This document shows positions 1 through 64,000 of a stretch of 64,000 bases of DNA, one piece after another (the stretch's first letter is position 1; every line of letters starts with the position of its first letter). Below the pieces are notes generated by a model. That model did no database searches. It was given only the letters and a program-made list of their open reading frames with translations, and was not told the DNA's origin. This stretch comes from Kangiella sp. TOML190. Its GTDB lineage: Bacteria; Pseudomonadota; Gammaproteobacteria; Enterobacterales; Kangiellaceae. Where the stretch lies: assembly GCF_023706045.1 (NCBI RefSeq), contig NZ_BQYL01000001.1:868001-932000 (forward strand). Direction: 5' to 3'. A program made the translations under genes and the position numbers.

Positions 1-940
1 CCACCGGAGTTAGCGCTGCTCTACCGGTGTTATCGCCAATTGCATAAATGCCTTCGACGTTGGTATTTTGGTATTGGTCGGTTTGAATAAAGCCACCATC
101 GGTTAACTGAATGTCAGTTTTGTCTAAACCAAGCTTGTCTGTGGCAGGTGCCCGCCCTACTGCCCAAATCAGCTGTTCAACAGGACCGATTTGAGTACCG
201 CTTTGGCAGTGAATGGTTAAACCATGCTTATCACGGCTGATCTTCTCAGGGATACAGTGGGTGTGTAGATCCAGCTTAGAATTGTGCATCGTCTCCATCA
301 AGGTTTCTGAAAGTAAATTATCAAAGCTGCGTAAAGGCTTGTCTTTGCGCATAACCAGATGAGTCTTGCTGCCAAGGGCATGGAACACTCCTGCAATTTC
401 TACTGCGATATACCCAGCGCCAAGCACTGCGACGGACTTTGGCTGTTGCTCGAGCCCAAAAAAGCCATCGGAGTCAATGCCGTATTCAGCGCCAGGAATT
501 TGCGGAATGACAGGGTAGCCACCAGTTGCTATCACGATATGATCTGCGGTCAAGCGCTGCCCATCGACTTCTAGGGTTTTGTTATCCTCAAAGGTGGCAT
601 AACCTTGGATCAGATCCACTTTGTTGTTGGCTAAAACTCGATCATAGCTTTGATGAATACGACCAATATAAGCTTGACGCGATTCGACCAATTTAGCCCA
701 GTTAAAATCAGGAGATTTGACGGAAAAACCGTAATCTGGAGCAAATTTCATTGCTTCGGCAATTTGAGCGCCGTGCCACATGGCTTTTTTTGGCACGCAG
801 CCTACATTTACGCAGGTGCCGCCCAGCGCTTTGGCTTCAATAATGGCACACTTAGCGCCGTACATGGCTGCTCGATTGGCAGATGCAATGCCACCACTTC
901 CGCCGCCAACGGCAATAAAATCATAGTGTTTGATGCTCAT
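1..940 (-). CDS. gor: Glutathione-disulfide reductase, C-terminus cut off by the window edge
   Basis: Reduces oxidised glutathione with NADPH, using FAD and a redox-active disulfide, in the cytoplasm. The start is the ATG at 940 and about 313 residues are inside the window. Visible are the N-terminal FAD-binding glycines (VGGGSGG), the redox motif GGTCVNVGCVPKK near residues 40-52, the NAD(P)-site glycines (LGAGYIAVE), and the start of the second FAD contact (IYAIGDNTG). The cysteine spacing and sequence are those of glutathione reductase rather than lipoamide dehydrogenase or mercuric reductase. It is divergent from hldE with about 108 bp between. The dimerisation domain with the catalytic His-Glu pair lies outside the window. 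Confidence 0.93.
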   Translation of the reverse strand, partial: MSIKHYDFIAVGGGSGGIASANRAAMYGAKCAIIEAKALGGTCVNVGCVPKKAMWHGAQIAEAMKFAPDYGFSVKSPDFNWAKLVESRQAYIGRIHQSYDRVLANNKVDLIQGYATFEDNKTLEVDGQRLTADHIVIATGGYPVIPQIPGAEYGIDSDGFFGLEQQPKSVAVLGAGYIAVEIAGVFHALGSKTHLVMRKDKPLRSFDNLLSETLMETMHNSKLDLHTHCIPEKISRDKHGLTIHCQSGTQIGPVEQLIWAVGRAPATDKLGLDKTDIQLTDGGFIQTDQYQNTNVEGIYAIGDNTGRAALTPV

Positions 941-1048
941 AACAGGTTCCAACAAAAATTTTATTCAATTATACGGATATAACGCAGAAAATAGATAATA
1001 AGTTACAAAATCGTTATCATGAGTCAATTCTTATCAAGCAGCTAGTTT

Positions 1049-2467
1049 ATGACGATTAAAGTTCCCGACTTTTCAAAAGCGAATATCTTGGTGATTGGCG
1101 ATCTGATGTTGGATCGTTATTGGCACGGTGATACTTCAAGGATTTCACCGGAATCCCCAGTACCAGTGGTTAATGTGAATCAGGTGGAAAATCGCGCTGG
1201 AGGTGCGGCTAATGTGGCGCTTAACTTAGCGGCTTTAGGGGCTCAAGTTAGCGTTGCAGGGATCACGGGCGAAGATAGCGAAGCCGAGCTGCTGGAGTCA
1301 TTATTGCAGGCAGCTGGCGTTAGCTGTTTATTTGAAAAAAGAGCTAATCAAGCCACCATCACTAAATTACGAGTCATTAGTCGTAACCAACAGCTTATTC
1401 GTTTAGATTTTGAAAAAGATTTTGCCTTGCAGAATCCGATCAAGCATACGCAATTGGAACAACAACTGGAGCAGTATGATCTGATTGTATTGTCGGATTA
1501 CAACAAAGGAACTCTGCAAGCACCGCAATCGATTATCGCCAAAGCAAAACAAAGTAATATCCCACTGCTAGTCGATCCTAAGGGCAATGACTTTCGTAAG
1601 TATCGAGGGGCGACTTTGCTCACACCCAATCAGTCTGAATTTGAAGCGATTGTTGGTAAGACTCATGATGATGAAATCTTGCTTAGCCAAGGCGAGGCAT
1701 TAAGAAAAGAGTTGGAATTAGGGGCACTGTTAATTACCCGTAGTGAAAAAGGTATGGCCTTAATTGAGCAGAGCAAACAGCCTTATTTACAACCTACCCA
1801 AGCAAAAGAAATTTCCGATGTAACAGGCGCTGGTGATACGGTGATTGCCACCTTGGCTGCTGCTTATGCGGTTGAACAAAATTTGGTGTTAGCGAGTAAA
1901 GTAGCCAATATTGCAGCGGGAATCGTGATCAGCAAATTAGGCACCGCTACCGTTAGTCCAAGTGAATTGCAGGCGGCGATTGAGCAAGATTTTGCTCCAC
2001 AACACGGGGTTGTGACCGAACAGCAATTACTCAACTTGATAGCCACGGCGAAAGCAAAAAATGAAATCCTGGTTATGACTAATGGTTGTTTTGATATCCT
2101 TCATCCGGGTCATGCGGCCTATTTGAAAGAAGCTGCTGCCTTGGGTGACCGCTTGATCGTGGCGGTAAATGATGATGATTCTGTGCAGCGCTTAAAAGGT
2201 GATGCTAGACCGATTAACCCGCTGAGCCACCGTATGCAGATGCTCTCTTCCTTAACAGGAGTCGATTGGGTGGTCGCTTTTAGCGAAGATACTCCTGAGA
2301 GAATTATTGGTCGTTGTTTGCCAGATATCTTGGTTAAGGGTGGCGATTATAAAGCTGAAGATATCGCTGGTTATGAAGCAGTTAAAGCTAATGGCGGTGA
2401 GGTCAAAATATTACAATTCAAAGCAGGCTATTCGACCTCATCCATTATTGAGAAAATTCGTCGTTAA
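1049..2467 (+). CDS. hldE: Bifunctional heptose-7-phosphate kinase / heptose-1-phosphate adenylyltransferase
   Basis: Makes ADP-heptose for the lipopolysaccharide inner core: the N-terminal domain phosphorylates D-glycero-beta-D-manno-heptose 7-phosphate at C1 and the C-terminal domain transfers AMP. Residues 1 to about 315 form a PfkB/ribokinase domain with the DVTGAGDT anion-hole signature. Residues from about 340 form a nucleotidyltransferase domain opened by NGCFDILHPGH (the HxGH motif). At 472 aa it has the usual length of the fused enzyme. No strong Shine-Dalgarno sequence precedes the ATG. It converges on the neighbouring HIT-cytidylyltransferase gene, whose C-terminal domain belongs to the same nucleotidyltransferase superfamily, so the neighbourhood looks devoted to surface polysaccharide precursors. 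Confidence 0.96.
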   Translation: MTIKVPDFSKANILVIGDLMLDRYWHGDTSRISPESPVPVVNVNQVENRAGGAANVALNLAALGAQVSVAGITGEDSEAELLESLLQAAGVSCLFEKRANQATITKLRVISRNQQLIRLDFEKDFALQNPIKHTQLEQQLEQYDLIVLSDYNKGTLQAPQSIIAKAKQSNIPLLVDPKGNDFRKYRGATLLTPNQSEFEAIVGKTHDDEILLSQGEALRKELELGALLITRSEKGMALIEQSKQPYLQPTQAKEISDVTGAGDTVIATLAAAYAVEQNLVLASKVANIAAGIVISKLGTATVSPSELQAAIEQDFAPQHGVVTEQQLLNLIATAKAKNEILVMTNGCFDILHPGHAAYLKEAAALGDRLIVAVNDDDSVQRLKGDARPINPLSHRMQMLSSLTGVDWVVAFSEDTPERIIGRCLPDILVKGGDYKAEDIAGYEAVKANGGEVKILQFKAGYSTSSIIEKIRR

Positions 2468-2493
2468 ATTGAATTAGCTTGAGTTAGATAGAG

Positions 2494-3342
2494 CTAAGTT
2501 AAATTTAATTTAGATTTCAAAATAGTAGAGCTAACATTTGGGGTGTAAGGAAAATATTCCATAGCACAAGTCACTTTGGGGTACCTTCCTTTCCAATCAT
2601 CGCCAACGGATATCGCATCAATTTTGTAAGTATCGACAATCGCTTGCTTATTTTTGTCCACTTGCGGAATGGCTTCATCAACAATATCGAGCGCTTTAAT
2701 AATGGAAATGCGTTCTTCAAACGGAATAACTGGTAAGCGTCCTTTTTCTTTGAGGATCAGATCATCGGTAGATACCCCAACTATTAAGTGATTACAAAGG
2801 GCTTTGCTTTTAGCCAAGATATTCAGGTGGCCTTGATGGAATATATCAAAACAGCCAGACGTGTAGAGCCTGCGGTATTTTTTCCGCGGTATTATTTGCT
2901 CTTTACTGAGACTCGAAAATTGTTCGGTTAAAAAGTGATTAAACGCAAGTTGTGATTCGGCATTAATATTGATACTTTTGCTCAAATCCGGCGGCTTGCC
3001 CCAAGATGGATCAGGATACTGCTGACCATTAAAACTTGCCCCTTGCTCATAGCGCGGAATGATATGAAAATGCACTTCAGGATCCACAAGCATTAACATT
3101 AAGTAATTAATCTTGTTATAATTGAATTGAGATTTGAGGACATGTTCCACTTCCTTGATGATGTAATGCTTTTCCTTGTTGGCCTCAATAGAAATGGCTG
3201 AAAAATCAGTAACTTCTTCCTTGCAAATAAGTATCAGCGAGCCTAAGGTGGTTTGCTGCGGTCTTAGCAAAAGATGCCAATGATTGTAGCTTTTAACTAA
3301 GCTATTCGGGTAATCAAAAGAAGCTAAAGTTTGTTCTAACAT
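2494..3342 (-). CDS. HIT-domain / glycerol-3-phosphate cytidylyltransferase-like fusion protein
   Basis: Two domains are visible. Counting from the upstream GTG, residues about 15-105 form a HIT domain with VHFHIIPR at 91-98; the middle His (nucleophile in the family) is kept, but the first His of the HxHxH triad is a Glu. Residues about 158-283 form a TagD-like cytidylyltransferase with SGCFDIFHQGH, GDDW and a C-terminal SSTIL that matches the ISTT-type signature of glycerol-3-phosphate cytidylyltransferases. The second domain should activate a phosphorylated polyol as a CDP derivative; the job of the HIT domain is unknown to me. I prefer the ATG at 3342 over the GTG at 3345. The gene is divergent from a CDP-glycerol glycerophosphotransferase-like gene, which supports CDP-glycerol as product. 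Confidence 0.82.
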   Translation of the reverse strand: MLEQTLASFDYPNSLVKSYNHWHLLLRPQQTTLGSLILICKEEVTDFSAISIEANKEKHYIIKEVEHVLKSQFNYNKINYLMLMLVDPEVHFHIIPRYEQGASFNGQQYPDPSWGKPPDLSKSININAESQLAFNHFLTEQFSSLSKEQIIPRKKYRRLYTSGCFDIFHQGHLNILAKSKALCNHLIVGVSTDDLILKEKGRLPVIPFEERISIIKALDIVDEAIPQVDKNKQAIVDTYKIDAISVGDDWKGRYPKVTCAMEYFPYTPNVSSTILKSKLNLT

Positions 3343-3428
3343 CACAAAAGAAAATAGGTGTTTTAACTTTATTGTAGTTGCTTAAGACTAGATAGCAATA
3401 GAATTTCTTAAAATTATAAGAGAAACGT

Positions 3429-4487
3429 ATGCAGGTTATTTTTGATACGCAAAACATATACTATATTCCACAATATTACCCTATCTATAAAGTACTGATA
3501 GAAAATAATATTGAATGTATCTTTGTGTGTTATACCGGGAAAAATGATCAGTCCGTTTTTGCAAAAGAAATTCCCGGTAACCAGGTTTGGGTGTCCGGTA
3601 AAGAGCAAGCCTTGGACTACTATTTAAAAACTAAGCCTGATTGGATTTTTTTTGGTAATGCTTTTCAAGGCTTAGAGCAAATACACCAATACTCAAAAAC
3701 CGCTCAGTTAGGACATGGTGTAGGTCCTAAGCCAAGTTATTATAGAAAGTCTGATACACCTATGACGGTTCGCTTTATGGAAGGCGAATTGCGCTTGCGT
3801 ATCATCAAGCAGATGTATCCAGAAGATACCTTTGTGCAAGTAGGATTTTCCAAGCTCGATCCGATTTTTGACGGTAGCGAGCAAGGTATCGATTTAGTAG
3901 CCAAGCAACTGGATACTAGTAAAAAAACATTACTTTATGCGCCAACCTTTAACCCAAGCTCACTAGAGCGATTTCCAGATAACTGGCCAGAGAAATTTTC
4001 CGACTATAATGTTCTAATCAAGCCGCATGCTTTTACCTACACTCGAAAACAGTACAAAGGCCAGAGGAAAAAATTAAAAAAATGGGCCAGTTATGCAAAC
4101 TGCTATGTAGCCCCTGTCGAGGATTATTCGTTATTGCCCTATCTTAAAACTGCGGATCTCTTGATCAGCGAGGCTTCCTCGACCTTGTTTGAATTTGTTG
4201 TTCTGGATAAGCCGGTGATAGTAGCTAACTTTTTTAAGCTTAAATGGTCTTATCGTGGTCCCTTTAGTTATAGGTTTGAAAAACGGTTTGGCAAAGATAA
4301 TGTTATTTATAATAAGATTGGCACTCACATCAGTAAATTTAGTCAGCTCAAAAACGCAGTCAAACAGCAGTTAGCTAACCCTCAAGAATATCGTGAGCAA
4401 AGAGCGCAATACCGCCAAGATCATATTGGTCCGGTAGATGGTAAGGCCTCGCAAAGAATCGTAGATTATTTGCTCGAACGTCGTTAA
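3429..4487 (+). CDS. CDP-glycerol glycerophosphotransferase family protein
   Basis: Resembles the TagB/TagF superfamily, which moves glycerol phosphate from CDP-glycerol to a glycan or lipid acceptor at the cytoplasmic membrane face. Landmarks are GHGVGPK near residue 96 (the catalytic-base His region of the family), a YAPTFNPS segment, a VLIKPH segment near residue 198, and a DLLISEASSTLFEF segment near 240 that matches the CDP-glycerol-binding region. It is 352 aa, about the length of the catalytic domain alone. It starts 86 bp from the divergent HIT-cytidylyltransferase gene, and the two probably form a donor-making and donor-using pair. The acceptor (LPS core, capsule or other) cannot be told from the sequence. 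Confidence 0.8.
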   Translation: MQVIFDTQNIYYIPQYYPIYKVLIENNIECIFVCYTGKNDQSVFAKEIPGNQVWVSGKEQALDYYLKTKPDWIFFGNAFQGLEQIHQYSKTAQLGHGVGPKPSYYRKSDTPMTVRFMEGELRLRIIKQMYPEDTFVQVGFSKLDPIFDGSEQGIDLVAKQLDTSKKTLLYAPTFNPSSLERFPDNWPEKFSDYNVLIKPHAFTYTRKQYKGQRKKLKKWASYANCYVAPVEDYSLLPYLKTADLLISEASSTLFEFVVLDKPVIVANFFKLKWSYRGPFSYRFEKRFGKDNVIYNKIGTHISKFSQLKNAVKQQLANPQEYREQRAQYRQDHIGPVDGKASQRIVDYLLERR

Positions 4488-4514
4488 TTTTAGAATCAAC
4501 AACCTATTACAATT

Positions 4515-6557
4515 ATGAACCCATTATTAGACTTAAAAACACTACCGCCTTTTACAAAAATCAAACCAAACAACATGGTAGAGGCGGTTAAAACCATCAT
4601 CGAAGAGAGTCGCCAGCAGATCAATCAGCTGGTTGAGTCGCAGACTAAAAATACAATCAATTGGCAATCCTTTGTCGCACCGCTGGAAGCGATTAACGAT
4701 CGGCTTGATCGCGCTTGGTCACCGATTAGCCATATGAATGCAGTGGTCAATAGTGATGAGATTCGTGAGGCCTATAACGCTTGTTTGCCACTATTATCAG
4801 AGTACGGAACTGAGATGGGGCAGCATCAAGGTTTGTACCAAGCAATACAAAACTTAAGTGACAAAGCTGATGAGTTGCAGCTGGATGAGATTCAGCAAAA
4901 AATCTTAAACGATGACTTAAGAGATTTTAAGTTATCTGGGGTTTCATTGTCCGATGAAAAGAAAAAAACTTATGGCAAAATCCAATTAAGAATGTCGGAA
5001 CTAACCGCTAAGTTTGAACAGAATTTACTCGATTCGACCATGGGTTGGTATAAAGATCTGCAAGATGAATCAGCCTTAGAGGGATTGCCACAATCGGCAA
5101 TAAAAGCGGCCAAACAAACTGCGCAAGCCAATGGCGTTGATGGTTATCGTTTAACCTTGGAGTACCCGTCCTATTTACCAGTGATGATGCATGCCAATGA
5201 TCGAGCTTTGCGCCAAGAAGTTTATACCGCTTTTTGCACTCGCGCGTCAGATCAAGGGCCGCACGATAGTAAGTTTGATAATTCGAAACTGATGCCAGAA
5301 ATACTGAGTTTGCGCCATCAACTAGCCGAGCTTTTGGATTTCGATAATTATGCGCAGCTATCATTGGCCACTAAAATGGCCAACTCTACCGATCAAGTTA
5401 TCGATTTTTTGCAAGATTTGGCCAATAAGTCGCAGTCACAAGCGCAAGCGGAAATCTTGGAGTTAGAAAATTTTGCTAAAGAGCATTATCAGCAAGAGGC
5501 GCTGCAAGCATGGGATCTAGCCTACTACAGCGAAAAACTTAAAAAGCATAAATACAATATTTCGCAAGAAGAGTTGCGCCCTTGGTTTCCTGAAAATCAA
5601 GTGATTAAAGGCATGTTTGAGATTACCGGGCAGTTATTTGGGATCAGTTTTGAGCAAAGGGATGATGTGGATATTTGGCATCCCGATGTGCGCTTTTATG
5701 ATATTTATAATAGTCATAATCAACCCATTGCCAGTTTTTACTTGGATCTGTACGCGCGCAAAAATAAACGCGGTGGCGCTTGGATGGCCGACTGCATTGG
5801 GCGACGAAAAGATGGTGAGACGACGCAAAAGCCAGTGGCGTTCTTGACCTGCAACTTCAATGCGCCAGTAGGTGAGCAGCCAGCGTTGTTTACCCACGAT
5901 GAAGTTACCACTCTATTTCATGAGTTTGGGCATGGCTTACACCATATGTTGACCAAGATTGACTATGCTGCGGTCGCAGGTATTAGCGGTGTTGCTTGGG
6001 ATGCGGTTGAATTGCCAAGCCAGTTTTTAGAGAACTTTTGCTGGGTTGAGTTGGGGCTTGACAAAATTGCTCGTCATTTTGAAACAGGCGAGCCGCTGCC
6101 AAAAGAAAAGCTGGAGCGGTTGTTAGCCGCTAAGAATTTTCAGTCTGCGATGCAAATGCTGCGGCAAATTGAGTTTGCGTTATTTGACTTTAAAATTCAT
6201 AGAGAATTTGATCCGAGCGAACCTGATCTAATACAAACGATCTTAGATCAGGTTCGAGATAAATTTGCGGTAGTAAAAACGCCGGAGTTTAACCGTTTTC
6301 AACATGGTTTTAGCCATATTTTCGCGGGCGGTTATGCCGCAGGTTATTACTCTTATAAATGGGCGGAAGTCTTGTCGGCGGATGCTTTTTCGCGCTTTGA
6401 AGAAGAAGGCATTTTCAACTCAAAAGTGGGTCAAGATTTCTTAGAACATATTTTAGAAAAAGGTGGCTCGCAAGAAGCCGCAGATCTGTTTGTTGCTTTT
6501 CGCGGGCGTGAACCTTCCACCGAGCCGCTATTACGTCATTCAGGTATAGGACAATAG
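4515..6557 (+). CDS. prlC: Oligopeptidase A (M3 family metallopeptidase)
   Basis: A cytoplasmic zinc endopeptidase that degrades oligopeptides, including cleaved signal peptides in Escherichia coli. It is 680 aa, as expected for the family. The zinc site is LFHEFGHGLHHM near residue 469 (HExxH), with a downstream glutamate region (VELPSQFLENF) supplying the third ligand. The C-terminal FSHIFAGGYAAGYYSYKWAEV segment is characteristic of M3 peptidases and carries the substrate-contacting His and Tyr residues. It begins 27 bp after the glycerophosphotransferase-like gene and is followed 2 bp later by the FGGY kinase, so prlC and the kinase are likely co-transcribed. Confidence 0.96.
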   Translation: MNPLLDLKTLPPFTKIKPNNMVEAVKTIIEESRQQINQLVESQTKNTINWQSFVAPLEAINDRLDRAWSPISHMNAVVNSDEIREAYNACLPLLSEYGTEMGQHQGLYQAIQNLSDKADELQLDEIQQKILNDDLRDFKLSGVSLSDEKKKTYGKIQLRMSELTAKFEQNLLDSTMGWYKDLQDESALEGLPQSAIKAAKQTAQANGVDGYRLTLEYPSYLPVMMHANDRALRQEVYTAFCTRASDQGPHDSKFDNSKLMPEILSLRHQLAELLDFDNYAQLSLATKMANSTDQVIDFLQDLANKSQSQAQAEILELENFAKEHYQQEALQAWDLAYYSEKLKKHKYNISQEELRPWFPENQVIKGMFEITGQLFGISFEQRDDVDIWHPDVRFYDIYNSHNQPIASFYLDLYARKNKRGGAWMADCIGRRKDGETTQKPVAFLTCNFNAPVGEQPALFTHDEVTTLFHEFGHGLHHMLTKIDYAAVAGISGVAWDAVELPSQFLENFCWVELGLDKIARHFETGEPLPKEKLERLLAAKNFQSAMQMLRQIEFALFDFKIHREFDPSEPDLIQTILDQVRDKFAVVKTPEFNRFQHGFSHIFAGGYAAGYYSYKWAEVLSADAFSRFEEEGIFNSKVGQDFLEHILEKGGSQEAADLFVAFRGREPSTEPLLRHSGIGQ

Positions 6558-6559
6558 GC

Positions 6560-8110
6560 TTGACTGAAGAAACGATTCTTGCCATTGATAATGGCACTCA
6601 ATCGCTGCGTGCTATTATTTTTGATTTAGCGGGAAATTTAATTGCTAAGTCGCAAGTGCCTTTATTGGAGGCGTATTTTTCAGATCAAGCCGATTGGAGT
6701 GAACAGCATCCTCATTTTTTTTGGGACTCTTTGTGCAGGGCTTGTAACAATTTGTGGCAGGATCCAAAGGTTGATCGCAAGGCTATTAAGGCAGTTGCGG
6801 TTACTACTATGCGCAATACGGTGATTAACCTTGATGAGCAAGGTGAACCTTTACGACCAGCCATTATTTGGACCGATAAACGTAAGCTTAAAGACATTAA
6901 ACCGATCCAAGGGCTTTGGAAATATGCGTTTAAATTGGCGCGGGTTGAAGATACCATTCATAATTTTCAAGCCAGTTGTCAGGCTGCTTGGATTGCACAT
7001 CATCAGCCACAGATTTGGCAAAAAACCCATAAGTATCTGCTGCTTTCGGGCTACCTTAATTTTAAGCTGACAGGAGAGTTTAAGGACTCTCTTGCCTCGC
7101 AAGTGGGCTATATTCCTTTTGACTATAAGCGCCATCAGTGGGCGCAAGATGGCGATTGGAAATGGCAAGTCGCGCCGATGGATAAAGATCTATTACCGGA
7201 TCTGGTAAAGCCAGGCGAGCCTATTGGTCAAGTTCATGCGGCAGCTTCGGTAGCAACGGGTATCCCGAAAAACATTCCGGTTATCGCCGCAGGTGCGGAT
7301 AAATCATCGGAAGTATTGGGCTCCGGTTGTATTCAAGATCATCAGGCCTGCTTGAGCTATGGTACAACAGCAACTATTAACGTCACCAGTTCTAAGTACA
7401 TTGAACCAATCAAGTTTGTGCCGCCCTATCCCTCCAATGTGGCTGATGCCTACACCATCGAGTATCAAATTTACCGCGGCTATTGGATGGTCAGTTGGTT
7501 TAAAGAGCAATTTGGTCAGATGGAACGAGATTTATCGCAAAAAATGGGGATTGCAGCGGAACAGTTGTTTGATGAAGCGATAACCCTAATTCCACCAGGC
7601 TCAGAGGGTTTAATGCTACAGCCCTACTGGTCACCTGGCGTGAAGATCCCGGACCCAGAAGCGCGTGGCGCTATTATTGGTTTTAGCGATTTGCATACTC
7701 GGGCTCACGTTTATCGCGCTATTTTAGAGGGGATTGCTTATGGCTTGCGCGATGGTATGGAGTCGATAGAAAAGCGTACCAAGCAGCCGATGCAGGAGCT
7801 GATAGTTTCTGGTGGCGGTTCGCAAAGTCCAGTGGCGATGCAGCTGACCGCTGATATTTTTAATATGCCCGCGATCCGTCCGCATACTTATGAAACTTCG
7901 GCTTTGGGGGCGGCGATAAACGCTGCAGTTGGTATTGGCGCGTTTAAGAATTATGCCGAGGCAGTGAAGGCCATGTGTCGGCATGGCGAAACCTTTGAGC
8001 CGCTGACTGCCAATGTTGCCTTGTATGAAGAACTTTATCAGCAAGGCTATAAGAAAATGTACCGGCAATTAAAACCCATTTATCAGCGTTTTAGACAACT
8101 ATTGGGCTAA
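6560..8110 (+). CDS. FGGY-family carbohydrate kinase
   Basis: ATP-dependent sugar or polyol kinase with the two actin-like domains of the FGGY family. The N-terminal phosphate loop is AIDNGTQSLRAIIFD at about residues 8-22. A second nucleotide-binding stretch, LSYGTTATINV, lies near 269, and the C-terminal signature LIVSGGGSQSPVAMQLTADI near 415. The start is a TTG placed 2 bp after the prlC stop, and no better ATG fits the N-terminal motif. The substrate is not evident: the sequence is clearly neither canonical glycerol kinase nor xylulokinase, and the neighbours (a peptidase upstream, a terminator downstream) do not help. Confidence 0.88.
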   Translation: MTEETILAIDNGTQSLRAIIFDLAGNLIAKSQVPLLEAYFSDQADWSEQHPHFFWDSLCRACNNLWQDPKVDRKAIKAVAVTTMRNTVINLDEQGEPLRPAIIWTDKRKLKDIKPIQGLWKYAFKLARVEDTIHNFQASCQAAWIAHHQPQIWQKTHKYLLLSGYLNFKLTGEFKDSLASQVGYIPFDYKRHQWAQDGDWKWQVAPMDKDLLPDLVKPGEPIGQVHAAASVATGIPKNIPVIAAGADKSSEVLGSGCIQDHQACLSYGTTATINVTSSKYIEPIKFVPPYPSNVADAYTIEYQIYRGYWMVSWFKEQFGQMERDLSQKMGIAAEQLFDEAITLIPPGSEGLMLQPYWSPGVKIPDPEARGAIIGFSDLHTRAHVYRAILEGIAYGLRDGMESIEKRTKQPMQELIVSGGGSQSPVAMQLTADIFNMPAIRPHTYETSALGAAINAAVGIGAFKNYAEAVKAMCRHGETFEPLTANVALYEELYQQGYKKMYRQLKPIYQRFRQLLG

Positions 8111-8168
8111 AGGACTAAGCAAAGGATTTAGCTAATTAACTGATATAATCGGCTTGGCATACAAACAT

Positions 8169-8205
8169 AAAAAAAGCCGTACCGATTTTGCAAAAGGTAC
8201 GGCTT
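8169..8205 (-). terminator. Rho-independent terminator of the RND/LolA-like/TetR operon
   Basis: A perfect 10-bp stem, AAGCCGTACC at 8174-8183 pairing with GGTACGGCTT at 8196-8205, encloses a 12-nt loop. Read on the minus strand the hairpin is followed by a run of seven T, so it ends transcription coming from the TetR gene. It has no T-run on the plus strand. It lies about 100 nt beyond the TetR stop codon. Confidence 0.85.
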
Positions 8206-8301
8206 GAGCGCCAAAAGTGTTACATCAAACTTGTATTGGGGGTGACAAGTGAAGGTTTGTGGCTTAAAAGCACAACCCAAGATGTACACAACAGGGAGTA
8301 A

Positions 8302-8910
8302 TCAGGCGCTTAAACTTTTAATGTAATCTTTTAAACACTCCCCTGCTTGATCAAAAACTTCATCGTTCATATAGCATTTACACTGACCAATGATCCCTTC
8401 CATAGTAGCGATTAAAAAACGCGCCACATTATCAGGCTCTACATCCTGACGAATATATCCTTGGGCAATACCTTTGGCGAATGCTTCGCTCAAGGCTTGA
8501 TGCCACAACTGCCAAATTTCAGTAATTTTTAGGCGGAAGGATTCATCCAGTGGTGACATTTCTTGCGTTAAGTTGTTTAAAGGACAGCCAGTATGCAAAT
8601 TATTGGCGCTGAGCTCTTGCCGCGCTTCGGTTAAAAAATTGATCAAGTCATCCACCGGATTTTTAAACTGGTGCAAAGGCTTGATCCACCTATCAATAAT
8701 CCAAGGTTTTAGTACCTCGTCAATCACTGCGTGGCCGAGTGTTTGCTTGCTACTAAAATGGTGATAAAAAGCACCCTTAGTGAGCCCAGTCATTTTTAGC
8801 ACTTGATCCACTCGCAAGCCTTGATAGCCTTTGACTAGAATTTCCTCAAAGGCTACATCAAGAATACGCTGACGAGTAGCGTCAGGATTACGGATAGCTA
8901 CAGCAGACAT
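8302..8910 (-). CDS. TetR/AcrR-family transcriptional repressor
   Basis: A 202-aa one-component regulator. Residues about 10-57 form the TetR helix-turn-helix, ending in TKGAFYHHFSSKQTLGHAVI, which is a typical recognition helix and hinge. The rest is an all-helical ligand domain with GCPLNNLTQEMS near residue 105, a segment also seen in cysteine-bearing regulators such as NemR/AcuR; whether its Cys senses electrophiles is inference. It is the last gene of the exporter operon: its ATG shares one base with the stop of the LolA-like gene. The placement suggests that it controls the exporter and itself. Confidence 0.92.
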   Translation of the reverse strand: MSAVAIRNPDATRQRILDVAFEEILVKGYQGLRVDQVLKMTGLTKGAFYHHFSSKQTLGHAVIDEVLKPWIIDRWIKPLHQFKNPVDDLINFLTEARQELSANNLHTGCPLNNLTQEMSPLDESFRLKITEIWQLWHQALSEAFAKGIAQGYIRQDVEPDNVARFLIATMEGIIGQCKCYMNDEVFDQAGECLKDYIKSLSA

Positions 8911-9698
8911 TACTTAGCTCGCTTAAGACTCGACTTGTTAAAGTCTTTGTCCGTTAGACCAACATTGAACTGATATTCGCCCCAGTCAATGGTAGTGCTT
9001 TTACCCGTCTGAACATTTTCCATGACCTGTTTATGGGCGCGCCAGAATTTATCCAGATACAATTTAAGATCGCTAAAGGTCATGACCTTTAACAGCTTGC
9101 CCTGCTTATCAAAATATTCAATTTTGCGTACTCGGTAATGATCTTGATCGATCCAAGAAATTGATTTGCTATAACCCGAGTTTTTATATTGCGGGTAAAG
9201 TTCAGTGACGAATACCTTATCGCCTTCGATTTCATCTTCGCGCAAAAATTTGTAGCTGTATTTTTCTACTTCAAAGGAGGTTAAGTCTTCGTTAGCAAAT
9301 TCACTGCCCATCCAAGGGCCAGATTTGTTGGAGGAAGAAATACGCTTTACGCGCTTCAAAGCTGGCAAATAGAGCCATTGATCGTCATTACCTTGAATGT
9401 GGGTAAAGGACAAAAAGGCGGTGCCTTTAACGTCGCGTGGCTCATCAAAAATACTTAAACCCTTATCGCCATCGTCTTGTACTTCCAAAGATTTCGAGCG
9501 CACTTTGCGAATCGTCTCGCGGCCTGCCTTGTTGCGCAAAGTCATGGTCATGCTCGCTTCGCTATCGCCCCAGCCGACGTTACGCGCCTTAGCTTCTTTG
9601 GCAATGGCCAGCCCTTTTTCTTCAGGCGTTTCGCTACTTACGCTATTAGTAGCAAGCAGTAGGCTTGAAAGGGTTAATAATATCACTGCGGGTTTCAT
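8910..9698 (-). CDS. Outer-membrane lipoprotein-sorting (LolA-like) protein, exporter partner
   Basis: A 262-aa periplasmic protein with a Sec signal peptide (hydrophobic stretch at about residues 3-17, cleavage near SVSS). The rest fits the LolA-like beta-barrel family (PF17131 type): LYLPALKRVKRISSSNKSGP near residue 110, then GSEFANEDLTSFEVEKY, are family hallmarks. Such proteins are repeatedly found next to MMPL/RND exporters and probably carry a hydrophobic cargo across the periplasm. The ATG overlaps the exporter stop by 4 bp (ATGA), indicating translational coupling. The cargo is not known from sequence. Confidence 0.88.
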   Translation of the reverse strand: MKPAVILLTLSSLLLATNSVSSETPEEKGLAIAKEAKARNVGWGDSEASMTMTLRNKAGRETIRKVRSKSLEVQDDGDKGLSIFDEPRDVKGTAFLSFTHIQGNDDQWLYLPALKRVKRISSSNKSGPWMGSEFANEDLTSFEVEKYSYKFLREDEIEGDKVFVTELYPQYKNSGYSKSISWIDQDHYRVRKIEYFDKQGKLLKVMTFSDLKLYLDKFWRAHKQVMENVQTGKSTTIDWGEYQFNVGLTDKDFNKSSLKRAK

Positions 9699-12238
9699 GC
9701 GTTTTCTCCAAGAGGTTGTGTCTTTGCAACTTGCTTGCTCGGTTTAAAGAGCATCAGCAATGGTGGCAATAGTAAGAAATCAATAATTAAAGCGGCGGCT
9801 AAAGTAATGGCGGTCATAATGCCCATTTCAGCGTTCATCACATAATGCGACATGCCCAAGACCAAGAAGCCGAGCACCAATACAATGGTAGTCACGGTCA
9901 GCGCCATCCCAACCGTCTGGAAGGCGTAGCGTACGGCTTGCGTTTGATCCATGCCTTTTTCGCGTCGCGCGCGCAGGTATTTACTTAAAAAGTGGACCGT
10001 ATCGTCGACCACAATACCCAAGGTCATGCCCATCACCACCGACAGCCCCATGCCAACTTGACCTTTAAAGATGCCCCAAATACCAAAAGCAACGGCCATA
10101 GGAATAATATTGGGGATCAAGCTTAATATTCCAAGTTTTACGGAACGTAGCGCCACGCCGAGGATAATCGAAATCAGCACCAACGCCAGCAAGGTGCCTT
10201 GGATCATGGAGTAAATATTGCGCTGCCCAACGTGTGAGAACATAATCGCGGGACTCGAGGCGGAAATTTCAAGTTGCGGCGCGTTTTGTTTGAACCAGTT
10301 AGCGAATTTATCTTCCAGTGCTATCACTTCGATGCTGGAAACATTTTTCAGCGATAACTGCATTCGAGTAGAAGATTTATCGCCATTAAGCTGATTATTC
10401 AGATCCATACCGCGTGGCAATGAAGTTTCATACATCAAAGTGTATTGAGCCGTAAGTTCGCGTACTCGAGTATCCAATTCAATATTTTCTTCATCTGGCT
10501 CAAGTAAAACTGCATTACAATTTTGCTGCAAGGATTGTTTTGGCAGGCTGTAACAATACGGCTTATCGCCATTCATACTTTTGTTCAGCCGCTTCATCAC
10601 ATCGCCATAAGACTGGACGTGTAACACTTCCGGCTGCTGCTTAGCAAAAGCGGCAAAATTTTCAATGATATCTAAGAAGCTTGATTCGTGAATGCCATCT
10701 TGCTGGCCAGTTTTAATGCTGTACAGCATCACATAAAGCCCTGTCAGATTGTCCGCGGTATAGTCAGAGTCGACCCGAAAATCGATGGTTTCATCAAAGT
10801 ATTTAACGAACTCATCGTTCAGCTCGTTATTGGGTAGAAAAGCGATAATGGCGATACTCAAGATTGTCATTACGGGCAATAAAGCTTTACGCTTAGTGAT
10901 CACAAAATCAGCCAGCTTATTCATGGCCTGACTTTCGCCTTTTTCCTTAGCCGCAGTTTTTACTGGCAAAATCATCATCAAGGCTGGTAAGAAAGTTACC
11001 GATAAGAAGAATGCCCAGCCTACCCCGATGGCGACCGTATTGCCCAGATCTCGCAGCGGCGGCACTTCACTAAAGTTCATGGTCATAAAGCCGATGATGG
11101 TGGTGATGCTGGTGAGGAAGATCGGCATCATATTAATCCGAATCGCTTCAACCATGGCATCATCTTTGGCCATACCGCGCCGCTTATTCTGTAAAAAGGT
11201 GACCAGTAAATGTACCGAATCGGCCACCGCCATAGTTGCCACAATAGTCGGTACCGAGAAAATCGGTCCGGTTAGATAAATCCCTACCCAACCCGCGCCG
11301 CCCATCGCTGCCACGATTGAAAAAACAATCACCAGCACGCTGCTAAAAGTACCGCTAATGCTGCGTAACATAAAAAATAAGGCTAGCGGGATCACCAAAA
11401 ACAGCATTAATGGCGTTAGGGTCAGCATGTCATTCATGCCGGTTTCAGAGAAGGCGTTGTTCATCATGATAACGCCAGTCATGCGTACTTCGATATTGGG
11501 ATCGCGCTCCATGATGCGCTGCTTTAAATCACGTGCGAAAACGGTAATTTCAGGAACGGCGGACATAACTTTACGTTGCATTTCCGCTTTAGCTTCGCCT
11601 TCTAAGCCTTCCACGTCCGGATCCGAGGGCGGCTGAACCGTGACGTTAATGGCGGTCACGGTTTTTTCTGGATTGATCATGCGGTTGATAATCTGTGGCT
11701 CATTGAGCAGAATTTGCGATAATTCTTCGAGCTGCTGTTCGGAAAGCGCATCGATCATTTCCGGCGTGACACCTTCATGTTCACACTCGCTGTCCATATC
11801 GACCGTTTTGTCAGGAATACACAGTAGCGCCCCGACCAACATATAGTCTTCGTCTTGGGGCGTGACCCAGGTATGTTGGTAGTTGGTGATGGAATCGACG
11901 CGAGTCACATAAGGGGTTTTCCAACCCTCTTCGGTGGCCCATTGAATGGTTTTTAAGGTCTGCTTGCTAAACACCTTGCCGTCTTTCGGGGTTAAGACAA
12001 ACATAACGTTATCGGCTTTATCGTAAGTATCTTGAATGTCCTCAAACGCCAACATTTGCGGATTATCTTCAGAGAAGAACACTCGATAATCTGTCTTAAT
12101 TTCTAATAACTTGCCGCCAAAAGCAGCTAAAAAGCTTAAAAGTAACGATAAAATTAAGACTAGCCACTTATTATTGACCACAAACCGCGCGAACCTAACG
12201 GTTCTGTTGGTTGCTTGATTGTTGTCCGCCTGTGCCAT
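9695..12238 (-). CDS. MMPL/RND-superfamily exporter
   Basis: An 847-aa inner-membrane transporter with the duplicated RND plan: one N-terminal helix (about residues 25-48), a large periplasmic loop, a bundle of five or six helices (about 275-440), a second lone helix (about 455-470), a second periplasmic loop, and a final bundle (about 680-830). Each bundle carries acidic residues in VADSVHLLVTF and VVDDTVHFLSKY, corresponding to the proton-relay helices of MMPL proteins. It belongs to the predicted-exporter group (COG1033) and is not a tripartite drug pump, since no membrane-fusion protein is present. It is first in the operon with the LolA-like protein and TetR, and likely moves lipid or hydrophobic molecules outward. 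Confidence 0.9.
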   Translation of the reverse strand: MAQADNNQATNRTVRFARFVVNNKWLVLILSLLLSFLAAFGGKLLEIKTDYRVFFSEDNPQMLAFEDIQDTYDKADNVMFVLTPKDGKVFSKQTLKTIQWATEEGWKTPYVTRVDSITNYQHTWVTPQDEDYMLVGALLCIPDKTVDMDSECEHEGVTPEMIDALSEQQLEELSQILLNEPQIINRMINPEKTVTAINVTVQPPSDPDVEGLEGEAKAEMQRKVMSAVPEITVFARDLKQRIMERDPNIEVRMTGVIMMNNAFSETGMNDMLTLTPLMLFLVIPLALFFMLRSISGTFSSVLVIVFSIVAAMGGAGWVGIYLTGPIFSVPTIVATMAVADSVHLLVTFLQNKRRGMAKDDAMVEAIRINMMPIFLTSITTIIGFMTMNFSEVPPLRDLGNTVAIGVGWAFFLSVTFLPALMMILPVKTAAKEKGESQAMNKLADFVITKRKALLPVMTILSIAIIAFLPNNELNDEFVKYFDETIDFRVDSDYTADNLTGLYVMLYSIKTGQQDGIHESSFLDIIENFAAFAKQQPEVLHVQSYGDVMKRLNKSMNGDKPYCYSLPKQSLQQNCNAVLLEPDEENIELDTRVRELTAQYTLMYETSLPRGMDLNNQLNGDKSSTRMQLSLKNVSSIEVIALEDKFANWFKQNAPQLEISASSPAIMFSHVGQRNIYSMIQGTLLALVLISIILGVALRSVKLGILSLIPNIIPMAVAFGIWGIFKGQVGMGLSVVMGMTLGIVVDDTVHFLSKYLRARREKGMDQTQAVRYAFQTVGMALTVTTIVLVLGFLVLGMSHYVMNAEMGIMTAITLAAALIIDFLLLPPLLMLFKPSKQVAKTQPLGENA

Positions 12239-12310
12239 GGGAGCTCTCTTTTATAAACTGTTATTTGCTGTTGTTAATAATCTTCTGCCAATATAAAGAT
12301 TAAATAACAA

Positions 12311-12324
12311 ACCAACTAGTCTGT
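12311..12324. promoter_or_regulatory. Candidate TetR operator in front of the exporter operon
   Basis: ACCAACTAGTCTGT is centred on the palindrome ACTAGT and has matching AC/GT ends, the general look of a TetR-family operator, though the arms are imperfect. It lies about 75 bp upstream of the exporter start. Read on the minus strand it sits beside TTGGTT, which may be part of a -35 region. Assignment to the operon's own TetR is inference. Confidence 0.35.
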
Positions 12325-12498
12325 CAATTGTCGCTTTAGCAGAATGTGAGCTAGTTTCAGAGGCTCCAAGTTGGAGAGGAAGTGGTGAGGTTCGAAAAAT
12401 GGCCGCACTCGATAAGCTAGGAAGTGTTGCTAAGCTTTTCTATGCTTGCGTTTTTAGTTAGGCTAATAGCATACAATGTGTCAAAAAATCTTAAACTT

Positions 12499-13041
12499 AT
12501 GAAAATCTTAGCTTTTTCCGGTAGCAATAGCGCCAGCTCTATCAATCAACAACTGATCCAGTACGTCAGTTCACAAATCCATAACCATTCGGTCACAGTG
12601 GCTAGCTTGCGCGATTATGAATTGCCCTTGTTTGGCGTGGATTTAGAAAAAGACATAACTCAGCCTAAAAATTCGCTCGCTTTTCGTACGTTAATGGACG
12701 AGCATGATGCTTTTATTATCAGCTGCCCTGAACATAACGGCAGTATGCCGACGGTGTTTAAAAACTTTATAGATTGGCAGTCGCGAAACCCCTTACAACA
12801 AGAAAACTTTAAGTTGTTTTGCAATAAACCGCTATTACTGTTAGCTACTTCGCCTGGTGCTCGCGGTGGCTTAACTAACCTCGAAAATTTGCTCAAGCTT
12901 ATGCCTTATTGGGGAGCCCAAGTGCGTGGTCATTTCAGCTTGCCAAGCTTTTTGGATAATTTTTCTGACGGAGAAGTGACTGGCCATTATCAAAAAGAAT
13001 TACAACAATTGGTGTTGGAATTTACTCAAAGCTTGGATTAA
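12499..13041 (+). CDS. NADPH-dependent FMN reductase family protein
   Basis: A 180-aa flavodoxin-fold oxidoreductase. MKILAFSGSNSASS opens the first strand and phosphate-binding loop; CPEHNGSMPTVFKNFIDW near residue 80 and LATSPGARGG near residue 117 are the FMN-site signatures of the NADPH-dependent FMN/azo/chromate reductase family. I place the start at the ATG at 12499, directly before the first beta strand; an upstream in-frame start at 12424 would add 25 residues with no counterpart in the family. The physiological electron acceptor cannot be deduced. The truncated DUF1415 copy follows only 5 bp after the stop. Confidence 0.88.
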   Translation: MKILAFSGSNSASSINQQLIQYVSSQIHNHSVTVASLRDYELPLFGVDLEKDITQPKNSLAFRTLMDEHDAFIISCPEHNGSMPTVFKNFIDWQSRNPLQQENFKLFCNKPLLLLATSPGARGGLTNLENLLKLMPYWGAQVRGHFSLPSFLDNFSDGEVTGHYQKELQQLVLEFTQSLD

Positions 13042-13046
13042 CTCTT

Positions 13047-13211
13047 ATGGACTCCGTAATAACAGCGACTCAATACTGGCTAGAGCAGACAGTGATTGGT
13101 TTCAACTTTTGTGCTTTTGCTAAGCGTGAATTAGTAAGAAATAGTATTGATTATCAAGTCAGCGATACTGTGCTGGCCGAAGAAGCGCTTTATCAATTGG
13201 TGGATGATTAA
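13047..13211 (+). pseudogene. Truncated second copy of the DUF1415 gene
   Basis: A 54-codon frame whose protein matches the first half-dozen motifs of the intact DUF1415 gene at 15595: GFNFCAFAKREL here against GFNFCPFAKREL there, followed by RNSIDYQVSDT in both. The similarity stops abruptly near 13205 and a stop codon follows at once, so about two thirds of the protein is missing. At the DNA level the copies differ at many third positions, so the duplication is not recent. It may be a remnant of the original gene or a partial duplication, and a functional peptide is unlikely. Confidence 0.85.
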
Positions 13212-13275
13212 GTGCAAATTCAGTGTGTAAGGCAGAGAAGTTTTCGATCTTATACAGTAGGTTGATAACGAGCAC

Positions 13276-14562
13276 CTAATCAAGATTAAGCTGGTCGAGA
13301 AAAGCTTCAGCAATATCCATTGATATCTTAGCGAAGTCCCAAAAGTGTTCAACATTGCTATTAATATTAACGGCAACCGCCATACGGTATTTAGGTAAAA
13401 CCATAAGCCAGCTTTGTGCACCTCGAGAAACCCCGCCGTGATTAGCATGCATAACTAACTCATGATGACCAATAGATGTATTGGCAATGCGCCAGCCTAT
13501 GGCATAGTTTTGAGCATTAACTTTACCGTCAGCTAGTCTTTGTGGTTGCAAGAAAAGCTGCTGTGTATTAAGACTAATAAAGTCAGTGTCGATAAATGCC
13601 GAAGCCAATTTAACCAGATCTGAGGAGGTGGCAGCAAAACCACCGCCAGGTAGTCGATGACTCAAATCCACCGGCCGCCATTTGCGAACTAGGTTTGGTT
13701 GATGATTGCGATTATCACGCTTATAACTGGTAGCAATATTAGTACCATCGGTAGAGGTTGTTGGGGCGATGATAACGTCAGTAATATTTAATGGCTCAAA
13801 AACTAAATCATCAACAAGTTTGAAATAACTTTTTTGTTCGACGGATTCCATAACCGCTCCTAATAACACTGTCCCCAAGGTTGAATACGAGAATTGACTA
13901 CCAGGTTGCGATAATAATTGAGCACTATCAAAAATTTCTAAAGCATCAATCATACTTTCATATGCTGTACTTAAAGTTATTGTTTTATAAAGGCCAAAAA
14001 GATCCGTATTTTCTTTGTAATGGGGCAGGCCAGAACTGTGAGAAGCTAGCATGCGTGGGGTAATGTATTGCCAAGCAGGGTTAGGTAAAGGTTTAATGTA
14101 GTGATCAACAGTATGATCCAAGTTGATCTTTCCAGCATCCACTAAACGAGCTAATGCGATTGAATTTATGGCTTTAGAAGTACTGCCAATACGAAATCGA
14201 CTATTTATAGTGATTGGCTTTTTTCCAGTAATGTCTTGCCAACCAGTAGCAGCAGCCCAAACAAGTTTGTTATCGATAGCAACGGCTACTGAAATAGCTG
14301 GACTATGAATAGTATTCTTATGATTGTCGATTAAATGAAGGGATTTTTGGGCGGCTTTTGTAAATCTAGTACCATACAGTTTTTCACTTAAAGGGTTCTT
14401 TTCTGGGAGCTGATGCCATCCCCAAAAAGGTAATGGCAATTTATCCTTATGAGCATAAAAGCTATAAATAGGCTGTAAAAACCAGACTACCATGATGATA
14501 ATAAGACTGAAAACTATGGTCTTCTTATATCTCAAAATATACATGTAATATTTCCTAATCAA
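13276..14562 (-). CDS. Serine hydrolase of the beta-lactamase / class C penicillin-binding family
   Basis: A 428-aa protein with an N-terminal membrane anchor or signal (hydrophobic residues about 15-35), so the catalytic domain is probably periplasmic. The active-site Ser is in GSTSKA near residue 127 (SxxK motif) and the second motif is YSTLG near 224 (YxN/YxS position). HANHGGVSRGAQSW near residue 374 fits the third (KTG-like, here HGG) region. These are features of PF00144 esterases, carboxypeptidases and beta-lactamase-like proteins; substrate is unknown. The start overlaps the stop of the upstream GlxA-type regulator by 4 bp, so the two form an operon. Confidence 0.88.
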   Translation of the reverse strand: MIRKYYMYILRYKKTIVFSLIIIMVVWFLQPIYSFYAHKDKLPLPFWGWHQLPEKNPLSEKLYGTRFTKAAQKSLHLIDNHKNTIHSPAISVAVAIDNKLVWAAATGWQDITGKKPITINSRFRIGSTSKAINSIALARLVDAGKINLDHTVDHYIKPLPNPAWQYITPRMLASHSSGLPHYKENTDLFGLYKTITLSTAYESMIDALEIFDSAQLLSQPGSQFSYSTLGTVLLGAVMESVEQKSYFKLVDDLVFEPLNITDVIIAPTTSTDGTNIATSYKRDNRNHQPNLVRKWRPVDLSHRLPGGGFAATSSDLVKLASAFIDTDFISLNTQQLFLQPQRLADGKVNAQNYAIGWRIANTSIGHHELVMHANHGGVSRGAQSWLMVLPKYRMAVAVNINSNVEHFWDFAKISMDIAEAFLDQLNLD

Positions 14563-15509
14563 AATTGTTGTTGGTATAAACTTGGATTAATCGAAAATTT
14601 TCGTTCAAAAGCACGGCGAAAACTATCTGCAGAATTAAAACCAACCTTTAGGGCAATTTGTTCGACCGTGAACTGTTTATTGCTAAGAAGAATACGAGCT
14701 TGATCCAAGCGTATGGATTCTAAATACTTAGCAGGGGTTGTTTTAAAAGTAGATTTAAAGACGCGATTAAACTGCCTAAGACTTAAACCAAAGTGTTCAG
14801 CTAGGTTTGCTACATTAATAGGTTCGCTTATATTCTTTAAAAGCCAATTAGGTAAATTTGCTAGACGCCCTTTCGCATTGACTTGATGTTTTAATGGGTC
14901 GGAGAATTGACTTTGATCACCAGGACGTTTCATATAAACGACTAGCTGTCTAGCAACTGAGTTTGCGATGGATGATCCTAAATCTCGTTCAATTAAAGCA
15001 AGTGATAAATCAATTCCTGCGGTAACTCCGGCGGATGACCAAACTTTGCCTTGCTGTAGATACAAGGCTTTACAGTTGAGTGTTACATCAGGGTATTCTT
15101 TGCTAAAATCATTTTCATGATCCCAATGGGTGGTAACGCTAAATCGTGTTGGAAGATTAAGAGCTGCTAATAAAAAAGCGCCAGTACAAATGCTAACAAG
15201 TCGCTCAGTATCTGTAGCAAGCCTTTCAAGTTGCGCTAGATCTCTAGTTGAAAGCCTATCTTTTCTAGCGCCACTACCGCCACAGAATACTAAAGTATCG
15301 AGATTAGAAATTTGATAGATACTCTTGTCTACTTGCAATTGAATGCCAGATTCCGAAGTAACTTTACCGCTTTTTATGCTGCAAAGAGTAAGGCGATATT
15401 GCGGCCCCGCGATTTGGTTGGCGGCAGCAAAGGATTCTAAAGGGCCAAATAGATCTAAAGGTTGAAATTCGTTAACAATGAAAAAAGCAATATGGTGTAG
15501 CTTACTCAT
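14559..15509 (-). CDS. GlxA-type transcriptional regulator (DJ-1/PfpI domain plus AraC HTH)
   Basis: A 316-aa regulator. The N-terminal half (about 1-190) is a DJ-1/PfpI-like fold with the nucleophile-elbow region SICTGAFLLAAL; the C-terminal 100 residues are an AraC/XylS double helix-turn-helix (LAEHFGLSLRQFNRVFKSTF and VEQIALKVGFNSADSFRRAF). The domain layout matches GlxA and ArgR-like activators of Pseudomonas, which sense small metabolites. It is first in a two-gene operon with the serine hydrolase and likely regulates it. The pair separates the FMN reductase and truncated DUF1415 from the intact DUF1415, as if inserted there. Confidence 0.9.
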   Translation of the reverse strand: MSKLHHIAFFIVNEFQPLDLFGPLESFAAANQIAGPQYRLTLCSIKSGKVTSESGIQLQVDKSIYQISNLDTLVFCGGSGARKDRLSTRDLAQLERLATDTERLVSICTGAFLLAALNLPTRFSVTTHWDHENDFSKEYPDVTLNCKALYLQQGKVWSSAGVTAGIDLSLALIERDLGSSIANSVARQLVVYMKRPGDQSQFSDPLKHQVNAKGRLANLPNWLLKNISEPINVANLAEHFGLSLRQFNRVFKSTFKTTPAKYLESIRLDQARILLSNKQFTVEQIALKVGFNSADSFRRAFERKFSINPSLYQQQF

Positions 15510-15594
15510 GGGTTACAATTTGGTGTAATATTGATTATATATTAGCAATATTTACCGGCGACATAAATGACGCAAAACCTACAAATCGAGCCAT

Positions 15595-16143
15595 ATGAAA
15601 CAAGAAGCTAAAGCCATACAAGCCACCAAATATTGGTTATTAAAAACCGTTATTGGTTTTAACTTTTGCCCTTTTGCTAAGCGTGAATTAATTCGTAATA
15701 GCATCGACTATCAGGTCAGTGATACTTTGCAGACCGAAGATGCACTTTACCAATTGATGGAGGTGTTTAAACGGCTTGATCATCATAAAACTATTGAAAC
15801 CAGCTTGCTGATTTTCGAGCGAGGTTTTGCCAAGTTTGAAGACTATTTGGATCTACTGGATTACGCCAACCAACTGTTAGAACAGGAAGATTATACGGGC
15901 ATTTATCAAATCGCCAGTTTTCATCCGAATTATATTTTTGATGGCGTGGATCAAGATGATGCCAGTAATTACACTAACCGCTCGCCCTACCCGATATTAC
16001 ATATTCTCCGCGAAGCCAGTTTAGAAAAAGCCCTGCAACATCTTGAAAATCCGGAAGAAATACCCGAACGAAATATTAGTTTAGCGCAAGAAAAAGGCAC
16101 TAGGGTATTTGAAAAAGTTTTAGAGAAAGCATTTCATCAATGA
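15595..16143 (+). CDS. DUF1415 family protein
   Basis: A 182-aa cytoplasmic protein of a family widespread in proteobacteria but without known function. Conserved features include GFNFCPFAK near residue 21, the QIASFHPNYIFDG segment near 104, and NYTNRSPYPILHILRE near 126, rich in conserved polar and aromatic residues that look like an active site. It is intact, unlike the copy at 13047. Its last 7 bp overlap the end of the convergent RDD gene. Confidence 0.9.
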   Translation: MKQEAKAIQATKYWLLKTVIGFNFCPFAKRELIRNSIDYQVSDTLQTEDALYQLMEVFKRLDHHKTIETSLLIFERGFAKFEDYLDLLDYANQLLEQEDYTGIYQIASFHPNYIFDGVDQDDASNYTNRSPYPILHILREASLEKALQHLENPEEIPERNISLAQEKGTRVFEKVLEKAFHQ

Positions 16144-16793
16144 TTCGTTCTGACGACAACCGTGTTTGCAACAAAGTCGTGCAAGGCTCTATGTTTTTGA
16201 TTGAATAACATAGTTACTATTTCAAGTAAGTACCAAATAATAATTGAAATGGCGACTATAAAAAGTATGGAATTGGAGGTTTGTTCACTGAGATTAAAAA
16301 GTATGCTGACATAAGCAAATAGCATCAGTGTTAAGGGTACTATGTCACGCATAATAGCGTGTTTGTAGCTAATATTGGCTTCATCTTCGAAAGTAACAAT
16401 TTGAACTCCAGTAATCATTTTTCCCAGAGTTTGTCCTGAACACAAACTGTGCATTAAAATCGAGTAGACTACAAAAATAAAGTCATCGATTGCTTGAAAA
16501 AAGGTGTCAGAATAGTTTTCAGGCTTTAAAATGAACGAAAAGCAAATCCAAATTAGAACCGATAAAATTATACTATCGATAATAATTGCAAAAAACCTAG
16601 GCCAAAAAGTATTATATTTTAGTTCTTCGATGCTCGCTTTAGTTTCTGTTTCCGCACTTTCCCTTAGAGAGTAGTTTTTGATTTGTAAATCAATTTCCTT
16701 GGCTCGCTCAGGATAATTAGCTCGATCTATAGAATTTTTGGCTTGGTGAAGCTCTGCTAAAGAATACTTAGAATAATCAGGTTCCATTATCAT
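16137..16793 (-). CDS. RDD family membrane protein
   Basis: A 218-aa inner-membrane protein. Residues about 1-55 are a soluble helical region. Then comes the RDD domain: R and D in FWPRFFAIIIDSIILSVLIW at the first membrane segment, the GQTLGKMITGVQIV loop, two further hydrophobic stretches, and a C-terminal RALHDFVANTVVV. The R, D and D residues are all present. RDD proteins are proposed to act in ion or compatible-solute transport, but nothing here shows a substrate. It overlaps DUF1415 tail to tail. Confidence 0.88.
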   Translation of the reverse strand: MIMEPDYSKYSLAELHQAKNSIDRANYPERAKEIDLQIKNYSLRESAETETKASIEELKYNTFWPRFFAIIIDSIILSVLIWICFSFILKPENYSDTFFQAIDDFIFVVYSILMHSLCSGQTLGKMITGVQIVTFEDEANISYKHAIMRDIVPLTLMLFAYVSILFNLSEQTSNSILFIVAISIIIWYLLEIVTMLFNQKHRALHDFVANTVVVRTNH

Positions 16794-16827
16794 TTAATTG
16801 TTATATTTAATTACCATTTCAGTATAA

Positions 16828-17418
16828 CTATAAGATTCGGGATATGGAAGCTTGTAGGGTGGGCAAAACCTCACTTTCAAACCAAGGGTTATTTTTCAGC
16901 CAACGATTATTGCGCGGACTAGGGTGCGGTAGCGGCAATTGAGAAGGTAAATAATCTGCCCACTGCTGTACGATTTGAGTCAGGGTCATTTTCTTTTCAG
17001 GTTTTAAGTGCCAATCCATCGCATAGCGGCCAATGACCAAAGTGAGTTCTAGGTTTGGTAGCGTATCGAGTATGGGTTGGCGCCAAGTATCGGCACAGAT
17101 TGCTGGCGGCGGTCGGTCACCATTTTTTCCTTGCGCTTTGCTGTATGTTCCAGGAAAACAGAAAGCCATCGGAATAATCGCGAATTTGGTCTCATCGTAA
17201 AAGGTTGCTTGATCGACTCCCAGCCAATTGCGCAAACGTTCTCCGCTGGGATCGTCAAAGGGGCGATTTTTATGGTGCGTAATGCGTCCCGGTGCTTGCC
17301 CCGCAATTAAAATTTTAGCGTCGGGGTGACACTGTAAAATTGGGTTTGGCCCCAGCGGTAGCTGCTGGCACAGTTGGCAAGCTCGTACCCGTTGCAAAAG
17401 TGTGTCGTGTTTCGGCAT
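16828..17418 (-). CDS. Uracil-DNA glycosylase superfamily protein
   Basis: A 196-aa protein of the family that includes the DNA-repair enzymes removing uracil. The N-terminal RACQLC pair of cysteines, GQAPGRITHHKNRPFDDPSG near residue 40 (the water-activating and uracil-pocket motif) and the C-terminal HPSPRNNRW (DNA-intercalation motif, usually HPSP) are in the right order. Only one cysteine pair is evident, so iron-sulphur binding as in family 4 is doubtful. Actual activity on uracil is inference. Confidence 0.85.
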   Translation of the reverse strand: MPKHDTLLQRVRACQLCQQLPLGPNPILQCHPDAKILIAGQAPGRITHHKNRPFDDPSGERLRNWLGVDQATFYDETKFAIIPMAFCFPGTYSKAQGKNGDRPPPAICADTWRQPILDTLPNLELTLVIGRYAMDWHLKPEKKMTLTQIVQQWADYLPSQLPLPHPSPRNNRWLKNNPWFESEVLPTLQASISRIL

Positions 17419-17609
17419 TTGCTTAGCCTAATGCTAGCGGCTTGCTGGCGCAAGCTTGGTATGGAATTGCAGACAACTTTATCGCTTTTGGTACTTGTTC
17501 ACCCCATAAGCATTAAAAAAGTATTAGTATTATTAGCAGCTGTAGCAAGTTTGGGGCGATACTTTAGGCTGAGATAACAATATCTTAATAACGGAAAAGG
17601 TAATTTGAT

Positions 17610-19322
17610 ATGAAGCAGTTGGTTTACAAGGATGCAGGGAAGAATCTGGGGTTAAATAATAGGAGTGTGGTTAATATAGATTTGCGATACTTTCTCAAGC
17701 ATGCGTTGATAGGTCTTATCATCACATCGGCAATCCTCGGTAGGGTGGTGCAAAGTGCCGAGCCCGCCGAGCAAGACGTGCAAATTTTCTTTGATGGAAT
17801 GGATAATGATCAACATCCGAAACTGCTGTCTCGCTACCTAGCTTACCCTAAGTTACTACAGAAGTTTTATCAGCAAAGAGCCTATACAGTGGCTTGGTAT
17901 CCACCTTTGCGGCAAGATAAAGCGCATCAAGCCTTGTTGGATTTTATTGCTGAGATTGAAAAGGATGGTTTATTTGCAGAAGACTACCATTACTCAACAC
18001 TGCTTGAGCATTGCCAACAGCCGGTCAAAGCTGAGAATCTATTAGCCTGCGATATTCTATCAACCGATTCAGCGCTATTGCTGCAGCAGCATATTTTGGC
18101 TGGTAAGGTCGATCCTAATCGCTTTAAAAACTCGGAAGTGGCAAAGCAGCCATTGGATTTAGTGGATTTATTAGAGCAAGCTTTGGCGGCCCCTGATTTA
18201 GCAGCCTATATCGAGCAGCATAAGCCTTCGCATATTTATTACCAATTACTTAAAGAACAACTGGCGCGGTTACGATCGTTGCCAGATCCCAACTGGCAGC
18301 CCTTCGATGTAAGCGGCAGTAGCATCAAGCCTGGCGCAACGGATGCGCGAGTTTCGCAATTGGTTGAACGTTTGATTTACTGGGGCGATCTGGCTTCCGA
18401 TTTTAGTTTCGATAGCACTAATCCGCTTTATAGCCCTGAAGTCGAAGTGGCAGTAAAGCGCTATCAAAAACGTCATGGCTTGGAAGTTGATGGGGTCGTG
18501 GGTAAGGCGAGTTTTGATGCGTTGAATGTCAGTAAAGCTGAGCGAATAGAGCAGATGTTGATCAATATGGAGCGGTGGCGCTGGTTGGCTGAAAAACTTG
18601 GTGAGCGCTTTGTCTTAGTCAATATCGCAGGCTTTGAAGTCTATGGCGTTGAAAATGATCAAGTCACCTTCCAAAAGCCGATCATTACGGGTAAAAATCA
18701 CCATCAAACCCCAGTATTTAGCGATGAAATTGAGTATGTGGTTATCAACCCGACTTGGACGGTGCCTTACAGTATCGCCGTTAATGAGACGCTGCCGCGT
18801 TTGAAAAAAGATCCTAGCTATTTGCAGCAAAAGAATTTTGGGGTTTACCGCAATTATTCTGAAAGGGTTAATACTAGCAATATCGATTGGAGCCAATATT
18901 CGCGCGGTAATTTCCCCTTTCAGTTCGTACAGGCTCCGGGTAAAAACAATGCTCTAGGGCAAGTGAAATTTATTTTCCCCAATTCGCACAGCATCTATCT
19001 TCACGACACTCCGTCTAAACAGTTGTTTAGTCGTACCAGCCGCGCTTTTAGCCACGGTTGTATTCGAGTGTTTGAACCCTTTGATTTAGCAGAATGGCTG
19101 TTAGCGCCACAAGGCGTCACGCGCCAAGAGATTGAAAATAAATTGAACCAAAAGACCACAAAAACCGTCTATCTCAAGCAGAAATTGCCGGTACATCTGA
19201 CCTATTGGACTGCTTTTATTGATGAAGAGCGACAACTCAATTTTCGCCCAGATATTTATAAACGCGATCCGCAGGTCAGCAAAGCTCTGCACACCAGTGT
19301 GCAACAAACCTTGGCGCGCTAA
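17610..19322 (+). CDS. L,D-transpeptidase of the YcbB/LdtD type
   Basis: A 570-aa periplasmic enzyme expected to make 3-3 cross-links in peptidoglycan or related bonds. The N-terminus has a hydrophobic signal or anchor at about residues 28-49. A PG-binding domain lies at about 270-310 (VKRYQKRHGLEVDGVVGKAS). The YkuD catalytic domain follows at about 325-510, with the active-site SHGCIRV (Cys near residue 484) and HDTP just upstream. Large size and domain order match E. coli LdtD. The next gene on the same strand is an M15 peptidase, the same pairing as ldtD-mepK in E. coli. Confidence 0.93.
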   Translation: MKQLVYKDAGKNLGLNNRSVVNIDLRYFLKHALIGLIITSAILGRVVQSAEPAEQDVQIFFDGMDNDQHPKLLSRYLAYPKLLQKFYQQRAYTVAWYPPLRQDKAHQALLDFIAEIEKDGLFAEDYHYSTLLEHCQQPVKAENLLACDILSTDSALLLQQHILAGKVDPNRFKNSEVAKQPLDLVDLLEQALAAPDLAAYIEQHKPSHIYYQLLKEQLARLRSLPDPNWQPFDVSGSSIKPGATDARVSQLVERLIYWGDLASDFSFDSTNPLYSPEVEVAVKRYQKRHGLEVDGVVGKASFDALNVSKAERIEQMLINMERWRWLAEKLGERFVLVNIAGFEVYGVENDQVTFQKPIITGKNHHQTPVFSDEIEYVVINPTWTVPYSIAVNETLPRLKKDPSYLQQKNFGVYRNYSERVNTSNIDWSQYSRGNFPFQFVQAPGKNNALGQVKFIFPNSHSIYLHDTPSKQLFSRTSRAFSHGCIRVFEPFDLAEWLLAPQGVTRQEIENKLNQKTTKTVYLKQKLPVHLTYWTAFIDEERQLNFRPDIYKRDPQVSKALHTSVQQTLAR

Positions 19323-19416
19323 GTCAGTTACAAATTAGCTTGGCGAGCATGGTTTCTCGCCAACCAGTATTTAGTCGCTTGTAAATAGTGACTGCTAACT
19401 ATTTAGGTTATCCATC

Positions 19417-20415
19417 ATGAATAAATTCAGCTATGGGTTAGTAGCCATCTTGTTACTAACGGTAACCAGTTCCCTATCCGCACAGACAAAAGCCAGCGCT
19501 AATAAAAAGTCGACCTTCGATAAAAGCTTAGCGCCTTTTATGTTAAAAGTGGATCAACACTCGATCCCTTATAAGCGCTTTATGCACAGTGCGCTGCCGG
19601 GGCAAGTTCTTGAGTTTGAAAAGTTAGCACAAGCTCAGATCGAGCTGTATGTCGAATCTAATGACTATTCGGAAAAAGGCAAGGACGAAACGACTGGCGA
19701 AAAGTTGCAATGGAATAACAATAAAGCCCAATGGCAGCTGCCTAATAATGCAGGGAATTATCGACTGGTTGCTAGGGGTCAAAAAGGACAATCGATAGAA
19801 CTCACGGTGTTTGTATTAGAGCCTGCGGCTAATATACGAAAAGGCAAGCTCAATGGGTACGCTATAGGTGCCTATCCCAAAGCTTTACGCGGCCTTGCCA
19901 GTTATCAAGCGCCGCAAGGCTTTATCAAAGTTACCCCAGAGAATAAAGAGCTTTACCTTAGTCCGCATTTTCAACTCAAGCAGTTTTTATGCAAACAAAA
20001 AAGTGGCTACCCTAAATACCTTGTGGTCAAGAAAGAACTGGTTTGGGCTTTAGAAAATTTGTTGGCAGAGGTTAATGGCAAAGGTTTAGCCGCCAATAGA
20101 TTGGTGGTGATGAGTGGCTATCGTACCCCAAGCTATAACAAAGTGATTGGCAGTGCTAAGCATAGTCGCCACTTGTATGGCGATGCGGCAGATGTCTATT
20201 TGGATGTAAGCCCCGTTGATGGGGTGATGGATGACATTAATGCTGACGGTAAAGTGAATAAAAAAGATGCTCAACAACTCTATCGCTGGGCAGAGGAGCT
20301 TGGCGAAAAGCTTATTCATGACAAGATGGTTGGCGGTTTAGGGGCATACAAAGCCAATGCCTACCATGGTCCTTTTTTACACCTCGATCTAAGAGGCTAC
20401 AAGGCGCGCTGGTAG
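19417..20415 (+). CDS. M15-family peptidoglycan peptidase (MepK-like) with an EF-hand-like loop
   Basis: A 332-aa exported protein: signal peptide at about residues 1-22, an N-terminal domain of about 130 residues that I cannot name, then an M15 peptidase domain. Zinc-site motifs are HSRHLYGDAADVYLD near residue 249 and a late FLHLDLRG near residue 323. Between them, at about 271-284, lies DINADGKVNKKD, which has the spacing of an EF-hand/dockerin calcium loop. Position after an L,D-transpeptidase suggests a MepK-like role, cutting 3-3 or related cross-links. The precise bond cut is inference. Confidence 0.86.
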   Translation: MNKFSYGLVAILLLTVTSSLSAQTKASANKKSTFDKSLAPFMLKVDQHSIPYKRFMHSALPGQVLEFEKLAQAQIELYVESNDYSEKGKDETTGEKLQWNNNKAQWQLPNNAGNYRLVARGQKGQSIELTVFVLEPAANIRKGKLNGYAIGAYPKALRGLASYQAPQGFIKVTPENKELYLSPHFQLKQFLCKQKSGYPKYLVVKKELVWALENLLAEVNGKGLAANRLVVMSGYRTPSYNKVIGSAKHSRHLYGDAADVYLDVSPVDGVMDDINADGKVNKKDAQQLYRWAEELGEKLIHDKMVGGLGAYKANAYHGPFLHLDLRGYKARW

Positions 20416-20458
20416 CATGCTGCTGGTTATTTTCGAACGCTCTCTCTTTTATTTTAAA

Positions 20459-20495
20459 CAACATTTATTTTACGCTTAACATAAAATAAATGTTG
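20459..20495. promoter_or_regulatory. Perfect 14-bp-arm inverted repeat, candidate operator of the XRE regulator
   Basis: CAACATTTATTTTA at 20459-20472 is the exact reverse complement of TAAAATAAATGTTG at 20482-20495, with a 9-nt centre. It is AT-rich and has no T-run that would make it a good terminator. It ends 33 bp before the ATG at 20529, so it most likely is the binding site for the small XRE protein encoded next, placed over its promoter. Confidence 0.6.
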
Positions 20496-20528
20496 AAAAG
20501 CATAAATGTCAATCGTATTGTAAAAAGC

Positions 20529-20747
20529 ATGAATATTCGTATTAACTTAGACATCGAGATGGCAAAAAATAAAATGCCGCTCAAAGAATTGTCAGAAAAG
20601 ATAGGCATATCTATGACTAACTTATCGTTACTCAAAAACGGCAAAGTTAAGGCGATTCGCTTTTCTACCTTGGAAGCGATTTGCCGCGAATTGAATTGTC
20701 AGCCGGGTGATATCCTTGAGTATGTTCTAAGTGATGATGCGAAGTAA
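20529..20747 (+). CDS. Small XRE-family helix-turn-helix regulator
   Basis: A 72-aa single-domain Cro/CI-type DNA-binding protein: MAKNKMPLKELSEKIGISMT is the first part of the HTH and LSLLKNGKVKAIRFSTLEAI the recognition helix and following helix; the ending RELNCQPGDILEY is typical of YozG-like regulators. I place the start at 20529; an upstream in-frame ATG at 20490 falls inside the inverted repeat and adds unrelated residues. YozG-type regulators are typically paired with a small multi-pass membrane protein, and such a gene follows 24 bp later. Confidence 0.85.
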   Translation: MNIRINLDIEMAKNKMPLKELSEKIGISMTNLSLLKNGKVKAIRFSTLEAICRELNCQPGDILEYVLSDDAK

Positions 20748-20771
20748 AGATGAAGAGTTGGAGATAATTTG

Positions 20772-21383
20772 ATGAAAAGTGAATATTTAATTCCGGGCTT
20801 GTTGGCAATTGCCTTAGCCGTAATATTTCCTATCTATTTGATCTATGAGGCCTTAAGCATCGTTTGGGGTGACTGGAACCAGATTGCAAACAGTATGATC
20901 CAATTTGGAGCTTCTGATCTAGCCTTTCTGTTGATCGGCGTCCTTTCTATTATTGTATACCTCGGTTTCAAAAAGATTTTAAATGATCAATTAAACTTTA
21001 AAGCATTAGATGTACCACTATTGATTATAATTGCCATCTCGGCTGTTTTCTATTTAGGTTTTTTCCTTTTTGCGGTGGTTTTTAGCGTAGGAACTTATGA
21101 TTTATTCAGCGATGGAAGTTGGTTAGCCACCTTTATAGTGGGCTTTACTTTCGTATGTTTTATCCTCTTTGGTATTCTTGATATTTTAATAGGTGCGATT
21201 ATTTTACGCCATCACAAAAAGCTGCCAAGTCTGTTAATGGTTTCGGCGGTAGTATCGATAATACAAGGTGTTTTTGAAATCAGTTTAATATTTGCTGAAG
21301 CGACGCTAATCACTTTCCCGATGTATTTAATAGTGCTGGCAGTGTATTTCCTACGTCCGCCAGAAACCATAGAAGTGGTTTAG
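20772..21383 (+). CDS. Multi-pass membrane protein paired with the XRE regulator
   Basis: A 203-aa integral membrane protein with five or six hydrophobic segments (about residues 5-28, 47-67, 80-110, 120-150, 160-190). I place the start at the ATG at 20772, preceded by GGAG; the TTG just before it is less likely. The layout resembles DUF2975-type proteins that accompany YozG-like regulators, but I cannot assign it to that family with certainty. No catalytic residues are evident. Probably co-transcribed with the regulator. Confidence 0.7.
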   Translation: MKSEYLIPGLLAIALAVIFPIYLIYEALSIVWGDWNQIANSMIQFGASDLAFLLIGVLSIIVYLGFKKILNDQLNFKALDVPLLIIIAISAVFYLGFFLFAVVFSVGTYDLFSDGSWLATFIVGFTFVCFILFGILDILIGAIILRHHKKLPSLLMVSAVVSIIQGVFEISLIFAEATLITFPMYLIVLAVYFLRPPETIEVV

Positions 21384-21391
21384 GCAAGTTT

Positions 21392-22249
21392 TCAATTCTG
21401 GCTTAGGTATTGGCGTGGGACCCCAGTAAAGGGGCATGCAAATTTCAGCTCAAAGGCAGTTAATTGCAGGTCACTATCAGTATTTTTTGCTTCGCCGTAC
21501 AACCTATCGCCAATAATCGGAAAGCCAATGGATGATAAGTGTTTACGGATCTGATGTTTGCGTCCAGTTTCAATTTTAATTTCTAGCAACGACTGATTAG
21601 CCGTCGCATCAAATTCCAATAAAGCGGCATGGCTGATGGCCGTTTTGCCGTCAATCGGGCTCTCGATGGTTTGGTCGTGCGTGAAATGCCCTACCACGGC
21701 AGCGCGGTAAATTTTTTCCACTTTACGATTAGCAAATAATTCGCTTAAAGCTTGTGCGGCTTTTTTGTTATGGGCGATGAGAATAAGACCATTGGCAGCG
21801 CGATCCAAGCGGTGTACCACAAAACTTTGTCGAGGCTTTTGCTGCTGAGAAAAGTACTGCTCCACCAAGCGGCCAATCGAGCAATGATCGCCCCATTTAG
21901 AGCCATGTGACCAAACCCCATAAGGCTTGTGCCATACCGAATAGTCACCCTCATCGGCAATTAATCTCGGCGAATCGACCTGTTGCGCCAATACTTGCGG
22001 GTTATAATAGAGCGATAATTGATTGCCTGCTTTGAGCTTGGCATGTTTGCGTCGCAGCGGTTTGGCATTTTGACTCTTCGCTGACGGAGAAAGCCACACC
22101 GCCCCTTTGCTCATAGCATCTTTAAGCTTTTGTTTGGATAGGCCACTGGCCTGCGCCAAAATATCCAATGCATTGATATTTTGTGCGATCATTTGCTCGC
22201 TAATATCAATCTGCAGCTCAATAATGTTATTCTTAGGATCTGGTGCCAT
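21392..22249 (-). CDS. RluA-family RNA pseudouridine synthase
   Basis: A 285-aa enzyme that isomerises uridine to pseudouridine in RNA. An S4-like N-terminal region (LDILAQASGLSKQKLKDAMSKG) is followed by the catalytic domain with YSVWHKPYGVWSHG and the active-site HRLDRAANGL (catalytic Asp near residue 146). A GRKHQIRKHLSSIGFPIIGD segment near residue 230 is the RluA-type C-terminal motif. The exact RNA target is not evident. It is divergent from rsmJ with 23 bp between. Confidence 0.9.
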   Translation of the reverse strand: MAPDPKNNIIELQIDISEQMIAQNINALDILAQASGLSKQKLKDAMSKGAVWLSPSAKSQNAKPLRRKHAKLKAGNQLSLYYNPQVLAQQVDSPRLIADEGDYSVWHKPYGVWSHGSKWGDHCSIGRLVEQYFSQQQKPRQSFVVHRLDRAANGLILIAHNKKAAQALSELFANRKVEKIYRAAVVGHFTHDQTIESPIDGKTAISHAALLEFDATANQSLLEIKIETGRKHQIRKHLSSIGFPIIGDRLYGEAKNTDSDLQLTAFELKFACPFTGVPRQYLSQN

Positions 22250-22272
22250 AAATAATAATTAACGCCTAGGAT

Positions 22273-23094
22273 TTGTTTTTGTATTCATTTTTAGATCGGT
22301 CTTTTGCTTTTCACCAACAAGATGACAGCTCTCATAAGAGTATAGCCCCGCAATGGCTCGAATCCTTGCCATTGGTTACAGAAGCAGACGATTTAGCGAA
22401 TTATCAAGGTTATTTCGCCTATCAGCAAGTGGCTGGCGAAGATGCCTTAAGTTTCTTTGCGCAACTGGATAAGCAATGGGTGTCCATCAGTGTCGATTTG
22501 GTTGGCGGGCAGGTAGCCTACCGTCGACAACAAGGCGGCGGTCGTAAACAACATATCGCCAAAGCTTGTGGCTTAAAATCCAACAGGAATCCAACCGTGT
22601 TAGACGCCACCGGCGGTTTGGGCCGTGATGCCGCTGAGTTGCGAAATTTAGGTTGCGAACTGAGAGTAGTCGAGCGCTCGCCCTATGTCGCCAGTTTATT
22701 GCAAGACGCCATTAGTCGAGCGCAAGCGAACCCTGAAACGAACCAACTTTTTAGTCAAGGTTTTGAGCTCCATCATGGCCAAGCAATTGATTTAATTGAG
22801 CAATTATCGGCCGAGCAACAACCCGACATTATCTATCTCGACCCCATGTTTCCACCGCGCAACAAATCCGCCGCGGTAAAAAAAGAAATGCGCTTGGTCA
22901 AACGCTTAGTCGGCGAAGATCCCGATGCGGATAATCTATTACCCGTAGCATTGGCCAATGCCGCCAAACGGGTGGTAGTAAAACGCCCTAGTTACGCGCC
23001 TTATTTAAATCAACAAAAACCCAGCATGAGCATTGAAAGCAAAGGCAATCGGTTTGATGTTTATTTGATGACAAGGTTCTCAAATGGAAATTAA
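22273..23094 (+). CDS. rsmJ: 16S rRNA (guanine-1516-N2)-methyltransferase
   Basis: Methylates G1516 of 16S rRNA using S-adenosylmethionine. The 273-aa sequence carries LDATGGLGRDAAEL near residue 112 (SAM motif I), VVERSP (motif II) and the catalytic YLDPMFPPRNKSAAVKKEMR near residue 191, which is diagnostic for RsmJ. The best start is a TTG at 22273 preceded by AGGA. The last 11 bp overlap the next gene, which suggests translational coupling to an unrelated small gene. Confidence 0.93.
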   Translation: MFLYSFLDRSFAFHQQDDSSHKSIAPQWLESLPLVTEADDLANYQGYFAYQQVAGEDALSFFAQLDKQWVSISVDLVGGQVAYRRQQGGGRKQHIAKACGLKSNRNPTVLDATGGLGRDAAELRNLGCELRVVERSPYVASLLQDAISRAQANPETNQLFSQGFELHHGQAIDLIEQLSAEQQPDIIYLDPMFPPRNKSAAVKKEMRLVKRLVGEDPDADNLLPVALANAAKRVVVKRPSYAPYLNQQKPSMSIESKGNRFDVYLMTRFSNGN

Positions 23095-23680
23095 TGCAAA
23101 TGACCGTACATTAGGTCTCGTTAATATTTGGCAGGTTTTGAGAAAATTAAAGTGGGAACTGTCCTTGATAGATATTATTCCAGATTATACTCAGATCGAA
23201 AATATGGATAAGCAAGTAATAGCCACAAAAGACGCAATTTGTTATGCACAAATAAATGCTGCTAGCACCTGTATATCTCTAGTGGATTGGTTGTATCATG
23301 TTGTAAAAAATGATGAGAATAAAAAAGATCTGATATGCTCAAAATACCCTACTTTAAATGTTTCAAGCGATAAAGAATTGATGGTAAGTTTAAGAACACT
23401 CAATAAAGATATAAATTCTTGCCATCAAATATGTAATGCCAACAAGCACTCTCATTTGCGTAACTTAGACAAAGAATTTTATGTTAGAACGTTTGATATG
23501 ATTATCTTAAACTCAAACAATGAAAACGAATCAATATCTACTCGTTCTATTATCGAAGATCAAAGTGAAAAAAATAATAGTATTGATGTCAAAGATATGC
23601 TGAAAAGAGTGTATTCTTGGTGGGAAATGCTATTAAATGACCTAAACATAGATGGTAAAGAAGTGTTTTTTGAAGATTAA
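23084..23680 (+). CDS. Uncharacterised AT-rich protein, coupled to rsmJ
   Basis: A 198-aa predicted soluble, helical protein that I do not recognise. It is noticeably more AT-rich and Asn/Lys/Ile-rich than its neighbours and interrupts rsmJ and the parvulin gene, both ordinary core genes, so recent acquisition is plausible. [12 protein letters not shown] segment near residue 119, preceded by a helix with spaced Cys, is reminiscent of helical HEPN-like proteins, but I cannot support that family. The ATG lies inside the end of rsmJ (11-bp overlap), so it relies on rsmJ transcription. No membrane segments or signal peptide. Confidence 0.7.
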
Positions 23681-23682
23681 AT

Positions 23683-23967
23683 GTGAATAAAGCAGCTGCG
23701 TTACATATTTTAGTGAAAACCGAGTCCGAAGCAGAAGCGTTAAAAAAGTGTCTGGAAAAGGGTGAGGATTTTTTTAAGTTAGCCAAAAAGCATTCTACAT
23801 GTCCGTCGAAACGACAAGGTGGCGACTTAGGTGAGTTTAAAAAAGGCGCTATGGTTAAACAATTTGACGATGCGGTTTTTGCTAAAGGTAGCGAAGATAA
23901 GCCATTAATTGGCCCTGTTAAAACCCGTTTTGGTTATCATTTAATTAAGGTTCTATATAAATCTTAA
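23683..23967 (+). CDS. Parvulin-type peptidyl-prolyl cis-trans isomerase (PpiC-like)
   Basis: A 94-aa single-domain parvulin, the length of E. coli PpiC. It shows [10 protein letters not shown] at the start, [24 protein letters not shown] in the middle and [15 protein letters not shown] at the end, the standard rotamase pattern with its His residues. There is no signal peptide, so it acts in the cytoplasm. The start is a GTG 3 bp after the stop of the upstream orphan gene; the ATG at 23681 is out of frame. Confidence 0.93.
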
Positions 23968-24029
23968 TAGCTTGTCATTTACCGCAGGAACTTGATTTGG
24001 TTGCCAACGTAAGTGAGAAGGGCAATGTT

Positions 24030-24632
24030 TTAACTAACTTGGTACAACTTATATAACAACTGCCCTGCTTTTTTGTTTTTTAATAAATTCCAGTGTTCTG
24101 GAATTTCTAATGCTAAATCTTGCTCGGTTTCTAGGTAAACTAGAGTCTCAGCTTTTAACCATGTCGCTTCTGCCAAAAGATCTATGACTTGTTGTGCTAT
24201 GCCCTGGTGAAACGGCGGATCGAGAAAGATAATGTCGAAACTGGTTTGATTGGTTTCGATAAATTTCAGCGCATCGCCAGTTACCAGCTGAGAATTTTTG
24301 GACTTCAGTAGTTCGAGATTATTGGCAAGCTGTCCGGCGGCTTTTGTGTTTAACTCGACAAATTGTACCCAGTCGGCGTTTCGAGAAAGCGCTTCGATAC
24401 CCAGTGCGCCAGAGCCGGCAAACAGATCCAGCACCTTGGCGCCATGAATCTGCGCTTGCAGCCAATTAAAGAGGGTTTCACGCACTCGATCCAAGCTCGG
24501 ACGCAAGCCTTCAACTTCGATAAAGTTAAGCTTTCGGCCTTTATGTTGGCCGCCAATCACCCGAAACACGCCTTTTTTGCTAGAAGTGCACGACTTTGTC
24601 CGGTTTTGATGGAGTTTCTGTCGATTGGCCAT
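24030..24632 (-). CDS. rsmD: 16S rRNA (guanine-966-N2)-methyltransferase
   Basis: Methylates G966 of 16S rRNA in the assembled 30S subunit. The 200-aa sequence has RVIGGQHKGRKL at the start, VLDLFAGSGALGIEALSR near residue 75 (SAM motif I) and IIFLDPPFHQG near residue 134 (catalytic DPPF). It is divergent from ftsY with 165 bp between, the same arrangement as in E. coli and most gammaproteobacteria. Confidence 0.95.
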   Translation of the reverse strand: MANRQKLHQNRTKSCTSSKKGVFRVIGGQHKGRKLNFIEVEGLRPSLDRVRETLFNWLQAQIHGAKVLDLFAGSGALGIEALSRNADWVQFVELNTKAAGQLANNLELLKSKNSQLVTGDALKFIETNQTSFDIIFLDPPFHQGIAQQVIDLLAEATWLKAETLVYLETEQDLALEIPEHWNLLKNKKAGQLLYKLYQVS

Positions 24633-24797
24633 ATTGAGAGTAAATAGTAATAATCCGTAGGTGCTATCGGCTGTTAAAGTCGCTTTAAAAGCTGACGAGC
24701 TTTGGCTGAAAATGATAGGATAGCGCCTTTAATATTTTTCACAAGTCGCGCTTTAGCCAAATCCTGCGCTAGCGCTTAAGTAGCATTAAGAGAATTC

Positions 24798-26156
24798 ATG
24801 AGCGAAAAGAAAAAAGGCGGTTTGTTTGGCTTTTTCCGCAAAAAGGACACTGGCAGCGAATCGGCACCGCAAGAGGTGATCGAAAACGAACTACAGGAAG
24901 AGCTGGATGAACAGCTCGATGAGCAACTTGAAGAAGTGGTAACTGAGGTTGTCGAAGAAACTTTTGAGCCGGAGTCAGAGTTAGAGCTAGAACCGGAAGC
25001 AGAAAAACCGCAAGTAGCGGTCGTTGTTCAAGAGCACACTTTAGCAAGCTCCGAACAAGAAAGCTCTGTTAAAGAAAACACTGATAAAAATGACTCGAAT
25101 CTAGAAATTACCGATCCTGAGCAAATATCGTTGTTAGAAGAAACTCCAAAGCTTGGAGATAAAGATACGATTAGTCCGCAAGAGTTGGCAACCCCAGAAA
25201 AAGTAGAACAACCGCAAGAAAAGCCTAAAAAAACAGGCTTTTTTGCCCGTTTAAAGTCGGGTTTAAGCAAAACCCGCAGTCAGTTAACCGGCGGTATTGC
25301 CGATCTGGTGTTAGGTTCCAAACAGATTGACGAAGACTTGCTTGAAGAGATTGAAACTCAGCTTTTGATGGCGGATGTGGGGGTTGCTGCTACTCGCAAA
25401 ATTATTGACGATCTGACCGATAAAGCCGAACGAAAAGAACTAAAAAATCCAGAAGCTTTGATGGATCGTTTGCGTGAGCTTTTGTTTGAGATTGTTGCGC
25501 CCTGCTCCGCACCTTTAGAGATCACGCAGAAACCTTTTGTGATTTTAATGGTGGGTGTGAATGGTGTGGGTAAAACTACGACCATTGGTAAGCTGGCGAA
25601 AAAATTCCAGAATGAAGGCAAGTCGGTGATGCTGGCGGCGGGCGATACTTTCCGCGCGGCGGCGGTGGAACAACTAGAGGTTTGGGGCGAGCGCAATAAT
25701 ATTCACGTTACCGCGCAGCACACTGGCGCGGACTCGGCTTCGGTGGTGTTTGATGCTTTGCAGGCGGCGCAAGCGCGTAATATTGATGTTTTGATTGCCG
25801 ATACTGCTGGTCGTTTGCATACTAAATCCAATTTAATGGATGAACTGACTAAGGTGGTGCGGGTGATGCAAAAGCTCGATCCAAGTGCGCCGCACGAAAC
25901 CATGTTGGTGGTGGATGCTGGCACTGGGCAAAACGCTTTGAGCCAGGCTGAACATTTCAACAAGGCGGTAGCTTTATCGGGAATTTCTATTACTAAGCTT
26001 GACGGCACTGCCAAAGGCGGGGTAGTTTTTGCTTTAGCCGATAAGATGTCGATCCCGATTCGCTTTATTGGCGTGGGCGAAGGGATTGATGATTTACGAC
26101 CTTTTGATAACGCTGATTTTATCGATGCGCTATTTAGTAAAGAGGCCGATAGCTAA
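24798..26156 (+). CDS. ftsY: Signal recognition particle receptor FtsY
   Basis: Membrane-associated GTPase that docks ribosome-SRP complexes at the SecYEG translocon. Residues about 1-145 form the acidic A domain, mostly Glu, with a basic amphipathic N-terminus (KKKGGLFGFFRKKDT) for lipid contact. The N and G domains follow from about 150: GVNGVGKTTTIGKLAKK near residue 251 (G1), DTFRAAAVEQL (I-box region), DTAGR (G3) and TKLDGTAKGG (G4). At 452 aa it is the usual gammaproteobacterial size. It is 49 bp upstream of ftsE. Confidence 0.97.
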   Translation: MSEKKKGGLFGFFRKKDTGSESAPQEVIENELQEELDEQLDEQLEEVVTEVVEETFEPESELELEPEAEKPQVAVVVQEHTLASSEQESSVKENTDKNDSNLEITDPEQISLLEETPKLGDKDTISPQELATPEKVEQPQEKPKKTGFFARLKSGLSKTRSQLTGGIADLVLGSKQIDEDLLEEIETQLLMADVGVAATRKIIDDLTDKAERKELKNPEALMDRLRELLFEIVAPCSAPLEITQKPFVILMVGVNGVGKTTTIGKLAKKFQNEGKSVMLAAGDTFRAAAVEQLEVWGERNNIHVTAQHTGADSASVVFDALQAAQARNIDVLIADTAGRLHTKSNLMDELTKVVRVMQKLDPSAPHETMLVVDAGTGQNALSQAEHFNKAVALSGISITKLDGTAKGGVVFALADKMSIPIRFIGVGEGIDDLRPFDNADFIDALFSKEADS

Positions 26157-26205
26157 CAAAAGGCAAGCGCTACTTTCAATAGGCATTGGGGAATAATTAT
26201 AATAA

Positions 26206-26885
26206 ATGATTGAATTTCATCAGGTTTTTAAGCGTTATGAGGGCGGTCATGAGGCCCTAAAAGGCGTTAGCTTTGCGCTGGAGTCCGGTGAAATGGCTTT
26301 CTTGACTGGCCATTCTGGTGCTGGAAAAAGTACCCTATTAAAGTTGATTGCGCTGATGGAGCGCCCTACTCGCGGCCAAGTGATCCTTGACGGACAAAAT
26401 ATTGGCAAAGCCAAAGATCGGCATATTCCTTTTCATCGCCGCAAGATTGGCATGATTTTTCAAGATCACCGACTGCTTTACGACCGTACCGTGTTCGATA
26501 ATGTTGCCCTACCCTTGGTTATCGCTGGCGTTTCGGAGCGGGATATTCCAAAACGAGTACGCGCTGCCTTGGATAAAGTCGGTTTACTAAAAAAGAAAAA
26601 CAGCTGCCGATCCAGCTATCGGGCGGTGAGCAACAAAGAGTGGGTATCGCAAGGGCTGTAGTCAATAAACCGCCGCTATTATTGGCCGATGAGCCAACTG
26701 GTAATCTTGATCCTGAATTGTCATCGGAAATTATGCAGCTGTTCGAACAATTTAATCAGGTCGGCGTGAGCGTGTTAATTGCTTCGCACGATTTAGGTTT
26801 GATTGCGCGCTTAAAGCATCCTGTGATCACGCTAAAAGAAGGTCGCGCCATTCGTAATGATTTGTTTGAAGAGGTAGATGCTTAA
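26206..26885 (+). CDS. ftsE: Cell-division ABC ATPase FtsE, split by a -1 frameshift
   Basis: Works with FtsX to control peptidoglycan hydrolases at the septum. The Walker A motif [12 protein letters not shown] near residue 36 lies in the first frame, which stops at 26661 after 151 codons. The ABC signature LSGGEQQR and Walker B LLADEP lie in the -1 frame, which runs to 26885. The change of frame must occur at about 26589-26600. Re-reading one base at 26589-26595 gives [20 protein letters not shown], matching E. coli FtsE in sequence and in spacing, and a protein of about 226 aa. The break is either one base missing from an A-run (sequencing error or mutation) or a programmed slip. The 151-residue product alone would lack the signature motif and Walker B. 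Confidence 0.9.
26589..26622 (+). promoter_or_regulatory. Slippery heptamer A AAA AAG with downstream hairpin in ftsE
   Basis: In the zero frame the sequence at 26589-26595 is split exactly as A AAA AAG, the same heptamer and phase as the -1 site of E. coli dnaX. After a 6-nt spacer, AGCTG at 26602-26606 can pair with CAGCT at 26613-26617. An alternative stem pairs CCGAT at 26607-26611 with ATCGG at 26618-26622. These two are mutually exclusive. A -1 slip here restores intact FtsE. Whether it is used is not shown. Confidence 0.45.
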
Positions 26886-27853
26886 TGGCGGGCGCAGCAA
26901 AACACGCCAGAGCGCACAAAGTCGGTTTCTTTGACCGTTTGTTTATGGGGCTTAAATTGCACCGAAAAAATGCGCTTGAGAGTCTGCTGAATATTTTAAA
27001 ACACCCGACCAATAGTTTGCTGACCATTATGGTTTTGGCGATTGCGCTGGCGCTACCGGGTATTTTTTATATTATGACCAATAATGCCAAGGCTTTGTCC
27101 GGCAACTGGGATACCAGTATGCAGATGGCCTTGTATTTAGAGGATTCCGCCAGCGAACAGCAAGCACAGCAGCTACTAGCAGAGCTTATCGCAAAGCCAG
27201 AAATTAAAAGTGCTAGCTTGCGCAATAAAGAACAAGTATTAGAAGAGTTTAAGCGCTATTCGGGCTTTGCCGAAGCGCTAGAATTGCTCGACGACAATCC
27301 AATGCCGATGGAAATTACTTTGCTACCCGATGAAACGCAACTTGATACTCAAGCGTTGGCGGCCTTAAAAACCGAATTGGAACAAGAATCATTGGTGGAT
27401 TCGGCCAGCTTGGATATGGAGTGGGTTAATAAATACCAAGAGATCTTAAAAATCTCGGAAAAAATAGGTTCTTTTATCAGTTTGCTATTGGCGATAGGGG
27501 TTTTATTGATCGTCGGTAACACCATTCGCTTGGCAATTCTAAATCGGCGCGAAGAGATCCAGGTGATTAAGCTAGTCGGCGCGACTAATGCTTTTATTCG
27601 CCGCCCTTTTCTTTATACCGGGATCTGGTATGGTTTGATGGCAGGAATTATCGCCGCCTTGATGATCAGCATTTTAAGCAATCTAGTGGCAAACTCCGCC
27701 AGTCGTTTAGCTGAGTTGTATCAAAGTCAATATCAACTGCTGGGGTTAAGTCTTGAGCAAACCCTAATTCTAATCGCTCTGGGCGCCCTACTCGGCTTGA
27801 TCGGCGCTTGGGTTTCGGTTCGCAAACACCTCAAAGAAATTCAACCCAGCTAG
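26885..27853 (+). CDS. ftsX: Cell-division protein FtsX
   Basis: Inner-membrane partner of FtsE that transmits ATPase activity to periplasmic murein hydrolase activators. The 322-aa protein has the expected four transmembrane helices: one at about residues 50-72, then a periplasmic domain with the coiled ELL/LAEL helices, then three at about 195-215, 245-270 and 288-310. NRREEIQVIKLVGATNAFIRRPF near residue 220 is the diagnostic FtsX/permease loop. The gene starts at the last base of ftsE (ATG overlapping TAA) and ends overlapping by 4 bp the convergent sigma-factor gene. Confidence 0.95.
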   Translation: MAGAAKHARAHKVGFFDRLFMGLKLHRKNALESLLNILKHPTNSLLTIMVLAIALALPGIFYIMTNNAKALSGNWDTSMQMALYLEDSASEQQAQQLLAELIAKPEIKSASLRNKEQVLEEFKRYSGFAEALELLDDNPMPMEITLLPDETQLDTQALAALKTELEQESLVDSASLDMEWVNKYQEILKISEKIGSFISLLLAIGVLLIVGNTIRLAILNRREEIQVIKLVGATNAFIRRPFLYTGIWYGLMAGIIAALMISILSNLVANSASRLAELYQSQYQLLGLSLEQTLILIALGALLGLIGAWVSVRKHLKEIQPS

Positions 27854-29106
27854 TTGTTAAGCAACTGTTCTATTTCTAATCGAAAGTGATCTTTCTGGTA
27901 TTGGTTATCGCTGAGTTCAATGGCTTTTTCATAAGCTTGCTTAGCTGAGACTTTATCGCCGATTTGGTTGAGCACCTCAGCTTTAGCTGCATACAGCAAA
28001 TGATAGTTTTTGAGCAGTTTATCTTGTTCAAGCTGCTGGATAATACTCAGAGCCTTTTCAGGTTGGCCACCTTTTAGCAAAGCCACCGCAGCATTTAATT
28101 TCACGATCGGACTTGTTTGGTATTGGTATAACTTTTCATATAGCCAGTAAATTTGTTGCCAATCAGTATCTTGGTAGCGCTTTGCCGCGGTATGCACTGC
28201 GCTGATGGCCGCTTGAATTTGGTATGGCCCCAAGGCTTTTAGGGCAACCGCCTGCTCTAAATATTGGTGGCCTTGTTTTATCGACTCTTGCGACCAGAGC
28301 TTACGATTTTGATCGGCTAGCTTAACGCTACGCCCAAACTTATCTAAACGGGTGCTAAATCGTGCCACGTTAAAATGCATCAATGATAAAAGCCCCAATA
28401 ATTCGACACGCTGGGGTAACAGTCGATTAAGTAATTGGGCCAAGCGAATTGCCTCTAGAGATAAAGCGCTAGAGACTAACAATCGATCCCCTTTGGAGTA
28501 ATAAGCTTCGTTAAAAATTAAATAAATAACGCTTAACGCTGCAGCTAATCTTGCTGCCATGTCTTTAGTTTCCGGTATGGCAAAAGGGATCTTGGCAACT
28601 TTAATTTTACGTTTAGCCCGAACCAGTCGTTGCGCCATGGTGCTGGTTGAAACCAAGAAGGCTTTAGCGATTTCTTCAGTGGCAAAACCACAAACCGTGT
28701 TTAGGGTTAGCGCCACTTGCGAATGTAAATCCAGAGCTGGGTGGCAGCAAGTAAAAATTAACTCAAGCCGATGATCCTCAAGGCCGTCAACAACAGACGG
28801 ATCCTCAAGAATATCTTGAGCAAAGGTAATATAGTTATCAGCTTTTTGTAATTCTGATTGATTTTTTCTAATAAAATCAATGGCTTTTCTTTTAGCGCTG
28901 AGCATTAACCAGGCTTCAGCTTGTTTTGGGATCCCTTTTTCTGACCAAGCTTTAAGGGCGCTGATACTGGCTTCCTGTAGCGCATCTTCGGCCAGCTCGA
29001 TTTGTCTGAATTGACGAATCAATTGGGCTAGCACTTTGCCATAGGATTGGCGCACTAGCCCTTCGATTTGTTGCGAAAGACTAGCGTTGGATGGGTCTTG
29101 AGCCAC
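27850..29106 (-). CDS. ECF sigma factor with C-terminal TPR extension (ECF42-like)
   Basis: An RNA polymerase sigma factor of the large ECF type. Region 2 is ELAEDALQEASISALKAW...AWLMLSAKRKAIDFIRK; region 4 is CGFATEEIAKAFLVSTSTMAQRLVRAKRKIK. A long C-terminal helical part with TPR-like repeats (LNAAVALLKGG...YAAKAEVLNQIGDKVSAKQAYEKAIEL) follows. This architecture and the YCII/DGPF gene directly upstream define the ECF42 group, which is not controlled by a classical anti-sigma factor. I place the start at the GTG at 29106, one base after the YCII stop, giving 418 aa. The longer open frame to 29259 runs through the YCII gene and is not credible. Confidence 0.88.
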   Translation of the reverse strand: MAQDPSNASLSQQIEGLVRQSYGKVLAQLIRQFRQIELAEDALQEASISALKAWSEKGIPKQAEAWLMLSAKRKAIDFIRKNQSELQKADNYITFAQDILEDPSVVDGLEDHRLELIFTCCHPALDLHSQVALTLNTVCGFATEEIAKAFLVSTSTMAQRLVRAKRKIKVAKIPFAIPETKDMAARLAAALSVIYLIFNEAYYSKGDRLLVSSALSLEAIRLAQLLNRLLPQRVELLGLLSLMHFNVARFSTRLDKFGRSVKLADQNRKLWSQESIKQGHQYLEQAVALKALGPYQIQAAISAVHTAAKRYQDTDWQQIYWLYEKLYQYQTSPIVKLNAAVALLKGGQPEKALSIIQQLEQDKLLKNYHLLYAAKAEVLNQIGDKVSAKQAYEKAIELSDNQYQKDHFRLEIEQLLNN

Positions 29107-29107
29107 C

Positions 29108-29461
29108 TTAGCTTGGATATTGCATAATGGGCCTAACCTCAACACTGCCGTACTTGGCGGAAGGGATCTTGGCGGCGTATTGTAAAGCCTGATCCAGATT
29201 GTCACAGTCCAACAAATAGTAGCCGCCGAGTACTTCCTTTGTCTCAGCAAAAGGGCCATCAGTAATTAAGGATTCGCCATTTCTAACTCGAACGGTTGAG
29301 GCGGTGGCGACTGGCTCTAATGGCTCTCCTGCTAGAAATACTCCGTCGGCCTTAACTTCTTCGGTAAAAACGCCGTAGTCTTGAAGCAGCTGCATAAATT
29401 CTGGACTGCCTGCTGTTGGCTCGGCGGACTCGGCAGCATAGATCATCAATAAATATTGCAT
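29108..29461 (-). CDS. YCII-related (DGPF domain) protein, ECF partner
   Basis: A 117-aa YCII-fold protein with MQYLLMIYAAES at the start and ITDGPFAETKEVLGGYYLLD near residue 64, the DGPF signature. Its usual context is beside ECF sigma factors with C-terminal extensions, exactly as here, and it is thought to act in the same unknown signal pathway. The stop codon lies one base from the sigma factor's likely GTG start, so they are translated together. Confidence 0.93.
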   Translation of the reverse strand: MQYLLMIYAAESAEPTAGSPEFMQLLQDYGVFTEEVKADGVFLAGEPLEPVATASTVRVRNGESLITDGPFAETKEVLGGYYLLDCDNLDQALQYAAKIPSAKYGSVEVRPIMQYPS

Positions 29462-29560
29462 AATTAAATTCCTCTTTATGGTTAATTCTGACTATAAATG
29501 AGCAGAACTCATTAGCAAAGACGAAATTGCAATACTAAAATCGACAAGCTAATAGCAAGA

Positions 29561-30475
29561 TTATAAATAATCCAGCCAGCCCCATTGATCTTCGGTTTCG
29601 CCGGAAAAGAGTCCAAAAAACGCTTGTTGTAATTGCTTGGTGATATTGCCAGCGCGACCAGAGCCAATGGTCAGCCCGTCTACTGAGCGGATCGGTACGA
29701 TTTCAGTGGCGGTTCCGGTAAAGAATAATTCGTCGGCTAGATACAGGCTTTCACGACTGATATCGGCTTCTTGAACCGTTAAATCCATCGTTTGTGCTAG
29801 CTTAAAAACGCTGTCACGGGTTAATCCGGTTAAGATGGCCGCTGTGCTTGGTGGGGTGATAAGTTTGTTGTCCTTAACCATAAAAATATTTTGCCCCGAG
29901 CCTTCCGAGACAAAACCGCGAGCGTCTAAAGCGATGGCTTCTTGATAGCCGTGGCGTTGGTATTCTTCCACGATAAGCTGCGAAGAAAGGTAGTTGCCGC
30001 CGGCTTTAGCGGCGCTGGGTAAGGTGTTAGGAGCAACTCGATTCCAAGACGATACGGCGGTGTCCACGCCCTGCTCTATTGAGTCTTCGCCAAGGTAAGC
30101 GCCCCACTCAAAAGCCGCAATGGAAACTTCTAACGGACACTGTTTGGGACTAACGCCAATCGAGCCGTAACCAAAAAAAGCAAAAGGACGAATATAGGCA
30201 TTGGTTAACTGGTTGGCGCTAAGCAGCTCTTTGCAGGCTCGGACTATTTGTTGCTGGCTGTAATCGAGCGGCATGCGATAAATTTTGGCAGAGTCAAATA
30301 GCCGTTTTATATGATCCTGCAAGCGGAAAATGGCAATGCCTGTTGCAGTTTGGTAGCTGCGAATGCCTTCGAAAATTGATGAGCCGTAATGGATGGCATG
30401 AGAAAGTACGTGGGTTTGCGCTTGATCCCAAGGCACAAGCTTGCCATTAAACCAGATGGTTTCTGTTGGTTGCAT
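29561..30475 (-). CDS. ilvE: Branched-chain amino acid aminotransferase
   Basis: PLP enzyme that makes valine, leucine and isoleucine from their 2-keto acids. The 304-aa sequence has the family start IWFNGKLVPWDQAQTHVLSHAIHYG, the PLP-lysine region SAAKAGGNYLSSQL near residue 155, and DELFFTGTATEIVPIRSVDG near residue 246. Length and motifs match E. coli IlvE. It is the second gene behind an ilv-type attenuator, following the small ACT-like gene by 32 bp. Confidence 0.95.
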   Translation of the reverse strand: MQPTETIWFNGKLVPWDQAQTHVLSHAIHYGSSIFEGIRSYQTATGIAIFRLQDHIKRLFDSAKIYRMPLDYSQQQIVRACKELLSANQLTNAYIRPFAFFGYGSIGVSPKQCPLEVSIAAFEWGAYLGEDSIEQGVDTAVSSWNRVAPNTLPSAAKAGGNYLSSQLIVEEYQRHGYQEAIALDARGFVSEGSGQNIFMVKDNKLITPPSTAAILTGLTRDSVFKLAQTMDLTVQEADISRESLYLADELFFTGTATEIVPIRSVDGLTIGSGRAGNITKQLQQAFFGLFSGETEDQWGWLDYL

Positions 30476-30507
30476 AAATTGCCCTTTTTGTTATTTAGTA
30501 GAGGTTT

Positions 30508-30807
30508 TTAATTAGTTAAACAGCTTCTTAGCGGACTTTGGTATTGAGAGATCTCAATAATGTCCGATTCCTGTTGCAACAATCGGACAAATTCATCGTT
30601 GCGCTTGGATTCTTGTTTAGGATTATCGAGTCCTAACACCAGATGTGATAACTCCTTTCCCTGATCCAGTTCAATTTGGTGGTGCTGGATAGTAACGCCA
30701 GCGTTATTGGCCAACTGCTGGATCTTAGCCAAGGTTAAATCGATAGAATTAACCGTATTTTTGACTATCAGTTTCCAGCTGTTGTTTGAGTGGTTTGGCT
30801 TGGACAT
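30508..30807 (-). CDS. Small ACT-domain protein, IlvM-like acetolactate synthase regulatory subunit
   Basis: A 99-aa protein. The stretch from about residue 10 to 90 has the beta-alpha-beta-beta-alpha-beta rhythm of an ACT domain and can be laid along E. coli IlvM (LIVKNTVNSIDLTLAKIQQLANNAGVTI...RLLQQESDIIEISQYQ), though few residues are identical. A strong AGGAGG precedes the ATG. Its place between an ilv leader and ilvE is the place ilvM has in the E. coli ilvGMEDA operon. The large subunit gene ilvG that should lie upstream is absent here. Confidence 0.65.
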   Translation of the reverse strand: MSKPNHSNNSWKLIVKNTVNSIDLTLAKIQQLANNAGVTIQHHQIELDQGKELSHLVLGLDNPKQESKRNDEFVRLLQQESDIIEISQYQSPLRSCLTN

Positions 30808-30890
30808 AGTCCCTCCTTCGCGCTTATAACCTAAATCCTACTGCTCTGTGTTACTCATGTTGTGCTCGTAAAAAACTAGCTACCATAAAA

Positions 30891-30920
30891 AAGCCCCCGA
30901 ACTTTTCAGTGCGAGGGCTT
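30891..30920 (-). terminator. Attenuator terminator of the ilv leader
   Basis: Read on the minus strand, AAGCCCTCG at 30920-30912 pairs with CGGGGGCTT at 30899-30891 (9 bp with one G-U), and an ACT/AGT stem with GAAA loop closes the top. A run of six U follows. The 5' arm can instead pair with the end of the leader frame (AGGGCT at 30949-30944), so it is segment 3-4 of an attenuator and not merely a simple terminator. It lies about 84 nt before the IlvM-like start. Confidence 0.85.
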
Positions 30921-30942
30921 CAATTTGCTTTTCTCTAGCGCA

Positions 30943-31050
30943 TCAGCCCTCTCGCGGTAATAAAATCACCACGCGTAATAAGGCAAATAGCTTGCTACTA
31001 ACAAGTTTGATATTCAGGGCTGCTACCCGATTAGCGGCTAAAGTTTTCAT
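30943..31050 (-). CDS. ilvL: Leader peptide of the ilv attenuator (IlvL-like)
   Basis: A 35-codon frame in front of the attenuator. Fourteen of the 35 residues are Leu, Val or Ile, and residues 24-31 read LLRVVILL, comparable to the ALLRVISLVV core of E. coli IlvL. Control segments are visible: CAGCCCT at 31022-31016 within the frame can pair with AGGGCTG at 30950-30944 at its end (protector 1:2); the latter can pair with AGCCCTC at 30919-30913 (antiterminator 2:3); which pairs with the terminator arm (3:4). Ribosome stalling in the Leu/Val/Ile cluster would favour read-through. It was too short to be listed as an ordinary gene. Confidence 0.85.
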   Translation of the reverse strand: MKTLAANRVAALNIKLVSSKLFALLRVVILLPREG

Positions 31051-31092
31051 AGTTCGAAGGTAACACATTCGTTTTCATGGCTGCAATCGCTT

Positions 31093-31455
31093 TTAAGCCT
31101 TTTTTTGCAAAAAACATAAAACCAAACCAAGTAAAGCGGGCAATGCTTGGGTAAATAGGATACTTGGTTTAGCCGTTATAGCGCCAAAAATACCTGCAAC
31201 CACAACACAACCCAAGAAAAACAGCTTAATGTCGCGTCGCCCAGAAATTAATCCCCAAATTAATCCCGCTGCTAAAAAGCCGTTATACAAACCCTGATTG
31301 GCAGCCAAGGTGGCTGAGGCTGAGGCTACTTCGGGACTCATACTAAAGATTTTATGGCCAACTGGATGATCCCAATAGAACATCTCCAACACCATAATGG
31401 CAATATGTTCGATGGCGACCAAGCCAGTGATAATATTTGCTAGCGTTTTTAGCAT
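31093..31455 (-). CDS. DUF1304 family membrane protein
   Basis: A 120-aa protein with four hydrophobic segments (about residues 4-26, 46-68, 73-92, 98-116). The opening LANIITGLVAIEHIAIMVLEMFYW and the NQGLYNGFLAAGLIWGL segment are typical of DUF1304, a family of small inner-membrane proteins of unknown function. It lies upstream of the ilv leader on the same strand, with 42 bp between, so read-through transcription into the leader is possible. Confidence 0.9.
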   Translation of the reverse strand: MLKTLANIITGLVAIEHIAIMVLEMFYWDHPVGHKIFSMSPEVASASATLAANQGLYNGFLAAGLIWGLISGRRDIKLFFLGCVVVAGIFGAITAKPSILFTQALPALLGLVLCFLQKKA

Positions 31456-31534
31456 GACTAAAATCCTATCTTCTAGTTAATGATAAGCATGAAAGTTATC
31501 GCGCTTGGGACTAGTGGCACTACGCAGCCTAGTT

Positions 31535-31560
31535 GGTATGTCCTTGCATGCTGACATACC
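31535..31560. repeat. Perfect inverted repeat between DUF1304 and rpoH
   Basis: GGTATGTC at 31535-31542 and GACATACC at 31553-31560 are exact reverse complements with a 10-nt centre that itself contains GCATGC. No T-run follows on either strand, so it is more likely a protein-binding site or dispersed repeat than a terminator. It lies about 80 bp upstream of DUF1304 and 110 bp upstream of the CIRCE pair. Apart from this and the CIRCE pair I see nothing definite in the 305-bp gap. Confidence 0.5.
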
Positions 31561-31671
31561 TAATAGAAATCCAAAAGAATCAAGCGTTTAGCAATCATAG
31601 ATTTTTACTATATAGCCAATAGGGATAAATATGAAACTTTTGCCGTGAAATATGCTCTTATAGACATGTGT

Positions 31672-31698
31672 TTAGCACTCTCTATCACGGAGTGCTAA
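31672..31698. promoter_or_regulatory. CIRCE element 1 (HrcA operator) upstream of rpoH
   Basis: TTAGCACTC at 31672-31680, 9 nt, GAGTGCTAA at 31690-31698: an exact match to the CIRCE consensus bound by the heat-shock repressor HrcA. A possible -10 box TATAGA lies at 31659-31664, which would place the transcription start at about 31671, at the edge of the operator. Confidence 0.93.
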
Positions 31699-31702
31699 AA
31701 AA

Positions 31703-31729
31703 TTAGCACTCTAGATTAAAGAGTGCTAA
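31703..31729. promoter_or_regulatory. CIRCE element 2 (HrcA operator) upstream of rpoH
   Basis: TTAGCACTC at 31703-31711, 9 nt, GAGTGCTAA at 31721-31729: a second exact CIRCE. It follows the first after 4 bp, with centres 31 bp apart, so two HrcA dimers would lie on about the same DNA face. It ends 31 bp before the rpoH start and is presumably within the 5' untranslated region. Confidence 0.93.
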
Positions 31730-31760
31730 TATAGAGTGTAAGTATTAATAGGAGGAAAGC

Positions 31761-32609
31761 ATGAGCAACACTTCAATGTCTATGGCGTTAGCCGTACCTA
31801 CAGGCAGCATCGAGGGTTATATCTCGTCTGTCAATGCGATTCCTGTCCTATCTGTAGAAGAAGAACAGGCATTAGCTCATAGCTTCAGAGATGAAGAAAA
31901 TTTAGATGCTGCGCGTCAGTTAGTAATGGCTCACTTACGCTTTGTGGCTCATATAGCAAGAAGTTATAATGGTTATGGTTTGCCGCAAGCGGATCTTATC
32001 CAAGAAGGTAATATTGGCTTGATGAAGGCTGTTAAGCGCTTCGACCCGACCATGGGTGTGCGTTTAGTGTCTTTCGCGGTGCATTGGATCAAAGCGGAAA
32101 TTCACGAGTACGTTTTGAAAAACTGGCGCATCGTTAAAGTGGCGACCACGAAAGCGCAACGCAAACTGTTTTTTAACTTACGCTCGAAGAAAAAGTCCTT
32201 AAGTTGGCTGAATTCGGCAGAAGTTAAAGCGATTGCCGAAGATTTGAACGTATCGCCAGAAGAGGTGGTGCGGATGGAAGGGCGTTTGAATGCGCACGAT
32301 GCGGCATTTGATGCGCCGGCGATTGATGATGATAGCCAGGCTTATGCCCCAGTGCATTATCTTGAGTCGAAAAGCCTCGATCCTGCGGTGGAAGTTGAGC
32401 AAAACGATTGGCAAGATCAGCGTGAAGCGCGTTTGATGTCGGCGATGAAGGCGCTTGATGAGCGTAGCCAAGACATTTTACAGCAACGTTGGCTTTCTGA
32501 TCAAAAGGCTACTTTGCACGATTTAGCTGGAAAATATGGGGTTTCGGCGGAGCGTATTCGTCAATTGGAAAAAAACGCCATGAACAAAATCAAAAACGCC
32601 ATTGCTTAA
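31761..32609 (+). CDS. rpoH: Heat-shock sigma factor sigma-32
   Basis: Directs RNA polymerase to heat-shock promoters. The 282-aa sequence has region 2 ([37 protein letters not shown]), the [12 protein letters not shown] RpoH box near residue 133 that marks sigma-32, and region 4 ([30 protein letters not shown]). A strong AGGAGG stands 5 nt before the ATG. Two perfect CIRCE operators precede it. In E. coli rpoH follows ftsX directly; here a five-gene reverse-strand block separates them. The terminator overlaps the stop codon. Confidence 0.97.
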
Positions 32610-32620
32610 TGGCGTTTTTT
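32592..32620 (+). terminator. rpoH terminator overlapping the stop codon
   Basis: AAAAACGCCATT at 32592-32603 pairs perfectly with AATGGCGTTTTT at 32608-32619 around a GCTT loop, followed by T. The rpoH stop TAA (32607-32609) lies inside the hairpin, so ribosomes finishing rpoH would cover the stem. Confidence 0.9.
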
Positions 32621-32638
32621 CGTAACAGCTGACAAAAA

Positions 32639-32839
32639 ATGGCAATTACCATCACCAGCCTACTGCTGTTTTTTGTCTTAGTAGGCTTTCTCTACATACT
32701 TCCTATCTTATTGATTTTATTGTCTAAAAAGACGGTGGCTAGCGAAAAACTTGGCTGGATCTTAGCCATCTGGTTTATTTCTTGGTTTGCTTGGATCTTT
32801 TATCTGATCTTTGCCCCTATTCAGGACAGACAAGTCTAA
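32639..32839 (+). CDS. Small membrane protein, superinfection-immunity / PLDc_N-like
   Basis: A 66-aa protein with two membrane segments (about residues 5-27 and 38-59). The KLGWILAIWFISWFAWIFYLIFAP end resembles the two-helix proteins annotated as superinfection immunity (Imm_superinfect) or phospholipase D N-terminal (PLDc_N). Those families are too short to tell apart by eye. It begins 19 bp after the rpoH terminator. Confidence 0.6.
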   Translation: MAITITSLLLFFVLVGFLYILPILLILLSKKTVASEKLGWILAIWFISWFAWIFYLIFAPIQDRQV

Positions 32840-32894
32840 CTACTTGATAAAACGCGTTTTTCCTAATTTCTGTCGGGATTTTATACAAAATTAG

Positions 32895-32908
32895 TTGATC
32901 TGGATCAC
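32895..32908. promoter_or_regulatory. FNR-like box upstream of a solute-binding lipoprotein
   Basis: TTGAT-CTGG-ATCAC matches the FNR consensus TTGAT-N4-ATCAA at nine of ten fixed bases. It lies 57 bp before the downstream ATG. The right half also reads TCACA, so CRP binding is a weaker alternative. Confidence 0.5.
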
Positions 32909-32965
32909 AAGTTCGTCAATACTTGTGCGGTATTTGTTATTTATCGTTCAATTAGGGGAAATCAA

Positions 32966-33760
32966 ATGCGACTCTCGAAGTACTGGATGCTATTGGCATC
33001 ATTAGTGCTGGTTGCTTGTGGCGATGAAAATGGAAGCTCTGACACCCAAAGTTCCAAAGCACAACCCAAAACTGACTGCACCATAAGTTATGGTTGGGAA
33101 TCTCGTAAACCGTATCAGTTCTACGAAAATAAGAAGATGCGAGGCATCGATGTTGAAATCCTTGAGCAAGCCGCTGGTAAAGCGGGTTGCCAATTGAATT
33201 TTGTTGAAAAATCTTGGGCTGATCTGCTTGAAGCAGTGGAGAAGGGCACGGTTGACGTCTTAGCCGGCGCAACACCAACCGAAGATAGAAAGCAGTTTGC
33301 GGATTTCTCAGTGCCTTATCGTGAAGAGGCTTTTGCCCTTTTTATCGCTAACAGCAACAGCTTTAGCGGCGATGATTTGGCACAGTTTGTGAGTTTTGGT
33401 AATAAAATTGGCGTTTCTTCCGGCTATTTTTACGGTGGCGATGTTGAGATCTTAATGCAGCACCCGCAGTACAAAAGTATGTTTGTGGGCAGCACTACCA
33501 ATGAAGCCAGTTTTTACAATGTCGAATATGGCCGCGTGCATGGCGTCTTAGTGGATCCAATCGAAGGGCGCTACATTATGAAGCGCAGAGGCTTCGAATC
33601 TAAAATGAAGGAGTCGAAGATTAAGATTCCAGCAGATAGCGTAGCCTATATGTTTAGTAAGAAAAGCAAGAAATTAGAGAAGCTTAATGAAATTAAAATG
33701 GGGGTCGAGCAGCTAGTGGCTGCACAAACACCGCAAAAGGTGATAGCAAAATACCAATAA
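32966..33760 (+). CDS. Periplasmic solute-binding (SBP_bac_3) lipoprotein
   Basis: A 264-aa secreted binding protein. The signal peptide ends in a lipobox LVAC (Cys at about residue 18), so it should be lipid-anchored. The body is a family 3 binding protein, with GWESRKPYQF near residue 43, GIDVEILEQAAGKAGCQLNF near 60, VDVLAGATPTEDRKQFADFS near 92 and VEYGRVHGVLVDPIEG near 188. Such proteins bind amino acids or related polar molecules. No permease or ATPase gene is adjacent, so it may serve a distant transporter or act as a sensor. AGGGGA precedes the ATG. Confidence 0.88.
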   Translation: MRLSKYWMLLASLVLVACGDENGSSDTQSSKAQPKTDCTISYGWESRKPYQFYENKKMRGIDVEILEQAAGKAGCQLNFVEKSWADLLEAVEKGTVDVLAGATPTEDRKQFADFSVPYREEAFALFIANSNSFSGDDLAQFVSFGNKIGVSSGYFYGGDVEILMQHPQYKSMFVGSTTNEASFYNVEYGRVHGVLVDPIEGRYIMKRRGFESKMKESKIKIPADSVAYMFSKKSKKLEKLNEIKMGVEQLVAAQTPQKVIAKYQ

Positions 33761-33788
33761 AAAATACTAATAACAACGATTTAACAAT

Positions 33789-33810
33789 AAGAGCCTTCGG
33801 GCTCTTTTTT
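33789..33810 (+). terminator. Terminator after the solute-binding lipoprotein
   Basis: AAGAGCC at 33789-33795 pairs with GGCTCTT at 33800-33806 around a TTCG tetraloop, followed by a run of T. On the minus strand only a short T-stretch follows, so it acts mainly on the plus strand. Confidence 0.85.
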
Positions 33811-33829
33811 TACCTTACGGTTTTATTAA

Positions 33830-34573
33830 TTAATCTAACTGACCAAAGTCACGCTTGATGTGCAGTATGTCGGAATGGATATTGGCCTTGTCAACGCCGC
33901 GATCCAATAAGTCTTGATAAACCGACATGACCATCGGCTCAGAGCCTGCCACATAAATATCCATTTCGCTTAAATCGTCATAGTCGAGCATAAAAGCATG
34001 GTGAACAAAGCCTTTACGACCTTGCCATTTCGGATCAATTCCCGACAGAACTGGCACAAATGTTAGGTTTTCGACGGAATTAGCCCATTTTTCGGGTTCC
34101 TCTAATAAATACAGATCCTCTCCGGTTTGGGCGCCCCAATAGAGAATAAGAGGGCGTTTATCACCATTCATTAAGGCGGTTTTTACAATCGAATGAAAGG
34201 GCGCAAAACCAGTGCCGCCAGCGATAAACACTGCGGGGCGCTGTGCATCGGTGAGTAGACAACAGCCAAAAGGCATTTGCAGTCGGACTTTGTTGCGGTG
34301 TTTCAAATGGCTAATGATTTTATCGGCTTCGTCATGACCGGGTAGGCGGCGGATATGCAGCTCAAGCACATCTTGCAACGGCGAGCTAGCAATGGAAAAA
34401 GGGCACAAATGGCCATCGGCCAGCTCTAACAGCAAATATTGACCCGCTGAGTAGGGTGGCAATTGATCGATGGGATCCAGCTGTACCCAGTAGACATCGC
34501 TACTGACTTTTCGTACCAAACGGACTTCAAATTCATATAACTTTTCAATATCTTTTTCAATAGAATCAGTCAT
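33830..34573 (-). CDS. fre: NAD(P)H-flavin reductase
   Basis: A 247-aa ferredoxin-reductase-like flavin reductase. The flavin site is CPFSIASSP near residue 78 (RxxS-type position) and the nucleotide site GGTGFAPFHSIVKTAL near residue 118; it ends with a typical YVAGSEPMVMSVYQDL. The start directly abuts the ubiD stop (TAA then ATG). The ubiD-fre pair is standard in gammaproteobacteria; Fre supplies reduced flavin, perhaps for prenyl-FMN made for UbiD. The last point is inference. Confidence 0.92.
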   Translation of the reverse strand: MTDSIEKDIEKLYEFEVRLVRKVSSDVYWVQLDPIDQLPPYSAGQYLLLELADGHLCPFSIASSPLQDVLELHIRRLPGHDEADKIISHLKHRNKVRLQMPFGCCLLTDAQRPAVFIAGGTGFAPFHSIVKTALMNGDKRPLILYWGAQTGEDLYLLEEPEKWANSVENLTFVPVLSGIDPKWQGRKGFVHHAFMLDYDDLSEMDIYVAGSEPMVMSVYQDLLDRGVDKANIHSDILHIKRDFGQLD

Positions 34574-36055
34574 TTAGCTATCTTCCTTGGGCATAATAGC
34601 CAATGAATCCCAAAGAGAATCAACCTTAGCTTTAACTGCCGGATCCATCTTAATCGGCTCGCCCCATTCGCGCTCGGTTTCTCCTGCCCATTTGTTGGTG
34701 GCATCGATCCCCATCTTCGAGCCTAAGCCCGAAACTGGCGACGCAAAATCGAGATAATCGATCGGCGTATTGTCGATTAAGGTGGTATCGCGGTTTGGAT
34801 CCACTCTGGTGGTCAGCGCCCAGATCACATCGTTCCAATCGCGAGTATTAACGTCATCATCCACCACAATCACAAACTTGGTGTACATAAATTGTCGTAA
34901 GAAAGACCAAACGCCCATCATCACGCGTTTGGCATGTCCCGGATATTGTTTCTTCATCGAAACTATCGCTAAACGATACGAACAGCCTTCAGTTGGTAGG
35001 TAAAAGTCGCTAATTTCTGGGAACTGCTTTTGCAAAATTGGCACGAAAACCTCGTTCAAAGCTTCCCCTAAAATCGCTGGCTCATCGGGCGGACGGCCGG
35101 TATAAGTCGAATGATAAATAGGATTTTCGCGCATGGTTATACGCTCGATGGTAAATACTGGAAAGCGTTCAACCTCATTGTAATAACCGGTGTGATCGCC
35201 GTAAGGCCCTTCATCAGCCATCTCGTTTGGATCAATAAAACCCTCTAAAACAATTTCAGCAGAAGCCGGCACTTGCAGATCATTACCAAGGGACGTTACA
35301 ACCTCAGTTTTCTCGCCGCGCAATAAACCCGCAAAGGCATATTCGCTTAAAGTATCGGGAACGGGCGTCACCGCACCTAAAATGGTGGCAGGATCGGCAC
35401 CAAAAGCAACCGAAACAGAGAAGGGCTCATTAGGATTGGCTTCGTACCAATCTTTAAAATCCAGTGCACCGCCACGATGGGCTAACCAGCGCATAATTAG
35501 CTTATTTTTGCCAATCACCTGCTGGCGATAAATGCCTAAATTTTGCCGCGATTGGTTCGGGCCTTTGGTCACGGTCAAACCCCAAGTCATTAAGGGCGCG
35601 GCATCGCCTGGCCAACAGGTTTGCACGGGTATCTTCGCCAAATCAACCTCATCACCTTCAAACACGATTTTTTGGCATGGTGCTTTTTTGACCTTTTTCG
35701 GCGCCATATTGAGCACTTGCTTAAATACCGGCAATTGCTCCCAAGCATCACGCAGACCTTCCGGCGGTTTGGGTTCCTTTAAGAAAGCCAATAACTCACC
35801 TAAATCGCGTAAGCCCGATAAATCTTCTTTGCCCATCGCCAAAGCCACGCGGCGAGTAGTACCAAATAAATTACCTAAAACAGGGATCGAATGGCCTTTT
35901 ACATTCTCGAATAAAATCGCAGGACCGCCAGCGCGCAAAGTGCGATCGCAAATTTCCGTCATTTCTAAATTCGGATCCACTTCCACTGAAACACGTTTTA
36001 GCTCACCCATAGATTCGAGCTTGGAAATAAAATCGCGTAGGTCTTTGTATTGCAT
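34574..36055 (-). CDS. ubiD: 3-octaprenyl-4-hydroxybenzoate carboxy-lyase (prenyl-FMN decarboxylase)
   Basis: Decarboxylates the prenylated hydroxybenzoate intermediate of ubiquinone synthesis using prenylated FMN made by UbiX (not in this window). The 493-aa protein matches UbiD in length and motifs: [18 protein letters not shown] at the start, a central [19 protein letters not shown], and [22 protein letters not shown] near residue 285, which carries the catalytic Glu of the ExxxP-like segment. It is first in the ubiD-fre operon. Confidence 0.96.
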
Positions 36056-36147
36056 AGGGGTTTTGGTTTTTGGTGTTGAGAGTATTCTAGCAGATAGTGC
36101 AAAGGTTGATCATGCTTTTCGCTTTTCAGCGATTGTTTAGGTTATTG

Positions 36148-36175
36148 TCATCCCCGCAAAAGCGGGGAGCCATGC
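36148..36175. repeat. REP-like short palindrome
   Basis: TCCCCGC at 36151-36157 pairs with GCGGGGA at 36162-36168 around AAAA, with GTCA before and GCCATGC after. This is the look of a gammaproteobacterial intergenic REP unit. There is no T-run. Copy number elsewhere in the genome cannot be seen. Confidence 0.6.
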
Positions 36176-36187
36176 TTTGATTAGATC

Positions 36188-36265
36188 GTAGGTTGGGCAG
36201 AGCTTGCGAACCCCAACGTTAAGTTAAGTGGTTAGTGTTGGGGTTTATTCTTCACCCCAACCTAC
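36188..36265. repeat. 78-bp nested inverted-repeat element invading a gene end
   Basis: Outer arms GTAGGTTGGG at 36188-36197 and CCCAACCTAC at 36256-36265 are exact reverse complements; inner arms AACCCCAAC at 36209-36217 and GTTGGGGTT at 36237-36245 also pair. It looks like a small dispersed mobile repeat (MITE-like). Its right arm contains the stop codon and the last six codons of the S41-like gene. Confidence 0.7.
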
Positions 36266-37819
36266 TTGCTGCATAATTGTATCTAAGACCGCTTGGGGGT
36301 AGTTCGAGTAATTCTTAATGGTAAGGGGTACTTGGGTAAGAGTTGGAGTTTGTATATTTCTTAATTCGCCATTAAGGGTTACGGTTTTAGAATAGGGGAT
36401 TTTTAATTCTGCTAATGAGTAATCTATATCATCTAAATAAAAACTATGGGTTTCTGCAGAAACTTTTGTAGAAATTTCCCCAGTTTTGTTTAGGTATAAT
36501 AATACTCTTGCACGAGCATAAGTAGCATCTTGAGCTGGGGCTATGCCGTAAAGTTTAGCACCAGCAAACTGCATCATACGCCAGACAAAGTCATCACAAG
36601 AAGATACACACATCCAGTCTGAAATGATGGATATTTTATCTGCAACATAAGCATTTGGATTAGGTTTAATTAAGGACAAGTGACAGCCGTTTTTGCCGCG
36701 ACAAAAATCTCCTCGAATTGGGAAAAACTCACCTTGATAACCCTTTACTTGTTGAAACCATTTTTCTCCATCTGCATTTCCCCAGAATAAGTTTATCCTA
36801 ATGTCTTGATCATGGATTTCTTTAGTATTGCGATACATTACGGGTAAATCTTGAAAATTATTGGGCATAAAAGCCGCTAAAAACTTAGTGTTTTCATTGC
36901 CACCAAAGTTGTGGGACATATCAAAAATCAAATGATTAGGTTTATGCAAGTGAAGCTGTTCTAGCAGCCCATTAATATCTTTGCAAAAGTCTCCCTCTTG
37001 TTTTTGGCAATAAATATCCGACTCAGTCTTATCTTGGTAGTTGAAATTACGCAAACGAAGAACTGCAGTATCTTGTTTTTTATAAAGACAAGCGTTTTGG
37101 CCTTTAAAAACTAACTCAAATCCTGTGTATCCTTGATGAGATTCGCAATAGTTATCGGTAAAAGGATCTGGATCGGCTGTAGGTTCTGCATTGAATTGCG
37201 CTATAACAGTTTGTACATTACCATCGGCTGTTAGCGTTCTGAATTTGCTAATCTCTTCGCCATTAGGTTTGATAGCGCCAGCCTGTAGGTAAACGCTAAA
37301 CATATCGATACATCCAGCTTCATTGTTATGGCGACAACGGTAGTTACTAAACTTTTGAAAAGCATCAAGAATAGGGGTTTTGTTTAGATAAGTGATTTCT
37401 GATTTATCAGATTCCAAATAAAATCTCTTTGCCGGATATTCAAATAAAACTTTATCATTGAGCCAATCATTTTTTGAGGTGTTTTCTGGCTCAAAAGCCA
37501 AAAATTTTGTGCGGGTATGCAAATTAACTAAACCTTGGGAGAAATGATAGAATCTTCTTGAGAGTTGGTCCCAGTTTGAGGCCTCTTCAAATAATTTTCT
37601 ATAGTGCTGTTTAAATTGATCCCACTTTACCTCTTTTGCATGGTTACGAGTTTCTATAATTTCTGCATCCAAGCGCTCAATTTCGTAGATCATCTTCTCA
37701 AAGAATTCAATTTTTTGTTTATTGGTAAGAAATGGCGGTGGTTCGGTAGGAGTTTTATCTCTTTCCGCAGAAATAGATAAAGTTATAGTGAGAAAAAAGA
37801 TGGTGACTATAAATTTCAA
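36245..37819 (-). CDS. S41-like exported protein with repeat-derived C-terminus
   Basis: A 524-aa exported protein, signal peptide at about residues 1-18. The C-terminal half looks like a tail-specific-protease (S41) catalytic domain: LIFDMSHNFGGNENTKFLAAF near residue 298 corresponds to the family's conserved D-x-R-x-N-x-GG segment, and SDWMCVSSCDDFVWRM near residue 397 to the nucleophile Ser region. The first half (about 20-180) is a helical region I cannot assign. The last residues VGWGEE and the stop come from a dispersed inverted repeat, so the original C-terminus has probably been replaced. Activity is uncertain. Confidence 0.7.
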   Translation of the reverse strand: MKFIVTIFFLTITLSISAERDKTPTEPPPFLTNKQKIEFFEKMIYEIERLDAEIIETRNHAKEVKWDQFKQHYRKLFEEASNWDQLSRRFYHFSQGLVNLHTRTKFLAFEPENTSKNDWLNDKVLFEYPAKRFYLESDKSEITYLNKTPILDAFQKFSNYRCRHNNEAGCIDMFSVYLQAGAIKPNGEEISKFRTLTADGNVQTVIAQFNAEPTADPDPFTDNYCESHQGYTGFELVFKGQNACLYKKQDTAVLRLRNFNYQDKTESDIYCQKQEGDFCKDINGLLEQLHLHKPNHLIFDMSHNFGGNENTKFLAAFMPNNFQDLPVMYRNTKEIHDQDIRINLFWGNADGEKWFQQVKGYQGEFFPIRGDFCRGKNGCHLSLIKPNPNAYVADKISIISDWMCVSSCDDFVWRMMQFAGAKLYGIAPAQDATYARARVLLYLNKTGEISTKVSAETHSFYLDDIDYSLAELKIPYSKTVTLNGELRNIQTPTLTQVPLTIKNYSNYPQAVLDTIMQQVGWGEE

Positions 37820-37915
37820 GATTCGCTCCTTATTGGATTAGCTCCTATAAATAACCAATAAGTATGCCAGATTTAATTTCAAGAGTTTGTATTAGGAGTG
37901 TAAATACCGGTAAAG

Positions 37916-37946
37916 AAAAAAGCCCCTGATATTATCCAGAGGCTTT
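37916..37946 (-). terminator. rho terminator
   Basis: On the minus strand, AAAGCCTCTG and CAGGGGCTTT form a stem with a single internal mismatch around an 8-nt loop, followed by T residues. It lies 9 bp after the rho stop codon. Confidence 0.75.
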
Positions 37947-37954
37947 GGGGTAGG

Positions 37955-39211
37955 TTAACGCTTCATGGCGTCAAAGAACTCGTCGTTACTTTTTGTGAGC
38001 GACATCTTATCGATTAAGAATTCAATCGCGTCTAACTCATCCATTGGGTGTAAAATTTTGCGTAAAATCCACATTTTCTGCAGTTCGTCAGGCGTGGTCA
38101 GCAAGTCTTCTTTGCGTGAGCCAGAGCGGTTAAAGTCGATGGCTGGGAAGACACGTTTCTCAGCGATTTTACGCGAAAGGTGCAGTTCCATATTACCAGT
38201 GCCTTTAAACTCTTCGTAGATAACTTCGTCCATTTTGGAACCCGTATCTACTAACGCTGTCGCAATAATGGTTAAGCTGCCGCCTTCTTCGATATTACGG
38301 GCGGCACCAAAGAAACGTTTTGGACGTTGCAGGGCGTTAGCATCCACACCACCAGTCAGTACTTTACCTGATGATGGAACTACGGTGTTATAAGCGCGGG
38401 CTAAACGCGTAATAGAGTCGAGTAAAATGACTACGTCTTTTTTATGTTCGACCAGACGCTTGGCTTTTTCGATCACCATCTCGGCTACTTGGACGTGACG
38501 CGCCGCAGGCTCATCGAAAGTTGAAGCAACCACTTCGCCTTGTACCATTCGCTGCATCTCGGTCACTTCTTCCGGACGTTCGTCAATTAATAATACGATG
38601 ACGATACATTCTGGATGCAGGGTAGTAATCGACTGGGCGATATTTTGCAGCATCATAGTTTTACCGGCTTTGGGCGGCGATACGATTAAGGCGCGTTGAC
38701 CTTTACCCACCGGCGAGGCTAAATCAATCACCCGCGCAGTAATATCTTCGGTCGAACCATTGCCGCGCTCCATTCGCATCCGCTCATCAGGGTGTAACGG
38801 TGTTAGGTTTTCAAATAGGATCTTGCGTCGAGAATTTTCAGGACTGTCGTAGTTAATTTCAGCAACTTTTAATAGGGCAAAATAGCGCTCACCATCTTTC
38901 GGCGGTCGGATTTTGCCGGTAATGGTATCACCGGTACGCAGGTTAAAACGGCGGATTTGGCTGGGTGAGACGTAAATATCGTCCGGACCAGCTAAGTAAG
39001 AGCCTTCGGCCGAGCGCAAGAATCCAAAACCATCGGGTAAGATTTCTAACACGCCACCACCAAAAATGTCTTCGCCAGATTTTGCGTGGTTTTTGAGTAA
39101 GCCAAAGATAATATCTTGTTTGCGCATCCGCGCCATGTGCTCAAGACCAGCCGCTTTGGTTAATTCAGCGAGTTCTTGGGCGTTTTTTTTCTTTAATTCG
39201 GATAAATTCAT
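37955..39211 (-). CDS. rho: Transcription termination factor Rho
   Basis: Hexameric RNA helicase that ends transcription. The 418-aa sequence has the N-terminal helical domain, the cold-shock-like RNA-binding fold ([13 protein letters not shown] and [16 protein letters not shown]), Walker [14 protein letters not shown] near residue 179, and the Q- and R-loop regions of the ATPase core. Length and sequence are standard. In E. coli rho lies just downstream of trxA; here a TPR gene on the other strand sits between them. The 250-bp leader upstream shows no feature I can name beyond a GATC-GAAA-GATC hairpin near 39243. Confidence 0.97.
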
Positions 39212-39461
39212 AGAGATCTACTAGAAAAGTTGTGAAATGCGTAAGATCGAAAGATCGGTCCTGTCTATCGTAATTTGAAATTGGAGTTGCCGTTTTCGTA
39301 TTCTTTATTTAAATGCTACTTTTAAGCGTTACTAGCGGCTGTAGGTCTTGCTGGTATCAGCAGGGTTCAATTTAGCACTGAGGTGTTGATTTGTCTAGTG
39401 TTTTCAGGCTCTAAAACTGTGCTAGTATGTTGTTCGTACTGGGATGTAAGGGGGAGTAGCA

Positions 39462-41306
39462 TTGAGTAGGTTTTTTGATGAACTGAAAAAGCGAAATGTT
39501 TTTCGGGTAGCGGTCGCCTATATCGTTATTGGTTGGCTACTGATGCAGGTGGCGGATACCTTAGTTCCTGTTCTGCAACTCTCTGAAGAGACCAGCCGTT
39601 ATATTTTCTTAGCCCTGTTGATCGGTTTTATCCCGACCTTATTGTTTTCTTGGGCATACGAGCTGACCCCTGAAGGTTTGAAGCGAGAAAAGGATGTAGA
39701 GCGTGATAAATCCATTACTCATCATACCGCTAAAAAGCTCGATTTAATTACCCTGTTTGCTGTTTTTTTACTGTTGGTGATGATTGTCTGGCAACAAATG
39801 AGCCCGGTGACGGATCAAGTCACTCAGCCGAATAAGCTAGTTAAACAGACTACAGACACTACTACCGAAGACACTAGTCCATTAGCTGATGCCTCGATTG
39901 CAGTGTTGCCCTTTGCGGATTTATCAGCAGAGGGCAATCAAGGCTATTTTTCGGACGGTATTGCCGAAGAAATACTCAATGTTTTAGTCAAGATTAAAGA
40001 ACTCAATGTGTCTTCACGGACCTCATCGTTCCAATTCAAAGGGCGTGATATTGGCATTCCTGAAATAGCCAAGCAATTGAAAGTTAAGCATGTGTTAGAA
40101 GGTTCGGTTAGAAAAGCAGGTGACACCATTCGAGTTACCGCGCAATTAATTGAAGCTCAAACCGACAAACATTTATGGTCAGAAACTTATGATCGTCCAT
40201 TAACTGCCAAAAATATTTTTGCCATTCAAGATGACATTTCCAAAGCGATTGTTGCTGCGCTGAAAGATCATTTGGGTATTTCCATTACTGAAAAGGTAGC
40301 GGTAAAGGCAAGTACCGATAACTTAACTGCCTATGATTTGTATTTAAAAGCGAGGCCCTTGTTTCAAAGCCGTTTTAGGCTTGATGAAGCGGATCAGTGG
40401 CTAATTCAGGCTTTAGAACAGGATCCAAACTTTGTACCAGCGTTAGAAACTCGGGCGGCTTTGCAGTCCTTGATGGTGGAGTATGGATATAGTCAGTCTG
40501 AAAAAAATGATGTTATGTTGGCGACGGAAAAGCTAGTAAATAGGGCGCTAAGCATAGAGCCTAATAGCGCTTTGGCCATTGCGGTCAGTGCTAAATCAAG
40601 AATGAATAGCTATCAGCAATATAATATTCCAGTTGATATGAATCAGCTGGAGAAAGACTATAATTTTGCTTTAGAGCTTGATCCAAGAAATGCTTCTGCG
40701 CTTAATTGGCGAGGACTACATTATAATTATTTAGGATTTCTTGATAAGTCTTTGCAAGACTTTCAAACTTGCGTTAAGTATGAGCCCCTTTATGTGCCCT
40801 GCAGAGAGAACGTAACCGATACCTTGTCCGAATTAGGACGTTATGAAGAAAGTATGGACTCCTTTATTGCGGGTTTAAATAATAGTTCGCAAAAAATTCA
40901 GTATGTGCCGCTTTATATGTTGGCTAAATTAAAAAAAGAGGTAGCCTTTAAAACCGCGACTAATAATTTTAATCTGCTTTTTGGATGGCATCGGCATGAT
41001 GAGCTGTATGAAGCTTACCAAAATCTTGATCAAGATCATTCTGAATTAGCTCGCGACATTAAACGATTTGCCAAAAACCATCAGGGCATAGATGCCTTAA
41101 TGATCGATTCAATTATAATTGCGCTAGGGAGCAGTGATTTAATCGAAAATCCTTTCTTTTATTGGGGAGAAGGCGCAAAGAAATACCGCCAATCGCAGCA
41201 TTTTAAAAGCTATATTAAAAAGTCGGGGATATTAGCGTATTGGCAAGATAAAGGCTTTCCACCGCAATGTAAGCCAGTAGGGCAAGATGATTTTGAGTGT
41301 GATTAA
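39462..41306 (+). CDS. Membrane protein with TolB/FlgO-like domain and TPR repeats
   Basis: A 614-aa protein of a type common in marine gammaproteobacteria. The N-terminal part has MSRFFDELKKRNVFRVAVAY, two membrane helices (about 15-35 and 45-64) and a third at about 93-112. Then comes IAVLPFADLSAEGNQGYFSDGIAEEILNVL near residue 146, the TolB-like N-terminal fold seen in adenylate-cyclase-associated and winged-helix regulators, and a C-terminal TPR region (about 290-560). There is no DNA-binding winged helix. The start is a TTG with a GGGGGAG Shine-Dalgarno. Function is unknown; a scaffold role is likely. It separates rho and trxA. Confidence 0.82.
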   Translation: MSRFFDELKKRNVFRVAVAYIVIGWLLMQVADTLVPVLQLSEETSRYIFLALLIGFIPTLLFSWAYELTPEGLKREKDVERDKSITHHTAKKLDLITLFAVFLLLVMIVWQQMSPVTDQVTQPNKLVKQTTDTTTEDTSPLADASIAVLPFADLSAEGNQGYFSDGIAEEILNVLVKIKELNVSSRTSSFQFKGRDIGIPEIAKQLKVKHVLEGSVRKAGDTIRVTAQLIEAQTDKHLWSETYDRPLTAKNIFAIQDDISKAIVAALKDHLGISITEKVAVKASTDNLTAYDLYLKARPLFQSRFRLDEADQWLIQALEQDPNFVPALETRAALQSLMVEYGYSQSEKNDVMLATEKLVNRALSIEPNSALAIAVSAKSRMNSYQQYNIPVDMNQLEKDYNFALELDPRNASALNWRGLHYNYLGFLDKSLQDFQTCVKYEPLYVPCRENVTDTLSELGRYEESMDSFIAGLNNSSQKIQYVPLYMLAKLKKEVAFKTATNNFNLLFGWHRHDELYEAYQNLDQDHSELARDIKRFAKNHQGIDALMIDSIIIALGSSDLIENPFFYWGEGAKKYRQSQHFKSYIKKSGILAYWQDKGFPPQCKPVGQDDFECD

Positions 41307-41469
41307 AACTGTATAAAGAATATAAATAAAAGTAAAAGTATTATGAGACTCAATAATCCGAGTCCACCAGCTAAATCGCTATCTTCTTCTACCCAGCCTT
41401 TGGGAAGAAGGTGCTTGCAATAAGGTTTCCTATGATATGAGCTAAATCTGGCATGCTAGTGTAAGATCT

Positions 41470-41497
41470 AAAAAAGAGGCTAAAAAGCCTCTTTTTT
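41470..41497. terminator. Bidirectional terminator between the TPR gene and trxA
   Basis: AAAAAAGAGGC at 41470-41480 pairs with GCCTCTTTTTT at 41487-41497 around a 6-nt loop, with A-run before and T-run after. It can end transcription from both sides and serves trxA on the minus strand. Confidence 0.88.
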
Positions 41498-41516
41498 ATT
41501 CAAATTAGATGACCAA

Positions 41517-41843
41517 TTAGAGGTTAGAATCAATAAAGGCCATTAATTGAGACTTTGATAAAGCGCCCACTTTAGTGGCTTCCACTTGACCACTTTTGAA
41601 CAGCATCAAAGTTGGAATGCCGCGGATACCAAATTTTGGTGGCGTTTCGTTGTTTTCGTCGATGTTCAGCTTAGCAACTTTAACCTTGCCTTCGTATTCT
41701 TTGGCGATTTCATCCAAAATCGGCGCGATCATTTTACAAGGGCCGCACCACTCTGCCCAATAATCAACCAGTACAGGGCCTTCGGCGTTTAATACTTCAG
41801 CGTCAAAGCTGGCGTCGCTTAGGTATACAATTTTGTCACTCAT
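41517..41843 (-). CDS. trxA: Thioredoxin
   Basis: Small cytoplasmic disulfide reductase. The 108-aa sequence has the active site [13 protein letters not shown] near residues 29-41, the buried Asp in VLVDYWAEW, and the cis-Pro region [14 protein letters not shown] near residue 72. All standard. It is divergent from rhlB, as in E. coli, with about 110 bp between. Confidence 0.98.
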
Positions 41844-41953
41844 TAAAATATTCTCCTGCTATTGCTTGCGCAAAAGCCATTAGATGCTCACAATGGCACT
41901 ATTTGAAACAAACAAGCGCCATTTTGCAAGCGCTCATGGTAAAAATTCACTTT

Positions 41954-43213
41954 ATGGACACATCACATCTGTCAAATGTTACATTCGCAGAGTTAGGGCT
42001 GCATCCGAAACTGTTAAAGGCAGTACAAGATCTCGGTTTTGAGAAATGCACGCCGATTCAGGCCAAAACCTTGCCATTATTGCTCAAAGGGCAAAATGTA
42101 GCTGGCCAAGGACAAACCGGTACGGGTAAAACCATCGCTTTCCTACTGGGCATTATGAACGATATGCTCAAATTGCCGGAAATTGAGGGCCGTCGCCCGA
42201 ATGAGCCGCGCTCTTTAATCATGGCGCCTACTCGCGAATTGGCGGTTCAAATCGCTAAAGATGCGGTACAACTCGCGAAATACGCCAAATTCAAGATTCG
42301 CGTAGTATATGGGGGTGAAGATTACGAAAAACAACGCCTATCGTTAGAAAAGGGCGTGGATATTCTGATCGGCACAACTGGCCGTTTGATTGATTATTAC
42401 AAGCAGCACGCTTATGGCCTTGAAGCGATTGATTCGGTGGTGTTGGACGAAGCGGATCGGATGTTTGATTTAGGTTTTATTAAGGATATTCGCTATTTAT
42501 TCCGTCGCATGCCGCCGGCTAATGACCGTTTGAATTTACTTTTTTCTGCGACTTTATCGCATCGAGTGCAAGAGCTGGCTTATGAGCAGATGCACAACCC
42601 ACAACATATCCAAGTGCAAGCGACCCAAGTGACTGCCAAGAAAATTCGTGAAGCTTTATTTTATCCCAGCCGTGAAGAGGCATTGCCTTTATTAGTGGGT
42701 TTGATGCAGCGCTTACAACCGGAGCGTTCGATTGTGTTTACCAATACCAAGCGCGCGGCTGAGCACGTGTGGGCTTGTTTAAAAGGTAATGATATTGCGG
42801 CAGAAATGTTAACTGGCGATGTGCATCAGAAAAAACGCCTGCGTTTATTAGGCGAGCTGGAAAACAACAAGGTTAATGTGTTGGTCTGTACCGATGTGGC
42901 GGCACGTGGTTTGCATATTGATGGCGTGACCCATGTGTTTAATTTCCATTTGCCCGATGATCCTGAAGATTATGTGCATCGAATTGGTCGAACCGCGCGA
43001 GCAGGAGCAGAAGGTGACGCGGTTAGCTTTGCTGGTGAAGATTTTGCCATGAATTTAACCGCGATCGAAAAGTATATCGATCACGAATTACCAAAACTGG
43101 ATATCAAACCAGAATATATGGCGGAGCTAAAACCTTCGGCGCCCATCCAGCAAAAACGCCGCCATCCCAGTCAAAGACGCGGTGGTAAGCCAAAAGGGCA
43201 AAAACGCTCTTAA
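41954..43213 (+). CDS. rhlB: DEAD-box RNA helicase RhlB
   Basis: ATP-dependent RNA helicase, a component of the degradosome in E. coli. Motifs in order: [10 protein letters not shown] (Q motif), [10 protein letters not shown] (I), PTRELA (Ia), GTTGRLIDY (Ib), LDEADRM (II), SATLS (III), TDVAARGLH (V) and [10 protein letters not shown] (VI). A basic tail ([17 protein letters not shown]) ends the protein. I choose the ATG at 41954, just before the conserved start; an upstream ATG at 41903 would add 17 unconserved residues. Divergence from trxA supports RhlB rather than another DEAD-box paralogue. Confidence 0.93.
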
Positions 43214-43234
43214 GCTCGGGAATACAGTAGTTTT

Positions 43235-43864
43235 ATGAAAATGCTAACGAAAAACGGTATAAGTTGCTTGTTAGCATTGCTGCTTTTGGTGCTGCTTAGT
43301 GCTTGTGCTTCTTTATTGGCACCCAAGGTTAAAAACCAGCTAATTGAGTTGCAAGCTGGTCAGTATCAGCTCGATAAAAACCATGCCAGTTTACTATTCC
43401 GGGTGAAACATTTAGGCCTGTCTGATTATGTTGGCCGTTTTAATGATTTTGATGCTAGCCTTGATTTCGATCCTCAAGATCCACTATCCATGCAACTGCA
43501 AGCTGTGATCAATAGCGCTAGTATCGATGTTAATAATCCGGAGTTTGAGGATACCTTAAAAGGTAGCAGTTGGCTCAATAGCCAAGAGTTTCCACAAGCC
43601 AGTTTTACCTCGCAATCAATTAAGCAAGTTTCCGACAATCAATTTATCATTACCGGCAGCTTGTTGTTGAATGGGATCCGTAAGCTAATTGATATCAATC
43701 TAATATTTAACGGCGGCGCCAATAATTTTATCAGTGGCAAATACACTCTAGGGTTTTCGGCTCGGGTGAGTTTTTTGCGCTCCGAGTTTGGCATTGACCA
43801 ATATTTAGGGCTAGTTGGAGATGAGGTCTTGGTAGAAGTGGATGGAGAGTTTTATAAGAGATAA
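43235..43864 (+). CDS. YceI-family lipoprotein
   Basis: A 209-aa lipoprotein: hydrophobic signal and lipobox LLSAC (Cys near residue 24). The mature part is the YceI lipocalin-like barrel, with YQLDKNHASLLFRVKHLGLSD near residue 44, SSWLNSQEFPQASFTSQSIK near residue 112, and a C-terminal GDEVLVEVDGEF. YceI proteins bind isoprenoids or other lipids in the periplasm. It follows rhlB by 21 bp and may be co-transcribed with it. Confidence 0.9.
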   Translation: MKMLTKNGISCLLALLLLVLLSACASLLAPKVKNQLIELQAGQYQLDKNHASLLFRVKHLGLSDYVGRFNDFDASLDFDPQDPLSMQLQAVINSASIDVNNPEFEDTLKGSSWLNSQEFPQASFTSQSIKQVSDNQFIITGSLLLNGIRKLIDINLIFNGGANNFISGKYTLGFSARVSFLRSEFGIDQYLGLVGDEVLVEVDGEFYKR

Positions 43865-43951
43865 GAACTTTATCGCTACAGCATTATATGTAAGAAGGTT
43901 TTAAGGATCCAAGTTAACTTCTTTATAATATTTTTATTGTATGAACTATTT

Positions 43952-43970
43952 ATGAATGTTACACATTCAT
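43952..43970. repeat. Perfect short inverted repeat upstream of a small lipoprotein gene
   Basis: ATGAATGT at 43952-43959 and ACATTCAT at 43963-43970 are exact reverse complements around TAC. It lies about 82 bp before the next gene's ATG, in an AT-rich promoter-like region, and may be an operator. Confidence 0.45.
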
Positions 43971-44051
43971 GCAAAATACCTGTTGTACCTTGTTGTTAAT
44001 TATGTTTATCATTTAGGTTCATTCTTTTTTTATTAAGGATTAATTATAGCA

Positions 44052-44357
44052 ATGAAAAAAATAATATTGGCGGCTTTGCCACTTATCGCTGTTGGTTGCG
44101 CAACTACTAATGAACCAGTAACGGTAGCTAAAAACGAAAATGTTACAGTTGCAACAGCAAAAAATGCTGAAGCGGAAGAAACTACCGAAGCTAAGCAAAA
44201 ACTAAAATGTGTTTACAGTCGCGCTACTGGCAGTCAGATGCGAAAAAAGCGTTGCTGGACAAAAGAACAGTATAAAGAAATACAGGAGCAAAGTAGAGAT
44301 ACACTCAGAAGAGCTGCTGAGGCAGGAACATTCCACCCAGTTCCACCTGAGAACTAA
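44052..44357 (+). CDS. Small lipoprotein with conserved C-terminal motif
   Basis: A 101-aa predicted lipoprotein with lipobox AVGC at about residues 13-16. The middle is low-complexity (Thr, Ala, Glu, Lys). The C-terminal 45 residues, CVYSRATGSQMRKKRCWTKEQYKEIQ..., carry a pattern (Cys, TGSR/Q, KKRxCWT) found in many uncharacterised proteobacterial secreted proteins. The two Cys residues could form a disulfide. Function unknown. Confidence 0.8.
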   Translation: MKKIILAALPLIAVGCATTNEPVTVAKNENVTVATAKNAEAEETTEAKQKLKCVYSRATGSQMRKKRCWTKEQYKEIQEQSRDTLRRAAEAGTFHPVPPEN

Positions 44358-44384
44358 GAGCCGCGCGTTAAAGGGCTAGATAGA

Positions 44385-44891
44385 TTAACCCCACTTCTCT
44401 ACCACATGTTGGATCCGCTCTTCGCGGCGTTTGACGTGGGCTTTGATCTGCTGAGCTAGTTCAAAGTGTTTTTGCTCAGTTTCACTTTCGATAATCAGAT
44501 CGGGTACCTGACAAGGTACTCGATTTTCATCAAACGCCACTAAGGTAAAGTGGGCGGTAGTGCTTAAAATATCTTTTTCGCCGCTTTCCCCTTCGTTGCG
44601 ATCTACAAAAACGTCAGTTCGTACCATCATGGACGTGCGACCCACTAAGACCACTTTAGCTACGGTGCGGATCCTATCGCCTACAAAAATCGGATGCTTA
44701 AAAATGACACGCTCGGAAGAGGCGGTTGATACGGTCTGGCCTGAATAGCGAATGGCGGCCATGGCTGCTGTGGAGTCCATAATGGCTAATAATTCACCAC
44801 CAAACATGTTGCCATAAGGGTTGCTTTGATTGGGAAAAACAAAGTTCCAAGTTTCGATCGCTTCGGCTTTTTTTTGTGGACGTTCAGTCAT
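44385..44891 (-). CDS. Acyl-CoA thioesterase, hotdog fold
   Basis: A 168-aa hotdog-fold enzyme that should hydrolyse acyl-CoA thioesters. NPYGNMFGGELLAIMDSTAAMAAIRYSG near residue 23 is the long catalytic helix with its conserved Asn and Asp, and ERVIFKHPIFVGDRIRTVAKVVLVGRTSM is the central sheet. It resembles the YciA/BFIT branch. Its 5' end overlaps the upstream hydrolase gene by 8 bp, so the two are one operon. Confidence 0.9.
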   Translation of the reverse strand: MTERPQKKAEAIETWNFVFPNQSNPYGNMFGGELLAIMDSTAAMAAIRYSGQTVSTASSERVIFKHPIFVGDRIRTVAKVVLVGRTSMMVRTDVFVDRNEGESGEKDILSTTAHFTLVAFDENRVPCQVPDLIIESETEQKHFELAQQIKAHVKRREERIQHVVEKWG

Positions 44892-45762
44892 CGGATTTTC
44901 CAGTTAAAAAATTAAGCATAGGTTGCCATATTCCTTGCTCAATTTCTTGTTTTTTCTTAAATAATCCAAAATGGCCAATGGATTTCAGGTTGATATCTTT
45001 GGGCTGCACTAGCAGGGTGTTAGTTTGCCCACTGGCATAGTGACTTAAGAGTGCATCTCTTGCCGATACTGGTGCGTACCAGTCATCGCTGATGGTAACT
45101 GCAAAAATATTCGCTTTAATAGCTTGATAGGCGGACAGATCAAGTTCGTGTTGCGGGGTAAATAGATAATCTTTGGAGCGCGCCCAATTGAGCCACTGAT
45201 TAACCGCGTGTTTGGGAACTGGGATCGGTCCAAGCATTTTGGAATGAAAGTAATCGCCTTTTTGGAATAATTTCACTAGAGGAAAAACCAGATACCAAAT
45301 TCCAGCCAGTAAGTATTTTTGTAAACCTGGCCATTTGCGCCAAGTACCAACGCCACTGGCGGCAATGATGATCTTATTAATTTTAGGGCTGGATTGGGCT
45401 AGTCCCAATATTTGGCCGCCGGCGCTGTGGCCTAAATAGTGCAGCTCGGCCACTGGATCCTGAGCTAGGATAAATTGTATCGCTGCTTCAATATCCCGTT
45501 GGCCCCAGTGTTGCATCAGGATTTTATCGGTTGGCATATTGCCTTGTTTGGAATGACTAATACCGCGATAGTCGAAGACCAGAGTGTTAAAACCATTGCG
45601 CGCCATATAATCGGCAAAATGTTTGTAGTATTGGTATGGCACACCAAAAGCGGAGCCGATCAGCAAGTAGCGATTCGAACCTTCCGCTAAGTAGAAAGCA
45701 CCTTGCAATGGATAGCCGTCGGCGGCTTCAAAGGTGACTTGGGTATGTGGGTAGGGCGGCAC
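44884..45762 (-). CDS. Alpha/beta hydrolase family protein
   Basis: A 292-aa alpha/beta-hydrolase. FNTLVFDYRGISHS near residue 57 precedes the nucleophile elbow LGHSAGGQ (Ser near residue 113); a catalytic Asp (TISDDWYAP) and His (SIGHFGLF) follow in the correct order near residues 229 and 268. The start is a GTG. There is no signal peptide. Substrate unknown; coupling to a thioesterase gene suggests ester or acyl metabolism. Confidence 0.87.
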   Translation of the reverse strand: MPPYPHTQVTFEAADGYPLQGAFYLAEGSNRYLLIGSAFGVPYQYYKHFADYMARNGFNTLVFDYRGISHSKQGNMPTDKILMQHWGQRDIEAAIQFILAQDPVAELHYLGHSAGGQILGLAQSSPKINKIIIAASGVGTWRKWPGLQKYLLAGIWYLVFPLVKLFQKGDYFHSKMLGPIPVPKHAVNQWLNWARSKDYLFTPQHELDLSAYQAIKANIFAVTISDDWYAPVSARDALLSHYASGQTNTLLVQPKDINLKSIGHFGLFKKKQEIEQGIWQPMLNFLTGKSDD

Positions 45763-45850
45763 TAGGATTCACCATCATTAATTCAGTTCAATCATTAATA
45801 CCTGAAATTTCGACAAATTACCAGTGGTCAGTCCAGTGCGCTTGGCTTTG

Positions 45851-46551
45851 TTATTGCTGAGCAAAGACTTTACGCAATAATTCGGTAGTCCGAGCGATGG
45901 GATCACGGCGTATTTTGGCTTCTTCTTGCGCGACTAGGGTAAACAAGCCGTCAAGCGCCTGTTCAGTAATGTAAGTTTCAATGGAGAGATCTTGTTTTTT
46001 GGTGAAGGGTAGGGCGTTATAGGTCTCTAGTAGCCTATTATAATCTTGGTAAAAGCCGACTTTTTGCATATTACTTTGTACTATCGGTTTAAAGCGGTTA
46101 GTAAGCGCTGTGGTTGTGTGAGTTTTAAAGTAATTGGTGGCTGCATTATCGCCACCTTGTAAAATTCCCCAAGCATCTTGCCAACTCATACGGCTAATGG
46201 CGTCGAAAAAAACTGCTTTAGCCTCGCCAGCGGCTGATTCTGCAGCGCGATTCATCTGCAACTCAAATTTATCCACATAAGAGCCCAAGCCAATTTTACG
46301 AATGGTCGTTGCCGCGTCATGAAATTTTTCCGGAACTGCAATCTTAATCAATGGGTTATCGCTAAAACCGCCATCTCGATTAGTCGCGAAGACGCTGTTT
46401 TCGGTGCCTACTTGCAACGCTTGCTTTAAACCCGCAGCCACGGTCTGCTGAGAAAGCCCCTGTTGTTGGCCGATAGAATCGAGAACTTGGTTAAAATCAG
46501 TGGTTTTACAGCTGATCAGTGTTAGTGAAATAAAAAGTGCAAAATACGCAT
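45851..46551 (-). pseudogene. DUF4197 lipoprotein gene with a one-base frameshift in the signal peptide
   Basis: The frame from 46441 to 45851 encodes most of a DUF4197 protein (SDNPLIKIAVPEKF, DGLFTLVAQEEAKIR, RTTELLRKVF) but has only an internal GTG as start and no export signal. Upstream, an ATG at 46551 opens a lipoprotein signal that runs into stop codons after nine codons. One extra T in the five-T run at 46532-46536 would join them, giving ISLTLISC as the lipobox end, then KTTDFNQVLDSIG and a protein of about 233 aa, the usual family length. Either the gene is broken or one base was lost in sequencing. Confidence 0.78.
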
Positions 46552-46676
46552 AACTAGAAGTTTGGCAAAAAAGAGCTGCTGACTATAACACGAATGTTTT
46601 GCGAAATATAAATATGCTTAGTTTGAGGTATTGAGTTTTGAGTTGAGCGTCAGGACTGGGGAGTCTAGGGGAGGGG

Positions 46677-47003
46677 TTAGTGAGCATTAGGAACTGTTGG
46701 CGCACGTTTGCTTATTCGTGAGTCGCCCATTAAGAATTTGGTACTTACCAAAAGCTTTTGCTGATAGGGAATTGCTATGCCATCAACTTTTTTCTGCCCG
46801 AGTTGTTTGCCCATAAAAGCCTTTACGGTTTTTTCTTGAAGCTTTTTTGGCATACCAGGTTCGGTCGTTACCTTATCAACCTTACCTTGCAGGTTAACGG
46901 CTAGAATTACCTGATAATCATTAGTCACGGATTTATCTTTGGCGCACAAACTGCTACTCAAAAAACAAATTGCGACTAACAAGGCGTAGAAAATTTTTGT
47001 CAT
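46677..47003 (-). CDS. Small secreted protein, possibly TonB-C-terminal-like
   Basis: I place the start at the ATG at 47003, which opens a signal peptide (MTKIFYALLVAICFLSSSLC); the longer frame to 47084 adds residues with no signal character. The mature part, about 85 aa, has a beta-alpha-beta pattern (YQVILAVNLQGKVDKVTTEPGM, then YQQKLLVSTKF) resembling the TonB C-terminal fold, but without the usual glycines and proline-rich linker. Function is unknown. Confidence 0.6.
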   Translation of the reverse strand: MTKIFYALLVAICFLSSSLCAKDKSVTNDYQVILAVNLQGKVDKVTTEPGMPKKLQEKTVKAFMGKQLGQKKVDGIAIPYQQKLLVSTKFLMGDSRISKRAPTVPNAH

Positions 47004-47219
47004 TGTCAAAAAGATATATGGTGTACGCACATTATACGGGATCCTTACGGGCTCTCCGTTTTGCGCTGTGTATTTTTTATACAATTTTACAATTGCTTTA
47101 GCTATAGTTTATAAGGGATTAAGGGATGCTTGTAAATTGACAAAAAACGTCAGTTTTGGCATAGAAGCTTTGCTCGGTAGAGCTGACAAGGCAAGCAGCG
47201 CCTAGAGGGAACTAAAACT

Positions 47220-48227
<1,008 letters not shown>

Positions 48228-48251
48228 TTATCTCAAGTTCGTAATTTGTAA

Positions 48252-49821
<1,570 letters not shown>

Positions 49822-49828
49822 CAATAAA

Positions 49829-49853
49829 AAAGGCCAGCTTAAAACTGGCCTTT
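49829..49853 (-). promoter_or_regulatory. Hairpin with U-run just before tsaC
   Basis: On the minus strand AAAGGCCAG (49853-49845) pairs with CTGGCCTTT (49837-49829), followed by a short U-run and then the tsaC ATG at 49821. It looks like a terminator, but a TATACT box at 49859-49854 would start transcription right at the hairpin, so it may instead cap the tsaC mRNA. The gap up to polA also has a 28-codon TTG frame (49876-49962, minus) that I cannot support as a gene. Confidence 0.5.
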
Positions 49854-50015
49854 AGTATAGCTTTATTTAGCTAAATCAGGAACTTAAGTCATTAATTTCT
49901 TTTACCCAAACAGTACTATTCAAAGCTTTTAAAACTGCATAAGAATTGTTAAAAAATAGCAACGCCTATACACTTAGAGCCACGATTCATTCATTGTCCA
50001 ACATAGCCCTAGAAA

Positions 50016-52736
50016 ATGCCTGAGCAAAAATCCCCCTTTATCCTAGTCGATGGTTCTTCTTACCTGTTTCGCGCCTACCATGTTCCACAGTTACAGCGCA
50101 TGACCAATTCCAAGGGCATGATGACCGGCGCGGTGTTTGGGGTGATCAATATGCTCAAAAGCTTGATCAACGAATATCAACCCAGTCATATGGCGGTGGT
50201 GTTTGATGCGAAAGGCAAAACTTTTCGTAATGATCTTTATCCCGAATACAAGGCCAATCGGCCACCGATGCCAGAAGAGTTGCGGGATCAGATCCAGCCG
50301 ATCCATCAGATCGTTAAAGCCATGGGGTTACCCTTGTTGGTGATTGATGGGGTGGAAGCGGATGATGTGATTGGGACGCTCGCGGATCAGGCTAGTCGTG
50401 CCGGAATTGAAACCCTGATCTCCACTGGTGATAAGGATATGGCGCAGCTGGTTACGGAATACGTAACTTTGATTAATACTATGGATAAAAATCATCCCAT
50501 TACCGATCGTGAGCGGGTGATCGAAAAGTTTGGCGTTAAGCCTGAGCAAATCATTGACTATTTGGCCTTAGTTGGCGACAAGGTGGATAATATTCCAGGG
50601 GTGGAAAAGTGCGGTCCTAAAACGGCTGTTAAGTGGCTCAGCGAATATGGCTCGATGCAAGGCGTTATCGATAATGCCGACAAAATAGGCGGTAAAATCG
50701 GCGAAAATCTACGAAATGCACTCGAACAACTGCCTTTATCTTATGAATTAGCAACCATTAAGCTGGATTGTGAGCTGGATAAAAAGCCGCAAGCGCTAAC
50801 CATTGATGAGCCAAAGCTAGAAGAACTTAAGGTGCTTTATGGTGAAATGGAGTTTAAGCGCTGGCTGACCGAAGTGTTGCAAGCCGGCGGTGAGGCGATT
50901 GAAGCCGAAGAAGAAGCTACAACAATTGATCGTTCACAATATGAAACTATTTTAGACAAATCACAGTTCGATAAGTGGCTGAAAAAATTAGAAAAAGCAG
51001 AGCTGTTTGCGCTGGATACGGAAACCACCAGCCTGAATTATATTGATGCTGAATTGGTGGGTTTATCTTTTGCGCTGGATAATGGCGAGGCGGCTTATTT
51101 GCCAGTGGCGCACAGCTATATGGGCGCGCCCGAGCAGTTGGGGCGCGATTGGGTCTTAGCGCAAATGAAACCGCTGCTGGAGAGTGATAACCATAAAAAA
51201 GTCGGGCAGAATTTAAAATATGACAAAAGCGTTCTGGCCCGTTATGGGATTGAGCTTGCTGGAATTAAGTTCGATACTATGCTGGAGTCCTACTGTTTGA
51301 ACAGCGTAGCTTCGCGTCATGATATGGATACGCTGGCTTTGCATCATTTGAACCATGCCAATATCAAGTTCGAGGAAATCGCTGGTAAAGGCAAAGCACA
51401 GTTAACGTTTGACCAGATTGATTTAGAGCAAGCCTCGCCCTATGCCGCCGAAGATGCGGACATCACCATGAAGTTGCACCAAAAATTGTGGCCGCAACTG
51501 GCTGCAAATCAAGGCCCAAAACAAATCTTCGAAGAGATCGAAATGCCGCTGCTTAATGTGTTATCGGCTATCGAGCGTAATGGGGTTTTGGTGGATGGCA
51601 ACCTATTAGGTGAAAAAAGCCATCAGTTTGGCGAGCGCTTGGTGGAGCTTGAGCGAGAGGCTTATGATATTGCTGGGGAAGAGTTTAACTTAGGCTCGCC
51701 AAAACAATTGCAAGCAATATTCTTCGAGAAATTGGGTTTGCCCGTGATTAAGAAAACGCCGAAAGGGCAACCATCGACGGCGGAAGAAGTATTGCAAGAG
51801 CTGGCAATGGATTATCCGCTGCCGAAGCTCATTTTAGAACACCGTAGTTTGTCCAAACTAAAGTCGACTTATACCGATAAGTTGCCGCAAATGATCAATG
51901 CCACCACTGGCCGAGTTCACACCTCCTACCATCAGGCGGTGGCGGCAACTGGGCGCTTGTCTTCGAAAGATCCCAACTTACAAAATATTCCCATTAAAAC
52001 CGCTGAAGGCCGATCGATTCGGACTGCTTTTATTGCACCCAAGGGTTATCGGATCCTAGCTGCGGACTATTCGCAAATTGAGCTGCGAATTATGGCCCAT
52101 TTATCACAGGACAAAGGCTTGCTTGATGCCTTTGCCAAAGGTTTAGATGTGCATTCTGCCACCGCAGCGGAAGTGTTTGACGTGGAGCTTGAGGAAGTTA
52201 GCGCCAACCAACGCCGTAACGCCAAAGCGATTAATTTCGGTTTAATTTACGGGATGTCAGCCTTTGGTCTTGCCAAGCAAATCGATACCGACCGCAATAC
52301 CGCGCAGGATTACATCAACACCTATTTCGCGCGCTATCCGGGGGTTGAGCAATATATGGAGTCGACCAAAACCAAGGCTAGCGAGTTAGGTTATGTCGAA
52401 ACCTTGTTTGGGCGACGCCTATATCTACCTGAAATTAATGCCAAAAATGGTCTACGCCGCAAAGCCGCCGAGCGTACCGCGATCAATGCACCGATGCAGG
52501 GTAGTGCTGCTGATATCATCAAGCTGGCGATGTTGGAAGTGGATCAATGGCTTAAGACTCAAGCAGGGATCAAAATGATTATGCAGGTTCATGATGAATT
52601 AGTATTCGAAGTGGCCGATGATCAGTTGGAACTGGCCAAACAAAAAATCCCCGAAATTATGGCCTCAGTCGCGGAGTTTTCAGTACCGCTAATTGCTGAT
52701 GTTGGGGTAGGCGATAATTGGGATCAGGCGCACTAG
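50016..52736 (+). CDS. polA: DNA polymerase I
   Basis: Repair and Okazaki-fragment-processing polymerase. All three domains are present in the 906-aa protein: 5'-nuclease (about 1-290; VDGSSYLFRAYH, GVEADDVIGTLA, GDKVDNIPGVEKCGPKTA), 3'-5' exonuclease (about 310-500; FALDTETTSLN with intact acidic residues) and polymerase (about 520-906; AADYSQIELRIMAHLS motif A, RRNAKAINFGLIYGMS motif B, QVHDELVFEV motif C). No Shine-Dalgarno sequence is evident. engB follows on the other strand after the candidate small RNA and the MmcQ-like gene. Confidence 0.97.
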   Translation: MPEQKSPFILVDGSSYLFRAYHVPQLQRMTNSKGMMTGAVFGVINMLKSLINEYQPSHMAVVFDAKGKTFRNDLYPEYKANRPPMPEELRDQIQPIHQIVKAMGLPLLVIDGVEADDVIGTLADQASRAGIETLISTGDKDMAQLVTEYVTLINTMDKNHPITDRERVIEKFGVKPEQIIDYLALVGDKVDNIPGVEKCGPKTAVKWLSEYGSMQGVIDNADKIGGKIGENLRNALEQLPLSYELATIKLDCELDKKPQALTIDEPKLEELKVLYGEMEFKRWLTEVLQAGGEAIEAEEEATTIDRSQYETILDKSQFDKWLKKLEKAELFALDTETTSLNYIDAELVGLSFALDNGEAAYLPVAHSYMGAPEQLGRDWVLAQMKPLLESDNHKKVGQNLKYDKSVLARYGIELAGIKFDTMLESYCLNSVASRHDMDTLALHHLNHANIKFEEIAGKGKAQLTFDQIDLEQASPYAAEDADITMKLHQKLWPQLAANQGPKQIFEEIEMPLLNVLSAIERNGVLVDGNLLGEKSHQFGERLVELEREAYDIAGEEFNLGSPKQLQAIFFEKLGLPVIKKTPKGQPSTAEEVLQELAMDYPLPKLILEHRSLSKLKSTYTDKLPQMINATTGRVHTSYHQAVAATGRLSSKDPNLQNIPIKTAEGRSIRTAFIAPKGYRILAADYSQIELRIMAHLSQDKGLLDAFAKGLDVHSATAAEVFDVELEEVSANQRRNAKAINFGLIYGMSAFGLAKQIDTDRNTAQDYINTYFARYPGVEQYMESTKTKASELGYVETLFGRRLYLPEINAKNGLRRKAAERTAINAPMQGSAADIIKLAMLEVDQWLKTQAGIKMIMQVHDELVFEVADDQLELAKQKIPEIMASVAEFSVPLIADVGVGDNWDQAH

Positions 52737-52828
52737 TTCACAAAGTTGAAGTTTAACAAGTGAGTAACGCCTTGATCTTACAATGATGATACAAGTCTTT
52801 ACAAAAGCCTTACAAAATTTCTGCAACA

Positions 52829-52857
52829 TTATCACCCGTTCAAGGTCACTATATATA
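52829..52857 (+). promoter_or_regulatory. Candidate promoter of the polA-downstream small RNA
   Basis: TTATCA at 52829-52834 and TATATA at 52852-52857 are spaced 17 bp, a fair sigma-70 arrangement (-35 weak, -10 good). Overlapping TATATA frames at 52850 are also possible. It would start transcription near 52860-52865. Confidence 0.5.
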
Positions 52858-52858
52858 A

Positions 52859-52969
52859 GGGCAATGATTGCCCTTCCCGCGACTCCCTCCTTCTTGCGGG
52901 TATTACAGTTCGACCTCCCCAAGTCGTGCTGTGTTTATTAAGGGCTCATAATTTATGAGCCCTCTTTTT
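52859..52969 (+). ncRNA. Candidate small RNA in the Spot 42 / ErsA position
   Basis: The unit of about 110 nt is bounded by a promoter and a strong terminator and has no good reading frame. Elements in order: AAGGGCA pairing with TGCCCTT (52857-52863 / 52869-52875); CCCGC (52876-52880) pairing with GCGGG (52896-52900) around a 15-nt loop containing CTCCCTCC; CGAC (52911-52914) pairing with GTCG (52923-52926) around CTCCCCAA; then the terminator. Both large loops show CU-rich anti-Shine-Dalgarno-like sequence. The place between polA and engB is that of Spot 42 in enterobacteria and ErsA in Pseudomonas, but the sequence is not that of Spot 42. Direction is set by the U-run. It fills most of the 385-bp gap after polA; I see nothing else in the rest (52970-53121). 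Confidence 0.65.
52941..52969 (+). terminator. Terminator of the candidate small RNA
   Basis: AGGGCTCAT at 52941-52949 pairs perfectly with ATGAGCCCT at 52955-52963 around a 5-nt loop, followed by C and five T on the plus strand. No T-run on the minus side. Confidence 0.88.
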
Positions 52970-53121
52970 ATTTCTCTGGCCTTGTTATCCTTATTCACGG
53001 TATTTTGATTTCTGTGTTGCTCATTATCTGTATGATAAATCCGCTACTCAAAATACTGCAAATAAGCAATAGCAATTCTCGGAAAAATATTACCAGCAAT
53101 GATTAGCTTTTATAAGGTTGC

Positions 53122-53535
53122 CTATTGATGTAGGTCTTTTTCTGAGTGATGCAGTTCCAACAATTCCCGCTCGGATTTTTTAAGGCTTTTAACAACTAGT
53201 GAATAAGAATGGTCGATCAGCTTTTCAATTTCTGAAGCTGGAATAGTGCCGTCGAGAATAAGGGTGTTCCAGTGCTTTTTGTTCATGTGATAGCCGGGGA
53301 TCACGGCGGTAAAGGTGCTACGAATGGCGTCGGCGTGATCTGGGTTGCATTTTAAGTTCATACACCAATGACCGGCCATCTTGCCTTGGGTGCCTTTTTC
53401 TTTACCGTCGCCCAGTGCTAGAGTCGCGAACATCTTGCCTTTGACTTTAAAGACTGCGACATCGGGACCGAAGGGGTGATCTTCGATGGCTTCGGGCTTG
53501 CTCAATACATATTGTTTGGCTTGTTGGCTATCCAT
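53122..53535 (-). CDS. MmcQ/YjbR family protein
   Basis: A 137-aa small protein of the MmcQ/YjbR family (cyclic-AMP/double-wing-like DNA-binding fold). KPEAIEDHPFGPDVAVFKVKGKMFATL near residue 13 and PGYHMNKKHWNTLILDGTIPASEIEKLIDHSYSLV near residue 95 are the family signatures. Function in vivo is unknown; members are often stress-associated. It follows engB on the same strand by 17 bp. Confidence 0.9.
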   Translation of the reverse strand: MDSQQAKQYVLSKPEAIEDHPFGPDVAVFKVKGKMFATLALGDGKEKGTQGKMAGHWCMNLKCNPDHADAIRSTFTAVIPGYHMNKKHWNTLILDGTIPASEIEKLIDHSYSLVVKSLKKSERELLELHHSEKDLHQ

Positions 53536-53552
53536 ACTATTATTCCAAGAGT

Positions 53553-54161
53553 CTATTCAAGCATTGGCGGGTCATACCAATGATCGAGTTTGGCATAGAG
53601 CTGGTCAAGCCCTTGACGTTTTAGAGATGAAAAGGCTTGCACGCTGGCATTGGGGTGGATGTCTTTTAATTGCTTTTTACATTGCATCAGCGCTTTTGAT
53701 TTGGCGCCGGATTTTAATTTGTCGGCTTTACTTAATAGACAATGCACCGGCAGATCCACTTGGTGCGCCCAGCTCAGCATTTGTTCGTCAGTGTCTTTTA
53801 AGAAATGGCGAATATCCATTAGCAAGACCAGCCCATGCAGACATTGGCGGCTTTGTAAGTATTTGCCCAATTCTGCTTGCCATTGCTCTTTCATGGCCTG
53901 TGGAACCTTGGCGTAACCATAGCCAGGCAGATCAATTAGGCGGCGTCCTTCGTCCAGAGTGAAGACGTTGATCAGCTGGGTACGACCAGGAGTTTTACTG
54001 GTGCGGGCAAGGCTTTTTTGCTGGGTTAAGGTGTTTAAAGCGCTAGATTTTCCGGCATTGGAACGACCGGCAAAGGCCACCTCAATCCCTTGATCGGGTG
54101 GCAACTGGTGCAATTTGGCGGCACCGAGTAAATATTTTGCTTGCTGGTAGTTCATATTCAT
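53553..54161 (-). CDS. engB: Ribosome-biogenesis GTPase EngB (YihA/YsxC)
   Basis: GTPase needed for 50S subunit assembly and, in many bacteria, for cell division. The 202-aa sequence has [17 protein letters not shown] near residue 29 (G1), the TPGRTQ switch (G2), [12 protein letters not shown] (G3) and [10 protein letters not shown] (G4, here SKAD for NKxD-type). Location beside polA is conserved in gammaproteobacteria. The ATG at 54161 or the next in-frame ATG could be the start. Confidence 0.95.
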
Positions 54162-54305
54162 GGAATTTTAATCACAAAGATGGCATTTTACTGGTTAGTT
54201 CCCTATAATTCATCGAACTTTTGTAATTTCCGCAAGATTTTTAACTAGGGGAGCAGCTAGTTAAGCTAAATCCTAGTAACTATTGATTTTTTTGAAGGTA
54301 GCGTG

Positions 54306-54932
54306 ATGAAAAAAGTAGCTGTTTTAGCTCTATTATTCGGCTCAAGTTTAGCCATTTCGAGTTCTGTGCAAGCTGGCGATGCAACTGCTGGTGCACAAAA
54401 AGCCGTCCAATGTGCCGCGTGCCATGGTCAAGACGGTAACAGTATCGATCCACAATGGCCAAAACTGGCGGGTCAAAATGAAAAATATTTGCTTAAGCAA
54501 ATTGAGGATTTCCGTTTGGGTGCGCAAGAAGCGGGCAAAGGCCGCGCTGGTTTGCAAATGGCCGGTTTATGGGGTGGTGTGAGTGAAGAAGACGCTGAAA
54601 ATATTGCAGCTTTCTTTTCGGCACAACAAACCCAGTTAGGTGCGGTAAAGGCAGATTTCGTGGAACTGGGTAAGAAAATCTATTTCCAAGGTGATGCTGA
54701 GCGTGGCGTGCCAGCTTGTAGTGCCTGCCACGGAGCGACCGGAAAAGGCCTAAATGCGGCTGGTTACCCGAGCGTTTCTGGTCAGTATCCGACTTATACC
54801 ATCAAGCAGTTGAAGGCCTTTTCTTCGGCTGAGCGTAATAATGATGACAATGGCGTAATGCGCGATATTGCGGTTCGTATGTCCGATGCACAAATTGAAG
54901 CGGTGGCAAACTTTATGTTGGGTTTACACTAA
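54306..54932 (+). CDS. Dihaem cytochrome c4
   Basis: A 208-aa periplasmic electron carrier, likely passing electrons to a terminal oxidase. Signal peptide at about residues 1-24. There are two c-type haem sites, CAACH near residue 36 and CSACH near residue 139, each with a downstream Met-containing region (AGLQMAGLW and IAVRMSDAQ). Two homologous domains of about 90 residues are characteristic of cytochrome c4. I choose the ATG at 54306 over the GTG at 54303. Its neighbours engB and polA match the gammaproteobacterial arrangement. Confidence 0.93.
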   Translation: MKKVAVLALLFGSSLAISSSVQAGDATAGAQKAVQCAACHGQDGNSIDPQWPKLAGQNEKYLLKQIEDFRLGAQEAGKGRAGLQMAGLWGGVSEEDAENIAAFFSAQQTQLGAVKADFVELGKKIYFQGDAERGVPACSACHGATGKGLNAAGYPSVSGQYPTYTIKQLKAFSSAERNNDDNGVMRDIAVRMSDAQIEAVANFMLGLH

Positions 54933-54953
54933 GCTTTAACTCAGTTTGAAAAG

Positions 54954-54984
54954 AAAAAGGTAACCATTGGGTTACCTTTTTTTT
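54954..54984 (+). terminator. Terminator after cytochrome c4
   Basis: AAAAAGGTAACC pairs with GGTTACCTTTTT around a 4-nt loop, followed by a run of T. It ends about 50 bp beyond the cytochrome stop codon. The A-run on the other side makes it possibly bidirectional. Confidence 0.88.
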
Positions 54985-55043
54985 GGGCTGAATTTTAGGG
55001 CTGCTGTTATGGGGCAACTGTATAAAACGTGTTGAATTTTAAG

Positions 55044-55775
55044 TTAGATCAAATGATCCGATAGCGGTTTTTCACTGTTATGATGACTGGCGTTATACAG
55101 CGCCGCCAAGGTCGAAGACTTAAATTCCCGGCGGTATAAGACAGCAACTACGAACAGGGTGCAACCAATAAAAAACCAAGCATTGATAAACCAACATAAA
55201 GCGGCAATGGCGAAACTGTAGCAACGTAAGCCATAATTAAAAGAGTTGGTCGCTCGGGTTAGTAGCCAGTTACAATGTTTGGTAAAGAGGGCTTTATCCT
55301 TTGCTGCTGCATTTGCTTCGGGCGCGGCTCCAAATAATACGATAGAAAAGTTGTATTGGCGCATTGCCCAGGTAAATTTAAAGAAAGCATAAGAAAAACT
55401 AACCACCAATAACAGTACTTTGAGTTCCCAAGAAGCTTTAGATTCTACTTCTATCCAAGGTAGGGCGGATAATAGCTGAATGGCTTTGTCGGAAGAGCCC
55501 AATACCGTGAGTAATCCTGCGATAATAAAGATAGTGGTGGAGGCGAAAAAAGTCACATTGCGTTGCAAAATACCTAAACTGGTAATGTCTGAGATCCGTA
55601 CTTCCCGTTCGATCATTTGTTCAATCCATTCGATGCGACTGGCAGCTAATTGGTTGGCGATAGTGGGGCGCGATTTTTGTAGCGATTTAGAAACTAGGGT
55701 ATAGCCAACCCAAAAAATAATAAATAGCGACAAGGCAATCCAATCAAGGGGCGCTAGAAATGATAAGCTCTGCAT
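55044..55775 (-). CDS. DUF599 family membrane protein
   Basis: A 243-aa inner-membrane protein with four or five hydrophobic segments (about residues 9-26, 72-94, 111-135, 180-215). The start LDWIALSLFIIFWVGYTLV, the charged RIEWIEQMIEREVRISDITSLGILQRNVTFFASTTIFI segment and RCYSFAIAALCWFIN match DUF599. Function unknown. It converges on cytochrome c4. Confidence 0.9.
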   Translation of the reverse strand: MQSLSFLAPLDWIALSLFIIFWVGYTLVSKSLQKSRPTIANQLAASRIEWIEQMIEREVRISDITSLGILQRNVTFFASTTIFIIAGLLTVLGSSDKAIQLLSALPWIEVESKASWELKVLLLVVSFSYAFFKFTWAMRQYNFSIVLFGAAPEANAAAKDKALFTKHCNWLLTRATNSFNYGLRCYSFAIAALCWFINAWFFIGCTLFVVAVLYRREFKSSTLAALYNASHHNSEKPLSDHLI

Positions 55776-56009
55776 ACTTCAAGTTGTTACTCACGGTCAT
55801 TACTGAACGTTGCCACGACACTCTGGAAGATGCAACCACTATGTAAAAAATAAAGCTAACCAACTGATTAATAATAAAATTACAGCGATATTTTTTTTGC
55901 TTTTTGCTTCAAATTGGCTGAAACTGTGATTAACTCTGACACTAATCAAGAAAAATTTGCACAAGGCCTTGTCGATTTGTTATTTGGAGACAGAATAATC
56001 CGTAACTTG

Positions 56010-59000
56010 ATGCTCAAAGCTGTGTTTTTGGCTTGGCTGTTGGGTTGCTGTGGCGAATTGGCGGCGAATACCTTAGAGCCGGATTCGGCTGAATTGGATG
56101 ATCAACTGAGTAACAGCATCACGACTAGCCTAGCCGAAGACCGTTTAGGGTTTTTGTGGATAGGTACTCGCGATGGTTTGAATCGCTATGACGGTTATAA
56201 GGTTGAGATTTTCCATAGCCGCACCAGTAATTTGAGTCACGATGACATTAGTGCTTTGGTGGTGGATGCGCAAGATAATCTGTGGGTCGGTACCCGAGAC
56301 GGTCTGAATCTATTCCAACAACAAACCGGCAGATTTATTAATTACTTCCATAACCCTGCCGAGCCTTTAACCCTAGCCAGTAATAAAATTTTAAGTTTAG
56401 CCGCCGATGCGCAAGGTGGAGTTTGGGTTGGAACTGCTGGTGGGATTTCCTATTTTCAGTCGGACACTAACAGTTTTAAAAGTTTCCCGATCATTAATCG
56501 TTTTGGTATAAGGCGGCCAGTCGAAGAAGTCAGCTCGTTATACATCGACTCGGAACAAACGGTATGGCTTGGAACTACCGATGGCGCGATTGCCATTTTC
56601 GATCCCAAAAAGCAGCAATTTGATTTGGTCGATTTACCGGATGAATTGGATGCCATTTTACAAATTCTGGAAATTGCTCCTGAGCAATATTACCTCTTAA
56701 CGCAGAAAGAGCTTTATCTGTGGAGTCCGTCGCGTAAGACTTTGCAAGTTCAAGACTTAACCAACTTTGGCATAGATAACCCTTTTGTTAATGTCACCCA
56801 GATCTTAAAAACTCAAGATCAAGGCTTATGGTTAGCAACGCGCAAAAACGGTGTCTATTCGTATCAAGCCGATCAGCACACTAACCACTACCATTACACC
56901 AATCACACTCAAGACCGCCTTGGAGTAAACCGAGTTGAAGCTTTGTTACAAGACCGTACTGGCGTGGTTTGGTTAGGAACGGGCGCATATTTACAGCGGA
57001 TCAATCCTAATCGAGTTAACTTCCAGCACTATTTTGCGCGGCCTAATTTCTCGCAAAACATATCTGCGCAAAACCTAGTAGGCGACTCGACTTTTTCCAT
57101 TCTAATAGATTCGGATAATTGGCTGTGGGTTGGTAGTGAATTTGATGGCATTAGTTTGCTAAAGCCAAAAGGTACGGCTTATGAAATGGATCTTGAAGCG
57201 AGTATTAAAGATTGGGATGGCACTACCATTAATGGAATTTTAGAAGGATCTGCTGGCAAACTTTGGATCATTGCATCGCAAAAACTATGGCAATACGACA
57301 AATTAACCAACAACTTAGAACCTTTAAATCACTTCGATTTTAAAGGTGCGACTTTATTTTCGGGAGCCTATCACCATGGTGGTTTATGGTTAGCTACCTC
57401 AAAAGGGCTCTGGGAAATTAATAATGATGGCAAGATTACTCAGCACCTGATTGAGCAAAAAAATTACAGCCACAAAAACATTATTTATGGCTTGATGTTT
57501 GATCAATCCAAGAAGTTCCTTTGGTTGGCTACTGAGCAGGGTTTGCTGCGGTTTTATCCTGACGATAAGCGTACCGAAGGAGCGAGCCAGTATCTCGAAA
57601 ATTCTCCATCGGCTTTAAACAGCCCAGTGTTTGATATTCATCAAGATATTCATGGTCGTCTTTGGGTGGCAACTTATGGTAGCGGGCTACTACGTTTGGA
57701 TCTGACCATACAAAGCTATGAGCAAATTCACAGTGACAATTCCAATTTAAACGATGTTATCTATTCGGTGGTGGCAGATGAGAACCATTTTATGTGGTTG
57801 GCAACGGCCCGCGGTTTGTATCGATTGGATCCAAATAGTTTGAGCTTATCCCACTTTACCTTAGATCAAGGGCAGCCTATTTATGATTTTAATTTAGGCG
57901 CTAAAGCAGTCGATAAGAAAGGGCGGATTTATTTGGGCGGTATTAATGGACTGATTAGTTTTGATCCGAAAAGCTATTTTGAAGATAAAACGCAGGCTAT
58001 TCCGGTTATCACACAGGTCTTGGTGAATAATAATCCTGCTCGAGTTGGATCGGATGAAACGGCCCATTCTAAATTGCCAGTGAATCGAACGGATCTGTTA
58101 ACGCTGTTCTCACAAGATAATTCGGTGACCTTCGAATTTTCGGGAATGCACTTTGCTAACCCTAAAGCTAATCGTTTTCGGTATATGTTAGAAGGTTATG
58201 ATCAGGATTGGATTGAAGTTGGAGCTTCCAATCGTAGCGCGGTCTATGCCAAACTTGAGCCCAATCAATATCGTTTTCGCCTAATGGCTTCTAACAAAGA
58301 TGGTCTATGGAGCCCTATGACCAAAGATTTGGTGGTAGAGGTTTTACCTTCGCCCTATTTATCGGGCTGGGCAATCTTAGCTTATACTCTAGCGCTACTG
58401 ATGTTTGTAGGCACCTTTGGCTATATTATGCGAGCGCGTTTCAAGGAACGCCGCGAAGCCCAGTCTAAATTGCAAGAGAGTGAAGAGCGCCTCAAATTAT
58501 CCTTATGGGGTAGCGGTGATGAGCTGTGGGATTGGGATATGCAAACGGGAGCGCTGCATTTATCCAACGAGTGGGAGCAAGACTTTCCACGCGACGGTAT
58601 TCGCAGCGGCTATTCCGATGCTAACTCCAATATTCATCCGAACGATCTGTCATACGTTAAACAAGCATTAAATGCGCATATCAATGGTAAATCACAGCAC
58701 TTTGAAAGCACTTATCGCATCAGTGACGATAACGGTGGTTGGATTTGGGTTCTGGATCAAGGCAAAACCGTGGAGTTTGATCGCACACGACCAATCCGTA
58801 TGGCAGGAACCATAAAAAATATTACCGATCTTAAAGATGCTGAGCAGCAATTAAACGTGATCGTAAAATCGTTCGAGAATATTTCTGATGCGGTTTGGAT
58901 TTTAGACGATAACTTGACCTATATTGTGGTCAATAAGGCTTTTGAGTCGATTACCGGTTATGTCGCGGAAGAAGTTATTGGGGCGCCAATGCATGAAAAT

Positions 59001-60563
59001 GCGATCCACGGAATGACCGATGATTTTTATCAACAAATCATGCAAACCTTAGCGGCCAAAGGTAGCTGGCAGGGCGAATTAGAAGCCGTAAAAAGTAATG
59101 GGGATATCTACCCCATTGAAATCAACGTCGATGCTATTCGTGATAACGATGGCACCATTACCAATTACGTGGGTGTCTTTTCGGACATTACTTATCGCAA
59201 AAAAGCCGAGCATGAATTACGACGCCTAGCCACGACCGATCAGCTAACCAACTTGCCTAATCGCAGCACCTTTAGAAAAGAAGTGGAGTATTGTTTACGG
59301 CATTCTGACAACCATGCTCAACACGCCTTGTTGTTTATCGATTTGGATAATTTTAAGCGAATTAACGACTCGCTTGGGCATGGAGTTGGGGATGAATTGC
59401 TCATTGCGGTGGCGGAGGCGTTGCAAGAAATTTTGGATGGCAATAAAGGTTTGGTCGCGCGATTAGGTGGTGATGAATTTATCGTTTTCTTACAAGATGT
59501 TGATGCTTGGAATCATCCGGCTAAAATTGCTCAGGAAATTTTAGATCGCTTCGGGCAGACTCTAAAATTATCCAATAATGAAATTTTGGTATCGCCGAGT
59601 ATTGGCATCGTGATGTCGCCGGAGAATGGGCAAACGGCAGAAGAATTGTTACGCAACGCTGATACCGCCATGTATTACGCTAAGAAAAAAGGTAAAAACA
59701 CTTTCCAATTCTACACTCGCCAAATGAATGAGCAGGCTAAGATGCGCCTGACTTTGGAAAACGATTTGCGGCAGGCGATAGAAAAAGATGAGTTTGTGGT
59801 GTTCTACCAGCCCAAAGTAAATTTAGCCACGGGTAAAGTGTCGGGGCTGGAAGCCTTGGTGCGTTGGCGTAGCGAAGAAAGGGGCTTGGTACCGCCGAAT
59901 GAGTTTATTCCGCTGGCAGAAGAGTCAGGGCTGATTATTCCGATCAGTCAACAAGTGATTGAAAAAGCTTGTCTAAAGTTACGGGACTGGAGAGCGCGCG
60001 GGATCTTTGATGGCAAGATGGCGATTAACTTATCGGCCATTCAGTTTTACCATGAGAATCTTTGGGAAACGGTCAAAAATGCATTGCACTTGGCGAAAAT
60101 TGAGGCTGAGGCGATTGAGTTTGAAATTACCGAAGGTATGGTGATGCAGGATCTGTCGCACTCGATCCAGCAAATGAACACCCTAAAAGAGATGGGTGTT
60201 TCCTTAGCACTGGACGATTTTGGAGTTGGCTATTCTTCATTAGGTAACTTAAAAGAGTTTCCTATCGATACCTTGAAAATCGATCGTTCCTTTATATGGG
60301 ATTTGGATGATTCGGCAAGGGATCGCCAATTGGTGGCTTCGATTGTTACCTTGGCGCATAACTTGGGGATTCGCGTGGTCGCTGAAGGGGTAGAAACAGT
60401 GCATCAGGTCGAAGCGCTAAAATCTATGAATTGTGAGGAAATTCAAGGGTTTATCTATAGCCCGCCAGTGCCCGATTTCGAGATAGAGAAGTTACTGACG
60501 GATGCTAATTCCACCTTGGATAAGGCATTAGAAGAAGCTGCCGAAGATCTTTTCGAAGGTTGA
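56010..60563 (+). CDS. Membrane receptor with beta-propeller, PAS, GGDEF and EAL domains
   Basis: A very large c-di-GMP signalling protein. Positions count from the upstream TTG at 55914. A signal peptide lies at about 33-55. Then come repeated Reg_prop blades (WIGTRDGLNRYDGYKVE and similar, about 80-690), a Y_Y_Y domain near 745-805, and one membrane helix at about 820-843. In the cytoplasm follow two PAS domains (about 865-975 and 990-1100), a GGDEF domain with ARLGGDEF near 1184 and an EAL domain with GLEALVRW near 1311. EAL catalytic motifs (EITEGM, DDFGVGYSSL, LKIDRSF, EGVET) are intact. The GGDEF inhibitory RxxD site is absent (GNKG there). I prefer the ATG at 56010, which begins at the signal peptide. 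Net activity may be synthesis or breakdown. Confidence 0.9.
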   Translation: MLKAVFLAWLLGCCGELAANTLEPDSAELDDQLSNSITTSLAEDRLGFLWIGTRDGLNRYDGYKVEIFHSRTSNLSHDDISALVVDAQDNLWVGTRDGLNLFQQQTGRFINYFHNPAEPLTLASNKILSLAADAQGGVWVGTAGGISYFQSDTNSFKSFPIINRFGIRRPVEEVSSLYIDSEQTVWLGTTDGAIAIFDPKKQQFDLVDLPDELDAILQILEIAPEQYYLLTQKELYLWSPSRKTLQVQDLTNFGIDNPFVNVTQILKTQDQGLWLATRKNGVYSYQADQHTNHYHYTNHTQDRLGVNRVEALLQDRTGVVWLGTGAYLQRINPNRVNFQHYFARPNFSQNISAQNLVGDSTFSILIDSDNWLWVGSEFDGISLLKPKGTAYEMDLEASIKDWDGTTINGILEGSAGKLWIIASQKLWQYDKLTNNLEPLNHFDFKGATLFSGAYHHGGLWLATSKGLWEINNDGKITQHLIEQKNYSHKNIIYGLMFDQSKKFLWLATEQGLLRFYPDDKRTEGASQYLENSPSALNSPVFDIHQDIHGRLWVATYGSGLLRLDLTIQSYEQIHSDNSNLNDVIYSVVADENHFMWLATARGLYRLDPNSLSLSHFTLDQGQPIYDFNLGAKAVDKKGRIYLGGINGLISFDPKSYFEDKTQAIPVITQVLVNNNPARVGSDETAHSKLPVNRTDLLTLFSQDNSVTFEFSGMHFANPKANRFRYMLEGYDQDWIEVGASNRSAVYAKLEPNQYRFRLMASNKDGLWSPMTKDLVVEVLPSPYLSGWAILAYTLALLMFVGTFGYIMRARFKERREAQSKLQESEERLKLSLWGSGDELWDWDMQTGALHLSNEWEQDFPRDGIRSGYSDANSNIHPNDLSYVKQALNAHINGKSQHFESTYRISDDNGGWIWVLDQGKTVEFDRTRPIRMAGTIKNITDLKDAEQQLNVIVKSFENISDAVWILDDNLTYIVVNKAFESITGYVAEEVIGAPMHENAIHGMTDDFYQQIMQTLAAKGSWQGELEAVKSNGDIYPIEINVDAIRDNDGTITNYVGVFSDITYRKKAEHELRRLATTDQLTNLPNRSTFRKEVEYCLRHSDNHAQHALLFIDLDNFKRINDSLGHGVGDELLIAVAEALQEILDGNKGLVARLGGDEFIVFLQDVDAWNHPAKIAQEILDRFGQTLKLSNNEILVSPSIGIVMSPENGQTAEELLRNADTAMYYAKKKGKNTFQFYTRQMNEQAKMRLTLENDLRQAIEKDEFVVFYQPKVNLATGKVSGLEALVRWRSEERGLVPPNEFIPLAEESGLIIPISQQVIEKACLKLRDWRARGIFDGKMAINLSAIQFYHENLWETVKNALHLAKIEAEAIEFEITEGMVMQDLSHSIQQMNTLKEMGVSLALDDFGVGYSSLGNLKEFPIDTLKIDRSFIWDLDDSARDRQLVASIVTLAHNLGIRVVAEGVETVHQVEALKSMNCEEIQGFIYSPPVPDFEIEKLLTDANSTLDKALEEAAEDLFEG

Positions 60564-60729
60564 TCCCGTCGCCGATTTTATTCTTGCTGGGCTTGTTTGG
60601 CGATTGGATAAGCCCAACTAGCAATCGAATTATTTAAAATTGCTGCAAATTTAAGCAAATCATTTGCTTGGCTGGTGCGGGTTTGAGACAATATGCGCCT
60701 TAAAAATACCCGACTCAATTGGAGACTTG

Positions 60730-62736
60730 ATGTCAGCATCATCGCCTAGCCGTTTCGAGATGGCCAATGCCATTCGCGCCTTAAGTATGGACGCCGTCCA
60801 AAAAGCTAAATCTGGTCACCCCGGAGCCCCAATGGGCATGGCCGATATCGCCCAAGTGTTATGGAATGATTATTTCAAACACAATCCCTCAAATCCTAAT
60901 TGGGTTAATCGCGATCGGTTTGTGATGTCCAATGGTCATGGCTCCATGATGGTCTATTCGGTGTTGCACCTAACTGGTTATGATGTTTCGATTGACGACA
61001 TTAAAAATTTCCGCCAGATCCATTCCAAAACCCCAGGTCACCCGGAGTACGGTTATACCCCCGGCGTGGAAACTACCACTGGTCCTCTAGGCCAAGGCAT
61101 AGCCAACGCGGTCGGTTTTGCCATTGCCGAAAAAACTTTAGCGGCGCAATTTAACCAACCTGGGCATGAAGTGATTGACCATAATACTTATGTTTTTATG
61201 GGCGATGGTTGCTTGATGGAAGGTATTTCGCACGAAGTTTGTTCTTTAGCCGGCACTTTGGGTTTAGGTAAGTTAATTGTGTTCTGGGATGACAATGGTA
61301 TTTCCATTGATGGCGAAGTCGAAGGTTGGTTCTCTGACGATACGCCGAAGCGTTTCGAGTCTTATGGTTGGCAGGTAATTCCTGGTGTTGATGGACACGA
61401 TCCGGCAGCAGTGAGCCAAGCGATTGCTGCAGCGAAAGCGGATGAAAATCGCCCAACTTTGATTTGCTGCAAAACCATCATTGGTTTTGGTTCGCCGAAC
61501 AAAGAAGGCAAAGAAGATTGCCACGGCGCACCATTAGGCGATGATGAAATTGTTTTAGCCCGTGAAAAACTGGGTTGGACCGCGCCTGCTTTTGATATCC
61601 CTAGCAAGATTGCCGATGCTTGGAATGCGCAAGATACAGGGAAAAAACTGGAAGCAACTTGGAATGAGCAGTTTGCCGCTTATCAAGCCGCGCATCCGGA
61701 ATTAGCAGCTGAACTAAACCGTCGCTTAAACTCTGAATTACCAGCCAATTTCCAATCAGAAGCGCAGCAATACATTGAGAATTTACAAGCCGAGGGCCCA
61801 ACCGTGGCCTCGCGTAAGGCTTCGCAAATGGCGTTGAATGCTTATTCGCCAATGTTGCCAGAAATGATTGGTGGCTCTGCGGATTTAGCCGGCTCTAATT
61901 TAACCATCAGCCAAACTTCAAAAGCGATTGATGCCAAAGACGCTTCGGGTAACTATTTGTATTACGGCGTTCGTGAATTTGGTATGTGCGCCATTATGAA
62001 TGGCATGGCCTTGCATGGCGGTTTAATGCCCTATGGCGGCACCTTCCTGATCTTCATGGAGTATGCACGCAACGCCGTTCGTATGGCGGCTCTGATGAAG
62101 CAGCAAGCAATTTATGTGTTTACTCACGATTCGATCGGCTTGGGCGAAGATGGCCCTACCCACCAACCCATTGAGCAGTTAGCCAACATGCGCTTAACAC
62201 CTAATTGTTCGGTTTGGCGTCCTTGCGATGCGGTAGAAACAGCGGTGGCATGGAAAGCGGCGATTGAGCGTAAAGATGGGCCAACCGCCTTAAGTTTGTC
62301 GCGTCAAAACTTAAAACATCAAGAGCGTGATACAGAGCAACTAGCCAACATCGCGCGCGGCGCTTATGTGATTAAGGATACTGATGGAAACCCTGATGCG
62401 ATTTTGATTGCCACTGGTTCGGAAGTGGAACTGGCAGTTGATGCGGCGGCGCAAATGGCGCAGCAAGGCAAAAAAATCCGAGTGGTTTCGATGCCATCGA
62501 CCGATGTATTTGATGCGCAAGACGCGGAATATAAAGAGTCGGTATTGCCAAGTTCGGTAATTAAACGCCTAGCGATTGAAGCGGGCATTGCCGACTATTG
62601 GTATAAATATGTTGGCTTAAATGGCGCTGTGGTTGGCATGACCAGTTTTGGTGAGTCAGCACCAGCAGGTGATTTATTTAAACACTTTGGTTTTACGGTA
62701 GACAATATCGTTGCCAAAGCGAATGAGCTTTTTTAA
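60730..62736 (+). CDS. tkt: Transketolase
   Basis: Thiamine-diphosphate enzyme of the pentose phosphate pathway. The start at 60730 has GGAG 6 nt upstream and gives 668 aa, close to E. coli TktA; an upstream ATG at 60664 is less likely. Motifs are [19 protein letters not shown] near residue 24, [18 protein letters not shown] near residue 157 (ThDP-binding GDG), and [19 protein letters not shown] near residue 463 (catalytic His and Glu region). It is followed by a GapB-like gene on the same strand, a common arrangement for gluconeogenic and pentose phosphate enzymes. Confidence 0.96.
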
Positions 62737-62805
62737 AAGCAACCGCTTTTTAGAGCTCGCATAACGAATTTTTTATTTAGAACTGTAGTATTTCGGAGAT
62801 TTAAG

Positions 62806-63807
62806 ATGACAGTTAAAGTAGCAATTAATGGTTATGGTCGTATTGGCCGCACAGCACTTCGCGCAATTTATGAGCATGGCTATCGTGATCGCATTCAAGT
62901 GGTTGCGATTAACTCTTCGCACCCAGCGGAAACTACCGTTCACTTAACCAAATACGATACTACTCATGGCCGCTTTAATGCTGATGTTGCTACTGATGGC
63001 GAGCACATGATTGTGAATGGCGATAAGATCAAATTGTACGCTGAGCGTAATCCTGAGTTAATCCCTTGGGGTGATCAAGATGTAGACGTGGTATTCGAAT
63101 GTACTGGTGTCTTCAAAGATCAAGCGGGCGCTTCAAAGCACTTTAAAGGTGGTGCGAAAAAGGTATTGATTTCAGCGCCAGGCGCAGCAGACGTTGACGC
63201 CACGGTCGTATTCGGCGTGAATGATGACATTTTAAAACCAGAACACCGCGTAGTCTCGAACGCTTCTTGCACCACAAACTGTTTAGCGCCTTTAGCCAAA
63301 GTATTAAACGATACAGTTGGTATCAAGTCAGGTTTAGTAAATACCATTCATGCTTACACTAATGATCAAAAATTAATTGATAATCAGCACAAAGATTTGC
63401 GTCGTGCGCGTGCAGCGGCACAAAGTATTATCCCAACTAAGACAGGTGCTGCTAAAGCAGTTGGTTTAGTGCTCCCGGAACTAAATGGTGTGATGGATGG
63501 TTTCGCAATGCGTGTTCCAACCATTAACGTATCTTGTGTGGATTTAACCTTTGAAGCAGGTCGCGATACTTCTGCTGAAGAAATTAATGAGATTGTTAAA
63601 AAAGCAGCAGACGAGCACGTGCTTTGTTATAACGATGAGCCGTTGGTTTCAATCGACTTTAACCATAGCCCAGCATCATCAACATTTGACGCAGGTCAAA
63701 CTCGTGTAATGAATGGTAACTTGGTGAAAGTGGTGACCTGGTACGATAACGAGTGGGGTTTCTCGAACCGAATGCTCGACGTTGCCATCAAGATGATGTC
63801 TGTTTAG
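62806..63807 (+). CDS. gap: Type I glyceraldehyde-3-phosphate dehydrogenase, GapB-like
   Basis: A 333-aa dehydrogenase with the Rossmann start [17 protein letters not shown], the catalytic SNASCTTNC (Cys near residue 154) and the [12 protein letters not shown] end. It is not erythrose-4-phosphate dehydrogenase: [12 protein letters not shown] and [17 protein letters not shown] are GAPDH-type. The coenzyme region reads [22 protein letters not shown]; it lacks the Asp that sets NAD preference and closely resembles Bacillus subtilis GapB (AINASYSAET...), an NADP-preferring gluconeogenic enzyme. So NADP use is likely, by inference. AT-rich spacing of 69 bp separates it from tkt. Confidence 0.93.
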
Positions 63808-63833
63808 TGGTCTTTTTTGACTTATGCTTTGTT

Positions 63834-63895
63834 GCGATTAGTTTTCTGTTTGCTAGTGTACTGATGTACACGACGCTGCTCATAAAATTAATCGC
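63834..63895. repeat. Long imperfect inverted repeat after gap
   Basis: GCGATTAGTTTT at 63834-63845 and AAAATTAATCGC at 63884-63895 are inverted copies with one G-U position. An inner pair, GTGTAC (63856-63861) and GTACAC (63866-63871), is exact. The layout is that of a small palindromic repeat element or structured 3' end. From 63986 the bases CGTCATTGCGAGAAG look like the start of another dispersed repeat, cut by the window edge. Confidence 0.5.
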
Positions 63896-64000
63896 GCCTT
63901 GCCTAAGTGCAAAAAATCCCTACTAAACATAGTGCAAATTAAAAGGCTTTTTTCGGAAAGTCTTTTGCGTTTTAAAATATGGCTTCGTCATTGCGAGAAG

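Follow-up and report, generated by a model that had tools for sequence, protein, structure and literature searches.

Tandem CIRCE operators interlocked with predicted sigma-E- and sigma-70-type promoters upstream of rpoH in Kangiella

In the textbook scheme, sigma-32 is controlled at the levels of translation and protein turnover, and HrcA is a separate repressor of chaperone genes. The activity of HrcA depends on GroEL in well-studied bacteria. The HrcA operator, CIRCE, has likely been described before at rpoH, the sigma-32 gene, in beta- and gammaproteobacteria, and a 2003 work by Permina and Gelfand is reportedly the likeliest earlier report. A CIRCE upstream of rpoH was also predicted in Geobacter sulfurreducens in 2004 (PMC545781). 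No experimental demonstration of HrcA control of rpoH was found in the open literature searched. Furthermore, sigma-E drives the P3 promoter of rpoH in Escherichia coli (PMC8103513) and Pseudomonas aeruginosa (PMC13104619).

Here we analyzed a 64,000-nucleotide stretch (hereafter called the window) of the genome of Kangiella sp. TOML190, which is complete, in a single contig of 2.45 Mb. Two copies of TTAGCACTC-N9-GAGTGCTAA lie upstream of rpoH without a mismatch: CIRCE1 at positions 31672–31698, and the proximal CIRCE2 at 31703–31729 (pattern matches, assigned to neither strand). Their centre-to-centre distance is 31 bp. Beyond these copies, no CIRCE with up to three mismatches occurs in the window, and none of 100 dinucleotide shuffles yielded two matches (mean, 0.03). 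The ATG codon of rpoH is located 31 bp downstream of CIRCE2, and is preceded by the Shine-Dalgarno sequence AGGAGG at 31750–31755 (+). The open reading frame at 31761–32609 (+) scored 408.6 bits with the NCBIfam model for RpoH (TIGR02392), whose cut-off is 323, and the protein comparison revealed 60% identity with E. coli RpoH. The gene is present in a single copy, as the sole other protein match in the genome is a long RpoD-type reading frame with 27% identity. The pattern search and the RpoH profile match thus confirmed the first-pass annotation, which had described two perfect tandem CIRCEs, 31 bp apart, in front of rpoH.

Several other elements surround the gene. The divergent neighbor at 31093–31455 (−) encodes a DUF1304 protein (PF06993, 1.5e-40), and the 305-bp gap separating it from rpoH also contains the rpoH promoter region. 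A few kilobases away, 27850–29259 (−) encodes a 469-residue protein with an ECF-sigma-like domain at residues 66–221 (TIGR02937, 7e-14), followed by a long C-terminal part with no assigned domain. At the other end of rpoH, an inverted repeat (AAAAACGCCATT/AATGGCGTTTTT) with T after it was noticed by eye at 32592–32619. It spans the stop codon, and is likely a terminator overlapping the end of rpoH.

The genome contains one hrcA gene, adjoining grpE, which scores above the cut-offs of both Pfam and TIGR00331 (322 bits for the latter, against 197). At up to two mismatches, the genome harbors just three CIRCEs: the pair at rpoH and a perfect site at 1050785–1050811 (genome coordinates), upstream of groES-groEL, where the first-pass annotation had advised looking for one. 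No CIRCE was detected in the 16 kb surrounding hrcA, even at up to four mismatches. Since the three CIRCEs lie at rpoH and groES only, the predicted HrcA regulon consists of rpoH and groESL. The number is stable in the genus, with exactly three CIRCEs at the same threshold in 19 of 20 genomes and four in the remaining one. Four features expected of an HrcA/CIRCE regulon are found here, namely the operator match, hrcA in the genome, the groESL CIRCE and the conservation in relatives described below.

The tandem arrangement at rpoH, with exactly the 31-bp spacing, was found in all 20 genus genomes. The first-pass annotation had called for a comparison with relatives, and both operators are kept throughout. 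In CIRCE1, the mean column conservation is 99% in the left arm and 93% in the right arm, as compared to 58% in the N9 spacer, and the corresponding values in CIRCE2 are 98%, 97% and 71%. Because the 31-bp pair is retained in 20/20 genomes while N9 drifts, the two repeats are almost certainly HrcA operators, as predicted. Judged by its conservation, the tandem site is real and functional, and the 31-bp phase suggests that HrcA may bind cooperatively. Among the 15 other family members examined, ten have two recognizable CIRCEs at 30–33 bp before rpoH, and all have at least one CIRCE with up to two mismatches; these counts, like those for the genus, come from related genomes and are non-independent observations. 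CIRCE1 is missing in some of them (loci L030 and L189). In the same order but outside the family, 13 genomes (14 loci) were examined, and only 2 of them carry a CIRCE at rpoH when three mismatches are allowed. The operator is dispensable at this gene, since relatives in the order often lack it. The phylum sample of 397 genomes contained no second genuine tandem CIRCE; one genome in the class sample (G282) has a CIRCE pair at 34 bp before rpoH. Another tandem match (G526) was rejected as a chance GCACTT pattern, rather than CIRCE. Across these samples, the tandem form is rare and looks family-specific.

How widespread is a CIRCE at rpoH? We scanned species genomes with a composite pattern, consisting of the CIRCE core, a gap and a conserved RpoH motif. 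It retrieved at least 119 CIRCE-rpoH stretches, which belong to beta- and gammaproteobacteria according to the record titles, except for one record titled as an alphaproteobacterium. All 119 listed matches are CIRCEs at up to three mismatches, and most are perfect. When the class was sampled evenly, the pattern was found in 35 of 276 genomes and the reversed control pattern in none. The pattern has a fixed core and a fixed distance, so both numbers (at least 119, and 35/276) are lower bounds. The hrcA gene is present in 35/35 of the CIRCE-rpoH genomes versus 205/276 in the whole class sample (hypergeometric P = 1.3e-5, with relatedness ignored). One listed record (L129), titled “MAG: Klebsiella pneumoniae isolate AE-03may19-112”, contains CIRCE-rpoH, which is unexpected for an enterobacterium, and the title is probably a mislabel. 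Considering these counts and the G. sulfurreducens prediction (PMC545781), the idea that the placement at rpoH is exceptional was not borne out: HrcA over rpoH is a recurring, already predicted arrangement. We found no earlier description of the tandem form or of the register-locked architecture of sigma-E-type promoter, CIRCE and sigma-70-type promoter described below, and their novelty is uncertain.

Next, we describe the promoter-like sequences around the operators. The right arm of CIRCE2 is fused to a sigma-70-type −10 element, TAATAT (31727–31732, +), recognized by conservation: the two bases lying outside CIRCE2, A31731 and T31732, are conserved in 20/20 genus genomes. The left arm of CIRCE2 would provide a possible −35 element, TTAGCA (31703–31708, +), with an 18-bp spacer. 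This hexamer is weak, matching TTGACA at four of six positions, and a simple sigma-70 consensus scan made no call for the TTAGCA/TAATAT promoter. The fusion recurs in other species. Among the 119 listed rpoH CIRCEs, the two bases flanking the right arm are A in 106 and T in 112, and TA[AG]NAT is formed at the right arm in 105. Under a slightly looser rule, the −10 fusion is present at 15/20 rpoH CIRCEs versus 0/40 non-rpoH CIRCEs, where the window genome's own groES locus (L009) was counted in place of one undetermined locus. CIRCE2 is thus predicted to cover a sigma-70 promoter, with the −10 element fused to its right arm.

This arrangement raises the question of whether both operators are needed. 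CIRCE2 could repress by itself over the sigma-70 promoter, with CIRCE1 being a tandem copy of little effect. In favor of this, a single CIRCE precedes rpoH in most other species, and CIRCE1 is the less conserved of the two in its right arm (93%, against 97%) and is absent at L030 and L189. Nevertheless, both CIRCEs persist in their exact 31-bp phase in 20/20 genus genomes despite the drift of the spacers, and the 30–33 bp spacing recurs in 10/15 other family members. We therefore consider it unlikely that only one operator matters, although this is the most viable of the alternatives.

Upstream of CIRCE1, we identified a predicted sigma-E-type promoter, with the −35 box GAAACTT (31633–31639, +), which has one mismatch to GGAACTT, and the −10 box TCTTATA (31656–31662, +), following a 16-bp spacer. 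The element (−35, N16, TC) is present in 20/20 genus genomes, as compared to a mean of 0.24 and a maximum of 2 in shuffles. In most of the genus, it lies 16–17 bp before CIRCE1, which supplies the −10 box, in part of the genus through its left arm. In the clade of the window, it lies 38–39 bp before CIRCE1 (31633–31662), and CIRCE1 is located at the predicted start. In other species, the −10 box falls in the left arm or the N9 spacer of CIRCE. The first-pass annotation mentioned neither this element nor the sigma-70-type element.

We then applied a full promoter rule to the listed loci: GGAACTT at up to one mismatch, a spacer of 15–17 bp and TC, in register with CIRCE. The rule holds at 67 of the 119 listed rpoH CIRCEs, 56 of them with exactly 16 bp, while the shuffles gave a mean of 0.57 and a maximum of 3. 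In the class sample, it holds at 12/20 rpoH CIRCEs versus 0/40 groES/hrcA CIRCEs of the same genomes, a control computed without L009 and in both orientations. Upstream of the listed rpoH CIRCEs, GGAAC is concentrated at four offsets, from −16 to −11, and these offsets of the −35 box at loci L040–L158 suggest that several independent or shifted solutions may have arisen. The genome encodes one RpoE-class sigma factor, which scores 316.6 bits with TIGR02939 (cut-off, 236), and GGAACTT-N17-TCATT was noticed by eye upstream of its own gene. With this gene in the genome and the boxes properly spaced, a P3-like sigma-E-type promoter of rpoH is predicted.

Alternatively, the sigma-E-like boxes might be coincidental, with only sigma-70 and HrcA acting at rpoH. 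The mismatch in the −35 box of the window and the 52 of 119 listed CIRCE-rpoH loci in which no recognizable sigma-E box stands in register would fit this explanation. The frequencies argue against it, both in the genus (20/20, against a shuffle mean of 0.24) and at the listed loci (67/119, against 0.57, with 0/40 in the controls). Moreover, the boxes are retained at L030 and L032, where CIRCE1 is degenerate or missing, and it is established that rpoH depends on sigma-E in E. coli (PMC8103513) and P. aeruginosa (PMC13104619). A coincidence is thus quite improbable.

Finally, the repeats might function at the RNA level instead of as DNA operators, forming hairpins in the rpoH transcript that serve as a stability element or an RNA thermometer. 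Substitutions in the arms within the genus changed 24 pairs, of which 20 were broken and none was compensatory. Since arm changes are never compensated, selection acts on the DNA sequence and not on an RNA hairpin. For an E. coli-type RNA thermometer over the start region of rpoH, a matter separate from the repeats, the fold of 31739–31970 is not unusual (z-score, −1.14), with no Rfam match above threshold. Although a transcript starting near 31668 could form a long stem from the CIRCE pair (z-score, −3.1), this fold is a trivial outcome of the repeats, which match the HrcA consensus exactly, a transcript from the TAATAT promoter would leave out both of them, and no Rfam family exceeds its threshold; the hairpin explanation is hardly credible and was rejected, on account of the uncompensated arm changes (20/24 breaking the pairing) and the confinement of CIRCE-rpoH sites to genomes with hrcA.

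The downstream tier of the cascade would depend on sigma-32-like promoters. The strict consensus CTTGAA-N12-16-CCCCAT has four matches in the genome. None is near rpoH, in agreement with the first-pass annotation, which had seen no sigma-32-type promoter there, and none is recognizably located before a chaperone gene. As the search was therefore uninformative, the groES and dnaK promoters were read directly. In 6/6 genus genomes compared, CTTGAG and CCCCATAT are found about 14 bp apart at groES, with CTTGAG inside the spacer and right arm of CIRCE. The dnaK gene is preceded by CTTGAT-N13-CCCTTATA. We take these elements to resemble sigma-32 promoters. With a CIRCE and a sigma-32-like promoter at groES, and a sigma-32-like promoter at dnaK, groESL would be controlled by both HrcA and sigma-32, and dnaK by sigma-32 only. 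At the groES CIRCE of the genus (L009:6786–6850, genome 1050785–1050850), CCCCTTGAG extends across the spacer and the right arm, with CCCCATAT downstream. The same interlocked layout is seen at L161, L163, L164, L170 and L177. The N9 spacer of this CIRCE is conserved, in contrast to those at rpoH.

We conclude, with a probability of about 85%, that HrcA, through the two CIRCEs, gates the constitutive sigma-70-driven and the sigma-E-driven transcription of rpoH, and that sigma-32 and HrcA then control groESL. The observations underlying this conclusion are the conserved sites, the presence of one gene each for HrcA, RpoH and a sigma-E-class factor, and the promoter-like sequences, whose register is fixed. 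The first-pass annotation had proposed a two-tier cascade headed by HrcA. Its tier of HrcA over sigma-32 is the best reading, because of hrcA, the groESL CIRCE, the 20/20 conservation and the putative sigma-32 promoters at groES and dnaK, while HrcA would not stand alone at the top, given the interlocked sigma-E-type promoter.

We propose the following mechanism, in which HrcA binding, promoter activity, GroEL dependence and cooperativity at rpoH are predicted from the sequence. In the absence of stress, HrcA assisted by GroEL would occupy both CIRCEs, possibly cooperatively, as 31 bp corresponds to about three helical turns, and would keep rpoH expression low. When unfolded proteins occupy GroEL, or HrcA itself unfolds, the repression would drop. 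Sigma-70 would then transcribe rpoH, joined by sigma-E under envelope or severe heat stress, and the resulting sigma-32 would turn on dnaK, groESL and other genes. The groESL operon would also be freed directly from HrcA, and GroEL would restore HrcA, thus closing a negative feedback loop.

We give even odds to a broader proposal, that the operator at rpoH evolved within two overlapping promoters, one for sigma-E and one for sigma-70, in a fixed register with them, and was duplicated in the family of the window, one copy for each promoter, as a version of a widespread compound promoter in which HrcA gates the relay from sigma-E to sigma-32. If so, envelope stress would raise sigma-32 fully only when GroEL is overloaded, forming an AND-like gate between the compartments. 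The compound promoter thereby offers a simple, testable prediction of how cytoplasmic and envelope stresses are combined. With a predicted HrcA site on the sigma-32 gene within sigma-E and sigma-70 promoters, three heat-shock circuits would meet in a short stretch of DNA, in many beta- and gammaproteobacterial species by sequence, which cautions against applying the E. coli heat-shock scheme to bacteria bearing hrcA.

How does this locus compare with known systems? In E. coli, GAACTT-N16-TCTGA upstream of rpoH has the same layout and 16-bp spacing as GAAACTT-N16-TCTTATA in the window. Unlike the window genome, E. coli lacks HrcA, as seen in the control genomes, and therefore has no CIRCE at its rpoH. 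In G. sulfurreducens, the available excerpt (PMC545781, Table 8) places a perfect CIRCE at −51 of rpoH and a CIRCE at groESL, and HrcA is predicted to control the sigma-32 gene, as in the window. In contrast, the rpoH CIRCE is single there, another CIRCE precedes hrcA-grpE-dnaK-dnaJ, where the window genome has none, and the excerpt gives no sigma-E interlock. At groESL, the same operator as at rpoH is present in the genus, interlocked with a sigma-32-type promoter. In other genomes, a conserved CTATTA element immediately precedes the groES CIRCE, whereas at rpoH the CIRCE lies on the promoter itself. The locus also resembles the single CIRCE-rpoH loci of beta- and gammaproteobacteria (Variovorax, Acidovorax, Alcanivorax, Rheinheimera, Methylophilus and others), in which the CIRCE is located just before rpoH with the sigma-70 −10 element on its right arm, often with a sigma-E-type promoter in register, as in the window. 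In those loci, one operator would serve both promoters, while in the family of the window each promoter appears to have an operator of its own, the two lying 31 bp apart.
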